Of a stretch of 64,000 nt of DNA, positions 1-64,000 are shown one piece after another. Location of the stretch: the NCBI GenBank assembly GCA_022823725.1, contig JAJEHL010000008.1, forward strand, positions 41,663 through 105,662, given 5' to 3'. The notes below the pieces were generated by a model that did not search any database, had not been told where the DNA came from, and saw nothing but the letters and a program-made list of their open reading frames with translations. Position numbers and translations under genes: made by a program. Each line of letters begins with the position of its first letter. Positions within the stretch are counted from its first letter, which is position 1. Origin of the DNA: Candidatus Latescibacterota bacterium (GTDB lineage: Bacteria; Latescibacterota; UBA2968).

Positions 1-1911
1 GTCTTACTTGTCAGCGGTGCTGAGGTTAATGCAAAGAATGATAAAGGCTTCACGCCGCTGGACGAGGCGCGCTTGAGAAATTGTTTTGAAGTTGTTGAGA
101 TCTTGCGTGCCAATGGTGGGATAAAAGGAGCCATTGCCATGACCAGGCACGACGAACTATATAGGGCTGTAAATAGCGGTGACCTGGAGGCAGTCAAAGT
201 CTTGCTTGCCAATGGTGCTGAGGTTAATGCCAGGGATGTTGATGGCGGCACGCCGCTACATTGGGCTACCTATTGGGGCCATACGAATACGAGGATTTTG
301 CAAGTCTTACTTGCCAATGGTGCTGAGGTTAATGCAAAGAATGATGATGGTACAACGCCACTAAATTTGGTTGCCTGGTACGGTGTTACAAAGGCAGTCA
401 AAGTCTTGCTTGCCAATGGTGCTGAGGTCAATGTAAAGGAGGACTGCATGCCGCTGCACCAGGCTGCCTATAATGGCCACATGGTGATAATAAAAATCTT
501 GCTTGCCAATGGCACTGAGGTTAATGCAAGGGACAGATTCAGTGAAACGCCGCTACATTGGGCTGCGAGGGCAGGCCAAAAGGAAGTCGTCGAATTCTTG
601 CTTGCCAACGGAGCTGAGGTCAATGTAAGGGATAAACTCGGTAGAACGCCGCTGCACGGGGTTGCCTATGAGGGCAAAAAGGAAGCCATTGAAGTCCTGC
701 TTGCCAATGGTGCTGAGGTCAATGCAAAGGATGCTGACGGCACTACGCCGCTCCACGATGCTGCTGCGAAGGCAGGCCAAAAGGAAGCAGTCAAATTCTT
801 GCTTGCCAATGGCGCAGATGTCAATGTAAGGGATGATGAAGGCAAAACGTCGCTAAATAGGGCAGCCGATAGTGGCCATCTGGATGTCGTCAAAGTCTTG
901 CTTGCTAATGGCGCAGATGTCAATGTAAAGGATGCTGACGGCGCTACGTCACTAAATAGGACAGCCAATAGTGGCCATCTGGATGTCGTCAAAGTCTTGC
1001 TTGCTAATGGCTCAGATGTCAATGTAAAGGATGCTGAACTCAGGACGCTACTCTGCCGGGTAGCCGGGAAAGGCGATACGGAATCCGTCAAAGTTTTGCT
1101 TGCCAATGGCGCAGATGTCAATGTAAGGGATGATGAAGGCAAAACGTCGCTAAATAGGGCAGCCAATAGTGGCCATCTGGATGTCGTCAAAATGTTGCTT
1201 ACTAATGGTGCAGATGTCAATGTAAAGGATGCTGAACTCAGGACGCTACTCTGCCGGGTAGCCGGGAAAGGCGATACGGAATCCGTCAAAGTTTTGCTTG
1301 CTAATGGCGCAGATGTCAATGTAAAGGATGGTGAAGGCAAAACGTCGCTAAATAGGGCAGCCGATAGTGGCCATCTGGATGTCGTCAAAATGTTGCTTAC
1401 TAATGGTGCAGATGTCAATGTAAAGGATGCTGAACTCAGGATGCTACTCTGCCGGGTAGCCGGGAAAGGCGATACGGAATCCGTCAAATTTTTAATTGTC
1501 AATGGTTTTGAGGTCAATGCACCGGATTATAGCGGCACTACGCCGCTCCACGAGGCAGCCTATTGGAGCCGTATGGATGTCGTCAAAGTTTTGCTTGCCA
1601 GAGGCGCAGATGTCAATGCCAGGGACAGATTCGGCGCTACGCCGCTACATAGGGTAGCCTATCGGAGCCGCATGGATGTCGTCAAAGTTTTGCTTGCCAG
1701 AGGCGCAGATGTCAATGTCAGGGACAGATTCGGCGCTACGCCGCTACATTGGACTGCGAGGGCAGGGAAAAAGGAAGCCATTGAAGTCTTGCTTGCCAGA
1801 GGCGCAGATGTTAATATAAAAAATAATGAGGGTGCAACGCCGCTACGCGAGGCTATGTTGAACGATCATAGTGAAACTATTTCTATCCTAATCGCCAACG
1901 GGGCTATGTGA
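1..1911 (+). CDS. Ankyrin-repeat protein, 5'-truncated by window edge (frame is open from base 1; internal SD+ATG at 139)
   Basis: Frame 1 is open from base 1 (VLLVSGAEVNAKNDKGFTPLDEAR...) through 1911; more than 15 ankyrin repeats (TPLHxAAxxGHxxVVKVLLANGADVN). AAAGGAG at 124-130 precedes ATG 139. Confidence 0.9.
   Translation, partial: VLLVSGAEVNAKNDKGFTPLDEARLRNCFEVVEILRANGGIKGAIAMTRHDELYRAVNSGDLEAVKVLLANGAEVNARDVDGGTPLHWATYWGHTNTRILQVLLANGAEVNAKNDDGTTPLNLVAWYGVTKAVKVLLANGAEVNVKEDCMPLHQAAYNGHMVIIKILLANGTEVNARDRFSETPLHWAARAGQKEVVEFLLANGAEVNVRDKLGRTPLHGVAYEGKKEAIEVLLANGAEVNAKDADGTTPLHDAAAKAGQKEAVKFLLANGADVNVRDDEGKTSLNRAADSGHLDVVKVLLANGADVNVKDADGATSLNRTANSGHLDVVKVLLANGSDVNVKDAELRTLLCRVAGKGDTESVKVLLANGADVNVRDDEGKTSLNRAANSGHLDVVKMLLTNGADVNVKDAELRTLLCRVAGKGDTESVKVLLANGADVNVKDGEGKTSLNRAADSGHLDVVKMLLTNGADVNVKDAELRMLLCRVAGKGDTESVKFLIVNGFEVNAPDYSGTTPLHEAAYWSRMDVVKVLLARGADVNARDRFGATPLHRVAYRSRMDVVKVLLARGADVNVRDRFGATPLHWTARAGKKEAIEVLLARGADVNIKNNEGATPLREAMLNDHSETISILIANGAM
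1030..1623 (+). repeat. 198-bp (two-ankyrin-unit) tandem repeats inside the first ankyrin gene
   Basis: GATGCTGAACTCAGGA(C/T)GCTACTCTGCCGGGTAGCC recurs at 1030, 1228 and 1426, i.e. an exact 198-bp period. Confidence 0.85.
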
Positions 1912-2118
1912 GGTCGGGAATGTAGTCCATACGACAGATCATTGTGATAAGTAGTGCATCGCAGCACAACGCAGTCATTTGGATGAATGTTCGCCAAACG
2001 CAACCACCGCACAAGCGTAGCACGGGATTACTTCACTGCAGTGCTTGGGTCTGTGCGGTGGTTATTTGTGATTGCTTTCGTAAGGTCAGTGAAGCAAATA
2101 AAAGGAGGATATGTATTG

Positions 2119-2457
2119 ATGAGCATTGAAAAGGATGAACGGGCGATATTGATCGCGCTTTACGACGCGACCGATGGGGCGAATTGGAATAACAATACGA
2201 ACTGGAAGACCGACAAACCCCTCAGTGAATGGCATGGTGTCCAGACCAATGATGCCGGACGAGTGACCGGGCTGAGGCTTGATTGGAACAGGTTATCGGG
2301 CTCGCTCCCTTCAGAATTAGGACAACTGACAAACCTGAAAAAACTGGGACTTTCTGACAATGAATTATCGGGTGCGATCCCCTCATCGTTGAGACAACTG
2401 AAAAACCTGAGAATACCGAGTCTTGATGGGAACACCAATCTGGATGTGTCGGCGTAG
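2119..2457 (+). CDS. Short leucine-rich-repeat protein (plant-type LRR, LSGxIPxxLxQLTNL)
   Basis: AAAGGAGG SD then ATG 2119; MSIEKDERAILIALYDATDGANWNNNTNWKTDKPLSEWHGV plus about 3 LRRs; paralog at 8020-8661. Confidence 0.8.
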   Translation: MSIEKDERAILIALYDATDGANWNNNTNWKTDKPLSEWHGVQTNDAGRVTGLRLDWNRLSGSLPSELGQLTNLKKLGLSDNELSGAIPSSLRQLKNLRIPSLDGNTNLDVSA

Positions 2458-2689
2458 GTTTCGGGTATATGGACGATGACCGTGTATCCGAAATCTCTAT
2501 ATTCTGGGGCGTGCTCTGTTTGTGCTGTTGTTTCGCTATAAAGCCAATAATTGGATCGAAAATGTTAGAAGGCCGCTCGGGTTGGCAGCCTGTGGCCTTC
2601 TGCCGCAACATACAGAGATGGGAACGGTGCTGCAAACCGCAACCCGCTCTACCTGAAATTTTTCCTGTTACAATTCAAAGGAGCGTACT

Positions 2690-3229
2690 ATGGCTTTTGA
2701 AGCTACGAGCGATTTTTCTATTCCCATTACGGACCAATTATATGATGAGATAATCGGGGCTTCCCTTATTGATTTTGAGACCGGCCATTTGATTCTTACA
2801 AGCGATGATATTGATTATGGGAACGAGATGCCAGCCGTTGAGTCAGAGTTAAAATATATGGATGAAACGCATGCATGTATTTTAGGAGAAGCCCTTTGTC
2901 GTATGGGTCGCGACAAAAATGTGGAATTGGTGTATGAGTACTCGCGTTTTAGATTGATGACAGATCCAAGAAAAAAAAGCTATCTCATAGTTAGAGAATT
3001 ATATCTCCTACCGGACGAAACCTGGGTTCTGAGAGCGCACAAAGGCGCAATAAATAATCCGAAAAAGATCGAATATTGGGAGATTGATGCCCGTAGTGCA
3101 AAAGCTTCTCTTGAACGAGAACTCCGAGACTTTGACTATAAATGGGAACAAGAACTCCGACCCTCTGGCTTTTTGATATGGAGTAGATGGAATTTGAAGG
3201 TCACAATTGACCTCTATTTTTCCGTCTGA
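2690..3229 (+). CDS. Hypothetical protein (179 aa)
   Basis: ATG with upstream AAAGGAG; no family recognised. Confidence 0.6.
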   Translation: MAFEATSDFSIPITDQLYDEIIGASLIDFETGHLILTSDDIDYGNEMPAVESELKYMDETHACILGEALCRMGRDKNVELVYEYSRFRLMTDPRKKSYLIVRELYLLPDETWVLRAHKGAINNPKKIEYWEIDARSAKASLERELRDFDYKWEQELRPSGFLIWSRWNLKVTIDLYFSV

Positions 3230-3286
3230 TCGGCCTTTGTTTATGTGCAACTAAAGCACTGATTAAAAAAGGAAAGGAGCAATGCC

Positions 3287-6200
3287 TTGAATGACACAAC
3301 AACCAACTTTGTATCCATAGAGAACGAAGCCAATCCAAAGGATACGCCTTTATACATGGCTATAGAGAAAGGCGACCTGGAGGCAGTTAAATGCTTGCTT
3401 GCCAGTGGTGCGGATGTCAATACAAAGAATCAATCTGGTAATACACCTCTCCATAAGGCTGCCGCAAGAGGCGATAAAGAAGCCATCAAATTACTGCTTG
3501 CCAGTGGTGCGGATGTCAATGCACGGGACAATGATGGCAATACGCCACTATGCGGGGCTGCCTTTTGGGGGTGTCTGAAAGCCGCCGAAGTGTTGCTTGC
3601 CGACGGAATTGAAGGCAATGCAGTTAGTGCAACAGATGATGTGGGTGAAATATTGCAGCACCGAGCGACCTGTTGGCGCGATCTGGACGCGGCGGAATTT
3701 CTGTTTTCTTACGGAGAAAATATCAGCGTAAAGGATGATGATGACAATACGCCGCTATACTGGACGACCTGTGAGAGCCACATGGAAGCGGTGGAATTAC
3801 TACTCGTCAGCGGTGCCGATGTCAATACACAGGATGATAAAGGCGATAAGCCGATATCTCTGGCTCCTCTGGAAGGAATGGTTGAAGCCATGGAAGTGTT
3901 GCTCACCAACGGCGCCGATGTCAATGTAAAAGGTGATAGTAGCAGAACGCCACTGCATTGGGTTAGCTATTGGGGCTACCTGGAAGCGGTGGAATTACTA
4001 CTCGTCAGCGGTGCCGATGTCAATACACGGGATGATAAAGGCTATACGCCGCTCGATATAGCTGCTTTGAGAGGCGACGCAGAATTGGTGAAATTACTGC
4101 TTGCCAGTGGTGCGGATGTCAAAGGTGATAGGAGCAGAACGCCACTGCACGAGGCTGCCAGTAGTGGCTGTGCGGAGGTGGTGAAGTTGCTGCTTGCCAA
4201 TGGTGTGGATGTAAAAGGTGATAGGAGCAGAACGCCACTGCACGAGGCTGCCAGTAGTGGCTGTGCGGAGGTGGTGAAATTACTGCTTGCCAATGGTGCT
4301 GAGGTCAATGTACGGACTGATTACGAACCCAGAACGCCGCTCAGCGAGGCCGCCTGTAGAGGTCACGCGGAGGTGGTGAAATTACTGCTTGCCAATGGTG
4401 CCGATGTCAATACAAAGAAAACGCTACTGCACGAAGTAGCATCCTGGGGGGATATGGAATCAATGAAGTTGTTGCTTATCAATGGTGCCGATGTCAATGC
4501 AAAGGATTGGCATGATAATACGCCACTGCACGAAGCCGCATCCTGGGGGCGAACAGAAGGAGTAGAAATGTTGCTTGAACACGGCGCTGACATCAATGCA
4601 AAGGATTATTTTGATAAAACGCCACTGCACGAAGCCGCATCCTGGGGGGATATGGAATCAGTGAAGTTGCTGCTTGCCAATGGTGCCGATGTCAATGCAA
4701 CAGCTAAATGGGGTGATACACCGATCCACCGATCTGTTAGTTCTGGGAAGGTTAAAATCCTGCAAGTGTTACTTGCTGCTGGTGGGGATGTCAATGCACG
4801 GAATGATTACGGCAATACGCCGTTACACTTGAGTGACGATATGGGCTACTTGAAATCTCTGCCGGTGTTACTTGCCGCTGGTGGGGATGTCAATGCACGG
4901 AATAATGACGGTGCAACACCACTACATGAGGTTGCCTGGATAGGCGACACAGAAGCGTTCAAAGTTCTGCTCGCCAATGGTGCTGAAGGCAATGCAGTGG
5001 ATAATTACGGCAAAACGCTGCTGCACAAGGCCGCAGAAGGAGGCGAAAAAGCATTCTTACAAGTGTTACTTGCTAATAGCACCGATGTTAATGTAAGGGA
5101 TGAGAGTGGTGAAACGCCGCTACACAAGGCCGCCTATAAGGGGTGCACAGAAGCCCTGGAAGTGTTGCTTGCCAACGGTGCCGATGTCAATGCAAGGGAC
5201 GAGAGTGGTGAAACGCCGCTACACAAGGCCGCCAGAGATCGGGAGATTGAAGTTGTGAAAGTGCTGCTTGTCACTGGTGCAGATGTGAATGCTCGGAATG
5301 ATGACGGCAACACGCCGTTGCACAACGCTGCCGGGCAAGGGGAGGTCGAATGCTTGAAAGTGTTGCTTGACAGCGGTGCTGAGGTCAATGCAACAAATAA
5401 TAGAGGTGACTCGCCATTATACAAGGCCGCAGAGAACGGAGAGTTTGAAGCTATGGAAGTGTTGTTTGCCAGCGGAGTTGGTGTCAATGCATGGGGTGCC
5501 GATGGCAATACGTTGCTACATAAGGCTGCTTCGAGAGGGGATGTTAAAGCCCTGCGGGCATTGCTTGACACTGGTGCGGAGGTCAATGTCCGAGATGCTG
5601 ACGACAATACCCCGCTTCACCGGGCAGCCATGGAAGGGAAGATTGAAGCTATAGAAGTGTTGGTTGCCGCTGGTGCTGAGGTGAATGCTGATGGGAATAT
5701 GAAGGCAGTCAAATTACTAATTGCCAGCGGTGCTGATGTCAGTGCAAAGGATGCTGATGGCAATACGCCACTCCACCGGGCAATCAATACTGGCGATATG
5801 GAAGCCGTTAAATTATTGCTTGCCAGCGGTGCGGATGTCAATGCAAAGGATGCTGATGGTAAAACGTTGCTCCATTGGGCTGCCTCAAATGACAAAACAG
5901 AAGTGGTCAAAGAGTTGCTTGCCCATGGCGCTGATGTCAATGTCAGGAACAGATTCGGCAAAACGTTGCTCCATTGGTTTGCCGGTCTGGGCCGCATGGC
6001 GGTCCTCAAAGAGTTGCTTGCCCATGGTGCTGATGTCAATGCAAAGGATCATTTTGATAGAACGCCGCTCCATTGGGCTGTCAGGTGGTGCCACAATCGG
6101 GATAAAAAAAGAAGAAAAAGGCAGCTTGAAGTTATGGAAGAGTTGCTTGCCCATGGTGCTGATGTCAATGTCAGGGACAGATTCGGCGAAACGCCGCTCC

Positions 6201-6364
6201 ATTGGGTTGCGAGGGCAGGGAAAAAGGAAGCCATTGAAGTCATGCTTGCCAGCGGTGCTGATGTCAATGCAAAGGATGATGGTGGTAAAACGCCGCTCCA
6301 CGAGGCTATGTTGAACGATCATAGTGAAGCCATTTCTATCCTGATCGCCAACGGGGCTAAGTGA
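3287..6364 (+). CDS. Large ankyrin-repeat protein (about 1025 aa)
   Basis: TTG start preceded by GGAAAGGAG; roughly 28-30 ankyrin repeats throughout. Confidence 0.92.
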   Translation: MNDTTTNFVSIENEANPKDTPLYMAIEKGDLEAVKCLLASGADVNTKNQSGNTPLHKAAARGDKEAIKLLLASGADVNARDNDGNTPLCGAAFWGCLKAAEVLLADGIEGNAVSATDDVGEILQHRATCWRDLDAAEFLFSYGENISVKDDDDNTPLYWTTCESHMEAVELLLVSGADVNTQDDKGDKPISLAPLEGMVEAMEVLLTNGADVNVKGDSSRTPLHWVSYWGYLEAVELLLVSGADVNTRDDKGYTPLDIAALRGDAELVKLLLASGADVKGDRSRTPLHEAASSGCAEVVKLLLANGVDVKGDRSRTPLHEAASSGCAEVVKLLLANGAEVNVRTDYEPRTPLSEAACRGHAEVVKLLLANGADVNTKKTLLHEVASWGDMESMKLLLINGADVNAKDWHDNTPLHEAASWGRTEGVEMLLEHGADINAKDYFDKTPLHEAASWGDMESVKLLLANGADVNATAKWGDTPIHRSVSSGKVKILQVLLAAGGDVNARNDYGNTPLHLSDDMGYLKSLPVLLAAGGDVNARNNDGATPLHEVAWIGDTEAFKVLLANGAEGNAVDNYGKTLLHKAAEGGEKAFLQVLLANSTDVNVRDESGETPLHKAAYKGCTEALEVLLANGADVNARDESGETPLHKAARDREIEVVKVLLVTGADVNARNDDGNTPLHNAAGQGEVECLKVLLDSGAEVNATNNRGDSPLYKAAENGEFEAMEVLFASGVGVNAWGADGNTLLHKAASRGDVKALRALLDTGAEVNVRDADDNTPLHRAAMEGKIEAIEVLVAAGAEVNADGNMKAVKLLIASGADVSAKDADGNTPLHRAINTGDMEAVKLLLASGADVNAKDADGKTLLHWAASNDKTEVVKELLAHGADVNVRNRFGKTLLHWFAGLGRMAVLKELLAHGADVNAKDHFDRTPLHWAVRWCHNRDKKRRKRQLEVMEELLAHGADVNVRDRFGETPLHWVARAGKKEAIEVMLASGADVNAKDDGGKTPLHEAMLNDHSEAISILIANGAK

Positions 6365-6443
6365 GGTCGGATGTAGTCCATACGACGGATCATTGTGATA
6401 AGTAGTGCATCACAGCACAACGCAGTTATTCAGTGTTTTTGGT

Positions 6444-6476
6444 CGTCATCGCGGCCTGATTCTATCCGCGATCCAG
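6444..6476 (+). repeat. Dispersed hairpin element, copy A
   Basis: CGTCATCGCGGCCTGATTCTATCCGCGATCCAG. Confidence 0.8.
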
Positions 6477-6560
6477 TGGTTTTGAACACAGAGACATGGC
6501 ACGCTTATTCCGCAATAAGTTGCGATATGTGATCAAACTTGAATGAAAGGAGCGAATGTC

Positions 6561-7820
6561 TTGAACGAGACAACCCCTCACTCTGTACATATGAGGAGCG
6601 AAGTCAATACAAAGGATGATTTTGGCAACAAGCTTTTATACAAGGCCGCAATGCAAGGCGGTCTGATAGTATTAAAAGACTTTCTTACCAGAGGCACGGA
6701 TGTCAATGCAAGATATGGACTGTTGGGCAAAACGCCGCTTCACGAGGTAGCCAATAGTGGCCATCTGATGGTCGTCAAAGCGTTGCTTGCTAGAGGCGCA
6801 GATGTCAATGTAAGGAACAGATTCGACGACACACCGCTGCACGAGGCAGCGGATAGTGGCCATTTGGCGGTTGTCAAAGTGTTGCTTGCCAATGGTGCAG
6901 AGGTCAATGTAAAGGATGATGGCCTTAGAACGCTACTCTGCCGGGTAGCCAGGGAAGGTGATATAGAATCCGTCAAATTTCTAATTATCAATGGTGTTGA
7001 GGTCAACGCACCGGACTATAGCGGTGCTACGCCGCTCCATGGAGCAGCTAATAGCGGCCATCTGGCGGTTGTCAAAGTGTTGCTTGCTAATGGCGCAGAG
7101 GTCAATGCTCCCAGCGATGTCTATTTCAGATTAAAGGATGATAAAGGTAGCACACCGCTGCACGAGGCAGTGGATAGTGGCCATCTGGCGGTTGTCAAAG
7201 TGTTGCTTGCTAATGGCGCAGAGGTCAATGCCAGGGATAGATTCGGTGCTACGCCGCTACATTGGGCTGCGAGGGCAGGGAAAAAGGAAACCATTGAAGT
7301 CTTGCTTGCCAGCGGATCCGAGGTCAATCTAAGGGATGCTGACTGTGCTACGCCGCTACAAAGGGCAGCCAATAGTGGCCATCTGGCGGTTGTCAAAGTG
7401 TTGCTTGCTAATGGCGCAGAGGTCAATGCCAGGGATGCTGATCTTAGAACGCTACTCTGCCGGGTAGCCAGGGAAGGCGATACGGAATCCGTCAAATTTC
7501 TAATTATCAATGGTGTTGAGGTCAATGCACCGGATTATAGCGGCACCACGCCGCTCCACGAAGCAATCAATAGTGGCCATCTGGCGGTCGTCAAAGCGTT
7601 GCTTGCCAATGGCGCGTATGTCAATGCCAGGGATAGATTCGGTGCTACGCCGCTACATTGGGCTGCGAGGGCAGGGAAAAAGGAAACCATTGAAGTCTTG
7701 CTCGCCAGCGGATCCGAGGTCAATATAAAAAATAATGAGGGTGCAACGCCGCTAAGCGAGGCTATGTTGAAAGCTCATAGTGAAGCCATTTCTATCCTGA
7801 TCGCCAACGGGGCTAAGTGA
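6561..7820 (+). CDS. Ankyrin-repeat protein
   Basis: Given ORF starts at 6543, but TTG 6561 (MNETTPHS) aligns with the paralogous MNDTTTNF start at 3287, in the same context AAAGGAGCnAATGnCTTGAAyGA. Confidence 0.9.
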   Translation: MNETTPHSVHMRSEVNTKDDFGNKLLYKAAMQGGLIVLKDFLTRGTDVNARYGLLGKTPLHEVANSGHLMVVKALLARGADVNVRNRFDDTPLHEAADSGHLAVVKVLLANGAEVNVKDDGLRTLLCRVAREGDIESVKFLIINGVEVNAPDYSGATPLHGAANSGHLAVVKVLLANGAEVNAPSDVYFRLKDDKGSTPLHEAVDSGHLAVVKVLLANGAEVNARDRFGATPLHWAARAGKKETIEVLLASGSEVNLRDADCATPLQRAANSGHLAVVKVLLANGAEVNARDADLRTLLCRVAREGDTESVKFLIINGVEVNAPDYSGTTPLHEAINSGHLAVVKALLANGAYVNARDRFGATPLHWAARAGKKETIEVLLASGSEVNIKNNEGATPLSEAMLKAHSEAISILIANGAK

Positions 7821-8019
7821 GGTCGGGAATGTAGTCAATACGACAGATCATTGTGATAAGTAGTGCATCGCAGTACAACGCAGTCATTTGGATGAATGTT
7901 CGCCAAACGCAACCACCGCACAAGCGTAGCAAGGGATTACTTCACTACAGTGCTTGGGTCTGTGCGGTGGTTATTTGTGCTTTCGTAACTTCAGAGAAGT
8001 AAAAGGAGGATATGTATTG

Positions 8020-8661
8020 ATGCGCATTGAAAAGGATGAACGGGCGATATTGATCGCGCTTTACGACGCGACCGATGGGGCGAATTGGAATAACAATACG
8101 AACTGGAAGACCGACAAACCCCTCAGCGAGTGGCATGGCGTCCTGACCAATAGTGCCGGACGAGTGACCGGGCTGAGGCTTGAGGGGGACGGGTTATCGG
8201 GCTCTATCCCTTCAGAATTAGGACAACTGACAAACCTGGAAAAACTGGGACTTTCTGACAATGGATTTGATTCATCGGGCGTATCGGGCGCGATTCCCCC
8301 GGAATTAGGGCAACTGACAAACCTGGAATATCTGTGGCTTGAGGTCAATGGATTATCGGGCACAATTCCCCCAGAATTAGGACAACTGACAAACCTGAGA
8401 GAACTGCTTCTTAGTGGTAACCAGCTATCGGGCGCGATTCCCTCGGAATTAGGGCAACTGACAAACCTGGAATGTCTGTGGCTTTCTGACAATGAATTAT
8501 CGGGTTCGATTCCCTCATCGTTGAGACAACTGACGAACCTGAGAGAACTGAAACTTTCTGACAATGAATTATCGGGTTCGATTCCCCCGGAATTAGGGCA
8601 ACTGACAAACCTGAGCAAACCGAGTCTTGATGGGAACACCAATCTGGATGTGCCGACGTAG
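8020..8661 (+). CDS. Leucine-rich-repeat protein (plant-type LRR)
   Basis: AAAAGGAGG then ATG 8020; MRIEKDERAILIALYDATDGANWNNN plus about 7 LRRs; paralog of 2119-2457. Confidence 0.85.
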   Translation: MRIEKDERAILIALYDATDGANWNNNTNWKTDKPLSEWHGVLTNSAGRVTGLRLEGDGLSGSIPSELGQLTNLEKLGLSDNGFDSSGVSGAIPPELGQLTNLEYLWLEVNGLSGTIPPELGQLTNLRELLLSGNQLSGAIPSELGQLTNLECLWLSDNELSGSIPSSLRQLTNLRELKLSDNELSGSIPPELGQLTNLSKPSLDGNTNLDVPT

Positions 8662-8766
8662 GTTTTGAGTATATGGACGATGACCGTGTACCAAATTCCT
8701 ACCGTGGACAGCATCCCTACCGCGAATAGCGTGGGGCCAGAATAAATTTACCCGACACACAAAAAC

Positions 8767-8802
8767 GCCCCGGCATTCCCATGCTGGGGCATTCTCTTTT
8801 TT
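8767..8802 (+). terminator. Rho-independent terminator after LRR gene
   Basis: GCCCCGGCAT-TCCC-ATGCTGGGGC (10 bp stem with one G-U) followed by ATTCTCTTTTTT. Confidence 0.85.
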
Positions 8803-8994
8803 ATTTGTTGCACTTAAATTGGAAGTTCCAGATACATACGCACGCTGTAAAATGCAAGCCTGTGCTTGCCCATTACGCGATGCGGGTGTTTTCAAAGACT
8901 CGCTCATGCAGGTATTGACAGACCCATAGAAATAGGCTACTTTTGAACTAATATGGGATTGAATTGCAAAAAGTTTTATTTCAGGAGGCTGGAG

Positions 8995-9192
8995 ATGCCT
9001 GTTAAACGACAAGAGAATATAGCACAGCAGGAGGCGCGTGCCGTGATTCAAGAGGAGACCGACGATCCTGATGAAGGGCTGGAACTGCGTGAAGAATTTG
9101 TAGAAGAATTGCGTGAAGCAGAGGCGAAGGTTGATGCGGGTATTGGATTAAAAAAGTGGTCGGATTTTATGAAGAAATTGGGTATTGAGTGA
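8995..9192 (+). CDS. Putative antitoxin paired with the downstream RelE/ParE toxin
   Basis: AGGAGGCTGGAG SD, ATG 8995; small acidic protein; 3' end overlaps the toxin start by 4 nt (GTGA). Confidence 0.65.
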   Translation: MPVKRQENIAQQEARAVIQEETDDPDEGLELREEFVEELREAEAKVDAGIGLKKWSDFMKKLGIE

Positions 9193-9461
9193 GCTATACG
9201 ATAATCATTGGTTCAAGTGCTCGAAAAGAAATACGTCGTTTGAGTTCAGATATAATTGCGCGTGTAAATGAAAAGTTAAAGGAGTTTTCAGAAACATTTG
9301 ATATTCAGACACCTGTACCATTGGGAGGAAATCTGAAAGGGTTGTTCAAGTTGCGTGTAGGTGATTATCGTATCGTATATAAATATGATAGATCAAAACG
9401 GCTGATAATTGTTGTGAGTGTAAAACATCGAAGTGCGGTATATAGAGTTATGCGCCCTTGA
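9189..9461 (+). CDS. RelE/ParE-family toxin
   Basis: GSSARKEIRRL...LGGNLKGLFKLRVGDYRIVYKYD...VVSVKHRSAVYR is the typical RelE/ParE fold signature. Confidence 0.88.
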   Translation: MSYTIIIGSSARKEIRRLSSDIIARVNEKLKEFSETFDIQTPVPLGGNLKGLFKLRVGDYRIVYKYDRSKRLIIVVSVKHRSAVYRVMRP

Positions 9462-9510
9462 ACTGATGAGCATTTTTTAACTGATACTTTGAATTTACCT
9501 GATATACAAA

Positions 9511-9549
9511 ACCGCCCCGGCATAACGATGCTGGGGCGGTTTCTTTTTG
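9511..9549 (+). terminator. Rho-independent terminator after the TA pair
   Basis: ACCGCCCCGGCAT-AACG-ATGCTGGGGCGGT (13 bp stem) followed by TTCTTTTT. Confidence 0.9.
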
Positions 9550-9636
9550 TGCTGTTGCTTTGCTATTTCAAGTGGTAGATGGATCATCCTTCCATCCAGA
9601 TTTGATTTTCTCACCCCCCTGTCGTATCTTCATCTT

Positions 9637-10521
9637 ATGTCACAGACTGCATACAAAACCCGCGGGATTGCGATTGCAGAGGCTTATGCCCATTGCGAGG
9701 CGCTTACCCGCGCGCATTATGAAAATTTTCCGGTTGGCTCGGTGCTCATTCCAAAACGGGTGCGGCCCCATGTGTATAGTATCTATGCGTTTGCGCGTAC
9801 GGCGGATGATTTTGCCGATGAGCCGGGTTTGACGATGCAGGAGCGGCTCGACCATCTGGCCGATTGGGAAGCGCGGCTCGATGCGTGTCTTTCAGATCCC
9901 ACGGGTCCGATATTTACGGCGCTTGCAGAAACGATTCGCGTGCATGATTTGCCCGTGCAATTGCTCAGGGATTTGCTTACGGCTTTTCGCATGGATGTGA
10001 CGACCAACCGCCATCAGACTTACGAGGACTTACTGACGTATTGCACTTTTTCCGCCAATCCCGTGGGGCGGCTTATTCTCCATCTGTTTGGGTATCGCGG
10101 CGAGCGCTATGCGCGGCATTCTGACGCGATATGTAGTGCGTTGCAACTCGCCAATTTTTGGCAGGATATTGCGATTGATTTTTCGCGCGATCGCATGTAT
10201 CTCCCGCAGGCAGATCTCAAACGGTTTGGCGTGGGGATTTCTGATTTGCGCGATCAGCGCGTTACGCCGGAATTTTGCGAGCTTCTGGATCATCTTATCA
10301 ATCGTACACAGGCTCTTTTTGCAGAGGGTTATCCCTTGCTGGATATGGTGAAGGGGCGGTTGCGTTTTGAACTGCGGTTGACCTGTTTGGGAGGCATGCA
10401 TATTCTGAAAAAGATCCGCGATAACGATTGCGATGTTTTTAATCGACGGCCCACGGTTACAAAACGCGATTTGCCCGCGCTTTTGTTCAAGACGCTTTTT
10501 TTTCGAGGCTCTGGCGCATGA
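9637..10521 (+). CDS. hpnC: Squalene/phytoene synthase family, HpnC-like
   Basis: HYENFPVGSVLIPKRVRPHVYSIYAFARTADDFADE; start refined from ORF 9547 to ATG 9637 (the longer ORF enters the terminator). Confidence 0.85.
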   Translation: MSQTAYKTRGIAIAEAYAHCEALTRAHYENFPVGSVLIPKRVRPHVYSIYAFARTADDFADEPGLTMQERLDHLADWEARLDACLSDPTGPIFTALAETIRVHDLPVQLLRDLLTAFRMDVTTNRHQTYEDLLTYCTFSANPVGRLILHLFGYRGERYARHSDAICSALQLANFWQDIAIDFSRDRMYLPQADLKRFGVGISDLRDQRVTPEFCELLDHLINRTQALFAEGYPLLDMVKGRLRFELRLTCLGGMHILKKIRDNDCDVFNRRPTVTKRDLPALLFKTLFFRGSGA

Positions 10522-11366
10522 ACCTCAAAAAACACGTTGCCAAAATTGTGCGGGGCGCGCGAACGAATTTTTTTTACGCCTTTGTTTTTTTGCCCCGCAA
10601 AAAACGCGAGGCCATTTTTTCGGCTTATGCGTTTAGTCGGCATACGGATGATATAGTGGATGATGCGGCTTCGCCAGAAGATGCACGGTGTCACCTCAAT
10701 GCATGGCGCGAGCAACTCCACGCCTGTTATAAGGGTAATGCCACCCATCCAATCGCGCAGAATCTGCAGGCTGTTTTGCGGGACTTTCCCATTCCCAAAG
10801 CGCATTTCCTATCGCTTATTGAGGGTGTTGAGATGGATTTGACAAAGAATCGGTATGATAGGTTTGACGAGTTGCGCGAATACTGCTACCGGGTCGCATC
10901 GGTTGTGGGATTAATTTGTATTGAAATTTTTGGATACCGCAATCCGCAGACCCGTGAATACGCCGTTAATCTGGGTCTCGCACTCCAACTGACGAATATC
11001 TTGCGAGATGTGCATACGGATTGGCAACAGGACCGCATTTATCTTCCACAGGAGGAGATGGCGCGATTTGGTTATACAGAAGAGGCGCTCGCGCGGGGAG
11101 ATTACAATGCCGAGTTTGTCGATTTGATGCGGTTTCAAGCGCAACGCGCGTGGGACTATTATCAAAAAGCAGAAGAATTGCTTCCCGCCGAGGACCGAAC
11201 AGCCATGTTTTCGGCACAGATTATGGGCAAAATTTATGCCCGGTTGCTCGTACAGATCCAGCGCGCCAATTACGATATTTTTGGCACGTCTGTTCGCCTC
11301 AACGATTTGCACAAGCTGGGCATTGCGCTGCGCTATTGGTTGGGCAGTCGTTTCGTTCGGGGGTAA
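10518..11366 (+). CDS. hpnD: Squalene/phytoene synthase family, HpnD-like
   Basis: SNFFYAF-type N-terminus (TNFFYAFVFLPRKKREAIFSAYAFSRHTDDIVDD), LTNILRDVHTDWQQDRIYLPQEE; ATGA overlap with hpnC. Confidence 0.88.
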   Translation: MNLKKHVAKIVRGARTNFFYAFVFLPRKKREAIFSAYAFSRHTDDIVDDAASPEDARCHLNAWREQLHACYKGNATHPIAQNLQAVLRDFPIPKAHFLSLIEGVEMDLTKNRYDRFDELREYCYRVASVVGLICIEIFGYRNPQTREYAVNLGLALQLTNILRDVHTDWQQDRIYLPQEEMARFGYTEEALARGDYNAEFVDLMRFQAQRAWDYYQKAEELLPAEDRTAMFSAQIMGKIYARLLVQIQRANYDIFGTSVRLNDLHKLGIALRYWLGSRFVRG

Positions 11367-11368
11367 TT

Positions 11369-12682
11369 GTGATACGCGTGGCCATAATCGGGGGGGGATT
11401 TGCTGGTCTTGCAGCGGGTGTCCGCCTTTGTGATGCCGGGTATCCCGTTACACTTTTGGAGCGGCGGCAGCAATTGGGGGGGCGCACCTTTTCCTATACA
11501 GATCCCGTTACGGGCGATACAGTTGACAATGGGCAGCATCTGTTGATGAAATGCTATCGGGAGACGCTCGATTTTCTCGATCGGATTGGTGCACGCGATG
11601 ATGTGGTGTTTCAACCTCAGTTCAGGATGGACTTTCGCCACGCCGATGGGGGGGCGTACACATTGAGGTTTCCGTCCTTTTTGCCCGTGCCACTGAATAT
11701 GCTGTCTGGCTTTTTGCGATTTGGCGCGGTTCACTGGACAGATATTCCGCCGTTGAGAAAAGTTAAAGCGGAGTTGTCCAAAGATCTCGATACTGATCTT
11801 ACGGTGGATGCATGGCTCGACCATTGCGGTCAGAAGCCGCGTATGCGGAGGGCTTTCTGGGATCCGCTTTGCATTGCCGCCCTCAACCAGCGACCGCAAA
11901 ATGCCAGTGCGCGATATCTTCAAGCTGTTTTGCGAGAAGCTTTTTGGGGCGAGCCAGATGGCGCGCATTTGGGATATGCGCGGACGGGTTTGAGTGGTTT
12001 GTTTGAGAATCGCGCACGGGAATATATTTCAAAACGGGGTGGCGAAGTCCTGTGCGGAAAAGCCGTGACATCTATTGTGCCCGTTTCTTCTGGCGTTCAC
12101 ATTCATATCCGCTCGGGGGATGTGATAGATACAGATATGTGTATTGCGGCGGTTCCTCCGCTACAACTCGCCAGGATGATTTGTGCGAAAACCTTTGCCG
12201 AACTCCATCACACGCTTTGTCAATACGAACCATCGCCGATTTTTTCCGTCAATTTGTGGTTTGATCGGCCCATTATGCGTGAACCTATGTGCGGTTTGCT
12301 CGGCACGACAATGGAATGGGTTTTTAACAAGCCCGTGCTCTATGGCGATTACGACCGCGCTTCTGAGGGCTTTCTCACCATGGTCGCATCTGCGGCACAT
12401 CATCTTTTACATCTGTCAAATGATGATCTCATTGACCTTGCTTGTAAAGAACTCCATCAAATTTTTCCCGAAAGCCAGCGCGCCGAGGTATTACATGCCA
12501 AAGTGATATGCGAGCACGCGGCGACTTGCGCGTTGCCACTTTCTTATGCAGTGCCCAAAACCCGGACGCCACACCCCCATCTGTTTCTCGCGGGCGATTG
12601 GACTGACACTGGATTGCCGCCGACTATCGAAGGTGCTGTCAGAAGCGGGTACGCGGCTGCAGATGCTGTTTTACTCAAATAG
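11369..12682 (+). CDS. hpnE: Squalene-associated FAD-dependent desaturase HpnE
   Basis: VIRVAIIGGGFAGLAAGVRLCDAGYPVTLLERRQQLGGRTFSY (Rossmann), C-term LFLAGDWTDTGLPPTIEGAVRSGYAAA; GTG 11369 start refined from ORF 11021. Confidence 0.88.
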   Translation: MIRVAIIGGGFAGLAAGVRLCDAGYPVTLLERRQQLGGRTFSYTDPVTGDTVDNGQHLLMKCYRETLDFLDRIGARDDVVFQPQFRMDFRHADGGAYTLRFPSFLPVPLNMLSGFLRFGAVHWTDIPPLRKVKAELSKDLDTDLTVDAWLDHCGQKPRMRRAFWDPLCIAALNQRPQNASARYLQAVLREAFWGEPDGAHLGYARTGLSGLFENRAREYISKRGGEVLCGKAVTSIVPVSSGVHIHIRSGDVIDTDMCIAAVPPLQLARMICAKTFAELHHTLCQYEPSPIFSVNLWFDRPIMREPMCGLLGTTMEWVFNKPVLYGDYDRASEGFLTMVASAAHHLLHLSNDDLIDLACKELHQIFPESQRAEVLHAKVICEHAATCALPLSYAVPKTRTPHPHLFLAGDWTDTGLPPTIEGAVRSGYAAADAVLLK

Positions 12683-13837
12683 TTCGATGTATTTTAAGCC
12701 CGTTCCCGTGTTGAACAACACGACGCGGTCGCGCTCGCTAACCAGGTTTTGTGCTATGAGTTTTTCGAGGGCAGAGAGGGTAGCCGCGCCTTCGGGTGCG
12801 GGAAATGAACCCACGGCAGCAGCCATTTTTGATGCGGATGCCATCAGTTCTTCATCTGTGACGGAGAGCGCGCATCCACCGCTGTCGCGAATGGCTTTTA
12901 ACATCAAAAAGTCGCCTACCGCAGCGGGAACGCGCAGACCTGCCGCGATTGTTTCGGCATCGATCCATGGTTCGGCGTGTTCATCGCCTGAGTTATAAGC
13001 CCGAACAATGGGGGCGCATCCCTCGGCCTGTACGGATATCATGCGGGGGCGTTCTGGCCCAATCCATCCCATTTGTTCCATTTCGTCAAACGCCTTCCAC
13101 ATGCCTATCAGTCCCGTGCCGCCTCCGGTTGGATAGATGACCACTTCTGGCAATTCCCAATCAAATTGTTCGGCCAATTCATAGCCCATTGTTTTTTTGC
13201 CTTCCACGCGGTATGGCTCTTTGAGTGTCGAGATATCGAACCATCCCTCGGCTTCTTTGCGCGATGCCACAATTTTTCCGCAATCGGAAATCAGACCGTC
13301 TATCAATTCGACATTTGCGCCCAGGATCTTGCATTCGATATAATTGGCCTGTGGTACATCTTTGGGCATAAAAATATGCGCTGGCAAGCCCGCTCGTGCA
13401 GCATAAGCGGCTGTTGCGCCACCTGCATTGCCAGCCGAGGGGATGGCAATGGCCTGAGCACCCAATTCTGCAGCTCTCGAAATTGCCGCCGACATGCCGC
13501 GCGCTTTAAATGATCCCGTCGGATTTAAGCCCTCGTCTTTGATGTACAGCTTTGGCACGCCAATTTTTCGCCCCAACGATGTTACTTGCAATAAGGGGGT
13601 AAATCCTTCTCCGAGACTCACCTGAAATTGTTCGTTTTCGACCGGCAAAACTTCGGCATAACGCCACATTGTCGGTACTCGTTCTGCGAGTTTTTCCCGG
13701 CGCATGGTTTTTGCAACTGCATCGAGGTCATATCGGGCAAATAACGGCGCTTCTGCCTCTGGGCTCAAATTCCAGAGCAGGTCTTTTGAATACGTTTTGT
13801 CCGTTTTTGTGCAGACCAGATCAACGAGAAATCCCAT
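12671..13837 (-). CDS. thrC: Threonine synthase
   Basis: EGFTPLLQV...KDEGLNPTGSFKARGM, AIPSAGNAGGATAAYAARAG, YPTGGGTGLIGMWKAF; convergent with hpnE (12 bp overlap). Confidence 0.9.
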   Translation of the reverse strand: MGFLVDLVCTKTDKTYSKDLLWNLSPEAEAPLFARYDLDAVAKTMRREKLAERVPTMWRYAEVLPVENEQFQVSLGEGFTPLLQVTSLGRKIGVPKLYIKDEGLNPTGSFKARGMSAAISRAAELGAQAIAIPSAGNAGGATAAYAARAGLPAHIFMPKDVPQANYIECKILGANVELIDGLISDCGKIVASRKEAEGWFDISTLKEPYRVEGKKTMGYELAEQFDWELPEVVIYPTGGGTGLIGMWKAFDEMEQMGWIGPERPRMISVQAEGCAPIVRAYNSGDEHAEPWIDAETIAAGLRVPAAVGDFLMLKAIRDSGGCALSVTDEELMASASKMAAAVGSFPAPEGAATLSALEKLIAQNLVSERDRVVLFNTGTGLKYIELFE

Positions 13838-13893
13838 AAACACCTCTCTATGAAAAAGTTAAAAACTCGTCATAGTATGGGTTGTACCTTTTC

Positions 13894-15243
13894 TCAAGTC
13901 AAGTTTGAACTCACCTGACCATTTTTTTCTCTTTCAAATGCGTATCGGCGTATTTTTCGTCTCAACGTCGGTCTCGATATCCCGAGCAACTCACAGGCTC
14001 GTCCCTGATTGCCATCGGTAGTGAGTAGTACCCGTTCAATATGCGCCTGTTCGATTTCATCCAGGGTTTCAATTTTGTCCTGTGCGCTGTCCTGTGCGGA
14101 CTTGAGTACATCGAGATGTTCAGGTCGAATTACCCCTTTCTGACAGGCCAGGGCTGCGCGGTAAATGGCGTGTTGCAATTCCCTTAAATTGCCCGGCCAT
14201 TCACATCCCGCCAGATATGCAACTGCCGCTTCAGATACCCCCTGGACCTCCACGCCGGTATCGGTTTTCATTCGCGTTAGCATTGCTTGAACAATGTGTG
14301 GGATATCTTCGCTGCGCTCTCGCAGAGGGGGAAGGGCTATGGTCACGGCGCTGAGCCTGTAAAACAAGTCCAGGCGAAATTTGTCTTGCTCGATCATGGA
14401 ATCGAGGTCGCGGTTGGTGGCAGCAATGATCCGAACCTGCGTTTGTATGGGGGATTGTCCGCCAACTCTGACAAATTCACCGCGGTCTAATACCCGCAAT
14501 AGCTTAGCCTGAAATGCAGGCGAAGCCTCGCCAATTTCGTCGAGAAAAAGCGTACCGCCATCGGCTTGTTCAAAACACCCTGCCCGACGGGTTATGGCGC
14601 CGGTAAAAGCACCTCGCTCATGCCCAAAGAGTTCACTTTCGGCAATGTTTTCTGCTATTGCCGCACAATTGAGTGCTACAAATGCCCCCACCCGTCCCGA
14701 TGCCCGATGGATTTCTCGCGCCATTAACTCTTTTCCGGTTCCACTTTCACCATAGATCAGGACCGTTGCTGATGTTCGTGCTGATAGGCCCGCGCGCTTG
14801 AGTGCGAATAACATGTCTGGGCACGATCCAATCACCATCCCCGTCGGCGACTCACCCCCGGGATTCTGAGACAGATAGTGCAGTGCGATTTTGCCCTCAC
14901 CCTGCAATTGAGAGATCAGAATATCCAGCGTCTGTCGGTCAATGGGATGTACGAGAAAATCGCGTGCTCCCGATGACAGAGCCTCGAGTATTCTATCAGA
15001 TGCCATATATTCACCGATAATTACGACGGGACACAGGCCATCAAATACGGGAAGTAGCTTTAATCCCCGTCCATCGGGGAGGGTTTCAGCGACAAGGGCG
15101 AGATCGGGAATTTTTTCTTCAATGCGTTTCAAGCAGTGAAAAAAAGAACTCGCTGTGCGTGCGTTTGCGCCCAGTTCTCCTGCCAGTTGCACCAATTGCA
15201 TTGCGCGTTGCGGGTTTCCATCAACAATCAGTATGTCTCCCAT
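13894..15243 (-). CDS. NtrC-family sigma54-dependent response-regulator-like activator (degenerate receiver domain)
   Basis: Walker [36 protein letters not shown]-terminal Fis-type HTH ([24 protein letters not shown]). Confidence 0.92.
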
Positions 15244-15407
15244 AAAACCTCCAATATGTAATGAGTTGTTTTACAAGAGACATCATGCATAATGCGTGCC
15301 AGAGGTAATGAAATTTATAACATGTTGATAAATAATCATTTAGGGATGTTATGGAAATTTTTGACTTGTACATCTGACGCATAAAAGGCGACAGGTGCCT
15401 CTTATTT

Positions 15408-15443
15408 ATAAAAAAAATAGCGTCCTTCTAAAGAGAAGAACGC
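15408..15443 (-). terminator. Hairpin terminator downstream of the FN3 gene
   Basis: GCGTCCTTCT-AAAG-AGAAGAACGC with an A-rich 5' flank (T-tract on minus strand) and a T-rich 3' flank; could act bidirectionally. Confidence 0.75.
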
Positions 15444-15469
15444 CATTTTTTTCCTTTCTTGCTGGCTCT

Positions 15470-18400
15470 CTATGGGGAAAAATCAAAATCAGATTCTGAA
15501 GGAGCGCTGATCCGTCCGGAAAGAGATGTGCGGACCCGGTAAACATAGGTGAAACCACTTTTAATATCTCTATCGCTATAAGAAGTGGTTGTGATCGGAT
15601 CCTCGGTTTCCAAAGTCGTATAATCTCCGTCTGTTAAATTTCGAATAGCAGCACCGGAAGCAGCTCCGGTGATTGCTGCTCGTTGGACGATGAAATGGTC
15701 ATACTTGTCAGGGGGTGTCCAGGCCAGATTAATTTCGGGAACACTGGGATTATAAGTAACCGTCAGGTCCGTTGGAGGCACGGGGACTATATCAGTTGTG
15801 GTCGCTGTCCTGATGGGTGACCGCGCGCTCTCGTTACCTTCGTTGTCAATGGCAGAAATCTGATACCTGTAAGTCGTACGGTTTAGCAGGTCGGAATCTC
15901 GATATTCGCGATGTGTCGCATCTAAGGTTGTTAGCTCAGTTAACACACCACTTGATGAGCCAAACGAATCAGGTGCAGGTGCGCGATAAATCACAAAGCT
16001 GGCAAGTCCAGTCAGGTCGCCGCCATTTGCATCCCTTATGGGGGCGTCCCAACTCAACTCAATCGCTGCCCCGCTACTGGCTAGACCAGCGACAAAATTG
16101 CCGGGGGTAGCGGGTGGGATATCGTCGATCAGTACCGTTGCAGAGGCAAATAGCGATGGTTCGCTTTTTGTGTTATTTACACCAATTGCCTGTACGCGAT
16201 ACACATAGGTCTGATCCGCTACCAGGGGCGAATCGATATAAGTCGTATGCACGGTCGCAAAGGTCGCTTCGGCCACTGTCTGTGCCGGATCTGTATATCG
16301 CATGATGCGATACCCGGTCAGTTCTGCTTCTGTATTGGCAGACCAGTTGATGGCGATATACCCAATCCCAGCAGTGGCTCGCACATTGCGCGGTGCTGCC
16401 AGAACCGGAGGTAGCTCGGTGGCCTGCGCAGAGACAAAGGCCGATAGTTCGCTCTTTATATTGGCGGCACCAACCGCCCGCACCCGATAGACAAGGGGCC
16501 GTCCGGCTGTGACAGGGGTATCCACATACGTCGTCAATACAGAAGAGAAGATCTGATCAGGCGTTTCGTGTGTGGGATCTGTAAAGCGCAAGATTTCATA
16601 TCCGGTCAATTCCGGCTCGGTGTTTGCCGTCCAGGTCAAGGTGATTTTCATCTCACCACCAGTGGCTCGCACATTGCGCGGAGTTACCAAAACCGGCGCA
16701 GTGGCCTGTGCAAAAACGGGAGCCGATAGGTCGCTCTTCACATTGGAAGGACCAACCGCACGCACGCGATACACATAGGGGTGATCTGCTGTGACAGTGG
16801 TATCCACATAGGTCGTCAATACAGAAGAGAAGATCCGGTCAGGTGTTGCTTGTGCGGGATCTATAAAGCGCAAGATTTCATATCCCGTCAATTCTGGCTC
16901 GGTATTTGCCGCCCATGTAAGGGTGATTTCCAACTCACCAGCAGTGGCTTGCAAGTTGCGCGGGATGGCAAAGCCCTTCGTTGTCACAGATACCGGCTGA
17001 GACCGGGGTCCGGCATTGCTGGCCTGATCCAATGCTCTGATCGCATAAAAGTATCGCGTTAACAACTCGACAGATGTGTCCTCATAACTCACCTGATCGC
17101 TCGATACTGTGGCGATTAGCGCAAAGGATGTATTATTCTCGCGCGACCGGTAGATCTCAAAGGAGGTCAATCCGGTCAACTCATTGCCATTGCTGTCTCT
17201 CGTGGGAGCCGTCCAGCTAAGCGTCACGCGCTGGAAATTCGCCTCGTCCAGGCTGACGATGAGATCCGAAGGCGCGCCGGGAGGACTCTGATCGGCTGAG
17301 ACCGTTGCAGAGGCATATAGTGATCGTTCGCTCTCTTCGTTGTTGGTACCAAGCGCCTGCACGCGATACACATAGGTCTGTCCCGATACCAGTGGCGAAT
17401 CGACATAAGTCGTTTGCACAGTCGTAAAGGCCGCTTCGGCCTCGGTTTGTGCCGGGTCTGTATAGCGCATGACGCGATATCCGATCAGTTCTGCTTCTGT
17501 GTTTGCCGACCACGTAATGGTAATGTGGCCAATTCCAGCATTTGCGCGCACATTGCGCGGGGCTGCCAGAACCGGAGCAGATTCAGTGGCCTGGGCAGAG
17601 ACGGGGGGTGACAATTCGCTCTTCACATTGGCGGTGCCAACCGCACGCACCCGATAGACAAAGGGCTGATCTGCTGTGACGGGGGTATCCACATACGTCG
17701 TCAGCACAGAAGAGAAGGTTTTGTCGGGGGTCTCGTGCGTGGGATCTGTAAAGCGCAAGATTTCATACCCCGTTAATTCCGGCTCGGTGTTTGCCGTCCA
17801 GGTCAAGGTGATTTTCTGCACACCAGAAGTTGCCCGCACGTTGCGCGGGATGGCAAAGCCCCTGGTGGTTACAGATACTGGCTGAGACCGGGGTCCGGCA
17901 TTGCCGTCCGGATCCACTGCTCTGACCGCATAGAAATACGTGGTGAGCAATTCGACAGACGTATCCACAAAACTCACCTGATCGCTCGATACTGTGGCGA
18001 TTAGCGCAAAGGATGTGTTATTCCCGCGCGACCGGTAGATCTCAAAGGAGGCCAATCCGGTCAACTCATTGCCATTTCTATCTGCTACAGGTGCAGTCCA
18101 GTTCAGCATCACCCGCTGGAAATTCTCATCGTCCAGGCTGACGATGAGATCTGAGGGCGCGCCAGGAGCACTCTGATCGGCAAGTGCCTGTCCATCAATG
18201 AAAGTGGAAGTATCACTGCGCAATAGTCCAAGATTGGGATCTTGCACAACGGTTTGAACTTTGTAGAAATACACTTGATCGGTGGTGACAAGCGAATCGA
18301 CATAGGTCGTTTGTCCCGTGGTAAAGAGCGTATCGCTTGTTACGGGTGTGAAAGGACCTTGGGTCGATTGTGACCGCGAGACCAGATAGCCCAGCAAATT

Positions 18401-19351
18401 GGGATCGTTTACGGGATTCCAGGAGATGACAATGCGCGCCTGTTCATCTTTTGTTGCGCGCAAGCCAGCAGGCACTGGCACGCTCGCGCCCGGTGCGCTT
18501 ATGGTCACTAAAGCAAGTGCTGGAGGCCCTATGTTGCCATCTGGATCAACAGCGATGACCACATAGACGTGAAGTACGCCAGCTTCGAGTCCATCGGTAT
18601 CGAGGAAATAAGTCTGGCCGGCTGGCACTGTCCCAAGTTCGACGAAAATATCCTTCAAATCGTCGGATATTGCTCCCAGATTATCGAGGTCAATGCCCAG
18701 TTCCGTTGCGATCTGGACCAGAGCTGCCTGCGAACCCTGTATCTGGAGTTTGCCCTGCGAGTCTTTGATCCTGAAAATTCTGTACCCGGACAAGCCGGTC
18801 AATTCCTGATTGCCCACATCCGTTTCTGGCGCTGACCAGCCCAGTGTCACCTGTTTGCCATCGGCATCGGTGATAGCGACGAGATTTGTCGGCATAGCCG
18901 GTGCGCGCGTGTCATCGAGGACTTCTGCGCTCACAAATGCAGACAATTCGCTCGCTTGTCCATCTACATCTACGCTACTGAGTTTGTAAAAGTATATTTT
19001 CGATACACTAACATCTATTGTTGAATCCACATAAGTCGTCCGTGCTGTCGTCACGTCGGGGACAGATGATTCGCCTCGCAATAGCACGTAGTCTCCCGTA
19101 GCCGATGTTGACCGCCATATACCGTATCCCGCAAGGCTGGTGCTGTTTACCGGATTCCAGTTCAAAGTGATCCGTCCAATACCGGCCTGGGCACGAATAT
19201 TGCCCGGCGAATTCAAAGCTACGCTTCCCTCACCCTCATATTGTGCGTCAATTGGATTTACGCGTTCGCGTCCGCATCCCCACATAGCAATTAAAATTAT
19301 CGCAATCCCCAAAAGGCCGACTTGTAGTCGGCGCGTCCACCAGTGATTCAT
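15470..19351 (-). CDS. Large multi-fibronectin type III domain secreted/lipoprotein
   Basis: Repeating PxNVRATxGxxxITLTWTANTEPELTGYEILR...YVYRVRAVG units; N-terminal hydrophobic segment ending GCGRE; ATG 19351 preceded by GAGGAG (ORF given from 19372). Confidence 0.85.
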   Translation of the reverse strand: MNHWWTRRLQVGLLGIAIILIAMWGCGRERVNPIDAQYEGEGSVALNSPGNIRAQAGIGRITLNWNPVNSTSLAGYGIWRSTSATGDYVLLRGESSVPDVTTARTTYVDSTIDVSVSKIYFYKLSSVDVDGQASELSAFVSAEVLDDTRAPAMPTNLVAITDADGKQVTLGWSAPETDVGNQELTGLSGYRIFRIKDSQGKLQIQGSQAALVQIATELGIDLDNLGAISDDLKDIFVELGTVPAGQTYFLDTDGLEAGVLHVYVVIAVDPDGNIGPPALALVTISAPGASVPVPAGLRATKDEQARIVISWNPVNDPNLLGYLVSRSQSTQGPFTPVTSDTLFTTGQTTYVDSLVTTDQVYFYKVQTVVQDPNLGLLRSDTSTFIDGQALADQSAPGAPSDLIVSLDDENFQRVMLNWTAPVADRNGNELTGLASFEIYRSRGNNTSFALIATVSSDQVSFVDTSVELLTTYFYAVRAVDPDGNAGPRSQPVSVTTRGFAIPRNVRATSGVQKITLTWTANTEPELTGYEILRFTDPTHETPDKTFSSVLTTYVDTPVTADQPFVYRVRAVGTANVKSELSPPVSAQATESAPVLAAPRNVRANAGIGHITITWSANTEAELIGYRVMRYTDPAQTEAEAAFTTVQTTYVDSPLVSGQTYVYRVQALGTNNEESERSLYASATVSADQSPPGAPSDLIVSLDEANFQRVTLSWTAPTRDSNGNELTGLTSFEIYRSRENNTSFALIATVSSDQVSYEDTSVELLTRYFYAIRALDQASNAGPRSQPVSVTTKGFAIPRNLQATAGELEITLTWAANTEPELTGYEILRFIDPAQATPDRIFSSVLTTYVDTTVTADHPYVYRVRAVGPSNVKSDLSAPVFAQATAPVLVTPRNVRATGGEMKITLTWTANTEPELTGYEILRFTDPTHETPDQIFSSVLTTYVDTPVTAGRPLVYRVRAVGAANIKSELSAFVSAQATELPPVLAAPRNVRATAGIGYIAINWSANTEAELTGYRIMRYTDPAQTVAEATFATVHTTYIDSPLVADQTYVYRVQAIGVNNTKSEPSLFASATVLIDDIPPATPGNFVAGLASSGAAIELSWDAPIRDANGGDLTGLASFVIYRAPAPDSFGSSSGVLTELTTLDATHREYRDSDLLNRTTYRYQISAIDNEGNESARSPIRTATTTDIVPVPPTDLTVTYNPSVPEINLAWTPPDKYDHFIVQRAAITGAASGAAIRNLTDGDYTTLETEDPITTTSYSDRDIKSGFTYVYRVRTSLSGRISAPSESDFDFSP

Positions 19352-19381
19352 AATAATCTCCTCATGACCCATTATTGTTGA

Positions 19382-19819
19382 TTAAAATTTTTTCTTTAAC
19401 ACAATCCCAACAGACTTTTTGCGAATATCACTGTTGAGATCAATTTTGATTCGTCGATCAATTTTGGGCATTTTATCATCCACGCCGCTGTGCATGAGCA
19501 AACGCAAACCACTGATCAACAAAATTGCGGAAAATCCAATACTCATCTGGCTCTTGGTATCTCGATCACTTGTGCGGTTAAAAAGCCGTTCGGCTTCCCG
19601 TGCGTCTGTCGCCGCCTTGTAGGCTTCATAAATGTCGTTTGCATCGCGCTTATAATCAATGGCGCGCTTGGCCATAAACGCACTACCTCCGAGAAATAAG
19701 ATACCAAATGTGCGCCGTGCAGTAAAAAGGGACTGCGCTTCGGCAACAGGGGCCAAACACCCCAGAAAAAATGCGGTTGCCAGCACGACGCAACACATTT
19801 TATACATCCGCCTGTACAT
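19382..19819 (-). CDS. Hypothetical exported/membrane protein
   Basis: Signal-like N-terminus MCCVVLATAFFLGCLAPVAEAQS; coupled to the FN3 gene upstream of it. Confidence 0.55.
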   Translation of the reverse strand: MYRRMYKMCCVVLATAFFLGCLAPVAEAQSLFTARRTFGILFLGGSAFMAKRAIDYKRDANDIYEAYKAATDAREAERLFNRTSDRDTKSQMSIGFSAILLISGLRLLMHSGVDDKMPKIDRRIKIDLNSDIRKKSVGIVLKKKF

Positions 19820-19899
19820 AATGCTTACTCCTCCTCTTAAAATATTTCGAGGGTTTAGACGAGATCACATGATCAAAAGTTTCGGATAACTGACATATT

Positions 19900-20715
19900 C
19901 TATTCAAATTTTCTCTCAGTTCTGGTTTTTTCCCAGGTACGCACCACGCGAACGAGCCTCGTACCGAGAATTTTATCGTGAAGTGCCCGATTGTCGCGAT
20001 CCCATAGCATCCACAGACCACTAAGTCCCAGTGTGGCGATAAAAATTATAGGCTGTAGAACAAATCTGCCCACCGCTTGTGACCAGGTTGGAACACCGCC
20101 TCCAACGCGCTCGACCCGAATCCCCAATTCGCGCATTCCAGGGGTAAATCCAGAACGCGCCCACCCCGATAAGGTCATGAAGACCCGGAAAACGAGTAAA
20201 ATGATCAGGATGATGCCAAAATCGTTCCAGATAAGCATCGCCCTGCTCTGTGCTGCGGGGTCTCCCTCAATCAATCCAACAGCGATGTCCTTCGCACTAC
20301 CCACAAAACCCGTGATGTCTGACCAGAGATCGTCGGATTGATTGCCACCGCCGCCACCTCGCCCGCCGCGTCCACCGCGTCCGCCTCGTCCACCACCGCC
20401 GGCACTTGCGGTTGGGGCACTTGGAAAAAGAACGCTTTTGAGAAGAAAAAAAATCAAAAAGGGAACGAGCACTTGCATGGAGAAATCAATCGCGCTCGAT
20501 GCGATGCGTCTCAAAAACCCGGGTGGCTCAATTATTGTACGTATGCGTGTAGCTTTTGAATCAAAGTCCTTTAAGCGCGCTTCAATTTCGTCCCTAACTT
20601 GATCGAATCGCTCTGGAAACAGGTCTCGGTCCAGATGTGCATAAATATCTTCGAGTTCTGAAAGCGAATAGTTCTGAAGCGATTCGACAAACGCTTCATT
20701 TCGGCTCTGCTCCAT
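19900..20715 (-). CDS. RDD-family membrane protein with internal RGG-rich insert
   Basis: RDD signature (SSAIDFSMQVLVPFLIFFLL...GFTPGMRELGIRV...ALHDKILGTRLVR) and GGGGRGGRGGRGGRGGGGG between TM segments. Confidence 0.75.
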   Translation of the reverse strand: MEQSRNEAFVESLQNYSLSELEDIYAHLDRDLFPERFDQVRDEIEARLKDFDSKATRIRTIIEPPGFLRRIASSAIDFSMQVLVPFLIFFLLKSVLFPSAPTASAGGGGRGGRGGRGGRGGGGGNQSDDLWSDITGFVGSAKDIAVGLIEGDPAAQSRAMLIWNDFGIILIILLVFRVFMTLSGWARSGFTPGMRELGIRVERVGGGVPTWSQAVGRFVLQPIIFIATLGLSGLWMLWDRDNRALHDKILGTRLVRVVRTWEKTRTERKFE

Positions 20716-20716
20716 G

Positions 20717-23700
20717 CTATTCCTTGCGGTCGGTTAGCGAATACAGCGTTGGGATCAGTACCAGGGTTACCAGTGTTGATACGACCAGGCCGCCGATAAC
20801 GGTAATGGCCATAGGCGCGCGTATCTCTGCGCCCTGTCCCACAGGGAATATCATACCCACTACAGCCATGACCACGACGAATACCTGTCCGGACAATATG
20901 CCATCCAGCGCGCCTTCGATGCTTTTGACAAGGGGCTGAAAATTGAAAACGCCCAGTGCCATAGGCAACAAACCGAGCACGGTTGTCGAGGTGGTCATTA
21001 AAATGGGACGCAGGCGTACTTTGCCCCCTTCTGCTATGGCCTCCATTTTGGGCATGCCTTGATCTCTTCGAAGGGTGTTGATATAATCGATGAGCACGAT
21101 GGCATTGTTGACGACAATGCCGGCGAGCATAATCAAACCGATGAGCACGACCACACTGATGGTTTGTCCGGTCAGGAGGAGCAAGGCAAAAACACCTACC
21201 AGCGCAAAAGGGATGGCAAACATGATCACGAAGGGGTGAACGAGCGATTCAAACTGCGATGCCATTACCAGATAAACGAGAAAGATCGCCAGTCCAATCG
21301 CCAATTGCATACTTTCAAACGACCGCTGTTGCTCTTCGTTTTGTCCACCCACTTTAATGGCAAAATCGGCGGGCAACTCCATCCGATCGATTTCGCGTTC
21401 GAGGTCTGCGACGACAGCACTCAGACTTCGCCCTACCAGGTTGGCTGAAATCAATGCCACGCGCTCCTGATCAATTCTGCGAATTTCAGCAGGTCCCATT
21501 TCCACCTGTAAATCGGCGACAACACTCAGAGGAACTGGCGATGGGGCATTGTTGGGGCTGATGATCAATCGTCTCAGATCATCTACTGTGCTTCGATGTT
21601 CCTCCTCGGCTCGGACGCGAATATCGACTCGCCGATCTCCTCGAGTAAATTGTGTGGCAACCTCTCCTTGAACCTGATTGCGGATAATCTCGCCAATGGC
21701 ATTAATCGTCGTACCCATTTGCGCCACACGCTTGCGGTCAAACCGAATTTGCACTTCAGGTGTACCGCCCTCGCTCGTGGTTTTAATATCTGTCAGTCCC
21801 GGGATGGTTTGCATGCGCGCCATCATTTCCCCGGCGATCATCTGTAGCGACTGCAAATTATAACCGGCGACTTCCACTTCGACGGGTGTGCGGGACGAGA
21901 ATAGCGATGGGCGAGTAAATTTTGTATCCACGGCGGGAATTTCCAGGATCATCTGGCGCAAGCGATCCATCACGGCAATTTCGCGATCTCGAATAATACC
22001 CTCGTGGAGTACGACATTGACTTCGCCTACATTTTCCCTTTCTTCTCCGCCTCCTCCGCCAGATGCCGATTGCGTGCCGACAATGCTGTACACCAGACGC
22101 ACTTCGGGTTGGCTGCGCACAATTCTCTCAATGGCTTGAATGGATTGCGTGGTCGCGACAAGGGGCGTACCCAGTGGCATTTCGACTGAAATTGAGAACT
22201 CTCCCTGGCTCATTTCGGGGATCAGTTCACTGCCCAGTCTATTGCCAAGTGTCGCAGTGCCGCCCAGGAGGGCTATTGCCAACCCAATTACATACAGGCG
22301 ATGCCTGAGTGCCCACCTGATAATGTGCGGATAGATGAGATAAGCGCGCCCAATCACTCTGTCGAAAAGCCAGAATAAGGGTGCCAGACAGGCCAGAATA
22401 CCGCGTCCGATCCATCCCGCAACCTTCCCGATCCATCCCATTATGTGGGCGGGGCCTTCTACGCCACCCCTGTGTCCACTTTCCTTTTTCCGTTGCTCTA
22501 CAGCGGCAAATTCGCCGATCCATGAAAACTCCAACGAAGCCAGCATAGGTATGACTGTGAGTGCGACGAGGAGGGAAGCGACAAGCGAATAGGTCACGGT
22601 GAGTGCCTGATCTCGGAAGAGTTGCCCAGCAATGCCTTCTACAAAGACAATGGGGACAAATACGCATATTGTCGTCATTGTAGAAGCCACCACAGCCTGC
22701 CCTACTTCAGACCCCCCTTTATTGGTGGCTTCACGCGGACCCATGCCGCTATCCTGATAACGCTGTACGCTTTCGAGTACGACGATTGAGTTGTCAACCA
22801 ACATGCCTATTCCCAGGGCGAGTCCACCCAATGACATGATGTTGAGACTCACATCCGATGCGTACATGAGGAAAAATGTGGCAACAACTGAAATGGGAAT
22901 GGATACGCTGATGATGCCCGTGCTTTTGGGGCTTTGCAAAAATAGATAGAGAACGATGATGGCCAAAAAACCGCCCAAAATAGCGGTGTTGAGGACCTCG
23001 GAGACCGAGTCTCTAATGAATGTCGATTGATCGGAGACGACCTCCATACGCGAATTACCGAGCAAATCGCCGGATGTGCGGCGGAATTGCTCGATGGCTT
23101 CTTTAACGGCTTGTGCAACTGTTACAGTGTTGGCATCGCCCTCTTTGTATATGGCCAGTTCGACGCTTTCTTGCCCGTCAATACGCGTGATTACCGTGCG
23201 TTCGCGATGTCCTCGGGTCACCAGTCCTACATCGGCCAATGTGATAACTGTGCCCTGTCGCTGGCCTACCACGATATCCTGAATTTCTTCTATTGTTTTA
23301 AATTCGTTGAATGTGCGAACCAGGTATTCCGCTTCGCCGTCTTTGAGTTCTCCGCCCGTTAAGTTCACATTTTCCTGAGCTAAGCGATTGACAACCTGAG
23401 CGAGTGGAATGCGCAATGCAGCCAGTTTGGGTTGGTCGATCTCAACTTGTATTTCTTCTTCCAGCCCGCCATTGACGCGCACAGAGGCGACTCCTTCAAG
23501 GCTTTCCAGTTCGGGCTTAATTTCTTCTTCGGCCAGGAGGCGCAGCGAAATCAAACTTTCTTCGCCGTAGAGGCCGATACGCATGATGGGGTCGAGCGAA
23601 GGGTCAAATCTCAACAGTACGGGTTTTCTCACGTCCTGTGGCAGGCGCACTTGATCGAGCTTCTCTCGTATATCGAGTGAAGCAAAATCCATGTCCGTGC

Positions 23701-23992
23701 CCCAGGCGAATTCCACGACCACATCCGATATGCCAGGGCGCGAGGCTGAGGTTACCCGGATAACGCCGTTTACCACACCCACAGACCCCTCAATTGGTTC
23801 GGTGATTAAGCGTTCCATCTCCGAGGGTGCTGTACCTTCGTATTCTGTGCGTACCGTCAGGGTGGGATAGGTGATGTCGGGGAGCAGGTTAATCGATAGG
23901 CGCTGAAAAGCCACCAGGCCGAATAGCACTGCCGCAGCTACAAACATAGTTACTGTTACCCGTCGCCGGGTCGAAAATTCAATGAGTTTCAT
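20717..23992 (-). CDS. RND-family efflux transporter permease (AcrB/HAE1-like)
   Basis: Full-length RND: FEFSTRRRVTVTMFVAAAVLFG, INLLPDITYPTLTVRTEYEGTAPSEMERLITEPIE, GLALGIGMLVDNSIVVLES, VNNAIVLIDYIN. Confidence 0.93.
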   Translation of the reverse strand: MKLIEFSTRRRVTVTMFVAAAVLFGLVAFQRLSINLLPDITYPTLTVRTEYEGTAPSEMERLITEPIEGSVGVVNGVIRVTSASRPGISDVVVEFAWGTDMDFASLDIREKLDQVRLPQDVRKPVLLRFDPSLDPIMRIGLYGEESLISLRLLAEEEIKPELESLEGVASVRVNGGLEEEIQVEIDQPKLAALRIPLAQVVNRLAQENVNLTGGELKDGEAEYLVRTFNEFKTIEEIQDIVVGQRQGTVITLADVGLVTRGHRERTVITRIDGQESVELAIYKEGDANTVTVAQAVKEAIEQFRRTSGDLLGNSRMEVVSDQSTFIRDSVSEVLNTAILGGFLAIIVLYLFLQSPKSTGIISVSIPISVVATFFLMYASDVSLNIMSLGGLALGIGMLVDNSIVVLESVQRYQDSGMGPREATNKGGSEVGQAVVASTMTTICVFVPIVFVEGIAGQLFRDQALTVTYSLVASLLVALTVIPMLASLEFSWIGEFAAVEQRKKESGHRGGVEGPAHIMGWIGKVAGWIGRGILACLAPLFWLFDRVIGRAYLIYPHIIRWALRHRLYVIGLAIALLGGTATLGNRLGSELIPEMSQGEFSISVEMPLGTPLVATTQSIQAIERIVRSQPEVRLVYSIVGTQSASGGGGGEERENVGEVNVVLHEGIIRDREIAVMDRLRQMILEIPAVDTKFTRPSLFSSRTPVEVEVAGYNLQSLQMIAGEMMARMQTIPGLTDIKTTSEGGTPEVQIRFDRKRVAQMGTTINAIGEIIRNQVQGEVATQFTRGDRRVDIRVRAEEEHRSTVDDLRRLIISPNNAPSPVPLSVVADLQVEMGPAEIRRIDQERVALISANLVGRSLSAVVADLEREIDRMELPADFAIKVGGQNEEQQRSFESMQLAIGLAIFLVYLVMASQFESLVHPFVIMFAIPFALVGVFALLLLTGQTISVVVLIGLIMLAGIVVNNAIVLIDYINTLRRDQGMPKMEAIAEGGKVRLRPILMTTSTTVLGLLPMALGVFNFQPLVKSIEGALDGILSGQVFVVVMAVVGMIFPVGQGAEIRAPMAITVIGGLVVSTLVTLVLIPTLYSLTDRKE

Positions 23993-23996
23993 AGGT

Positions 23997-25583
23997 TTAA
24001 TTACCTCGTCCGCCTCGTGCTGGTATTAATCCTTTTTCTCGCATCTCAGCCACAAAAGCGCGGAGTTTGTCCATATTTGTTGCGAGTTCGGGGTCGTCTT
24101 TCACGCGCTTTTCGTATTCGGCTTTGACTTCGGGAAAGCGCTCAATCATGCGTTTCATGCGGTCTGTGAGATCACCGCCGCCTCGTCCACCACCTTGTCC
24201 CATTTGTCCGCGTCCCTGCCTGCCCTGCCCATCACCACCTTGCCCCATCTGACCGCGTCCACGTCCTTGTCCATCACCACCTGCAAATCCTCTGCCTTGT
24301 CCACCCTGTCCCATCTGTCCACGCCCCTGCCTACCCTGTCCGCCTTCAGCCATTTGTCCGCGTCCAGCGCGTCCTTCGCCTTGTCCCATCTGTCCGCGTC
24401 CCTGCCTACCCTGTCCACCCTGTCCCATCTGTCCACGTCCACCAGCGCGACCCTGTCCACCGCGTCCGGCAAATGCGGGAGGTGCTGCCTCGCCTACGAG
24501 GCGTACGGAAGAACCGGGCCGCAATCCTTCCTGCCCTACGGTAATGACTTGCTCTCCCTGGGAAAGACCCGAGAGAATTTCTAAACGGTCACTGTCTGTA
24601 AAGCCGATTTCAATGCGCCTGCGTTGTGCCTGACCACGCCCGCTTTCGGGATCGGTTTCAAAGGTGAATACCTGGTTGCCTTCTCCTTCGAGTACGAGGG
24701 CTTTTTTGGGAATAACCAGGGTGTTTCTTCGCGTTTCCGTGATAATATAAACCGAGGCAAACATTCCCGGGCGCAGCAGACTTGCATCGGTTCGAGGTAT
24801 CTCAACGGTTACTTTAACCGTGCCGCTTTCGGGATCTACCACCGGGCTGATCATTTTGACTGTGCCCGTAAATTCTCTTTCAGGTGCGGCTTCAACAGTA
24901 ATGCGCGCGGTCTGCCCTACGGTGATTTTGCCAAAGTCCTTTTCGGTTACCTGGATGCGTGCAAGCAGGGGGTCGAATTTAGCTACGGAGGCGACCACCT
25001 GATTGTTGGTGACCATGTTGCCGACTTCAATATTTCTCAGCGTCATAATACCTTCAATGGGTGATCTAATCGCCGTATAACTCAAATCGAGTTTGGCCTG
25101 TTCGAGTTGTGCTTTGGACGATTCGAATTGGGTCTTGGCATTTTCATAAGACTGTTTGCTGCCCAGGTTGCGCTCAAATAAGGCATCTTCGCGTTCATAC
25201 CGCTGTTTGGCCTCTTGATGGGCAACTTCTCGCTGTGCGACGCTGATTTGGGCAGCGTCGGCATCGAGCCGCGCCATGATGGTACCCACGCGTACGGGGT
25301 CGCCTTCTTCTTTTAGTAATGCGATGACCTGCCCGGCTCTGCGCGCTCGAACGTCAACCCATCTTTCGGCTTCGAGTGTCGTGTTTTTGAGAATATATGC
25401 AGAAATGTCCCCTCGTTGTACAGCCTCGACCTTGACGGGCGCAGCAGCGCCACCGCCGCGTCCAGCACGTCCACCGCGTCCAGCACGTCCGCCTTGTGCC
25501 TGTTGTGCTTCTTCTTCACCACAGGCAAAGAGCGCGAGAAAAAGCAGCATGAACCATCGGCAATTAGCTATTTTTTTTATCAT
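23997..25583 (-). CDS. RND periplasmic adaptor (HlyD/MFP) with long C-terminal G/R/Q/M low-complexity tail
   Basis: MFP core (YILKNTTLEAERWVDVRARRAGQVIALLKEEGDPVRVG...ARITVEAAPEREFTGTVKMISPVVDPESGTVKVTVEI). Confidence 0.9.
   Translation of the reverse strand: MIKKIANCRWFMLLFLALFACGEEEAQQAQGGRAGRGGRAGRGGGAAAPVKVEAVQRGDISAYILKNTTLEAERWVDVRARRAGQVIALLKEEGDPVRVGTIMARLDADAAQISVAQREVAHQEAKQRYEREDALFERNLGSKQSYENAKTQFESSKAQLEQAKLDLSYTAIRSPIEGIMTLRNIEVGNMVTNNQVVASVAKFDPLLARIQVTEKDFGKITVGQTARITVEAAPEREFTGTVKMISPVVDPESGTVKVTVEIPRTDASLLRPGMFASVYIITETRRNTLVIPKKALVLEGEGNQVFTFETDPESGRGQAQRRRIEIGFTDSDRLEILSGLSQGEQVITVGQEGLRPGSSVRLVGEAAPPAFAGRGGQGRAGGRGQMGQGGQGRQGRGQMGQGEGRAGRGQMAEGGQGRQGRGQMGQGGQGRGFAGGDGQGRGRGQMGQGGDGQGRQGRGQMGQGGGRGGGDLTDRMKRMIERFPEVKAEYEKRVKDDPELATNMDKLRAFVAEMREKGLIPARGGRGN
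24180..24475 (-). repeat. Tandem low-complexity repeat encoding GQGRQGRGQMGQGG units within the MFP
   Basis: Repeated TGTCC(C/A)(C/A)CCT-rich units on + strand (CCTTGTCCCATCTGTCCGCGTCCCTGCCTACCCTGTCC...). Confidence 0.85.
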
Positions 25584-25654
25584 TCTTCCATCCTCTCAAA
25601 TCTTTGAAGAAAGTAAATAATTACTCACTTATTTTTTTTATAAAATTCTTTTTG

Positions 25655-26041
25655 TCACTCGGCCTGATTGCCGGGAGACCTGTTTTTGCGCTGACGATGC
25701 CGCAGAGCCTCTTGTTCGGCCATCATATCATCAAATTCTTTGCGCTGATCGGGCGTCAAGATTTCCCGAATTTGAGCGCGGGTTGTGTTTCTCACTTTTC
25801 CAAATTCTGAGCGATAGGCCGTGTTGATATCGACCATGCATTTGCGCCCTTGTTCGAGGATTGTGTCCAACTGCGCTTTCTGACCCTCTGACAGGTCGAG
25901 CTTTGCCACCATTTCAGACAGGCGCACTCGCCTCTTTCCAGAATCACCAGACGCGAGACTTTCGTAAACAGTCCCTATTACCGCGCCGAGTAAGAGACAC
26001 AAAACGATCAGGCATATAAAGCGGAAACGCGAAATAAACAT
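25655..26041 (-). CDS. Spy/CpxP-like periplasmic protein
   Basis: Signal anchor, then LSEMVAKLDLSEGQKAQLDTILEQGR...REILTPDQRKEFDDMM (LTxxQ-type motifs). Confidence 0.65.
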   Translation of the reverse strand: MFISRFRFICLIVLCLLLGAVIGTVYESLASGDSGKRRVRLSEMVAKLDLSEGQKAQLDTILEQGRKCMVDINTAYRSEFGKVRNTTRAQIREILTPDQRKEFDDMMAEQEALRHRQRKNRSPGNQAE

Positions 26042-26053
26042 AATAAGAACCTT

Positions 26054-26527
26054 CTAACGCGTGTTGTCTGATAAGACGAGGTCGAGCACGCGGTCTTTGG
26101 AAAAATCATCTTCGGTCAAACTCACAACTTCTCGAACCTCTCGGTCGAGCGAACTTTGCAAAAAAGCATCCAGCGTGACGGGTTCAACAGTTCTGTCCAG
26201 GCGTTGGGTTAAAAATGCCAGAGAGCCAATAGAAATCAGCAATATTGCGGCAGTGGCGAATTTTTGAAACCCCCATCTGTTCTTCATTCGCGCCATTTCT
26301 TCCCGGACTTTTATATCTACACGCCGTACAAAAAATTGATCGGGTGCAGGTGGGGACCAGGCCGCAAAAAGTTGTCGCACCCGCACCATCTCGGCCAGTT
26401 CACGCCTGAGACTATCGGACACGCGCAATAGCTTCTCAACTCTGGTCCGTTCTGCTTCTGTAAGCGCATCGTCGAGATAAGCCGACAACAGTTCGCAGTT
26501 GATGTCAACGGTGTTATCTGCGTCCAT
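26054..26527 (-). CDS. Anti-sigma factor (ZAS-like, apparently without zinc ligands), one TM
   Basis: NCELLSAYLDDALTEAERTRVEKLL, TM AAILLISIGSLAFL; immediately downstream of the ECF sigma gene. Confidence 0.75.
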   Translation of the reverse strand: MDADNTVDINCELLSAYLDDALTEAERTRVEKLLRVSDSLRRELAEMVRVRQLFAAWSPPAPDQFFVRRVDIKVREEMARMKNRWGFQKFATAAILLISIGSLAFLTQRLDRTVEPVTLDAFLQSSLDREVREVVSLTEDDFSKDRVLDLVLSDNTR

Positions 26528-26529
26528 AT

Positions 26530-27138
26530 TTACGCCTCAATCCAGTTGTCGTATTGTACTTGCAAAATTTCGCGGAGTTTTGTCCGTCCGCGAAACAGGC
26601 GAGATTTCACGGTTCCTATCGAGCATTTGAGCAATTCGGCAATTTCTTCGTAGGCCAGGCCTTCAATTTCTCTCAATACAAAGGTCACGCGATATTCTTC
26701 CGATAGATCATTCAGGGCGCGTTCGAGAATTTCTTGAAGCTCCCGCCGTTCAACGCGCACATCTGCATTTGGGGGCTGGCCCACCCAGATGCGCGGTGCG
26801 TCCCAATTTTCTCGATGTTCATCCAGAGAAACAAAGCTGCGCCGATGTCTGGATTTGAGATGGTCTAAGCAGCAATTTACAGCGATGCGGTGTACCCATG
26901 TTGAAAATTGCGATTGTCCTCGAAATCGTTTCAGGGCGCGAAATGCTTTTAGAAATGCTTCTTGCGCCAAATCGTCGGCTTCGTCGAGATCGCCAATGAA
27001 GCTGTAAACTGTATTGTACACGCGTTCATGGTGTCGCTGTACCAGCACAGAAAAAGCCTCTGTGTTGCCTTCTAAGACCCGGGCAACGATTTGGATATCT
27101 TCAACATGTGAAAAATTGGACGATTTGAAATCGCGCAT
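26530..27138 (-). CDS. ECF RNA polymerase sigma factor (RpoE-like)
   Basis: VYNTVYSFIGDLDEADDLAQEAFLKAFRAL...FSTWVHRIAVNCCLDHLKSRHRR...YRVTFVLREIEGLAYEEIAELLKCSIGTVKSRLFRGR. Confidence 0.95.
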   Translation of the reverse strand: MRDFKSSNFSHVEDIQIVARVLEGNTEAFSVLVQRHHERVYNTVYSFIGDLDEADDLAQEAFLKAFRALKRFRGQSQFSTWVHRIAVNCCLDHLKSRHRRSFVSLDEHRENWDAPRIWVGQPPNADVRVERRELQEILERALNDLSEEYRVTFVLREIEGLAYEEIAELLKCSIGTVKSRLFRGRTKLREILQVQYDNWIEA

Positions 27139-27164
27139 TGTTCCTACCTCTGAGACAGAAACCG

Positions 27165-27575
27165 CTATTTATCGGGTTCCGCTGTGGCATTGGTAATCCG
27201 TCTGATTCCCACACCTCTGACGAGGTCCAGAATCGACATCACATCGCCATAAGGCAATTGGCGGTCTGCCCGCAAAATCAGGCCCCCACTTTCATCGATG
27301 TCCGCTGCGTGTTGTTTTAATAATTCCCGCAATGTCGTTTGATCGACGGCCTGACCATCCAATGCCATTTGACCATCTGCCGATATGTTGAGAATATAAC
27401 GCCTCGCGTGCTGCGTTTTTTCCGCGTGTGCCATAGCGGGCAGCTCGACTTTGAGCGCGGATTGATCGACAAATTGCGTGGTTACGAGAAAAAATGTAAG
27501 CAATAAAAACAGGACGTCGATCAAAGAGGTCACATTGATGGCCGGGCGGCGTTTGCCGGGCATTTGCAATCGCAT
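27165..27575 (-). CDS. ExbD/TolR-family biopolymer transporter
   Basis: INVTSLIDVLFLLLTFFLVTTQF...LRADRQLPYGDVMSILDLVRGVGI. Confidence 0.9.
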   Translation of the reverse strand: MRLQMPGKRRPAINVTSLIDVLFLLLTFFLVTTQFVDQSALKVELPAMAHAEKTQHARRYILNISADGQMALDGQAVDQTTLRELLKQHAADIDESGGLILRADRQLPYGDVMSILDLVRGVGIRRITNATAEPDK

Positions 27576-27577
27576 CG

Positions 27578-28201
27578 CTATCCACCTTCGGATCCTTGAA
27601 ATCCCCGGAGTTTTTTTAGCAGAGTGTTGGCGTATTTCTCAATTTCCAAAATCAGGCTTTCTGCCCGACTGCTGTATAGATTGTAAAATACAAGTGATGG
27701 AATTGCAATAAAAAGTCCGGCAGCAGTCGTTAGAATCGCTTCGGAAATACCCCCTGCCAGGAGATTGGCCTGCCCTACGCCCACTTCTGAAACCTGTTGA
27801 AAAACTTTAATCATGCCCAAAACAGTGCCCAAAAGTCCCAAAAGCGGCGAAACTCCCGCTACGGTTTCCAGAACTACCAATCCCTTCTGCAATACCCCCA
27901 TCTCCTGGCGGCCCTGATCCAGAATACTTTCTCGGATCTCTTCTAAGGATAAATGTCGATTGTCTAATCCCGCGCGCATCACTGCAGAGAAAGGACCTTT
28001 GTGTTGCCTGCAGACGTTCAAAGCCAGCCCAATGTCTTCGGATCCTTGAATATTGTCGATTACACTGACAATCTCGGGTCGGATGATGGCGCGACGGCGC
28101 AGTGCAAATCCGCGCTCAATTGCAATGCCCAAAGCCAGTACTGAGCACAAAGTCAGAGGATACATCATGAGACCACCCTGTTCAAATAGTGCCCAGCCCA
28201 T
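27578..28201 (-). CDS. MotA/TolQ/ExbB-family proton channel
   Basis: MGWALFEQGGLMMYPLTLCSVLALGIAIERG...GVSPLLGLLGTVLGMIKVFQQ...SEAILTTAAGLFIAIPSLVFYN. Confidence 0.9.
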   Translation of the reverse strand: MGWALFEQGGLMMYPLTLCSVLALGIAIERGFALRRRAIIRPEIVSVIDNIQGSEDIGLALNVCRQHKGPFSAVMRAGLDNRHLSLEEIRESILDQGRQEMGVLQKGLVVLETVAGVSPLLGLLGTVLGMIKVFQQVSEVGVGQANLLAGGISEAILTTAAGLFIAIPSLVFYNLYSSRAESLILEIEKYANTLLKKLRGFQGSEGG

Positions 28202-28205
28202 ATTA

Positions 28206-29060
28206 TTATCGCCTTTGTCCTTTTCCAAAAATTAAATATTCAAAAGTACCCACAATTTCGAGGTACTCATCCGGAAAATCGGGTGGTAATGCCTTGAATG
28301 GTGCCGAGAGTTCAACAGCTTTCAGGCTCGTATCGCGCAACAAGTCATGGCCCTTATAGTCGATCAGTTCGGGGCCTTCGAGCCGACCATCGCGCCAGAT
28401 TCTAAATTTTACCTGGGTCATGCCGTCGATCATACCCAACTCGAATGCGCGGGGTGGATAAATATGGCGGTCAATATGTCGCTGGAGATATTGCATATAG
28501 GGCGCATAGTCCCAGGCATACGTGCTCAGTTGCAAGCCACCGCGTTCGAGTGCACGGGTTTTGCGGTTGTCCATATCTATGCGCACTTGAGGCAGTACCT
28601 CCCCACCCAGCACTGCGCGTTCTCGATCTTTTTGCGCTTCTTCGGGATTTTTCTGCAACTCATCCTTAAAGCTAAAGGGATTGTCGGTGGTTTCCTGCGT
28701 GCGTTCTGCGCCTGGTGTCTCACTGCGCGACTTCCCCTGTGCTGGCGTCGCTATGTTCTTTGCCCGCGATATGCCATCAGAAAATGGCAAGTGGCTTTCG
28801 GGCAAAGGGGCCGTTTGTTGATCGCGAGAGATGTTATCGCGCTCTGCGAGCAATGTGGTTTCTTCGGGCGGGGCGTCGTCTCGATTTTGGGGCACATCGA
28901 CAAATTCAAATGTCAGAGGCGGTGATGTGGGTATTTTTTCTGGTTGCGGCGCAATGATCGCAGCCCGCCACAGCGGGTTCTCCAGGAGCAGGAATAGAAT
29001 GTGCAGCAGAATGGCTGCGGTATAAGCCCAGAGGTATGGATTGTTGAATCGCGTTGCCAT
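28206..29060 (-). CDS. TonB-like energy-transducer protein
   Basis: Single N-terminal TM, Pro/charged linker, C-terminal YMQYLQRHIDRHIYPPRAFELGMIDGMTQVKFRIWRDGRLEGPELIDYKGHDLLRDTSLKAVELSAPFKALP. Confidence 0.8.
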   Translation of the reverse strand: MATRFNNPYLWAYTAAILLHILFLLLENPLWRAAIIAPQPEKIPTSPPLTFEFVDVPQNRDDAPPEETTLLAERDNISRDQQTAPLPESHLPFSDGISRAKNIATPAQGKSRSETPGAERTQETTDNPFSFKDELQKNPEEAQKDRERAVLGGEVLPQVRIDMDNRKTRALERGGLQLSTYAWDYAPYMQYLQRHIDRHIYPPRAFELGMIDGMTQVKFRIWRDGRLEGPELIDYKGHDLLRDTSLKAVELSAPFKALPPDFPDEYLEIVGTFEYLIFGKGQRR

Positions 29061-29086
29061 GTGCCCGTTCTACCTTTAATTGTTTT

Positions 29087-30583
29087 TTAATTTGCCTCCG
29101 CGACTTCAATTGCTTGCGAATGCACCTTTGCCCAAATGCCCTGGAATAGAGACATGCCTCCTACGAAAAAAAAGCCGGAGGCAAACAAAATCAGGAATGG
29201 CACGGGGAAATACAGCCCTTTCGCAATCGAATATGTCATGGCGGTCAGCAGATAGAGACCGAGTCCAATTTCCAAGAATGCAGTTATATTTTTTTTCAGG
29301 GCGTAATTTTTTCGATACCAATTTCCATTTCTGCCGATAACGCGATATTTGGGGGTGCGGTTAAATGCGGTCTCGTGCCCTCGCAGAGCCTGGATTACTC
29401 CGCGTGCGTTGTTCAATGAAATTCCCATGCCCAGGGCGAGTACGAATGGCAAATACAGGATGCGCGATTTCCAATCCGAATAAATTTCTCGTTGCGAGTG
29501 GATGTAGTACCTCGAGATCACCCCTGTCGCGCCTACAAAGAGGGGAAAATCGATTATTACCACCCGGAGCCATCCCAGGTCTTCCCGCAGAACAATTGCG
29601 GGAAAAATGAGAATGGCGATCATTGCCATCAAACAATATGCGAAATTGGTTACCAGATGAAAAGCGGCTTCGCCCTTCACGCGCCAGGAGAGATGGCTTT
29701 TCAACAAGGTCTTTAGTGTTTTTTTTGCAGTCTGAACCGAGCCTTTTGCCCACCGAAATTGCTGTGACTTCCAGGCATTTACTTCCACGGGGATTTCCGC
29801 CGGTGTTACGGTATTCTCAAGATAGACAAATCGCCAGCCCGCCAATTGCGCGCGATAGCTCAAATCGAGGTCTTCGGTCAGGGTGTCGTGCTGCCAGCCG
29901 CCGGCTTCATCGATACAAGCTCGGCGCCAGACGCCCGCTGTGCCGTTAAAATTAAAGAATAAGCCCGAGCGGCTCCGCGCACCGTGTTCCATAACAAAAT
30001 GACCGTCGAGATAGATGGCCTGTACGCGTGTCAAAATGGAGTAGTCCCGATTCAGATGTCCCCAGCGCGTCTGAACCATGCCGACCTGCGGTTCGACGAA
30101 ATGCGGGATGGTTTTGTTCAAAAAGTCTGGTGGCGGTAGGAAATCGGCGTCAAAAATTGCGATCAATTCACCCCGTGCAACCCGCAATCCCTCTGCGAGA
30201 GCACCGGCTTTATATCCGGTGCGCGTTTTGCGGTGTATCAGCGCGATATCCAGTCCCGAACGTCGGAGTTCATCTACGCATCGCCTGGCAATGGCAGTTG
30301 TTTCATCGGTCGAGTCGTCCAGGACCTGAATTTCGAGGCGGTCGGTTGGATAATCCATTTTGGCAACCGCGCGAATCAATCGTTCGACCACGTAGCGTTC
30401 ATTGAATACAGGCAATTGCACTGTCACAACGGGTAATTCATCAAAGGTGCCACGGGGAATGGGTTGTTTGCGACGGTGCTTGTAATAGAGGTGTACCATC
30501 AAGTGTCTATGCAGACTTACGAGCATCAGCAATGCAAACACCAGGCTGTAAGTGGCCAGCAAAAAGGATTGCCACCAGGCCAT
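29087..30583 (-). CDS. Family 2 glycosyltransferase, membrane (cellulose synthase-like)
   Basis: PVVTVQLPVFNERYVVERLIRAV, IFDADFLPP, EDLDLSYRAQLAGWR, QQFRWAKGS (QxxRW); ATG 30583 with GGAG SD (ORF given from 30637). Confidence 0.9.
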   Translation of the reverse strand: MAWWQSFLLATYSLVFALLMLVSLHRHLMVHLYYKHRRKQPIPRGTFDELPVVTVQLPVFNERYVVERLIRAVAKMDYPTDRLEIQVLDDSTDETTAIARRCVDELRRSGLDIALIHRKTRTGYKAGALAEGLRVARGELIAIFDADFLPPPDFLNKTIPHFVEPQVGMVQTRWGHLNRDYSILTRVQAIYLDGHFVMEHGARSRSGLFFNFNGTAGVWRRACIDEAGGWQHDTLTEDLDLSYRAQLAGWRFVYLENTVTPAEIPVEVNAWKSQQFRWAKGSVQTAKKTLKTLLKSHLSWRVKGEAAFHLVTNFAYCLMAMIAILIFPAIVLREDLGWLRVVIIDFPLFVGATGVISRYYIHSQREIYSDWKSRILYLPFVLALGMGISLNNARGVIQALRGHETAFNRTPKYRVIGRNGNWYRKNYALKKNITAFLEIGLGLYLLTAMTYSIAKGLYFPVPFLILFASGFFFVGGMSLFQGIWAKVHSQAIEVAEAN

Positions 30584-30860
30584 ATAGATCTCCAAAATGA
30601 AAGTCAAAACAGATGTGTCACCAGCACAGTGCAGCAAAATATATGGTTTGGATACGTTCCGTCAAAGTATTTTGTGCCAATGTCTCCGTGTTGTATAAAA
30701 CATGGGGAAGCCCTTAAATCGCTTTGTCGATTACTTGACACAGACCGTTTGAGGTAACTATATTGGATTGCGATAAAATAGGTGCAATGGACAGCGTTAA
30801 ACCACGGCTCCGATTGGGTTGTAAAGACCATGGTCGGACTTAAAATAAAGGGTTAAAACT

Positions 30861-31658
30861 GTGTACCAGGAATATTGGAATCTGACAGAATTACCGTTTG
30901 AAAGTGTGCCGGATCCGCGTTTTTTTTATTCTTCGGCAGATCACCAGAGAGCACTGTTGCAAATGTTTTACGCGATCAATACCCGCATGGGGGCTGCCGT
31001 GCTCACGGGCGACACGGGCTGTGGCAAAACCGTTGTGAGTCGCATGCTCATCCATGAACTGTCATCTGATAGGTATAAAATCGCGCTTATGAATAGACCC
31101 GGTCTTGCGCCGGAAGACTTTCTCCGGGATATGCTCGAGCAATTGGGTGTTGAGGACCAATCGAATGGAAAATTGCAACGCGCACTTGAGGTTCAGACTG
31201 TCAAAAGTGCCAATGCTGGCAAATATACGGTTGTCATTGTCGATGATGCCGATGGAATAGCAGACGACAATACACTTGGAGAGTTGCAATCTCTGTTCAG
31301 CTTTCAACGCAACGGGCGTTTTTTTCTTACCCTTCTCCTCATTGGACAGGCAGGCTTCAAGGAGCGGATCACTGGCATTGAGTCATTGGGACAACAGGTC
31401 GCGCGCCAATACCACCTCGCGCCGTTTAAGCGCGAGGAGACACACGCGTATGTGCAAACACGCCTGAAAAAAGCGGGAGCCGATCGATCCTTGTTCGACG
31501 AGGATGCGCTCGACGCGCTCTATCAAGCGTCCAATGGCGTTCCACGAGATATAAATAATATTTGCGATGTTGCCCTCTTGCTCGGTTTTGATGCGAAGGT
31601 TAAAACTGTCGGAGAGGAACAGATAGAGAAAGCTGTTTATGCAGTTGATAATTTGTAA
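30861..31658 (+). CDS. ExeA/GspA-like AAA ATPase
   Basis: MYQEYWNLTELPFESVPDPRFFYSS...HQRALLQMFYAINTRMGAAVLTGDTGCGKTVVSRML...VIVDDAD. Confidence 0.88.
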   Translation: MYQEYWNLTELPFESVPDPRFFYSSADHQRALLQMFYAINTRMGAAVLTGDTGCGKTVVSRMLIHELSSDRYKIALMNRPGLAPEDFLRDMLEQLGVEDQSNGKLQRALEVQTVKSANAGKYTVVIVDDADGIADDNTLGELQSLFSFQRNGRFFLTLLLIGQAGFKERITGIESLGQQVARQYHLAPFKREETHAYVQTRLKKAGADRSLFDEDALDALYQASNGVPRDINNICDVALLLGFDAKVKTVGEEQIEKAVYAVDNL

Positions 31659-31675
31659 TGGAAACGGAGGACATT

Positions 31676-32428
31676 ATGACACCAGAAGAGAAGTTTCGAT
31701 TTGATTTGCAGGGGTTTTTGGTGGTTAAAGATGTGTTGAGCGCAGATGAGGTGGATACGCTGAACGAGTTGGCCGATGAGGTATGGGCCGCTCCTGCCGA
31801 CGAAAACGATGGGCACCGCCGCACGAGCCGCGTTTCAATGTGGGGTCCCGAGACGCAGGCGTTGTTCGATCATCCCAATGCGTTGCCGTATATGATTGAG
31901 CTGTTGGGGCCGACGTTTCGCGTGGATCACGATTATTGCATTTTTATGAGGCAGGGCGCGAGGCGCGGGCGGTTGCACGGTGGGCCATCATTGCAGGCGG
32001 GTGTGCCGGGCGATCATTGGTACAAATACCACGATGGCGTGATGCGCAATGGGTTGACGGTGTTTACGTATAATCTCGCGCCCGCGCGCAAAGGGGATGG
32101 CGGCTTTGCCTGTGTTCCCGGGTCGCATAAGAGCAATTTTGTCAATATTCCCAGCGATGTGCGCAATTTTGAGCGACCGGCGCATTATGTACATCAGCCC
32201 GAAGCAGAGGCCGGGGATATGATCATTTTTACGGAGGCACTGGTGCATGGAACAATGCCCTGGGAAGGCGAGCACGAGCGCCGGGCATTGCTGTATAAGT
32301 TCAGTCCGGGGCATTCGGCGTGGTCGCAGAATTATTACGATCCCGACGATTATCCCAATGTGACAGATCAGCAGCGACGGATTATGGAGCCGCCATCGAT
32401 TGGCGGGCGGGAAAAAGTCGTGATGTGA
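31676..32428 (+). CDS. Phytanoyl-CoA dioxygenase (PhyH) family, HxG variant
   Basis: FDLQGFLVVKDVLS...RLHGGPSL...VPGSHKSNF...ALVHGT...ERRALLYKF; ATG 31676 behind GGAGG. Confidence 0.85.
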   Translation: MTPEEKFRFDLQGFLVVKDVLSADEVDTLNELADEVWAAPADENDGHRRTSRVSMWGPETQALFDHPNALPYMIELLGPTFRVDHDYCIFMRQGARRGRLHGGPSLQAGVPGDHWYKYHDGVMRNGLTVFTYNLAPARKGDGGFACVPGSHKSNFVNIPSDVRNFERPAHYVHQPEAEAGDMIIFTEALVHGTMPWEGEHERRALLYKFSPGHSAWSQNYYDPDDYPNVTDQQRRIMEPPSIGGREKVVM

Positions 32429-32444
32429 TCGGAAAGGGCATATT

Positions 32445-33401
32445 ATGGGGCTTACAGAAAAGGAAGTTCGACAGTTCAAAGAGCTGGGTTATGTCGTTAA
32501 GGAATCCATTTATTCTTCTGACGATTTGCAACTTCTGAAGGATGGGTTGACGGGCGCGGTTCAGGAGAAGTGCGATGCGTTGATTGCCGAGGGTGAGCTG
32601 GATCGCGATTTTTCTGAGGAGCCGTTTGAGACGCGGCTGACCAGGCTCCACCGATACAATCCAGAGGCCGCTCACAAGGTGTTGATGTCGATCTGGTCGG
32701 GCAGGTTTCACGGTCCGGGGATTTTGAAGGCGTTGCGACATCGTCCTTTGATTGCGTGTATTGAGGATATTATTGGTCCCGATATTATGGGTACATCGAT
32801 CTATCGCATACGTCCCAAGGTGCCGGGCTATTCGCGCGGGGAAGTGCCCTGGCATCAGGATGCGGGCTATTCAATGGCGCATTGTTATGAGTATTTGATG
32901 GTGACGTGCTGGGTACCGCTGGTGGATGCGACGCTGGATAATGGGTGTTTGTGGGTGATTCCAAAGGTGCAGGATAAGGGGATTATCCGACATTATACGG
33001 GGGGGCATGCGGGCTTTTTGGAAATTGCACCTGAAAATGTTCCCGAGGGCGCGATACCAGTGGAGATGTCGGCGGGGTCGGTTTTGTTTTTGACGAATTT
33101 GACGCCGCATGCTTCGTTTGAAAATAAGACGGATGTTGTGCGGTGGAGTATGGATTTGCGATATCAGGATTTTAGCGTGCCGAGCAATATCGGGGAAGTT
33201 CCCGAAGATTATACGCCAGAGCGCGAGCCAGTGACGATGGCGTGCCATCCGGGTGAGGCGTATTTTGTGATTCAGGATACGCAAAATCCCGGGCGAGAGA
33301 TGCGAGACCCCGGGGAATTTGCCGCGTTGCGGAAAGCGTGGGATAGAAAGAGGGTTCACGCCCCCGGGCGCGGCTGGACGCCGTTGAATGAACGCCATTA
33401 A
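32445..33401 (+). CDS. Phytanoyl-CoA dioxygenase family protein (canonical HxD)
   Basis: EVPWHQDAGYS...LMVTCWVPLVDATLDNGCLWVIP...TPHASFENKTDVVRWSMDLR. Confidence 0.9.
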   Translation: MGLTEKEVRQFKELGYVVKESIYSSDDLQLLKDGLTGAVQEKCDALIAEGELDRDFSEEPFETRLTRLHRYNPEAAHKVLMSIWSGRFHGPGILKALRHRPLIACIEDIIGPDIMGTSIYRIRPKVPGYSRGEVPWHQDAGYSMAHCYEYLMVTCWVPLVDATLDNGCLWVIPKVQDKGIIRHYTGGHAGFLEIAPENVPEGAIPVEMSAGSVLFLTNLTPHASFENKTDVVRWSMDLRYQDFSVPSNIGEVPEDYTPEREPVTMACHPGEAYFVIQDTQNPGREMRDPGEFAALRKAWDRKRVHAPGRGWTPLNERH

Positions 33402-33415
33402 ACATGGAGAATTAC

Positions 33416-34498
33416 ATGGGTGAAGTAACTTATCGGGTTGAGAAATTGCACGGTAGGCCAATTGTCGATGGTAGTGATGTGCGACGGCTCAGGATTGGGG
33501 CGGATCCCAATCGGTCGAGGTTGCGCGGCGATGCGATGTTTCCCACGGTGGTTCGGATTCCCGACTGGGTGTCTGCGGAAGACCGGGCACATCCGAGTGC
33601 GAATTATTATCTCTATTGTGCGTCGCATCACGGGACGAGTATTCACATGGCGTGGGCAGATCGGGTGGATTCGGGGGATTGGACGCTTTTTAATGCCGGT
33701 CGGTTGGATGATCCGCGTTTTCCAGGGCGCGGGGTTTTTGATTTGCGGCTGGGCAATACGACTGATACGATTGATGTGGTGGATGGGATTGTGTTGAAGG
33801 GGCATGTGTCGTCTCCCGAGGTGATTGTGGATGAGGATAGTCGGCATTTTATTATGGTGGTTCACGGGAGCAGCAATGATGGCCAGCGTTCATTTGTGGC
33901 GACGTCGAAGTCCGGGTTGAATTTTAACCGTCCCGAGGTGGGGGGTGAAGAGGGGCATGGATTGAAGCGGCTGAAATTTGCGGATCGAAATTATTTGCGC
34001 GTGTTTACCTATCATGGGGATTGGTACGGTTTTGCACAGCGCGGATTTTTTTTAGAGCCGGCTGATCCCGAACATCCGTGGGATGTGCCAGAGGGTTGGA
34101 ATTCGAGCGATCCCCTGTGGGTGTCTGCTGAATCGTCGCCTATTGAAGATGATCTCGTCGCCGATGGGCTGGCAGGCGATCATCTTCCCAATGGGGGCTT
34201 GGGGTTGCGCCACGGATGTGTGCGGGTGATGGAAGATGGCGAGACGCTGGAGGTGTTTTACAGCCGGAAATGGGAGGAGCCAGAATATATTATGCGTTCG
34301 ACTGTGGATTTGAGCGCGGGCGATTGGCGGACATGGCAGACGAGTTATCCCCCCGAAGATATGATCCGCGCCGAGGAGGATTGGGAGGGCGATGTGGTAC
34401 ACGATTCTTATGCGTTTAAAGAAGATGGTCAGTTGTATTTGTTTTATACCTGTTGGGAAGAGGATGCGATTGCTGTGGCGAAGCTGTACTGTGAGTGA
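33416..34498 (+). CDS. Beta-propeller glycoside-hydrolase-like protein (GH43/GH32-like fold)
   Basis: YYLYCASHHGTSIHMAWAD...SPEVIVDEDSRHFIMVVHG...LEVFYSRKWEEPEYIMRSTVDL...GQLYLFYTCWEE. Confidence 0.5.
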   Translation: MGEVTYRVEKLHGRPIVDGSDVRRLRIGADPNRSRLRGDAMFPTVVRIPDWVSAEDRAHPSANYYLYCASHHGTSIHMAWADRVDSGDWTLFNAGRLDDPRFPGRGVFDLRLGNTTDTIDVVDGIVLKGHVSSPEVIVDEDSRHFIMVVHGSSNDGQRSFVATSKSGLNFNRPEVGGEEGHGLKRLKFADRNYLRVFTYHGDWYGFAQRGFFLEPADPEHPWDVPEGWNSSDPLWVSAESSPIEDDLVADGLAGDHLPNGGLGLRHGCVRVMEDGETLEVFYSRKWEEPEYIMRSTVDLSAGDWRTWQTSYPPEDMIRAEEDWEGDVVHDSYAFKEDGQLYLFYTCWEEDAIAVAKLYCE

Positions 34499-34546
34499 TG
34501 CGATGGTGCGATTTGAAGCGACGTAGGATTTTTGCAGCAGTACAAT

Positions 34547-34589
34547 TGCCCCCAGTGGTTTCGATTGGGATCTGGGCACGCTGGGGGCA
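34547..34589. other. Perfect 9-bp inverted repeat (TGCCCCCAG...CTGGGGGCA), intergenic
   Basis: Arms at 34547-34555 and 34581-34589; no T-tract, so not a clear terminator. Confidence 0.5.
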
Positions 34590-34617
34590 TTCGCGTTGAT
34601 AAATAAGGAGAAAGAAT

Positions 34618-35454
34618 ATGGTACCCTCACCTACTGCATGGGATGATTATCGTTTTGATCTTCAGGGGTATCTCGTTTTGGAGAATGTGGTTTCTCCAGA
34701 GTTGATTGCGGAGATTAATGAGACGGTTGATGAGTGGGTTGCTTTACAAGAGGCCGGACATAAGTGGATCGGCCATGTTCGCTGTAGTGATCCCGAACCC
34801 GTAAAGGGTCCCGATATTAAGTTTGCGAATATTATCGAGGGTGGACCAGCTTTTGAGGCGTTGATCGATAATCCCAACTGGCTTGAGTACGTGAAGCGCT
34901 ATGTCGATAATGATGGGTTATACATCTGGGCTAATCATTTGTCTGTGAGTCGGAAAGGTAGTTATGTGCCCGTTCATTCTGGCGGACACAACAAGAGTTA
35001 TCGCACGAGCTTTCGATATCATAACGACAATTTCTATTGTGGCAATTTCAATGTTCTGCTCGCGCTGAACGATATTGGTCCCGGGGATGGCGGTACTATG
35101 ATTGTGCCTGGATCGCATAAATGCAATGTGGTTAATCCTCTGGTTTTTGAGCATGAGAATGGGCGACATAAGACTGCGGTTGAGGAGACGAAACTGAGGC
35201 CCTATTTAAAGGAGATGCACCTCAATGCAGGCGACGCTGTTATTTTTACGGATGCCTGTACACACGGTGCCAGTGTGCGGACCAATGATGGCGAGCGGAG
35301 GATACTGATCTATCGATATACTGCATTTTGGATGAAAAATGCTACCGGTTTTGAGCCGTCAGCAGAATTGATCGCCAGACTTACACCTGAGCGCAGAAAA
35401 ATTATCCGTCCCATTGTGCCGATAAGACCGCCTGCCCAATCTGTGACTGCATGA
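34618..35454 (+). CDS. Phytanoyl-CoA dioxygenase family, HxG variant
   Basis: VPVHSGGHNKSYRTSFRYHNDNFYCGNFNVLLALNDIGPGDGGTMIVPGSHKCN...THGASVRTNDGERRILIYRY. Confidence 0.85.
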   Translation: MVPSPTAWDDYRFDLQGYLVLENVVSPELIAEINETVDEWVALQEAGHKWIGHVRCSDPEPVKGPDIKFANIIEGGPAFEALIDNPNWLEYVKRYVDNDGLYIWANHLSVSRKGSYVPVHSGGHNKSYRTSFRYHNDNFYCGNFNVLLALNDIGPGDGGTMIVPGSHKCNVVNPLVFEHENGRHKTAVEETKLRPYLKEMHLNAGDAVIFTDACTHGASVRTNDGERRILIYRYTAFWMKNATGFEPSAELIARLTPERRKIIRPIVPIRPPAQSVTA

Positions 35455-35467
35455 TTTTTTAGAGGAT

Positions 35468-36307
35468 ATGACTATGACACCTATGCCTGATAAATGGGAT
35501 GACTATTGTTTTGATCTTGAGGGCTTCCTCATTCTGGAGAATGTTGTTTCTCCAGAACTCATTGGTGAGATTAATGAGACGGTCGATGAGTGGCTTGCGT
35601 TGAGCGATGCGGGCGAGGAATGGCTGGGCAATGTTCATGTTGTGAAGAATGAAAGTACCAGTGGTCACAGTGTGAGTTTTAGAAATGTTATAGAAGGCGG
35701 TTCGTGTTTTGAGGCGTTGATCGACAATCCCAACTGGATTGAGTTTGTCAGGCGTTACGTCGATAACCACGGTTTGCATATTTGGATGAATTTTCTTCCG
35801 ATTATCCATCAGGGGAACCATGTGAGGTTGCATGCTGGCGGTCATAATAAGATGTATCGCACCAGTTTTTGGTATCATGACGACAGGTTTTATTGTGGCA
35901 ATTTGAATATTTTTCTCGCGCTGAACGATATTGGTCCTGGAGATGGTGGAACACTGGTCGTTCCCGGGTCCCATAAGTCCAATCTTTCAAATCCGCTGGT
36001 GCATCAGAAGGGGCAGGGCAGGAAGAATTATGTTCTTGAGCCTGGTGATATGGCACCGTATCTCCGAGAAGTCCATCTCAAGGCTGGCGATGCGGTTCTG
36101 TTTACGGATGCGCTTATTCACGGTGCCAGTGTACGGACCAATGAAGGGGAACGCCGCGCATTGATTTATCGCTATTCGTCTCATTGGACCAGAGATCGTT
36201 TTGGGTATGAGTACTCCGATGAGTTGGTTGCAAGGTTAACGCCTGCACGCAGAAAGATTATTCGGCCTATTGAGCCATCAAAGCCACCGGTTGTGCAATA
36301 TGAGTGA
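35468..36307 (+). CDS. Phytanoyl-CoA dioxygenase family, HxG variant (tandem paralog of 34618-35454)
   Basis: VRLHAGGHNKMYRTSFWYHDDRFYCGNLNIFLALNDIGPGDGGTLVVPGSHKSNL...IHGASVRTNEGERRALIYRY. Confidence 0.85.
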   Translation: MTMTPMPDKWDDYCFDLEGFLILENVVSPELIGEINETVDEWLALSDAGEEWLGNVHVVKNESTSGHSVSFRNVIEGGSCFEALIDNPNWIEFVRRYVDNHGLHIWMNFLPIIHQGNHVRLHAGGHNKMYRTSFWYHDDRFYCGNLNIFLALNDIGPGDGGTLVVPGSHKSNLSNPLVHQKGQGRKNYVLEPGDMAPYLREVHLKAGDAVLFTDALIHGASVRTNEGERRALIYRYSSHWTRDRFGYEYSDELVARLTPARRKIIRPIEPSKPPVVQYE

Positions 36308-37016
36308 AAAGAAAATAAAAAATACCCGGGTTAGGATCGCTGTGTATGAGGGCGAAGGCGCTGGTCCAAGTTGCGCGGAACTTCTCGAAGTTCTCGGCAG
36401 GGTAAAGGGAAAACCGGATTTCGAGATCGTCAGGATGGATGCTCTGGCAATTCGTGGGGGTAAGCTCTCGGAGGTGGATGTGCTTATCCAACCCGGTGGA
36501 AGCGGAGGAAAGCAGGGGCGTGCCCTAAAATCAAGGGGGAGAGATGCGGTGCGGGAATTTGTAAAAGAGGGAGGCGGTTTTATTGGGATCTGTGCCGGAG
36601 CCTATCTTGCGACCAATGACTACCCGTGGTCTCTCGACTTGATAGATGCAAAGGTGATAGACCGAGAACACTGGGCGCGAGGCACTGGCATTGTGACGAT
36701 TGAACTGTCTTCGGTTGCCCAGGCGTTTTTTGAGGTTGAGGGGAAAACCCTTCAGATTTTCTATGGTCAGGGACCGCTGCTGGGACGCCGTGAATCGGAT
36801 GATCCACTTGTTCCCGATTACGAAAGTCTCGCTCTATACCGCACTGAGATCGCAAAAAAAGGTGCGCCTGAAGGCGTTATGCCAGGCACCTCAGCCATCG
36901 TTCGCACGCAGTTTGAAAAAGGCCGTGTGTTTTGTTTCAGCGCGCATCCCGAAAAGACAGAAGGATTGGGTTATCTGGTGGAAAAGGCGGTAAGATGGGC
37001 GGCTGGCCCAGTTTGA
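36300..37016 (+). CDS. BPL_N/class I glutamine amidotransferase-like protein
   Basis: RIAVYEGEGAGPSC...VDVLIQPGGSGGKQGRAL...VKEGGGFIGICAGAYLAT (nucleophile elbow GICAGAYL); overlaps upstream gene by 8 nt. Confidence 0.7.
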   Translation: MSEKKIKNTRVRIAVYEGEGAGPSCAELLEVLGRVKGKPDFEIVRMDALAIRGGKLSEVDVLIQPGGSGGKQGRALKSRGRDAVREFVKEGGGFIGICAGAYLATNDYPWSLDLIDAKVIDREHWARGTGIVTIELSSVAQAFFEVEGKTLQIFYGQGPLLGRRESDDPLVPDYESLALYRTEIAKKGAPEGVMPGTSAIVRTQFEKGRVFCFSAHPEKTEGLGYLVEKAVRWAAGPV

Positions 37017-37050
37017 ACAATAGATGGGTATGACAAACAAGGAGAACGAA

Positions 37051-38439
37051 ATGAGTAAGCCGAACTTGCTGATTATTCACACCGATGAACACAATTTTCG
37101 CACATTGGGTTGCTATCGCGATTTGATGGAGGAGGATCAGGCTTTTGTCTGGGGACCGGGCGTTAAAGTAGATACGCCTCATATTGATTCGCTCGCCCGG
37201 GACGGTGCTATTTGCGACAGTTATTATTCGTCGTCGCCTGTTTGCTCGCCTTCGCGTGCTTCTTTTGTTTCCGGTCTTTATCCGATTGCTACCGATGTGT
37301 ATAAAAACGATATTCCCCTGAAAGAGGGATTGGTTACTTTTGCCGAGGTGCTCAAGAACCAGGGCTATGCCACCTCCTATCTGGGTAAGTGGCATCTGGG
37401 GGGAGAAGCCAAGCCCGGTTTTGCGCCAGAGCACAAATTCGGTTTTGAGGACAATCGGTATATGTGGAACCGCGGTCACTGGAAGAAACTCGGGTTGAGA
37501 GAGGATGGCACGCCCTACGTTGCGGCGAGGAACAACAGGGGTGAGCCTGCCAGCAGGGTAGATGGTGCCGATGAAAAATCGTTTACAACTGATTGGTTGA
37601 CTACCCGTACCCTGGAAATTATCGAGCGCGATCAGAATCAACCCTTTTGCATTATGGTCTCTATTCCGGATCCGCACGGACCAAACACGGTTCGCGCGCC
37701 TTATGATACGATGTACAAAGACATGGTTTTTCAAAACCCGCGCACGATGGATTTTCCCGTGGAGAAAATGCCGAAATGGCACCGGTTTGAAGACAGGAAT
37801 ACAGCCCGTGAACTGAAGCAGGGTCAGATGCAGCGGTATTTTGGGATGGTCAAGTGTATCGACGATAATGTGGGGCGCATTCTGGCAGATCTGGAAGCCG
37901 GGGGACTGGATCAGAATACGATCGTGATTTTTACTGCCGATCATGGCGACCTGATGGGCGAACACAGACGCCACAACAAGGGAATGCCCTACGAGGGCAG
38001 TGCAAAAATTCCGTTTGTGATTCGTTGGCCTGGAAAGATTGCTCCGGGAAAAGTTGTGAATACCGCCTATACGACGGTTGATTTCGGTCCGACGATTCTG
38101 GGTATGATGGGGATTGAGGAGGAGATTCCAAATGCTCACGGGTTCAATGATGCTGCTGCGTTTCTCAGTGATGAAAAGGTGGTAGATGACGATCGCATTG
38201 TCTATATGACGACTTCAACATCGCAGACCGTTATGGCTGTTAACCGACGTTATAAATTGGTTCTCTCGCAGGTTGACGATCCCTGGTTGTATGATCTGCA
38301 TAAGGACCCGGATGAACTGGTCAACGTATATGCCGATCCCGAATACAAAGAGATTGCTGAGAACTTTAAAGCTGAGTTGATCGCTCAGATGGCGCGTTAC
38401 GATGAGCCTGCGTTACGCAAGGGTCGGCTCATTTATTAA
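37051..38439 (+). CDS. Sulfatase (FGly motif CSPSR)
   Basis: PNLLIIHTDEHNFRTLGCY...SSSPVCSPSRASFVSGLYP...IVIFTADHGDLMGEH; AAGGAG then ATG 37051. Confidence 0.92.
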   Translation: MSKPNLLIIHTDEHNFRTLGCYRDLMEEDQAFVWGPGVKVDTPHIDSLARDGAICDSYYSSSPVCSPSRASFVSGLYPIATDVYKNDIPLKEGLVTFAEVLKNQGYATSYLGKWHLGGEAKPGFAPEHKFGFEDNRYMWNRGHWKKLGLREDGTPYVAARNNRGEPASRVDGADEKSFTTDWLTTRTLEIIERDQNQPFCIMVSIPDPHGPNTVRAPYDTMYKDMVFQNPRTMDFPVEKMPKWHRFEDRNTARELKQGQMQRYFGMVKCIDDNVGRILADLEAGGLDQNTIVIFTADHGDLMGEHRRHNKGMPYEGSAKIPFVIRWPGKIAPGKVVNTAYTTVDFGPTILGMMGIEEEIPNAHGFNDAAAFLSDEKVVDDDRIVYMTTSTSQTVMAVNRRYKLVLSQVDDPWLYDLHKDPDELVNVYADPEYKEIAENFKAELIAQMARYDEPALRKGRLIY

Positions 38440-38477
38440 CGTCGTTTACTCAGCATTTGAACAAAATGGAGATACCT

Positions 38478-39677
38478 GTGAACGATGGAAAGGACAAGGG
38501 CGCGGCGTTTTTTCCGTACGTCATGCCAAGAGAAAGACCAGATATGCCTTTGAGCCGTGCTATGGACCGGCTCTTTGCGAACTACAGTGCGCCTTCTACC
38601 TGGTGGAATGAGCTGTATTCCCAGTTTCGATATACGGAGCTTGAAGGGCTGGATTACCGGGGAGGAGATGGCAGGCTTACGAGGCGTGATCCGAGCAAGG
38701 TGATCAAAGCCGATGGCAAGTATTACGTATGGTACACGCGGCGCAGTACGGATGCGCCTCCACAAGGTCCGGGAAGAGGCGCGGAATCGATTCCTTCGAC
38801 TGACTGGGATCTGTCAGAAATCTGGTATGCTACGAGTGAAGATGGTTTTGTATGGGAAGAACAAGGCGTTGCGGTGCCACGACCTGCCAAACCGCACCCC
38901 GGATGGCGGTCTGTTTCCACCCCCGACATTCTCGTTTGGAAGGACAGATACTATCTCTACTATCAGAGTTTTCTGGAGATGTCGGGTACGCGCGGTGATG
39001 ATTGCCCGGTGTCGGTCTCCTGTGCAGATTCGCCGAATGGGCCCTGGACACCGACACACGAGGTCGTGATTCCGAATGGTCCAGAAGGGTCCTGGGACCA
39101 GTTTTCTATTCACGACCCCTATCCACTGGTGTACAAAGGTCGAATCTACATGTACTATAAATCGGATATGAACGCAGCGCGGAAGCAAAACATCCGATTA
39201 CAGGGATTGGCCATTGCCGACGATCCGCTGGGGCCTTTTGAAAAATGCCCGCTCAATCCCGTGTTGAATTCAGGACATGAAACGGGTCTGTTTCCCTTCA
39301 AGGAAGGGATTGCTGCGCTTGCGATTCGACATGGGAATGAGCACAATACGATTCAGTTCGCCCCAGATGGAATCAATTTCGAGATCGCATCTACCGTCAG
39401 TCTGATGCCCATCGCCCCGGGACCCTATGTGCCGGATGCGTTTACCAATACCGATAACGGACGTGGGATTACGTGGGGGCTTTGTCACTTTACAGGCGTT
39501 GGAAAGCACAGTATTCTGGCTCGATTCGACTGCGACTTGAGTCAGGACGAGGATGCTCCAAATATGCGACAGACGGAGCACTGGTGGCCACCGGAATACT
39601 ATTACAAAAGTGGATTGGGTGAGGCGATGCGTCGAGAGAGGGAGGACATGGCCAGGGAAGATCTGAAAAAGACCTGA
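38478..39677 (+). CDS. Glycosyl-hydrolase-like protein (five-bladed beta-propeller, GH43-type)
   Basis: RRDPSKVIKADGKYYVWYTRRST...TPDILVWKDRYYLYYQSF...IHDPYPLVYKGRIYMYYKSDMN; GTG 38478 behind GGAG (ORF from 38457). Confidence 0.65.
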   Translation: MNDGKDKGAAFFPYVMPRERPDMPLSRAMDRLFANYSAPSTWWNELYSQFRYTELEGLDYRGGDGRLTRRDPSKVIKADGKYYVWYTRRSTDAPPQGPGRGAESIPSTDWDLSEIWYATSEDGFVWEEQGVAVPRPAKPHPGWRSVSTPDILVWKDRYYLYYQSFLEMSGTRGDDCPVSVSCADSPNGPWTPTHEVVIPNGPEGSWDQFSIHDPYPLVYKGRIYMYYKSDMNAARKQNIRLQGLAIADDPLGPFEKCPLNPVLNSGHETGLFPFKEGIAALAIRHGNEHNTIQFAPDGINFEIASTVSLMPIAPGPYVPDAFTNTDNGRGITWGLCHFTGVGKHSILARFDCDLSQDEDAPNMRQTEHWWPPEYYYKSGLGEAMRREREDMAREDLKKT

Positions 39678-39686
39678 TTATATTCA

Positions 39687-41156
39687 TTGAAAGGTACAAC
39701 TGTTTTGAAAGAAGGCAAATCATCGCGCCTGCACACCGAATCACATTCCCGCCCCAATGTGTTGTTCATTATGACCGATCAGCATCGCAAGGCTGCGCTT
39801 GGTTGTTACGGTGATCCGGTTATTCAAACGCCGAATATCGACCGCCTGGCGGAGGAAGGCGTGTTGTGTGAGCAGTGCTGGACCCAGCACCCGATCTGTA
39901 TGCCAGCCCGAGCATCGATCTTTACGGGCCGGTATCCACAGGCACATGGGGTGCGCCATTGCGGGGTGGATCTGCCGTTGGATGAAATCACTATGGCGCA
40001 GACGTTTATGGAGCAGGGCTATCGGACGGGAGGCGCAGGAAAATTCCATTTTCAGTGTCACTTTGACCGGCCGCCTTTTGTGCATACGATACCTCGTATG
40101 GACACGCGATCTGAGCCTTATTATGGATTTCAGGAGTTCCATATTGGAGATGACGGCCGCCGTGGCGAACAAGCGTATTGGATTGAGGAGAATTATCCAG
40201 AACATGCTGGCAAGCCGGATCATGAAATTCCGTTGGAATTGCACAACAGCACCTGGTCGGCAGACCATACCATCCGATTTATTCAGGACTGCCACCAGAG
40301 CGGCGATCCATTCTTTGCGTTTTGCTCCTTTGTCGATCCCCATCACAGTTACAATCCACCTTCACCTTATAGGGAGATGTACAATGAGGCCGATATGCCC
40401 GCGCCCATCTGTCGAGAAGGTGAATTGGATGACAAACCAGAACCTGTTCGCAAACGAGCACTGGCCCGTAGTGAGCAGAATGAGAACGTGGCTGCCGCTC
40501 GGACCCAGTATTACGGTGAGGTGACATTGATTGATGACTCGGTGGGGCGTATTCTCGAAGTGCTCGATGATCTGGGAATCCGGGAAAATACGATTATCGC
40601 CTTTACCGCAGATCACGGCGATCTGCTCGGTGATCATTTCGACTGGTACAAAGGCTTTGTGCATTATGAACAAAGTGCCAGTGTGCCGATGATTTACAAT
40701 TGGGGTTCTCGTTTGCAGCAAGGTAAGCGGTTGGGGAATATTGTGCAGTCCATAGATATCTTCCCCACACTATCTGACCTGGCCGGTATAATACTCCCGC
40801 CTGGTGTGCAGGGACGATCACAGGTGCCCGCGCTGACTACCGATAGCATTGCTACCGGGTACGACGCGGCCTTTATCGATTCGTATGTCGATGGGATAGA
40901 GAATCCGGACATTGCCCAGACCGGCAACCCGCAAGAACCCAGTGTATGTACACTTCGATCGCTGAAATGGCGCTACAGCTACTACGTTGGGCAGGAATAC
41001 GGCGAATTGTACGACCTCGAATCCGACCCCAACGAATTCGTCAATCTGTGGGATGATGCTGGCATGGAGCAGGTCAAGCGTCAGTTGAAAGACGAACTGA
41101 TGGAACGCATCATTAAAGCGCGCGACCCTCTGCCCGTGCGGACGCATCCGTATTGA
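39687..41156 (+). CDS. Sulfatase (FGly motif CMPAR)
   Basis: PNVLFIMTDQHRKAALGCYGDP...TQHPICMPARASIFTGRYPQ...IIAFTADHGDLLGDH. Confidence 0.92.
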   Translation: MKGTTVLKEGKSSRLHTESHSRPNVLFIMTDQHRKAALGCYGDPVIQTPNIDRLAEEGVLCEQCWTQHPICMPARASIFTGRYPQAHGVRHCGVDLPLDEITMAQTFMEQGYRTGGAGKFHFQCHFDRPPFVHTIPRMDTRSEPYYGFQEFHIGDDGRRGEQAYWIEENYPEHAGKPDHEIPLELHNSTWSADHTIRFIQDCHQSGDPFFAFCSFVDPHHSYNPPSPYREMYNEADMPAPICREGELDDKPEPVRKRALARSEQNENVAAARTQYYGEVTLIDDSVGRILEVLDDLGIRENTIIAFTADHGDLLGDHFDWYKGFVHYEQSASVPMIYNWGSRLQQGKRLGNIVQSIDIFPTLSDLAGIILPPGVQGRSQVPALTTDSIATGYDAAFIDSYVDGIENPDIAQTGNPQEPSVCTLRSLKWRYSYYVGQEYGELYDLESDPNEFVNLWDDAGMEQVKRQLKDELMERIIKARDPLPVRTHPY

Positions 41157-41196
41157 GGGTGTGGAATATTGTTTTACCAATACCGGAATAATTTTT

Positions 41197-43158
41197 ATGA
41201 AAAAACGAAATGGCATCGTCAACAATGCGGAAAGTCCACACGTTGTGCTCAAGAGTATCAACATTGGCGACTGCCAGTGGACGGATGGATTTTGGGCGGA
41301 CAAATATCGGTTATGTGAAGAGGTGATGGTGCCCTATATGGGTACACTGCTCAAAGGCGATATCGGGCATGGCTATAACAATTTTAAAATTGCTGCTGGT
41401 CTCATGGAAGGCGAGCATAAGGGCCACTGGTGGCATGATGGCGATTTCTACAAGTGGATGGAATCCGCCATGTATGTCTATGGGGTCAATAAGGACGAGA
41501 AGATTGTTGAGGAACTGGATGAGATTATCGAAATCATCGGAAAGGCTCAGGAAGACGATGGATATCTATCGACCCACGTTACCATCAATGGGTTTGATCG
41601 GTTTTCCAACCGCCAGTACCACGAACTTTACAACAGTGGCCATTTGCTGACCAGTGCATGTATTCATCATCGCGTAACTGGAAAAACCAATTTTCTGGAT
41701 ATCGCTGTTAAACACGCAGACTATCTGTATGGGGTTTTTCAACCTCGTCCAAAGGAATTGGCGCGTTTTGGTTTTAATCCCTCTCAGATTATGGGGTTGG
41801 TAGAGCTTTATCGAACGACCAGAGACGCGCGTTATCTCGAGTTGGCCGAGATATTTGTCAACATGAGAGGAGACGGTCCCGTACAGGCTCCGACTGTCAA
41901 CCCGAAGTTCGAAGGCGATATGTGTCAGGATCGGGTTCCCATTCGCGAGGAGACAGAGGCCGTTGGTCACGCAGTCCTGGCCCTGTACCTCTATGCCGGC
42001 GTTGCGGATGTGTATGCAGAAACCGGAGAAAAGGCCCTGCTGGACGCTCTTGAGCGGCTTTGGGCAAATGTGGTCGATAAGAAGATGTATGTAACAGGTG
42101 CTGTCGGACAGGCGCATCACGGCGCATCTTCCCGGGTGGATTTTGTCCATGAAGCATTTATCGACGAATATATGATGCCCAATTCGACGGCTTATAATGA
42201 AACCTGTGCGAATGTCGGCAATGCCATGTTCAATTGGCGTATGCTGAGTTTGAAGGGCGAAAGCAAATATGCCGATGTTATGGAGTTGGTTTTGTATAAC
42301 AGTGCGCTTTCAGGCATCAGCAGTGATGGCAAGCATTATTTCTACGCCAACCCGCTTCGTATGAATCACGAAGGACGTGATTATTCAAGGACGCCTACAG
42401 AGACGGCTGTTCGGTTGCCCTATATCAAGTGTTTTTGCTGTCCGCCCAACCTTGTCCGAACCATTGCCAAGTCGTCTGGATGGGCATACAGCCTGGCAGA
42501 GAACGGCATTGCGGTAAATTTGTACGGGGGGAACAAGCTGGATACCCAAATGCTGGACGGATCGAAGATCAGGCTGAAACAGGATTCCCAGTATCCGTGG
42601 GATGGCGCAGTGAAAATTGCGATAGAGGAATGTAAGGATAAGCCCTTTGAAATGTTGCTGCGCATTCCCGAATGGGCGGTAGGCACCAAAATTGCGGTAA
42701 ATGGGAAAGATGCTGGTGTTGATGCCGCACCTGGAACTTTTGCCAGAATTGAACTTGCCTGGAAAGCGGGTGATGTTGTTGCACTGGAAATGCCGATGGA
42801 TATTGCGCTAATTGAAGGCCATCCGCGTATTGAAGAAATCCGCAATCAGGTAGCGATTAAACGCGGCCCTGTGGTGTACTGCATTGAATCGCCTGACCTT
42901 CCGGAACACACGGGCATTCTGAACGTGTATCTGCCGGTCCCTTCCGACTTGAAAGCAGAATACCAGCCAAAATTGCTGGGCGGTCTGACGACGATAAGCG
43001 GCAATGTTGTCTTGCGCGAAAATAAAACAGAAGGCATGTATCGGACGCTGGTCAAACCAGAGTGGGAAATCATTCAAGCCCAATTCGTTCCCTATTATTC
43101 ATGGTGCAATCGGGGGCAAAGTGAAATGACAGTTTGGATACCCATTGTGTGGAAGTAG
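41197..43158 (+). CDS. Glycoside hydrolase family 127 (DUF1680, beta-L-arabinofuranosidase-like)
   Basis: GDCQWTDGFWADKYRLCEEVMVPYM...NNFKIAAGLMEGEHKGHWWHDGDFYKWMESAMYVY...ETCANVGNAMFNWRM...IKCFCCPPNLVRTIA. Confidence 0.9.
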   Translation: MKKRNGIVNNAESPHVVLKSINIGDCQWTDGFWADKYRLCEEVMVPYMGTLLKGDIGHGYNNFKIAAGLMEGEHKGHWWHDGDFYKWMESAMYVYGVNKDEKIVEELDEIIEIIGKAQEDDGYLSTHVTINGFDRFSNRQYHELYNSGHLLTSACIHHRVTGKTNFLDIAVKHADYLYGVFQPRPKELARFGFNPSQIMGLVELYRTTRDARYLELAEIFVNMRGDGPVQAPTVNPKFEGDMCQDRVPIREETEAVGHAVLALYLYAGVADVYAETGEKALLDALERLWANVVDKKMYVTGAVGQAHHGASSRVDFVHEAFIDEYMMPNSTAYNETCANVGNAMFNWRMLSLKGESKYADVMELVLYNSALSGISSDGKHYFYANPLRMNHEGRDYSRTPTETAVRLPYIKCFCCPPNLVRTIAKSSGWAYSLAENGIAVNLYGGNKLDTQMLDGSKIRLKQDSQYPWDGAVKIAIEECKDKPFEMLLRIPEWAVGTKIAVNGKDAGVDAAPGTFARIELAWKAGDVVALEMPMDIALIEGHPRIEEIRNQVAIKRGPVVYCIESPDLPEHTGILNVYLPVPSDLKAEYQPKLLGGLTTISGNVVLRENKTEGMYRTLVKPEWEIIQAQFVPYYSWCNRGQSEMTVWIPIVWK

Positions 43159-43225
43159 AACTGGTGTCCGATTTTGGATTCAAGCTGTTTGGCGAAACCC
43201 GATCAATAAAGAAAGAGGCAGACTC

Positions 43226-44992
43226 GTGAAACCCTCACAACCCAATGTAATTTTGATCATTACCGACGACCAGGGATATGGCGATCTGGGCTGTCATGGC
43301 AATCCCGTTGCCCGGACACCGAACCTGGATAGCTTGCACGGGGAAAGTATTCGGCTGATGGATTTTCACGTCGCTCCCATGTGTACGCCTACTCGCGGCC
43401 AATTGCTGAGCGGACTCGATGCGGCACGCAATGGCGCTGTAAACGTGAGCAGTGGACGCTCGCTTCTTCGACCAGATTTGCCGACCATGGCCGATATTTT
43501 CCGGTCGAACGGTTATCGAACGGGTGTGTTTGGCAAATGGCATCTGGGCGACAACTATCCGTACCGTCCTCAGGACCGCGGTTTTGAGGAAAGTCTCTGG
43601 TTTCCATCCTCTCATATCAGTTCGGTGCCCGACTACTGGGAGAACGATTACTTCGATGATGTATATTGTCACAATGGGACTCGCGTGCGACAGGAAGGGT
43701 ACTGTACCGAGGTCTTTTTTAACGCGGCAAAAGCGTGGATGCAAGCACGGATCGCGGCTTCAGAACCCTTTTTTACTTTCCTGCCGACCAATGCCCCTCA
43801 CGCCCCACTTTTTGTGCCTGCCGAAGATCGCGAGGCCATTGAGGCGGCATTTGCAGAGGATGAACACCAGTTGCCTGAACTTCCCGAAAATTTGCGAGAG
43901 AATATCATTCGCTTTCTCGCTATGATTCGAAATTTGGATACTCAAGTCGGTGCGCTTCGACGCTTTCTGCAAGAACAGGGCGTAGATAGGGATACAATTT
44001 TGATCTTTATGACCGATAATGGCAGTACTTTTGGTTCTGTCTATTACAATGCCGGGATGCGGGGTAAAAAGTGTGAGCTATGGGAAGGTGGGCACCGGGT
44101 ACCGTTTTTCTTGCATTGGCCAAATGGTGATCTGGGCGAACCCCGGGAGATTGAGGGACTGACTCAGGCGCAGGACATCTTGCCGACTTTGATGGAGCTT
44201 TGTGGGCTGGAACCGCCAGCCGAATTGCGTTTGGATGGGATTAGCCTATCTCCGGTTTTGCGGGGGGTGGAGCAGGTGCCGGAAGATCGCATGTTGACGG
44301 TGAATTACAGCCGTATGCCCGGGGAGTTGGACTACCCGACGCCCGACAGCCCTTCGTTCATAAGACGCGAGGGCGCTGCTGTGCTCTGGAAACGGTGGCG
44401 CTTACTTGAAGGAACGGCGCTGTATGACCTGGACAGCGACCCCGAACAGAATCTCGATGTTGCCGATCAGCACCCTGACATTGTTCGACAGATGCAGGAT
44501 CACCTAAATGCCTGGTGGCGGGAAGTGGAACCGGTCGCCAATCAAGTGCAGCGGATTACCATCGGCAGTGAAGCAGAGAATCCGATGACGCTATCGGCCT
44601 GCGAGTGGCGGGATGTCTTTGTGGATCAGCAGCGGCAGGTGAGGACGGCTGCGCGGAAGAACAGTTACTGGCACCTGCTGGTTGAAGCCGCTGGCAAGTA
44701 CACCTTTGAACTGCGGCGCTGGCCGAAGGAGAGCGGTCTCAAGCTGAGAGAGGCTTGCCAGGCGGTTCAATTGACCGACGGTGAATTGGGAGCGGGTATT
44801 GCGCTGCCGATTGCCAGAGCGCGTGTGCTGATCGGTGGACGCTTCTACGCCAGGCCCGTTGAGCCAGATGACCAGGGTATTGTATTTACCGTAGATCTGG
44901 AGCCGGGGCCCACGCTTTTGCACACCTGGTTCGATAACGAGCGCAACCAGCCCATCTGCGGCGCCTACTATGTTTACGTCACACGTCAATGA
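43226..44992 (+). CDS. Sulfatase (FGly motif CTPTR)
   Basis: PNVILIITDDQGYGDLGCHGNP...HVAPMCTPTRGQLLSG...FGKWHLGDNYPYRPQDRGF; GTG 43226 start (ORF from 43145). Confidence 0.92.
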   Translation: MKPSQPNVILIITDDQGYGDLGCHGNPVARTPNLDSLHGESIRLMDFHVAPMCTPTRGQLLSGLDAARNGAVNVSSGRSLLRPDLPTMADIFRSNGYRTGVFGKWHLGDNYPYRPQDRGFEESLWFPSSHISSVPDYWENDYFDDVYCHNGTRVRQEGYCTEVFFNAAKAWMQARIAASEPFFTFLPTNAPHAPLFVPAEDREAIEAAFAEDEHQLPELPENLRENIIRFLAMIRNLDTQVGALRRFLQEQGVDRDTILIFMTDNGSTFGSVYYNAGMRGKKCELWEGGHRVPFFLHWPNGDLGEPREIEGLTQAQDILPTLMELCGLEPPAELRLDGISLSPVLRGVEQVPEDRMLTVNYSRMPGELDYPTPDSPSFIRREGAAVLWKRWRLLEGTALYDLDSDPEQNLDVADQHPDIVRQMQDHLNAWWREVEPVANQVQRITIGSEAENPMTLSACEWRDVFVDQQRQVRTAARKNSYWHLLVEAAGKYTFELRRWPKESGLKLREACQAVQLTDGELGAGIALPIARARVLIGGRFYARPVEPDDQGIVFTVDLEPGPTLLHTWFDNERNQPICGAYYVYVTRQ

Positions 44993-45020
44993 TAAGGCAT
45001 AGATTCAAGGAGATCAGCCC

Positions 45021-45875
45021 ATGCGACCCGTCCATTCCCTTAGCGAGAGAGAACTGAAGGAACATCTCGCCAATCTCGACCGCGATGGCTACACCATTAT
45101 ACGGAACCAGATTGCACCTGAGTGCCTCGATCCTTTGCGCGACATCGCCCAGCGTGCCGCCGATGACTATATTGCCGCCTGGCGTGGCGGGATGAAGCTG
45201 TCCGACGTGCATATCGGCGATAAGTACGGGAACCGCAAATTCGACCTGAATCCCAATGCCCGTGCCTGTTTCTTGTGGGGTGATGCGGCAATCGAATTGC
45301 TCGACCACGACACTATTCACGCGATTTGCGAGCATGCCCTGGGTGCCTATCACTTCTCTGACCTTGTCGCCAATACCCAACGCTACAATCCCGGAAAGCA
45401 ATATGAAGGCATCCATCGCGATTTTCGCCCCGGCCTTACCGCGAATGGCAAGCACAGGGGGCTGTGGTTCTTTTTTTTGCTCGACGGGTACACTGTTGAA
45501 AACGGTGCTACTTCGGTGATACCGGGTACTCATCGCTTTAAGGCTGACGAAGACCCCGGGGTGCCGGATTCCAACCCAAATGACTATGGCAACAGGGTTC
45601 AGGTCATCGGCGATCCCGGTGATCTACTGGTGGTCAACGCGGCCTGCTTGCACTGCGCTGGCATGAACCAGACTCGGAAACCACGCCGTACGTTGAATGT
45701 CCGCGTGATGCAACCCGAAGGCAAATTTCACTACAATGCCTGGGAATTGGCCGGACCGGGGTTCCGGGCCAAAGCGAGTGTCCGGGTTGAGCGTTTTATG
45801 CAACCACCGGCTGAATGCGCTGCGGAACTGTGCACTGATTGGGCGGTGATGCCGAGCGAGGATGAGGCGGATTAG
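45021..45875 (+). CDS. Phytanoyl-CoA dioxygenase family protein (canonical HxD)
   Basis: LANLDRDGYTIIRNQIAPECLDPLRD...EGIHRDFRPG...GATSVIPGTHRFK...RRTLNVRVM. Confidence 0.85.
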   Translation: MRPVHSLSERELKEHLANLDRDGYTIIRNQIAPECLDPLRDIAQRAADDYIAAWRGGMKLSDVHIGDKYGNRKFDLNPNARACFLWGDAAIELLDHDTIHAICEHALGAYHFSDLVANTQRYNPGKQYEGIHRDFRPGLTANGKHRGLWFFFLLDGYTVENGATSVIPGTHRFKADEDPGVPDSNPNDYGNRVQVIGDPGDLLVVNAACLHCAGMNQTRKPRRTLNVRVMQPEGKFHYNAWELAGPGFRAKASVRVERFMQPPAECAAELCTDWAVMPSEDEAD

Positions 45876-46720
45876 ACACCGCGCATGGGATCTTTTTTTA
45901 TCTTTCTGCACGCCATTTCAAACAGGTATTCGAACGGGGGGGCAAGGAATTCGGCATTGGGATCGACGCCGCTTGCTTCGAATATTTCTTCACCGCTTTT
46001 ATCGAAGAAGAGCGTGCGCCTTCTGACCAGCCACCCGATGTTGTAAACAACTGCGATCATGTGGCGGTTGTGATCAGATGGATTTGGTACGCCGCGATGC
46101 CAGAGACGCGAATCGCGAATCAAGATGTCGCCTTTTTGCAGGATGGCCTGAATGGGTGGGGAAAAGGAGCGACGGTCCGCTTCTGTTTCGTCTGTTACCG
46201 GGCGCATGTCGAGGTGTGAGCCTGGCCAGATTTGTGTGGATCCGTTTTTGTCAGATGTGTCCTGGGGAAAGATGTTGATGATGAGTTGGGTTGCTGGATG
46301 GGGTTGGGTCTGTTCGCCCCAGAGGTGAACGCCGTCGGCATGGAGGGGTTGGAAGGTGCTGTTTGGCGTGTTTGTGTTGCCGTTGTAAAAGCAGCAGTAA
46401 AATCCTTTACCCAGCATTTCTCGTGAGATCTGAACGGCATAAGGGTTGACGAGGATGTCTGGGGATAGGAATGGGGCAAATGGTGGAGGTCCTTGCTGTA
46501 AATGACCCTGTACGCGACCTGCACCACCCCATTTTTGTGATTCAATTAGCTTTGCGGAATCTTCGTCCATGCGCGTTTTGAGGGCGTCGAGGATCGCGTG
46601 ATTCACCACCTGCTCGATGATGATATAGCCGTCTTTTCGAATTGCCTCTATCGCATTTGCCAATTTGTCTTTTGCCAGTTTGCCGGAGTTTTGCTCTGTT
46701 GATGTGAGCGAGATGTTCAT
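45872..46720 (-). CDS. Phytanoyl-CoA dioxygenase family protein (canonical HxD), convergent with 45021-45875
   Basis: AIRKDGYIIIEQVVNHAILDALKTRMDED...FQPLHADGVHLW...STQIWPGSHLDMR; ATG 46720 (ORF from 46804). Confidence 0.85.
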   Translation of the reverse strand: MNISLTSTEQNSGKLAKDKLANAIEAIRKDGYIIIEQVVNHAILDALKTRMDEDSAKLIESQKWGGAGRVQGHLQQGPPPFAPFLSPDILVNPYAVQISREMLGKGFYCCFYNGNTNTPNSTFQPLHADGVHLWGEQTQPHPATQLIINIFPQDTSDKNGSTQIWPGSHLDMRPVTDETEADRRSFSPPIQAILQKGDILIRDSRLWHRGVPNPSDHNRHMIAVVYNIGWLVRRRTLFFDKSGEEIFEASGVDPNAEFLAPPFEYLFEMACRKIKKDPMRGV

Positions 46721-46879
46721 TTTTTGTCCTTCCCTTTGTTCTGTGTCATAGATTTTTTCCCTGTATGGTATCATCTGGGGCATTGGTATGTCAACCAGAT
46801 TCATAGTGGTGCCAGAAGACAGTTGATATAGAGATGTTGTCGCATTAAATTGGTCTGGGTTTATGTATTGGAGGAATGT

Positions 46880-48142
46880 ATGTCAAGACCAAATGTTGTG
46901 TTGATTATGGCAGATGACATGGGTTTTGAGTGTTTGAGTTGTTATGGGAGTACGACGTATGAGACGCCGGTGTTGGATGATCTGGCGTCGCGGGGGATTC
47001 GCTTTTCCCATTGTTATTCGACACCGTTGTGTACGCCTTCTCGCGTGGAGATTATGACGGGGCAGTACAATTTTCGGAATTACGATAAATTTGCCTATTT
47101 GAATCCCAAAGAAAAGACGTTTGGCAATTTGTTACAGGATGCGGGGTATGCGACATGTGTTGCGGGCAAGTGGCAGTTGAGCAAGGATAATAAGATGCCG
47201 GCGCATTTTGGGTTTGATGAGCATTGTTTGTGGAATATGACGCCGCCGCCAGAAGATGGTGTGCGCGCGGGTAAGAGACGATATGCACATCCGCAAATTG
47301 AATGCAATGGCGAGTGGTTACCCGACGAGTATGTCGAAGATCGGTATGGTCCCGATATTTGTTGTGATTATTTGCTGGATTTTATCGAGCGGCATCGGGA
47401 TGTGCCTTTTTTCGCGTATTATCCTATGATCCTGGTTCACGCGCCTTTTGTTCCTACGCCCGATAGCCCGGAATGGCGGGATAGAGATCGCAGGGATGAG
47501 CAGGATACGCGCTATTTTGCCGATATGGTGGCGTATGCCGATAAGCTGGTGGGCAGGATTGTGGAGAAGCTCGAGGCACTCGATTTGCTCGATAATACGC
47601 TGGTGATGTTTACGAGTGATAATGGTACGCATCGCACGATTACGTCCCAGCTTGAGGGCGGTGTGGAGATTGTGGGTGGTAAGGGTACGATGCCCGATGG
47701 GGGGACGCATGTGCCTTTTATTGCTTTTTGGCAGGGTGTGGCACCAGAGGGCGTAGTGTTGGATGATCTGGTGGATTTTAGCGATTTTTTGCCGACGCTG
47801 ATGGATTTGGCCGATGCGCCCATTCCGGAGGGGGTGCCGTGCGATGGGCGCAGTTTTTTGCCCCAGTTGAGAGGCGAACGAGGCGATCCGAGAGATTGGA
47901 TTTTTTGTCATTACAATCCGCGTTTTGGTTTTGGTCAAGATCACGCGGGTCAGTTTGCGCGGGAGCATCGGTTTAAAATTTATCACGATGGTCGGTTTTA
48001 CGATGTGCCTGCAGATCGACTGGAAGAGTACGATATTGTTTTGGGGCAGGGCGATGTCGATGCCGAAGAGGCGCGTGAACGCTTGCAGAAGGTGCTGGAT
48101 TTGATTCCAGAGTTTATAGATGATTATATTCCAGAAGGTTGA
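46880..48142 (+). CDS. Sulfatase (FGly motif CTPSR)
   Basis: PNVVLIMADDMGFECLSCYGS...YSTPLCTPSRVEIMTGQY...VMFTSDNGTH; GGAGG then ATG 46880. Confidence 0.92.
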   Translation: MSRPNVVLIMADDMGFECLSCYGSTTYETPVLDDLASRGIRFSHCYSTPLCTPSRVEIMTGQYNFRNYDKFAYLNPKEKTFGNLLQDAGYATCVAGKWQLSKDNKMPAHFGFDEHCLWNMTPPPEDGVRAGKRRYAHPQIECNGEWLPDEYVEDRYGPDICCDYLLDFIERHRDVPFFAYYPMILVHAPFVPTPDSPEWRDRDRRDEQDTRYFADMVAYADKLVGRIVEKLEALDLLDNTLVMFTSDNGTHRTITSQLEGGVEIVGGKGTMPDGGTHVPFIAFWQGVAPEGVVLDDLVDFSDFLPTLMDLADAPIPEGVPCDGRSFLPQLRGERGDPRDWIFCHYNPRFGFGQDHAGQFAREHRFKIYHDGRFYDVPADRLEEYDIVLGQGDVDAEEARERLQKVLDLIPEFIDDYIPEG

Positions 48143-48172
48143 AAAAGAAACCATTTAGGGGAGAAATTGGCG

Positions 48173-48475
48173 ATGTTGACGAAAGAAAAAATCATAGATA
48201 TTCTCTCGGAAAACGGCTCGTATCTGGCGTCTGAATACGGGGTTAAGAAAATTGGTTTGTTTGGGTCTTATGCGAAAGGCACGGTCACTGAATCAAGTGA
48301 CATTGACCTTGTCGTGGAATTTGAACATCCGATAGGCTTTCGGTTCATTGAGTTTAGCGAATATCTCGAGGCTATCCTGGGCAAACGAGTAGATGTCCTG
48401 ACAGATGCTGGTATTCAAGGGATTAGGATTCCGCACGTTGCCGAGAATATCAAAGAAAGTATCGTGTATGTCTAA
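48173..48475 (+). CDS. mntA: MNT-domain nucleotidyltransferase antitoxin (MntA-like)
   Basis: GLFGSYAKGTVTESSDIDLVVEF matches GSx10DxD; overlaps hepT start (ATGTCTAA). Confidence 0.88.
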   Translation: MLTKEKIIDILSENGSYLASEYGVKKIGLFGSYAKGTVTESSDIDLVVEFEHPIGFRFIEFSEYLEAILGKRVDVLTDAGIQGIRIPHVAENIKESIVYV

Positions 48476-48842
48476 TCGAACAAAGATGGACTTTCTGAGC
48501 GATATTCGAGAAGCCGCACGGCGGATAAAAGTCTATACTACTGGCATGACGTATGAAACATTTTTGACGGATACGAGGACGCAGGATGCCGTGATACGCA
48601 ATCTGGAAATTATTGGGGAAGCAACTAAAAATTTATCTACAGAACTCCGCACTAAATATCCCAATGTCCCTTGGAAAAGTATGGCTGGCGTCAGGGACAG
48701 GCTTATTCATCATTATTTTGGTGTTAATTTTGATATTGTGTGGAACATTGTTATTGCCGAATTACCCGACGTTGTCTTACAAATTGAGGAAATCATACGC
48801 AATGAATCGGGAGTGTTTCACTTAACCAATGGAGGAATTTTA
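48468..48842 (+). CDS. hepT: HEPN-domain toxin (HepT-like); no stop codon before the downstream sulfatase frame (ORF continues to 50219)
   Basis: RDRLIHHY matches Rx4HxY; DUF86/HEPN pattern DFLSDIREAARRI...VIRNLEIIGEATKNLS...VPWKSMAGVRDRLIHHYFGVNFDIVWNIV. Confidence 0.85.
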
Positions 48843-50219
48843 ATGTCTGATTCGCGTCCGAATATTCTCTACATTATGTCTGATGATCATACTGTGAACG
48901 CCATTAGTTGTTATAACGGATGGCTGAATGAGGTGGTGGATACACCGAATATTGACCGCATCGCCAATGAGGGCATGCGGTTTAATAATTGTATTTGCAA
49001 TAATGCGCTGTGTTCGCCGAGCAGGGCGAGTATTATTACGGGGCAATACAGCCATAAAAATGGGGTGTTGCGGTTGAATCAACCGCTGAAAGACGATCAC
49101 CCCAATTTCGTGCGGCAGTTGCAGGCTTCCGGGTATCAAACGGGTATTGCGGGTAAGTGGCATCTGGGGTCTGATCCCGATGGGTTTGATTATTGGGAGG
49201 TGTTGCCGGGGCAGGGTGCTTATTTTGATCCGTCGTTTACGCGCAATGGCGAGCCAACGCAGTACGAGGGATATGCGACGGATATTATTACGGATTTGTC
49301 GCTCAATTGGTTGAAGGCGCGCGATCCGGATAAGCCTTTTTTGATGCTGTGCCATCACAAAGCGCCTCATGGTTTGTGGGAGTACGCGCCCCGTCATGCG
49401 GATTTGTTCACGGATGGAGATTTGCCCGAGCCGTCGAATTTGTATAAGCCGTTTGACAAGGTGTCCAGCGCGTTGGAGGATCACCACCGCACGATACTGA
49501 TGCAGGCCGAGCGGATGGATGAGGGCGTCCGGGGAAGAGCGTGGCCTACGGGGCGGCTGGATACGACGGGGATGAATACGACGGAGAAGATTCACGCGGC
49601 TTATCAGAAGTATGTGAAGGATTATTTGCGGTGTATTACGGCGATTGACGAGGGTGTGGGGCGGTTGTTGGATTTTCTGGATGAGGAGGGGTTGACGGAG
49701 AATACGATTGTGGTATATACGTCTGACCAGGGTATGTTTTTGGGCGAGCATTCGTATTTTGATAAGCGGTTAATTTTGGAGGAGTCGCTTCTGATGCCTT
49801 ATGTGATGCGGTATCCGAGGGCGATTGCGCCGGGTTCGGTGAATGAGGATATTGTGGTGAATGTGGATTTTGGTGCGACGTATCTCGATTTTGCCGGGTT
49901 GCAGCCCGAGGCAGAGGTACAGGGCAGAAGTTTTCGCGCGCTGTGCGAAGGGGAGACGATAGAGGATTGGCGGCAGTCGGCTTTTTATGCGTATTGGGAT
50001 GGGCCGACGAAGCACTATGGCGTGCGTACACAAAATTATACGCTTGCCGTACATCGAACCGGCGAGCGCGATTTGTTCGATTTGGAGAAAGATCCCTATG
50101 AGATGACGAGTGTGTACGGCGATCCAGCGTATGCCGATGTGCAGGCAGAGGTAGAAGGAGATCTGGCGCGGTTGATCGAGGAGATCGATATTAGTGCCGA
50201 GGAATTGCCGCAGGAGTGA
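48843..50219 (+). CDS. Sulfatase (FGly motif CSPSR), in frame with upstream HepT
   Basis: PNILYIMSDDHTVNAISCYNG...CNNALCSPSRASIITGQY...VVYTSDQGMFLGEH; own SD GGAGG and ATG 48843. Confidence 0.9.
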   Translation: MSDSRPNILYIMSDDHTVNAISCYNGWLNEVVDTPNIDRIANEGMRFNNCICNNALCSPSRASIITGQYSHKNGVLRLNQPLKDDHPNFVRQLQASGYQTGIAGKWHLGSDPDGFDYWEVLPGQGAYFDPSFTRNGEPTQYEGYATDIITDLSLNWLKARDPDKPFLMLCHHKAPHGLWEYAPRHADLFTDGDLPEPSNLYKPFDKVSSALEDHHRTILMQAERMDEGVRGRAWPTGRLDTTGMNTTEKIHAAYQKYVKDYLRCITAIDEGVGRLLDFLDEEGLTENTIVVYTSDQGMFLGEHSYFDKRLILEESLLMPYVMRYPRAIAPGSVNEDIVVNVDFGATYLDFAGLQPEAEVQGRSFRALCEGETIEDWRQSAFYAYWDGPTKHYGVRTQNYTLAVHRTGERDLFDLEKDPYEMTSVYGDPAYADVQAEVEGDLARLIEEIDISAEELPQE

Positions 50220-50222
50220 TGA

Positions 50223-50284
50223 GAAGTGTGATCCGCAGGCATGTCCCTGCGGATGTAAGCAGGGATGAACGCAGATAAAAAGAA
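50223..50284 (+). repeat. Extragenic repeat element, copy 1
   Basis: GAAGTGTGATCCGCAGGCATGTCCCTGCGGATGTAAGCAGGGATGAACGCAGATAAAAAGA, near-identical to 55199-55260. Confidence 0.85.
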
Positions 50285-50352
50285 GGCTGACTGCTGAAAG
50301 CTTGGGGCTGGGGGTAAGAGGGATGTGTGAAGGGTGAGGCCAATTGTTGTAG

Positions 50353-50372
50353 GGGCGAGGCCTGCCTCGCCC
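50353..50372. repeat. Perfect hairpin GGGCGAGGC-CT-GCCTCGCCC
   Basis: 9-bp perfect palindromic arms immediately abutting hairpin element copy B. Confidence 0.8.
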
Positions 50373-50404
50373 GTCATCGCGGCATGCTTAAAGCCGCGAT
50401 CCAG
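50372..50404 (+). repeat. Dispersed hairpin element, copy B
   Basis: CGTCATCGCGGCATGCTTAAAGCCGCGATCCAG. Confidence 0.85.
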
Positions 50405-50424
50405 ATTGCTAATAGCACGGAGAA

Positions 50425-50670
50425 ATGATGTCGGATGAACGGGATATTGTCGCAGCAGATGAATGGGATGCGGGACACATGGGGTGCGGCGAGGTTATTA
50501 TTTTGCTTAGAATGCGGATGCAAAAGCTCGAGGAGGGCGAGGTTTTGAAGCTTACGGCGTATGATCCTGGTGCGCCTGTTGATTTGCCCGCCTGGTGTCG
50601 CATGACGGGGCGGCGGATGGTTCGCGCGGATCACCCGTTTTACTGGATAGAAGAGAAACCAAAAGAGTAA
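50425..50670 (+). CDS. TusA-like sulfurtransferase-fold protein
   Basis: WDAGHMGCGEVIILLRMRMQKLEEGEVLKLTAYDPGAPVDLPAWCRMTGRRMVRADHPFYWI. Confidence 0.75.
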   Translation: MMSDERDIVAADEWDAGHMGCGEVIILLRMRMQKLEEGEVLKLTAYDPGAPVDLPAWCRMTGRRMVRADHPFYWIEEKPKE

Positions 50671-50680
50671 AGGAGTAAAA

Positions 50681-51043
50681 GTGGCTGGAAAATTCTGTGT
50701 TAGTTTGACTTGTGCGAAGGACGATACGGATAAAGCGACTGTGGCTTTTGTAGTTGCCAATGCCGCGCTGGGGTCGGAGAAGGAGACGCTCCTTTTTATG
50801 ACTACGGAGGGGGTTCGGCTTTCCCAGAAGGGCTATGCCGACGATGTGGCTGAGGAGGGCTTTTTGCCGCTGAAGGATCTTATGGATTTGTTTGTGGGTG
50901 GTGGTGGGACGATTTATGTGTGTGCGCCGTGTTTTAAGAAGCGCGGTTTGGATGAGGATAATCTAATTGATGGGGCGATTATGGTTGGGGGCGCTGCGCT
51001 GGTGGAGTTTCTTTCCGATGGGACGCCCTGTATTACGTATTAG
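50681..51043 (+). CDS. DsrE-family protein
   Basis: DDTDKATVAFVVANAALGSEKETLLFMTTEGVRLSQKG...GGTIYVCAPCFKKRGLDEDNLIDGAIMVGGAALVEFL. Confidence 0.78.
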   Translation: MAGKFCVSLTCAKDDTDKATVAFVVANAALGSEKETLLFMTTEGVRLSQKGYADDVAEEGFLPLKDLMDLFVGGGGTIYVCAPCFKKRGLDEDNLIDGAIMVGGAALVEFLSDGTPCITY

Positions 51044-51048
51044 GAGGT

Positions 51049-52551
51049 GTGTTGGAGGCGATAGAACGACACAAATATGCGCCTGATGTCAGTTTTGACG
51101 GTGGGGATTTGGATTGCGGTGGCGGTTTGTTATTGCTGATTCGCCGGCATATCGATCCGCTGGCGCGCGGTGGGTTGTTAGAGATTTTATCGACGGATGC
51201 GACGGTTGAGGTCGAGTTGCCCGCATGGTGTCGGTTGACGAGCAATGAGTTGGTATCGTGGACAAAGGTGGGACGGCAGCGCAGTTATCTCGTTTGCAAG
51301 GGTCCGTTTGAGGATCGCGGGCGGACTATGGCTCCTGTTGGGGAGCAGCTTAGGGTGGCGGTGACGATTCCCGAGTCGCTGCCCGGGCCTGCGCCCGCGC
51401 CGGGAATTGCGCCGTTGTCTGTTATGGGGATTGGGAGTTGGCCGCGTCCTCGCTGGATGCTGCAGGCTGTGCACGACCGGCTTGAGGGCAGGTTGGATGA
51501 CGCGGAGTTTCAGGCGACGGCGGATGACGCGGTGCGGCTTTGTATTGGCGCGCAGTCTCGCGCGGGGGTTGATGTGCTGACGGATGGGGAGCAGCGTCGG
51601 GATAGTTATGCGAGTTTTGTGGGTGGGTTGCTGGATAATTGCCAGCTTATTCCGCTGAGCGATTTGACGGCGATGGTGGATGATTCGGAGAAGTTCGAGA
51701 GGGAGTTGCGCGCGCTGGATGTTCCGGCGGCTGAGGTGCGGCATCCGGTGGTGTACGGCAAGTTGGGGAGGAGTCGTCCGCTGGCGGTTCACGAGTTTGA
51801 GTTTGCGAGTTCTTGTTCGGATAAGCCGGTGAAGGTGGCGCTGCCCGGGCCTTATTTGCTGACGCGTACGATGTGGCTGGATTGTCTCAGGGAGCGTCCG
51901 TACGAGTCGCGGGATGAACTGGCGCGGGATGTGGTGCGGGTGTTGCGGGAGGAGGTTCATTTTTTGCTGGCGGCGGGTGTTGCGCTGGTGCAGTTCGATG
52001 AGCCGGTTTTGACAGAGGTGGTTTTTGGGGGTGCGACGGGGAATCGCAGTTTTATGTGTGGGGCTTTGAGCGAGAAGTTAGAGGCTCCGGTGGAGCTCGA
52101 TTTTGCGGTCGGTTTGTTGAATGAGGTTGTGCGGGGTCTGCCGGGGGAGCGGTTGGGTTTGCATATTTGCCGGGGCAATTGGACGCGGGATGAGTCCGCG
52201 GCACTTTCCGGGGGTTATGGGTCGTTGATGGATGTGCTGAAGCGGGCGGATGTGGGGACGCTGTTTCTGGAGCTTTGCACCGATCGGGCAGGAGATGTGG
52301 ATGTGTTGAAAGCGGTTCCGGATGATAAGCGCGTGGGGGTTGGTGTGGCGAATCAGAAGCTGGATTCGGTGGAACTGGTGGAAGATATTCAGCGGCGAAT
52401 TTCAGAGGTGATCAATCTGTTTGGAGAAACGCGCGTTTTGCTGACGCCCGATTGCGGTTTTGCCACGTTCGCCGATAATCCCGTGGCTTCGGCAAATGTC
52501 GCAGAGGCAAAGCTGAAAGCGATTGTCGATGCGCGAGATTTGATCGGTTGA
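51049..52551 (+). CDS. Fusion: N-terminal TusA-like domain + C-terminal cobalamin-independent methionine synthase (MetE C-half)-like domain
   Basis: DCGGGLLLLIRRHIDPLARGGLLEILSTDATVEVELPAWCRLT (TusA-like) followed by MetE barrel with LGLHICRGNW (HxC), FLELCTDRAG (E), LLTPDCGF (DCG). Confidence 0.8.
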   Translation: MLEAIERHKYAPDVSFDGGDLDCGGGLLLLIRRHIDPLARGGLLEILSTDATVEVELPAWCRLTSNELVSWTKVGRQRSYLVCKGPFEDRGRTMAPVGEQLRVAVTIPESLPGPAPAPGIAPLSVMGIGSWPRPRWMLQAVHDRLEGRLDDAEFQATADDAVRLCIGAQSRAGVDVLTDGEQRRDSYASFVGGLLDNCQLIPLSDLTAMVDDSEKFERELRALDVPAAEVRHPVVYGKLGRSRPLAVHEFEFASSCSDKPVKVALPGPYLLTRTMWLDCLRERPYESRDELARDVVRVLREEVHFLLAAGVALVQFDEPVLTEVVFGGATGNRSFMCGALSEKLEAPVELDFAVGLLNEVVRGLPGERLGLHICRGNWTRDESAALSGGYGSLMDVLKRADVGTLFLELCTDRAGDVDVLKAVPDDKRVGVGVANQKLDSVELVEDIQRRISEVINLFGETRVLLTPDCGFATFADNPVASANVAEAKLKAIVDARDLIG

Positions 52552-52561
52552 GGAGATGATA

Positions 52562-52966
52562 ATGTCAGATGTGTTGAGGTTTATCACGCAAGGCGATGTG
52601 CAGGTGGAGGAGTTGCCGTGGGGTCCGCATGAGTGGATCAGTCGGGAGGGGTTGACGGAGGCGGATCATTTGTTGCTGGTACGGGTGACGATGCCGCCGG
52701 GCAAGGCGCACGCGTTTCATCGCCATCCGTGTATGGAAGAGATTATTTATGTGGTTGCGGGAATAGCGGAACAGTGGGTGGATAGGGAGTCGCAAATTCT
52801 GGGTCCGGGAGATGCGGCGCATATTCCGATGGATATGGTGCATGGGACTTATAATGCCGGGGATGAGGATCTGGTTTTTCTGGCGATTTTGTCTCCTGCT
52901 AAATTCGATGGTGAGGTGCTGGTCGATGTGTCGGGGGATGAACCGTGGGTCAATATGAGAGGTTAG
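52562..52966 (+). CDS. Cupin-domain protein
   Basis: MPPGKAHAFHRHPCMEEIIYVVAGIAEQWVDRESQILGPGDAAHIPMDMVHGTYN. Confidence 0.88.
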   Translation: MSDVLRFITQGDVQVEELPWGPHEWISREGLTEADHLLLVRVTMPPGKAHAFHRHPCMEEIIYVVAGIAEQWVDRESQILGPGDAAHIPMDMVHGTYNAGDEDLVFLAILSPAKFDGEVLVDVSGDEPWVNMRG

Positions 52967-52968
52967 AG

Positions 52969-54423
52969 ATGGCAAATACACGTCCAAATATTGTTTATAT
53001 TCTCGCTGATGATATGGGCTATGGCGATGTGGGGTGCTATAATCCACATTCGAAGATTCCCACGCCGTATATGGATCGGTTGGCGAGTGAGGGAATGCGG
53101 TTTACAGATGCACATTCGCCTTCGGCGGTGTGTACGCCCACGCGATACGGGATTTTGACCGGGCGTTATTGCTGGCGCACCGAATTGAAGAGCCATGTGT
53201 TGTTCAATTACGAATGGCCGTTGATTGAACCCGAGCGCGTGACGGTGGCTTCTTTGTTGAAAAGATGTGGATATCACACGGGGTGTTTTGGCAAGTGGCA
53301 TTTGGGTTTGGGCTGGGGTGTGAAGGATGGCGAGGTGTTTGATTTTGATCAGCCCCTGCCCTGGCCGGGTGGATCACCCGATCCGGTGGAGGAAGATAAG
53401 ATTGATTTTTCAAAGCCGATTGCGGGGGGACCGATTGAGCTGGGATTTGACAGGTTTTATGGGACATCGGGTTGTTCGACGGCGCAGCCGCCTTATTGTT
53501 TTATCGATCAGGATCAGACGGTGGGTATTCCGAGTGTGCAAAAGCCGGTTGAGATGGCGGGTGGTCGGCGCGGGTTGATGGTTCCGGATTGGGACCACAA
53601 GGAAGCGGATCCGGCTTTTACGGAGAAGGCTGTGGCGTATATTGAGGAGCGGGCAGGAGATGCGGATACGCCTTTTTTTCTTTATCTGGCGGCTTCTGCG
53701 CCGCATGAACCGTGTACGGTCGAATGTGTGCCGGAGTTTTTGCGCGGTGCGAGTGAGGCGGGTCCCCGGGGGGATATGGTCGCGCTGTTTGACTGGATGG
53801 TGGGGCAGGTGATGGATGCGCTGGATCGCTGTGGTTTGGCGGATGATACGCTGGTTATTGTGACGAGTGATAATGGGGCGTTGCCCGGATGTAATGGTCG
53901 CACGTATGGTCATAAGTCCTGTGGTGATTGGCGCGGTTTTAAGGGGTTTATCTGGGAGGGAGGACACAGAGAGCCGTTTATCGCGCGCTGGCCGGGGGTT
54001 GTTGCGCCCAATTCGGTTTGCGATGCGCTGGTCGGATTGCAGGATTTTATGGCGACTGTGGCGGATATTGTGGGGGAGACGCTTCCAGAAGATGCGGGTG
54101 AAGATAGTGCGAGTTTTTTGCCTGTGTTGATGGGTGAGGCTGAGCTTGTTCGGGATGATTTGATACACCATTCCTGCATGGGGGTGTTTTCGATTCGGCG
54201 AGGGGATTGGAAGTTGATTGTCGATTGCGATAATTCCGGAGATATGGGGCGCGGCGTGGATGGGTGTGTGGGCACGGGTCCTGTGCCGGGGTCAAGGGGT
54301 CAGTTGTATCATATGGGAGATGATCCGTTTGAGTCGTATAATCAGTTTAATCAGAAACCGGGTATTGTGCGCGAGTTCAGGGAGATGGTTGAGCGGTATA
54401 TAGCAGATGGAAGGAGTGTGTGA
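52969..54423 (+). CDS. Sulfatase (FGly motif CTPTR)
   Basis: PNIVYILADDMGYGDVGCYNP...HSPSAVCTPTRYGILTGRY...VIVTSDNGALPG. Confidence 0.92.
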   Translation: MANTRPNIVYILADDMGYGDVGCYNPHSKIPTPYMDRLASEGMRFTDAHSPSAVCTPTRYGILTGRYCWRTELKSHVLFNYEWPLIEPERVTVASLLKRCGYHTGCFGKWHLGLGWGVKDGEVFDFDQPLPWPGGSPDPVEEDKIDFSKPIAGGPIELGFDRFYGTSGCSTAQPPYCFIDQDQTVGIPSVQKPVEMAGGRRGLMVPDWDHKEADPAFTEKAVAYIEERAGDADTPFFLYLAASAPHEPCTVECVPEFLRGASEAGPRGDMVALFDWMVGQVMDALDRCGLADDTLVIVTSDNGALPGCNGRTYGHKSCGDWRGFKGFIWEGGHREPFIARWPGVVAPNSVCDALVGLQDFMATVADIVGETLPEDAGEDSASFLPVLMGEAELVRDDLIHHSCMGVFSIRRGDWKLIVDCDNSGDMGRGVDGCVGTGPVPGSRGQLYHMGDDPFESYNQFNQKPGIVREFREMVERYIADGRSV

Positions 54424-55199
54424 TGGCGTTTTTGACTGTTGATGATAAAGCGGTGTTTCGGGAGCAGGGCTATGTGATTAAACGCGATGTGGTGACGCCC
54501 GAACAGATGGAGGCCGCGCGAGATGTGATCTGGGATCATCTGCCTGTGGATCGCAATGATCCTTCTTCGTGGGTTGGAAAAGAGGGGTCTCAGGGGATGG
54601 ATGGTCACGCGGCGTTTCACGCGCTGATTTACGATTCGCCGCTGTACAGTATGGTTGAGGAGTTGGCTGGTAAGGGGCGTCTGGCGCCTTTGCATCCACC
54701 AGTTACGTCGGCGAATTTGCGGTTTCCACAGGGTGGTGAATGGGTAGGTCCCAAAGGCAGTCATATGGATGGTCACGGTCTTGGCAGCGGTGTTGTGAAT
54801 AATTGGACGGTGGGTATTACGCTGTATCTCAATGATGTGAAGCTCCAGGGCGGGGGTACCTGCGTGTGGCCGGGGACGCATAAACACATGGCGGATTATT
54901 TTAAGACGCATTCGCGGGTGAGTCTGGGTAAGACGTTTTACGATTTGCCGATTTACGAGGGAGAGCCGCGTTCGACGAGGCCGCTGGAGATTCTCGATTG
55001 GGATGATGCGGATTACGAGGAGATTTCCGGGCAAGCGGGAACTGCGATGATCTGGCATAGTCATTTGGTTCACAGCGCGAGTATGAATTGTAGCGATGAG
55101 ATTCGCATGGCGATTATTACGCGTTTTCGGTGGACGAATTGGGATGATTTGAAGTTTGAGGATCCGGATGATATGTGGGCGTATTGGGAGGGGATGTAG
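54423..55199 (+). CDS. Phytanoyl-CoA dioxygenase family protein (canonical HxD)
   Basis: FREQGYVIKRDVVTPEQMEAARDVIW...GSHMDGHG...GGTCVWPGTHKHM...LVHSASMNCSDEIRMAIITRF. Confidence 0.85.
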   Translation: MAFLTVDDKAVFREQGYVIKRDVVTPEQMEAARDVIWDHLPVDRNDPSSWVGKEGSQGMDGHAAFHALIYDSPLYSMVEELAGKGRLAPLHPPVTSANLRFPQGGEWVGPKGSHMDGHGLGSGVVNNWTVGITLYLNDVKLQGGGTCVWPGTHKHMADYFKTHSRVSLGKTFYDLPIYEGEPRSTRPLEILDWDDADYEEISGQAGTAMIWHSHLVHSASMNCSDEIRMAIITRFRWTNWDDLKFEDPDDMWAYWEGM

Positions 55200-55260
55200 A
55201 AGTGTGATCCGCAGACATGTCCCTGCGGATGTAAGCAGGGATGAACGCAGATAAAAAAGA
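55199..55260 (+). repeat. Extragenic repeat element, copy 2
   Basis: AAGTGTGATCCGCAGACATGTCCCTGCGGATGTAAGCAGGGATGAACGCAGATAAAAAAGA; immediately downstream of a stop codon, like copy 1. Confidence 0.85.
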
Positions 55261-55327
55261 GGGGCTGGGGGCTGGTTAGCTGATAGCTGACCGCTTGGGG
55301 CTAGGGGAAGAGGAAAGGAGGCGTATT

Positions 55328-56020
55328 TTGCGTTTGTGTTTTGATCCTGTTATGTGTCCAAAAGCCGTGTTGCCCGCTGCCTTGAATATTGCAAAGGCAG
55401 CGGGTTTTGATGCTATGGTGTTGCATTGTGCGTTTACGGCGAGTTCGCCTTTTCATCCCGATGCTTCTGTGAGGATGATTCGCGATTATTTCGATGATGC
55501 GGATGTGGCGTTGATGGGGTTACATGTGCGCGATTTGACGGGGGTGAGCAGAAGGGGTGCATTGGACATAGGTTTTAATTTGCGGCAGGTCGAGTGGGAT
55601 ATTCATCTGGCGCGTGCTCTGCGCTTGCGGTGTGCGAGTTTTCTCAGTGGTGCGCGTTCCCGCGAGGCCCGTGAGGCTCTGGTGAACGGTGTGCATGCGT
55701 TGCTTGAAAGTATTTCCGATGTGACGCTGAATATAGGGAATGGGGTGGATACGTGTTTGGAGAGTGCGGCGGATTTTGACGCTTTGATGCCCGAGTTGCC
55801 CGAGCGCGCGCATGTCTGGCTCAATGCAATGGATGTTGATCATGCTGTTGAGATTGTGGATAAGTATGTGGAGCGCATGGGTATGGTGACGATTGGGGAG
55901 GATGATGTGGATGTGGTCCGCGCGCTCAAGGCGAATGGTTATGATGGTCCTGTGGTGCTCAATGCCGCGGGTGGTTCTGCGGCGGATCTGCGGGTGAGGG
56001 TAGAAGAGGTTTTAACATGA
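55328..56020 (+). CDS. Putative TIM-barrel (sugar phosphate isomerase/epimerase-like) protein
   Basis: TTG 55328 behind AAAGGAGG; CPKAVLPAALNIAKAAGFDAMVLHCAF...; family assignment tentative. Confidence 0.5.
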   Translation: MRLCFDPVMCPKAVLPAALNIAKAAGFDAMVLHCAFTASSPFHPDASVRMIRDYFDDADVALMGLHVRDLTGVSRRGALDIGFNLRQVEWDIHLARALRLRCASFLSGARSREAREALVNGVHALLESISDVTLNIGNGVDTCLESAADFDALMPELPERAHVWLNAMDVDHAVEIVDKYVERMGMVTIGEDDVDVVRALKANGYDGPVVLNAAGGSAADLRVRVEEVLT

Positions 56021-56030
56021 GGAGTTTTTT

Positions 56031-57488
56031 ATGAATGTTATTCTTATTGTGCTGGATACCTGGCGTCGAGATCACGTGGGGTGTTATGACAATTCCCGGA
56101 TTCATACGCCGAATATAGATCGTTTTGCCGAGCGGGGAGCGGTTTTCGAGAATGCGTATTTGGCTTCGTATCCCACGCTGCCGTGTCGCCGAGATATTGC
56201 GACGGGGCGATACGAGTTTCCGTGGCGGGGGTGGGGCGGTATAGAGCCTGATGATGTGACGCTGGGTGGGACGGTGCATGAGGCGGGTAAGGTGTCCTAT
56301 TTTTTTACGGATGTGTATCACCACTGGACGAGCAATCCGGGCAGTGGGTACTGGCGTCCGTTTTCAGGGTTTGATTTTGTGCGCGGGCAGGAGCGGGACC
56401 GGTATGTGACGGATTCGGATATTGTTTTTGAGAACCGGACGCTGGATTATCCACCGCATAACAGGCCCGAGCAACCGCATTTTCGCAATGCACAATATCT
56501 CCGCAAAGAGGAACGCGACTGGTTTTCTCCGCAGTTGTTTTCACGGGCGGCGCGGTGGCTTCAGCACAATGCGGATCGGGAATTTTTTTTGATGATCGAT
56601 TCTTTTGATCCGCACGAGCCATGGGATCCGCCACGCCACTATGTGAAGTTGTACGATGATTCGGAGGACGATGTGATGGAGTATCCGGTCGCGCCGTACG
56701 ATTGGGTGGATGGCAATTTGACGGAGGCGGAGTTGAAGCGGGTGCAGGCGATTTATGCGGGTGAGGTGACGATGGTGGATCGCTGGGTGGGGCATTTTCT
56801 CGATCAGGTTGAGAATATGGGGTTGATGGATGATACGATGATTATTCTCGCGTCGGATCACGGGACGCACAATGGCGATCACGGGCGTACGGGGAAGAAC
56901 TGGGTGCTCTGGAATGAGATTACGCGGATTCCGATGATTGTCTGGCATCCCGAGTTTGGTCACGGTTCGCGCCCCGTGCAGTTTGTGCAGCCGGTTGATT
57001 ATTTTCCGACTGTGGTGGAGGCGATGGGGTTGGCGGTGCCCGAGGGAGTGAATTTGCACGGGCAGAGTTTGATTCCGTTTCTGCGGGATGAAGATGCGCC
57101 CGGAAGAGATGCGATTTTGTACGGTCAGTTTTCTGGGACGTGCAATATTACCGATGGGGAGTATGTGCTGTTGCAGGGGGTGGATGAGTCCAATCCTCCG
57201 GTGTATGCTTATTCGAGTATTATTGCGAATCGGAATCAGTTTGATTGGGGCGCCGATGTGCTTCGGAGCAAGCAGACGCCTGCGCGACATCCCGAGAAGC
57301 ACAAGACGCGGTTGTACCACATGCCTTCGGATCCCAATCAGGAGAATGATCTCGCCGATGGTGAATCAGATGCGCTGGTCCGTATGCAGAGTTTGATGGT
57401 TGAGAAATTGCGCGCTATTGATGCGCCGCCAGAGTTGCTGGTGCGATTGGGTCTGAAAAAGGAGGGGCTATGGGACCGAATATTTTAA
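56031..57488 (+). CDS. Sulfatase-family (alkaline phosphatase superfamily) protein with Thr at the FGly position (TLPCR)
   Basis: NVILIVLDTWRRDHVGCYDNS...ASYPTLPCRRDIATGRY...IILASDHGTHNGDHG. Confidence 0.88.
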   Translation: MNVILIVLDTWRRDHVGCYDNSRIHTPNIDRFAERGAVFENAYLASYPTLPCRRDIATGRYEFPWRGWGGIEPDDVTLGGTVHEAGKVSYFFTDVYHHWTSNPGSGYWRPFSGFDFVRGQERDRYVTDSDIVFENRTLDYPPHNRPEQPHFRNAQYLRKEERDWFSPQLFSRAARWLQHNADREFFLMIDSFDPHEPWDPPRHYVKLYDDSEDDVMEYPVAPYDWVDGNLTEAELKRVQAIYAGEVTMVDRWVGHFLDQVENMGLMDDTMIILASDHGTHNGDHGRTGKNWVLWNEITRIPMIVWHPEFGHGSRPVQFVQPVDYFPTVVEAMGLAVPEGVNLHGQSLIPFLRDEDAPGRDAILYGQFSGTCNITDGEYVLLQGVDESNPPVYAYSSIIANRNQFDWGADVLRSKQTPARHPEKHKTRLYHMPSDPNQENDLADGESDALVRMQSLMVEKLRAIDAPPELLVRLGLKKEGLWDRIF

Positions 57489-58813
57489 TTATGATTGCAG
57501 ATGATGCGACGTATCTCGATTTGTCGCTGTACGGTGGGCAGAATGTAGATACGCCCAATATTGACGGGTTGGCGCGAGATGGTCTGGTTTTTAATCGGGC
57601 GTATTTGCCTATGGCGATGTGCAATCCGTGTCGTACGGCGCTTTATACGGGGTTGTACCCGGCGCGCAATGGGTCGTGCTGGAATCATTCTGCTGCGCGT
57701 CCAGGGACGCGGAGTCTTCCGCATTTTCTGGGGGATATGGGGTATCGCGTGGGGCTGTGTGGCAAGAAGCACGTGGGTCCCAATAAGAGTTTTCCTTTTG
57801 AATATGTGCCGGGTATTGAGGGGGGATGTACGCATCCCGATCCCGAGTTTGGCGTTGAGGGGATTCGCGCGTTTGTAGAACGAGATCGGGATACGCCTTT
57901 TTGTCTTGTGACCGGGCTTTTTGAGCCGCACGCGCCGTGGACGCTGGGCAATCCCGAGCATTTTGATTTGGATGCGTTGAAGTTGCCGCCGTATCTGGCG
58001 GATACGGAGGAGACGCGGAGTGATTATGCCAAATATTTGGCGGAGATCGAGGTGCTGGATCAGGAGGTGGGTGAGATTCTGGCGGTGCTGGATGAGACCG
58101 GGCAGGCGGATAATACGCTGGTGATTTTTACGTCTGAGCAGGGGGCACAGTTTCCCGGGTGCAAGTGGACGAATTGGAATACGGGTGTTCATACGGGTTT
58201 TATTGTGCGCTGGCCCGGCGTGGTGGAGCCGGGACATACCGATGCGGTTATTCAGTATGAGGATGTTGCGCCTACGCTGATTGAGGCTGCGGGCGGTGAT
58301 TCCGATGCGATTGATTTTGATGGGTCGAGTTTTATGTCTGTGCTTTTGGGCGAGGCAGAGGATCATCGGGCGTTCGCGTATTTTATGCATAATAATATTC
58401 CCGAGGGTCCGCCCTATCCGATCCGCGCGGTGACGGATGGTACGTATCACTATATTCGCAATTTGACGCCCGAGGCGATCTATATTGAGAAGCATCTGAT
58501 GGGGCAGTTTCGATGGCACCAGTACTGGCCGACGTGGGTTTTTGATACGACGTTTAATGAGCATACGCGGTTTTTGGTGGATCGATACATGCGCCGCCCC
58601 CCCGAGCAGTTGTATCGCATGGATGAGGATCCCTGTGAGTTGAATAATCTGGCCGATGATCCCGCACACGCAGAGGCGAAGAAACGCCTGTCTGCCGAAC
58701 TCGATTGCTGGATGAAACAACAGGGCGACCCTGGCGCGGAGATCGATACAGAAGACCAATGGCAAGCAGCGAAGCAAGGGAGACACTTTGAGAGGCAACT
58801 ATTGAGTAGCTGA
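57470..58813 (+). CDS. Sulfatase (FGly motif CNPCR)
   Basis: PNILIMIADDATYLDLSLYGGQ...YLPMAMCNPCRTALYTGLYP...VIFTSEQGAQFPG; 19 bp overlap with upstream gene. Confidence 0.9.
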   Translation: MGPNILIMIADDATYLDLSLYGGQNVDTPNIDGLARDGLVFNRAYLPMAMCNPCRTALYTGLYPARNGSCWNHSAARPGTRSLPHFLGDMGYRVGLCGKKHVGPNKSFPFEYVPGIEGGCTHPDPEFGVEGIRAFVERDRDTPFCLVTGLFEPHAPWTLGNPEHFDLDALKLPPYLADTEETRSDYAKYLAEIEVLDQEVGEILAVLDETGQADNTLVIFTSEQGAQFPGCKWTNWNTGVHTGFIVRWPGVVEPGHTDAVIQYEDVAPTLIEAAGGDSDAIDFDGSSFMSVLLGEAEDHRAFAYFMHNNIPEGPPYPIRAVTDGTYHYIRNLTPEAIYIEKHLMGQFRWHQYWPTWVFDTTFNEHTRFLVDRYMRRPPEQLYRMDEDPCELNNLADDPAHAEAKKRLSAELDCWMKQQGDPGAEIDTEDQWQAAKQGRHFERQLLSS

Positions 58814-58918
58814 TATTGGTATGCGGGAATTTGGCACTGATGCTGTATATTATTGGGGTGTGGAGCTAACCGAAGTTTCGCGTTGTCGAAATGCAAGATT
58901 TTGGAGAGAGGATTGATC

Positions 58919-60424
58919 ATGAGCAGTCAGGATTCGCTTTTTACCGATAGCTGGCTCCCGCCGCAATTGGTCGCTGACTTGCGTGATCTGAACCCGTGGT
59001 GGGAGGGCGATCTCATGCCGCCACAACCGCGGACGCGCCGACATCTGGTCGCGCAGATACGTCGCCGTCTGGATGCAGAGATAGCTCCGATTATCGTGGT
59101 GCGAGGCCCGCGTCAGGTAGGAAAGACGACGGCACAGTTTCAAATTATTGCGGATTTGCTCGACGAAGGCGTGCCCCCCACAAGCATCCTTCGCGTGCAG
59201 TTTGAGGAATTGGCATCGTTGCAAAGGGTAGAGGATCCGATTCTCGCCATTTCCCGCTGGTTTGAACGAAAGATAACAGGGGCGCGTTTCAATGCGTTAG
59301 CGCGAGATGGGCAGAAGGCATATCTCTTTTTTGATGAGATTCAGAATCTGGATGGCTGGCATGCACAACTCAAGTTTCTCGTAGATCATGCTTCAGTGAA
59401 AGTTGTCGTTACTGGAAGTTCGGCACTGAGGATTGAAAGAGGCCGGGATAGTCTGGCAGGACGCATTAATACCATTGAGGCGGGGGTGCTTTCGCTTACC
59501 GAAATCGGTGCGTTGCGCGAGTTGGATACGCCGAAGCCATTCCTGCAGGACAACGGCCTGCGTTTTCTGATTGACAAGAATTTCTGGCGGGAACTGCGTG
59601 CTCATGGTGAGGATAACACGGGATTTCGAAATGAGGCGTTTCGGCATTTTTCAGAGCGCGGAGGCTATCCCATCGTCCACAAACAAAAGGATGTCGAATG
59701 GGCTGTGCTTGCAGATCAGTTGAACGAAACCGTGATCCAGCGCGTGATCCAACACGATCTTCGGGTTGGTGATCGCGGGCGAAAGAGAGATCCTCAACTG
59801 CTTGAAGAACTTTTTCGACTGGCTTGTCGCTACGCTGGGCAGACGCCGACGGTTTCAATGCTTGCGGACGAGGCGCGCCTGTCGCTCGGCGCAAATATCG
59901 GTAGCCAGCGCGTGACACACTATTTGAGATTTCTCGGCGAGACCCTTCTGCTTCGATTAATTCCTCCGCTTGAAATACGGCTTAAAAGAAAGCGAGGGAG
60001 TTCCAAACTTTGTCTGGTTGATCACGGCTTGCGAGCCAGTTGGCTTCAAGAGCAGATTCCATTGACGTCGGAAGCCCTATCAGAGCGTCCCGAACTCACC
60101 ACATTAGCCGGGCATCTCGCCGAGAGTATTTTCGGCGCAACTGCCTCGACGATTCACGGATTGGACATCGCCCATTTTCCCGAACGAGGTATAGACCGTG
60201 AAGTGGATTTCATTTTGACTGTCGGTGCTCAACGCGTGCCGGTAGAAATCAAATATCAACGCAGGATAGATCCCTTACGGGATACGCTGGGCATTCGGTC
60301 ATTTCTGGAAAAATCAGTGAACAATGCCGCTTTTGGCCTGCTGATAACACAGGACGATTCCGAAGAAGTTGACGATCCCCGAATTGTTAGCATGCCCCTG
60401 TCAACCTTCATGCTTCTCAGATGA
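58919..60424 (+). CDS. AAA_14 + DUF4143 ATPase
   Basis: VVRGPRQVGKTTAQFQII, KAYLFFDEIQNLDGW, VVTGSSALRIERGRDSLAGRINTIEAGVLSLTEI, C-term ERGIDREVDFILTVGAQRVPVEIKYQ. Confidence 0.9.
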   Translation: MSSQDSLFTDSWLPPQLVADLRDLNPWWEGDLMPPQPRTRRHLVAQIRRRLDAEIAPIIVVRGPRQVGKTTAQFQIIADLLDEGVPPTSILRVQFEELASLQRVEDPILAISRWFERKITGARFNALARDGQKAYLFFDEIQNLDGWHAQLKFLVDHASVKVVVTGSSALRIERGRDSLAGRINTIEAGVLSLTEIGALRELDTPKPFLQDNGLRFLIDKNFWRELRAHGEDNTGFRNEAFRHFSERGGYPIVHKQKDVEWAVLADQLNETVIQRVIQHDLRVGDRGRKRDPQLLEELFRLACRYAGQTPTVSMLADEARLSLGANIGSQRVTHYLRFLGETLLLRLIPPLEIRLKRKRGSSKLCLVDHGLRASWLQEQIPLTSEALSERPELTTLAGHLAESIFGATASTIHGLDIAHFPERGIDREVDFILTVGAQRVPVEIKYQRRIDPLRDTLGIRSFLEKSVNNAAFGLLITQDDSEEVDDPRIVSMPLSTFMLLR

Positions 60425-60471
60425 TGGGATGTGTCTGTATCTGTTATTGAGATACTATACAGGATTGCAAT

Positions 60472-60504
60472 CGTCATTGCGGCATGGTTTTAGCCGCAAT
60501 CCAG
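60472..60504 (+). repeat. Dispersed hairpin element, copy C (compensated stem)
   Basis: CGTCATTGCGGCATGGTTTTAGCCGCAATCCAG. Confidence 0.85.
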
Positions 60505-60514
60505 AAGATTTGGT

Positions 60515-60576
60515 TGTCATCGCGGCATGATTCCCTGCTCAATACGATGCAGGGACATGGCCGAGCCGCGATCCAG
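60515..60576 (+). repeat. Dispersed hairpin element, copy D (long loop with nested hairpin)
   Basis: TGTCATCGCGGCATGATTCCCTGCTCAATACGATGCAGGGACATGGCCGAGCCGCGATCCAG. Confidence 0.82.
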
Positions 60577-60695
60577 TCTATTTTTTAAGGAAGAAATTCT
60601 CTACCCTTGACAATGGTATATTTGTTCGTTATAACTTACAATTGATACCTCATTGAACAGCCCTTTAGTACACCGCTTGCAAAGAGGTGGATAAA

Positions 60696-61199
60696 ATGGT
60701 TTCCGATCAAGTTAGAAACGAAGTTTGGCTACGTCTATTGGATATTGCGCGACTTGTCCGATACTACGCAGTGCTTTCGGATCGTTATCGTCGCAATTAT
60801 ACCATTATCCGTTTTTTGCTTTATGCTGCCGCAGCAAGTGGTATCGCCGCATTCTTAGATGTGCTTCCGCCAATCGCGCAACTCATATCGGGCGGGGTGA
60901 TTGCCCTTATTATTACCTGGGATTTTGTCTCTGATTACGGGAGAAAAGCCGCGGTTTTACATGCAATTAGTCTTCAATGTGGTGAATTGGAAAATGAATG
61001 GCAAGAATTATGGATGGATGTCGATAATGGGACGATGACAAATGAAGAGGTTATAGACAGAAATAGACAATTGATTCAGAGAATGACAAGCGTGACTGGT
61101 GGCGTGGGCTATGCTGATATTCCAGAAGATCAAAAGTTGAATGAGAAATGTGCTGCTCAGGCATATCAAGTTGCAGAGGACCGATATGCAGCAGTATGA
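60696..61199 (+). CDS. Two-TM helical protein, SLATT-like
   Basis: LDIARLVRYYAVLSDRYRRNYTIIRFLLYAAAASGIAAFLDVLPPIAQLISGGVIALIITWDFVSDYGRKAAVLHAISLQCGELENEWQELW. Confidence 0.55.
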   Translation: MVSDQVRNEVWLRLLDIARLVRYYAVLSDRYRRNYTIIRFLLYAAAASGIAAFLDVLPPIAQLISGGVIALIITWDFVSDYGRKAAVLHAISLQCGELENEWQELWMDVDNGTMTNEEVIDRNRQLIQRMTSVTGGVGYADIPEDQKLNEKCAAQAYQVAEDRYAAV

Positions 61200-61314
61200 A
61201 AAAAAGATTTTTAATTCCAGACCAGCACGCCCTCCAAGACCAAAACCACCGCCACCACCTCCAAGACCAAAACCACAAAAGGAATCGTCTGAGAATAATA
61301 AACAAGAAAAATAG
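61186..61314 (+). CDS. 42-aa Pro/Arg-rich microprotein overlapping the 2TM gene
   Basis: ATG 61186 to TAG 61312-61314: MQQYEKKIFNSRPARPPRPKPPPPPPRPKPQKESSENNKQEK; 14-nt overlap with 60696-61199; below the supplied ORF length cut-off. Confidence 0.55.
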   Translation: MQQYEKKIFNSRPARPPRPKPPPPPPRPKPQKESSENNKQEK

Positions 61315-61396
61315 ATTATGAGGACAGTTTGAACGGCTACCGCAGACCCATTCGGCTCTGCGTAGAGCAAAGTATTACAATTGAGCGAAATCCTTC

Positions 61397-61427
61397 AAAG
61401 AGGACTTGTGGTTAAGTCCTCTTTTTA
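61397..61427 (+). terminator. Rho-independent terminator
   Basis: AAAGAGGACTT-GTGGTT-AAGTCCTCTTTTT. Confidence 0.88.
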
Positions 61428-61506
61428 GTTGAAATAACCGAGGCTGGTCGGTTGATGTACGATAAATATCGTGTCTCCAAAGGCTATCCATATCGATCTT
61501 GCAAAT

Positions 61507-61540
61507 CGTCATCGCGGCATGGTGTTGAGCCGCGATCCAG
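61507..61540 (+). repeat. Dispersed hairpin element, copy E
   Basis: CGTCATCGCGGCATGGTGTTGAGCCGCGATCCAG. Confidence 0.85.
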
Positions 61541-61606
61541 AAGGTTTTGAACTGCCACGATGTACTAATCAATTGAACAGTTTTAACAGAAAACAGCAGG
61601 TGAATA

Positions 61607-63508
61607 ATGTCTATTCCAGATCAAAGTCATATTAATCAGGTCCGCGATGCTCTCTGGCAACGTTCAAGTGGTGCGTCCGTTATGATTGGGAGCGGTTTTA
61701 GTAGAAACGCCCTGAAATGCCGACCGAATGCAGAAGATCCTCCGTCATGGCAGGAGGTAGCAAAAGCGGTATATGAGAAGCTATATCCACAAGCTGATAA
61801 TAGGGAGTACCCGACTTTAGCAGAGGCGTCAACAACGAGTGGCTTTTTGAGATTGGCCCAGGAGTATAAGGTCGCATTTGGGCGAAGTGACCTTCACCAG
61901 TTCATCAAACAAGTGGTCCGGGACGAGGATTTCGCGCCAGGAGATATGCATAAACGGCTTATGCGCCTCCCCTGGCGCGACGTCTTTACCACTAACTGGG
62001 ATACGCTCTTAGAGAAGACACGCTCTTTCGTGGCTGACCACGCCTATAGCGTCGTGCAAAACATGGATGAAATCCCGCTGGCTGCCCAACCGCGTATCGT
62101 TAAGTTACACGGTTCCTTGCCTGCACATTTTCCGCTCATCTTTACGGAGGAGGATTACCGTACCTATCCGACGAAATTTGCGCCGTTTGTGAACACGGTC
62201 CAACAAGCAATGATGGAAACCGCGTTTTGTCTAATAGGTTTCTCTGGTGATGATCCAAATTTCCTAGAATGGTCCGGATGGGTTCGCGACAATCTGGGAA
62301 CATCGGCTCCAAAGATATATCTGGCCGGATGGTTGGACTTGTCGTCACACCGTCGTCGTATGCTTGAAGATCGCAACGTTGTTCCTATTGATCTTGCTCA
62401 TCATCCAAGAGCGAGCGAGTGGCCGGAGCACTTGCGTCATCAATACGCAACGGAGTGGATCCTCCACACATTGAAACGAGGACAACCTTATGATGTTTCA
62501 GAGTGGCCAGAGCCATCAAGCCGACAACATTGGGCAGTGCCGGAAAAACTGCAACCTGTCGAAGAGGTTGTTTCCGATATACCTAAAGACGAACCACATG
62601 CGCCACCATTTAGTAGTGACTCGGAGAATTTACAAGACTCCGTAGTTCATATCCTAAATGTTTGGAATCACAATAGAAAAATATACCCAGGTTGGATAGT
62701 TGCGCCCGCAAGTGTGCTTCAATCCCTGCATTATCGCACTAAAGAATGGGAACCGCTAATATTACATGTGATTTCCAATTTTGAACCGATAGAACGGCTA
62801 AAGGCCATTCAAGAATTAATATGGCGACGAGAGATCATGTTGGACTCGGTCTATCCTGATCTCGAAGAATTATCCCAAAAGACCTTGGATGAAATAAATT
62901 GTCAAGACCGAAAAATTAATGGTGTTGACAATCCAAGTGTTGACTGGAAAGCGGTACGGGAGGCATGGCGTAATGTTGCGGTCGCATTGGTAACGATAGC
63001 ACGGCTTCGATTTGATCGCGAAGTGTTCGAAAAACGACTTAACGCATTAGAACCTTTCCGGCAAGACCATCCTGATATTGATCAGAGAATGCACCATGAA
63101 CAATGTCTTTGGGCGATTTATTCGCTTAATTTCGAGACATTGGAAAAATTGCTTGGAGCCTGGCAGACTGAAGGCTACGATCCCGCGTGGAAAATAAGAA
63201 AAGCCGCCTTGCTTATCGAAACGAATCGAAATGATGATGCATTTCAACTTATCAACCGTGCGCTTTCGACTATTCGTGAGAATCCCGGAGATGGTCGCAG
63301 TGTGGTTGGCCCTTCATGTGAAGGTTGGGCATTATGGCTTGCACTCCCATTTGAACGAGAATTTGGAGGGCCGAGTGAAAATCTAATTGATTCTCCTCCA
63401 GCCTTCGAGAGATGGCGGAAGTTGGCACGCTTGAAGTGTGACGCCTTTGCAGAGAAACTTTATTACGTTGAAAAAATAAAAGGCAACCGAGAAAAAAAAG
63501 GTCAATAA
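61607..63508 (+). CDS. SIR2-domain (SIR2_2-like) protein with helical C-terminal region; candidate defence effector
   Basis: VMIGSGFSRNA, WRDVFTTNWDTLLE, IVKLHGSLPAHFPLIFTEEDYR, AFCLIGFSGDDPNFLEW. Confidence 0.85.
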   Translation: MSIPDQSHINQVRDALWQRSSGASVMIGSGFSRNALKCRPNAEDPPSWQEVAKAVYEKLYPQADNREYPTLAEASTTSGFLRLAQEYKVAFGRSDLHQFIKQVVRDEDFAPGDMHKRLMRLPWRDVFTTNWDTLLEKTRSFVADHAYSVVQNMDEIPLAAQPRIVKLHGSLPAHFPLIFTEEDYRTYPTKFAPFVNTVQQAMMETAFCLIGFSGDDPNFLEWSGWVRDNLGTSAPKIYLAGWLDLSSHRRRMLEDRNVVPIDLAHHPRASEWPEHLRHQYATEWILHTLKRGQPYDVSEWPEPSSRQHWAVPEKLQPVEEVVSDIPKDEPHAPPFSSDSENLQDSVVHILNVWNHNRKIYPGWIVAPASVLQSLHYRTKEWEPLILHVISNFEPIERLKAIQELIWRREIMLDSVYPDLEELSQKTLDEINCQDRKINGVDNPSVDWKAVREAWRNVAVALVTIARLRFDREVFEKRLNALEPFRQDHPDIDQRMHHEQCLWAIYSLNFETLEKLLGAWQTEGYDPAWKIRKAALLIETNRNDDAFQLINRALSTIRENPGDGRSVVGPSCEGWALWLALPFEREFGGPSENLIDSPPAFERWRKLARLKCDAFAEKLYYVEKIKGNREKKGQ

Positions 63509-63800
63509 CCGTGCTGCCAAAGCCTTTCGAATTGGCGCACAGTCCCTCGCGCATAGTTCAGGGCCTTTAGGCGGGTTCTACCGCAGGATGCGCGGCAAGA
63601 TCGGTCCAGCACAAGCTAACACAGCCGCCGCGCATAAAATGGCACGCATCTTCTATTGTCTGTGGAAATGCCCACAAGCCTATGATCCAACGGCGTTTGA
63701 AAACGCCGAGCAAGAGCACAAAGCGAGAACCTTTGCCTATCTACGAAAAAAGGCGCGAACTTTGGGCTTTGATCTGGTGCCACAGGCGACTGCGACATAA
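63507..63800 (+). pseudogene. IS110-like transposase C-terminal remnant
   Basis: Frame reads NRAAKAFRIGAQSLAHSSGPLGGFYRRMRGKIGPAQANTAAAHKMARIFYCLWKC...RTFAYLRKKARTLGFDLVPQ with no start codon and no N-terminal domain. Confidence 0.65.
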
Positions 63801-63876
63801 ATTTCTCAAAAAATGGGGTCTATAACTTATTCCTACACAGTAAGTTTCTTAGGAGTAATCAGAAAGGAGACCCACT

Positions 63877-64000
63877 ATGCCACCAACCCGTCCCCCTTAT
63901 CCGTCCGAGTTGAAGCGCCAGATCGTCGAGCTTGTACGCGCTGGCCGCAGTCCAGCCGAGTTGGCCAGAGAGTTTGAGCCAACCGCTCAGACGATCCAAA
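63877..64000 (+). mobile_element. IS3-family-like transposase orfA, truncated by window edge
   Basis: AAAGGAG then ATG: MPPTRPPYPSELKRQIVELVRAGRSPAELAREFEPTAQTIQ (HTH_Tnp type). Confidence 0.7.

Follow-up and report, generated by a model that had tools for sequence, protein, structure and literature searches.

A conserved gene trio encoding TusA-like, DsrE-family and TusA-MetE' fusion proteins with a probable role in selenium supply

It is still an open question how cells capture trace amounts of selenium and pass it to the selenophosphate synthase SelD while avoiding free selenide, which is toxic. According to recent papers, a dedicated or high-affinity selenium transporter has yet to be identified (PMC11097638, PMC9312934). 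Several described systems touch on parts of this problem. YedF, a fusion of a SirA/TusA and a DsrE domain (TIGR03527), is a SelD-linked carrier candidate (PMC5322559, PMC2432076). In Methanococcus maripaludis, selenium starvation induces TusAD and SdmABC, and the TusAD transcripts rise about 4.5 log2-fold upon selenium depletion (PMC11097638). SdmABC and the type I mlp gene clusters (type I MGC) belong to the UroD superfamily and are proposed to act in methyl-selenide demethylation, with possible recycling of the methyl group into methionine (PMC11097638, PMC10418091).

We analyzed a stretch of 64,000 nucleotides from a Candidatus Latescibacterota bacterium (contig JAJEHL010000008.1, positions 41,663 to 105,662), hereafter the window. 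An ORF check of the window confirmed three co-directional and near-abutting genes at 50425-52551, separated by gaps of 10 and 5 bp. Their features, together with the gene that follows them, are:

50425..50670, + strand: TusA1, a stand-alone TusA-like protein of 81 aa (Pfam PF01206)
50681..51043, + strand: DsrE-family protein of 120 aa with a CxPC pair, Cys81/Cys84 (Pfam PF02635)
51049..52551, + strand: TusA-MetE' fusion of 500 aa (Pfam, AlphaFold model, Foldseek, alignment)
51049..51300, + strand: N-terminal TusA-like domain of the fusion, approximately residues 1-84 (AlphaFold secondary structure)
51115-51117, + strand: codon of the invariant Cys23 of the fusion's TusA domain (82 sequences)
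51418..52548, + strand: MetE' (core methionine synthase-like) zinc barrel, approximately residues 124-500 (Pfam Meth_synt_2, Foldseek)
51436..51999, + strand: homocysteine-binding residues S130 (51436), E181 (51589) and D317 (51997) (alignment to 3rpd)
52057..52059, + strand: Cys337, a family-specific invariant Cys that is an in-frame UGA in two Planctomycetota homologues (alignment)
52162..52455, + strand: zinc ligands H372 (52162), C374 (52168), E408 (52270) and C469 (52453) (alignment)
52556..52966, + strand: small cupin (Cupin_2) of 136 aa, 4 bp downstream of the fusion (Pfam)

The two small proteins are readily assigned to their families. TusA1 scores 33.3 bits against the Pfam TusA cut-off of 28.6 (4e-8), and its Cys21, within a GCG motif, is conserved in 100% and Cys58 in 99% of 76 aligned sequences. 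The DsrE protein reaches 49.2 bits against a cut-off of 22.7 (7e-13), with Cys81 and Cys84 each at least 99% conserved among 84 sequences. For the N-terminal domain of the fusion the Pfam TusA match (residues 28-77, 2e-4) lies under the curated cut-off. Two results support this call: an AlphaFold model built from 47 relatives (mean pLDDT 88), in which residues 14-83 adopt the beta-alpha-beta-alpha-beta-beta pattern of TusA, and matches to structures of E. coli TusA in a profile comparison. The CPxP motif is absent from both TusA1 and the fusion's TusA domain; both carry CGxx with an invariant Cys and were therefore filed as TusA-like rather than as TusA sulfurtransferase.

The C-terminal part of the fusion matches Pfam Meth_synt_2 (6e-29), and its best Foldseek match is the core methionine synthase 3rpd (target TM 0.81), to which it shows only about 22% identity in the structural alignment. 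The fusion does not have the two-barrel architecture of MetE (about 750 aa): the MetE N-terminal half is missing, and the score on TIGR01371 (MetE) is 76 bits against a cut-off of 930. No variation was seen among 82 relatives at H372, C374, E408 and C469, which correspond to the zinc ligands H641, C643, E665 and C726 of E. coli MetE (PMC7857596). Likewise, S130, E181 and D317 are invariant in the fusion relatives and equivalent to E. coli MetE S433, E484 and D599, whose functional roles are described in the same paper (PMC7857596). Thus all seven zinc and homocysteine-binding (Ser/Glu/Asp) residues of the core methionine synthases (MesA-D) are present and, as the zinc ligands and homocysteine residues are all invariant, the barrel probably binds homocysteine on zinc.

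The initial annotation of this DNA had described three consecutive co-directional genes encoding a TusA-like protein, a DsrE protein with retained Cys and a protein joining a second TusA-like domain to a MetE-like C-terminal barrel that keeps the zinc ligands and lacks the MetE N-terminal half. Each of these points was borne out by the above analyses, and its view that a chalcogen carrier is linked to a methyltransferase of the thiol type stands. The observation holds, and it exceeds what chance would give. The literature searched held no described combination of TusA, DsrE and methionine synthase and no family with this fusion.

The cupin gene adjoins the fusion only in Latescibacterota loci (L001, L002, L081-L084), and for this reason it is probably not core to the module, maybe a lineage-specific addition. 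An Rfam scan of 49500-53500 gave no match. Elsewhere in the window, Pfam places at 48167-50219 an MNT nucleotidyltransferase ORF and, after it, a 604-aa ORF in which a HepT-like domain runs in frame and without a stop into a sulfatase; the latter is either a true HepT-sulfatase fusion or contains an unnoticed gene boundary. Sequence inspection alone indicates tandem long ORFs (425-1025 aa) of ankyrin-type repeats at 73-7820 and a protein with a SIR2-like (defence-type) N-terminus at 61607-63508.

A single scan of species-level genomes yielded 371 fusion relatives, of which the best 80 were kept. Of these best 80 of 371 loci, 77 have DsrE and 69 have a separate TusA, in agreement with the anticipated co-occurrence of the three genes across phyla. 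Besides the window's own phylum, they come from Chloroflexota, Acidobacteriota, Verrucomicrobiota, Planctomycetota, Binatota, Rokuibacteriota, Melainabacteria and Alpha- and Betaproteobacteria. Given this conservation across many phyla, the trio is, as judged from sequence comparison, a real conserved module. In Planctomycetota a split form occurs, consisting of DsrE, a TusA-OsmC protein and a separate MetE'; the OsmC part matches the NCBIfam entry 'OsmC-related (seleno)protein' below its cut-off. The nearest relatives of the window genome are L001 and L002 (97%), and the tree places the window protein with two sequences from Latescibacterota, nested in a clade dominated by Chloroflexota. This nesting suggests horizontal transfer. 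A MetE' homologue of a different setting (L115, G021:C36) stands with an Rv1680-like substrate-binding protein (SBP), OsmC, an acyl-CoA dehydrogenase-like protein and a SelA-like PLP enzyme; the cluster recalls Mycobacterium Rv1680/Rv1681, and Rv1681 is weakly matched by the TusA domains of the window trio.

The genomes that carry the fusion share genes of selenium metabolism. Of 50 fusion genomes, 48 have selD, 40 have selA and all 50 have one or the other. The ten without selA, all betaproteobacterial, have selD together with the gene for the selenouridine synthase YbbB (ybbB). Because of these hosts we rejected a function in selenocysteine use only: the module tracks SelD, not one end use. 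Among Alphaproteobacteria, in which selD is present in 73/376 genomes (19%), the fusion was found in 3/376, all of them selD-positive (p=0.007), and three further alphaproteobacterial genera from a scan independent of selD were selD-positive as well (6/6 in total). Planctomycetota with a fused or split MetE' carry selD in 33/37 cases compared to 131/209 of the others (p=0.0008); for full fusions alone there was no selD enrichment (9/11 vs 155/235, p=0.23), and two carriers (G381 and G451, genomes of unstated completeness) gave no selD match. The background matters here. In Burkholderiaceae selD is already present in 127/146 genomes (87%), and its enrichment in that family was set aside as uninformative. 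The background in Planctomycetota is 164/246 (67%), selA is near-universal in the window's class, and the window's Latescibacterota genome itself has selA with selB beside it. As selD or selA are common there anyway, the co-occurrence is informative mainly outside Burkholderiaceae, Planctomycetota and the window's class. Comparative genomics makes for a strong link to selenium, and the trio is very probably a selenium module.

A further line of evidence comes from Cys337, which is also kept in the split MetE' forms; a generic MetE-like paralogue encoded in the same genome lacks an equivalent residue. The split MetE' of two Planctomycetota (G298 and G430) carries an in-frame TGA exactly at this position (FMUGVL), and dN/dS is about 0.11 in both the 5' and the 3' part relative to the UGA. 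The SelD of G298 is of the Sec type, with a UGA at its own active site; G430 gave no selD match. Hairpins 3' of the UGA are similar in the two genomes, but in a SECIS check they folded no better than shuffled sequences. A UGA at an invariant Cys position with normal coding constraint afterwards is what a selenoprotein usually shows, and the UGA-bearing MetE' is a probable selenoprotein of a previously unrecognised family.

In most loci sel genes are not adjacent to the module, but adjacency is seen in more than one lineage, namely in Verrucomicrobia, Paracoccus and Chloroflexota. On a Paracoccus ferrooxidans megaplasmid (L102), a divergent cysteine desulfurase gene is followed by tusA, dsrE, two hypotheticals, the fusion, selA and trxB. 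This selA starts 78 bp after the fusion and is bona fide (565 bits vs a cut-off of 268), and the same 19-kb stretch holds tRNA-Sec and a UGSC-family selenoprotein within about 8 kb of the fusion; the latter (1408-3065) is read through an in-frame TGA and is annotated as two fragments in the record. The UGSC selenoprotein adjoins a 363-aa companion of no known family. In a verrucomicrobium (L027), DsrE, the fusion, a 69-aa gene, selB, selA, a selD fusion and tRNA-Sec lie within about 6 kb, and in Chloroflexota selB is found a few kb upstream of the fusion in one clade and downstream of it in L073. Two other genes recur in the neighbourhoods: a second, different DsrE-family protein in betaproteobacteria (L019, L033, L036, L039, L045, L048, L056, L062, L063, L068) and an exported transglutaminase-like protein (L035, L041, L047, L074, L078, L102, L121).

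The initial annotation had proposed a sulfur relay in organosulfur metabolism and had taken the surrounding sulfatase cluster as functional context. That cluster proved to be a feature of the window's own genus only, so we dropped it as a guide to function, and the sulfur reading gave way to the selenium genes that accompany the trio elsewhere, with all 50 hosts carrying selD or selA and two split homologues being apparent selenoproteins. In its fuller form, this alternative takes the trio as a sulfur relay with a thiol methyltransferase serving organosulfur or methionine metabolism and the selenium genes as present by chance or through a shared lifestyle. TusA and DsrE are classic sulfur carrier families, the methionine synthase core residues are intact, and six Binatota-type loci have homologues of metX, metY and metW upstream of the module. 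These six loci, however, form a single lineage in the tree, and with these neighbours confined to it a direct role in methionine biosynthesis was dropped. The 50/50 count, the adjacency to selA, selB, selD and tRNA-Sec and the UGA at Cys337 also speak against the sulfur alternative, which we regard as improbable.

Genes of a phosphonate-type ABC transporter lie in the cluster at 15/80 loci, usually between dsrE and the fusion. Selenite shares its pyramidal three-oxygen geometry with phosphite, and this match makes selenite a candidate ligand. In the proteobacterial clusters the transporter SBP is closest to HtxB (2.8e-74), and the substitutions N128S, F158H and M176F/Y are present in 13/13 SBPs while W52, Y97, R178 and D206 are kept. 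N128S/F158H/M176F(Y) are the hallmark of an HtxB-like subfamily in which the pocket is larger and an additional histidine sits close to the ligand (PMC6629693). Whether this HtxB-like transporter is an importer of a selenium oxyanion (selenite or methylseleninate) is in our judgement evenly balanced. In other proteobacteria (L019, L042, L062, L065 and L102) the transporter slot is filled instead by a membrane protein of about 168 aa with a conserved Cys and an exported, C-terminally anchored protein of about 520 aa. Neither had a Pfam or NCBIfam match when tested in L102, and the structure model of the 522-aa exported protein (pLDDT 45) was too poor for a fold call; the pair is a possible alternative selenium uptake system.

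Importer-type genes inside the cluster also bear on selenium detoxification, in which the fusion would methylate excess selenide to volatile methylselenides. A zinc site of the MetE type activates thiols or selenols as methyl acceptors, and selenium is known to be detoxified by methylation (PMC11097638). Yet the cluster encodes apparent import, the genomes associated with the module are ones that use selenium, and the module lacks any known methyl donor domain, which together render detoxification very improbable.

We propose instead that the trio acquires selenium and supplies SelD, be it for selenocysteine or for tRNA selenouridine; a role in delivery or salvage toward SelD appears likely. 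TusA1 and DsrE would carry reduced selenium as protein-bound S-Se species, as is suspected of YedF and TusAD. The fusion may move a methyl group from a methylated selenium species to homocysteine, with the selenium staying on the TusA cysteine, and in the selenium context such a species is the most economical methyl donor. The conserved homocysteine residues do not establish that the reaction runs as a demethylation. Taken separately, methyl transfer to homocysteine by the fusion falls a little short of an even chance, and for the module as a whole we lean slightly towards a selenium supply or salvage route that includes a methyl-transfer step. Where present, the HtxB-like transporter would import the selenium oxyanion. 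Tentative is the most specific version of this proposal, a dedicated import-and-salvage pathway in which a high-affinity HtxB-like importer feeds a corrinoid-free TusA-MetE' demethylase that uses Cys/Sec337 in catalysis, passes the methyl group to homocysteine and hands protein-bound selenium to SelD.

The module might also serve selenium without any methyl chemistry. The zinc/homocysteine site of MetE' or Cys337 would then only reduce or shuttle selenium, for instance from selenotrisulfides formed with imported selenite, via TusA to SelD. The transporter pocket suits an inorganic oxyanion, a position held by Sec or Cys hints at chalcogen chemistry of a redox or nucleophilic type, and TusA and DsrE are carriers. 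If no amino-acid thiol is bound, though, the invariant homocysteine residues and zinc ligands are left unexplained, and we consider this alternative unlikely.

In a selenium supply module of this kind there are candidates for the carriers, the enzyme and the importer, and they occur in genera that can be cultivated, among them Paraburkholderia, Duganella and Paracoccus; the module also predicts a MetE-like selenoprotein. Proteins annotated as 'methionine synthase' or 'sulfurtransferase TusA' in genomes with the module are probably selenium proteins. If the import-and-salvage reading is true, it would provide a selenium transporter as well as a new methionine-forming selenium demethylase and selenoprotein family. 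The parts are of known kinds, but the literature searched contained neither their combination nor the MetE-like probable selenoprotein nor the transporter candidate.

Compared with the known systems, the barrel resembles the core methionine synthases MesA-MesD (3rpd is MesD), which share its zinc and homocysteine residues and likewise consist of the folate-free catalytic half of MetE (PMC7857596). It differs from them in that MetE' is fused or adjacent to TusA/OsmC and DsrE, carries Cys337 (Sec in some) and stands in a selenium gene context. The module SBP matches HtxB and shows the HtxB-like pocket substitutions (PMC6629693), but its ligand would be a selenium oxyanion, as we infer, rather than hypophosphite. 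With SdmABC and the type I mlp clusters the module shares zinc methyltransferases of a superfamily that contains MetE, clustered or co-occurring with Sec machinery; theirs are corrinoid-dependent, MtaA-like and described for anoxic settings, whereas the window enzyme joins a MetE-like barrel to a TusA carrier. An unsystematic reading of module neighbourhoods revealed no corrinoid gene. In YedF, as in the window, TusA and DsrE domains are tied to SelD-dependent selenium use, and TIGR03527 (YedF) was not among the NCBIfam matches up to E=1. YedF is one protein with CPxP and no methyltransferase, whereas the window encodes TusA (with CGxx) and DsrE separately and, in addition, a TusA-MetE' protein. 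The logic of YedF, SdmABC and the type I MGC is common with that of the trio, the proteins are not.
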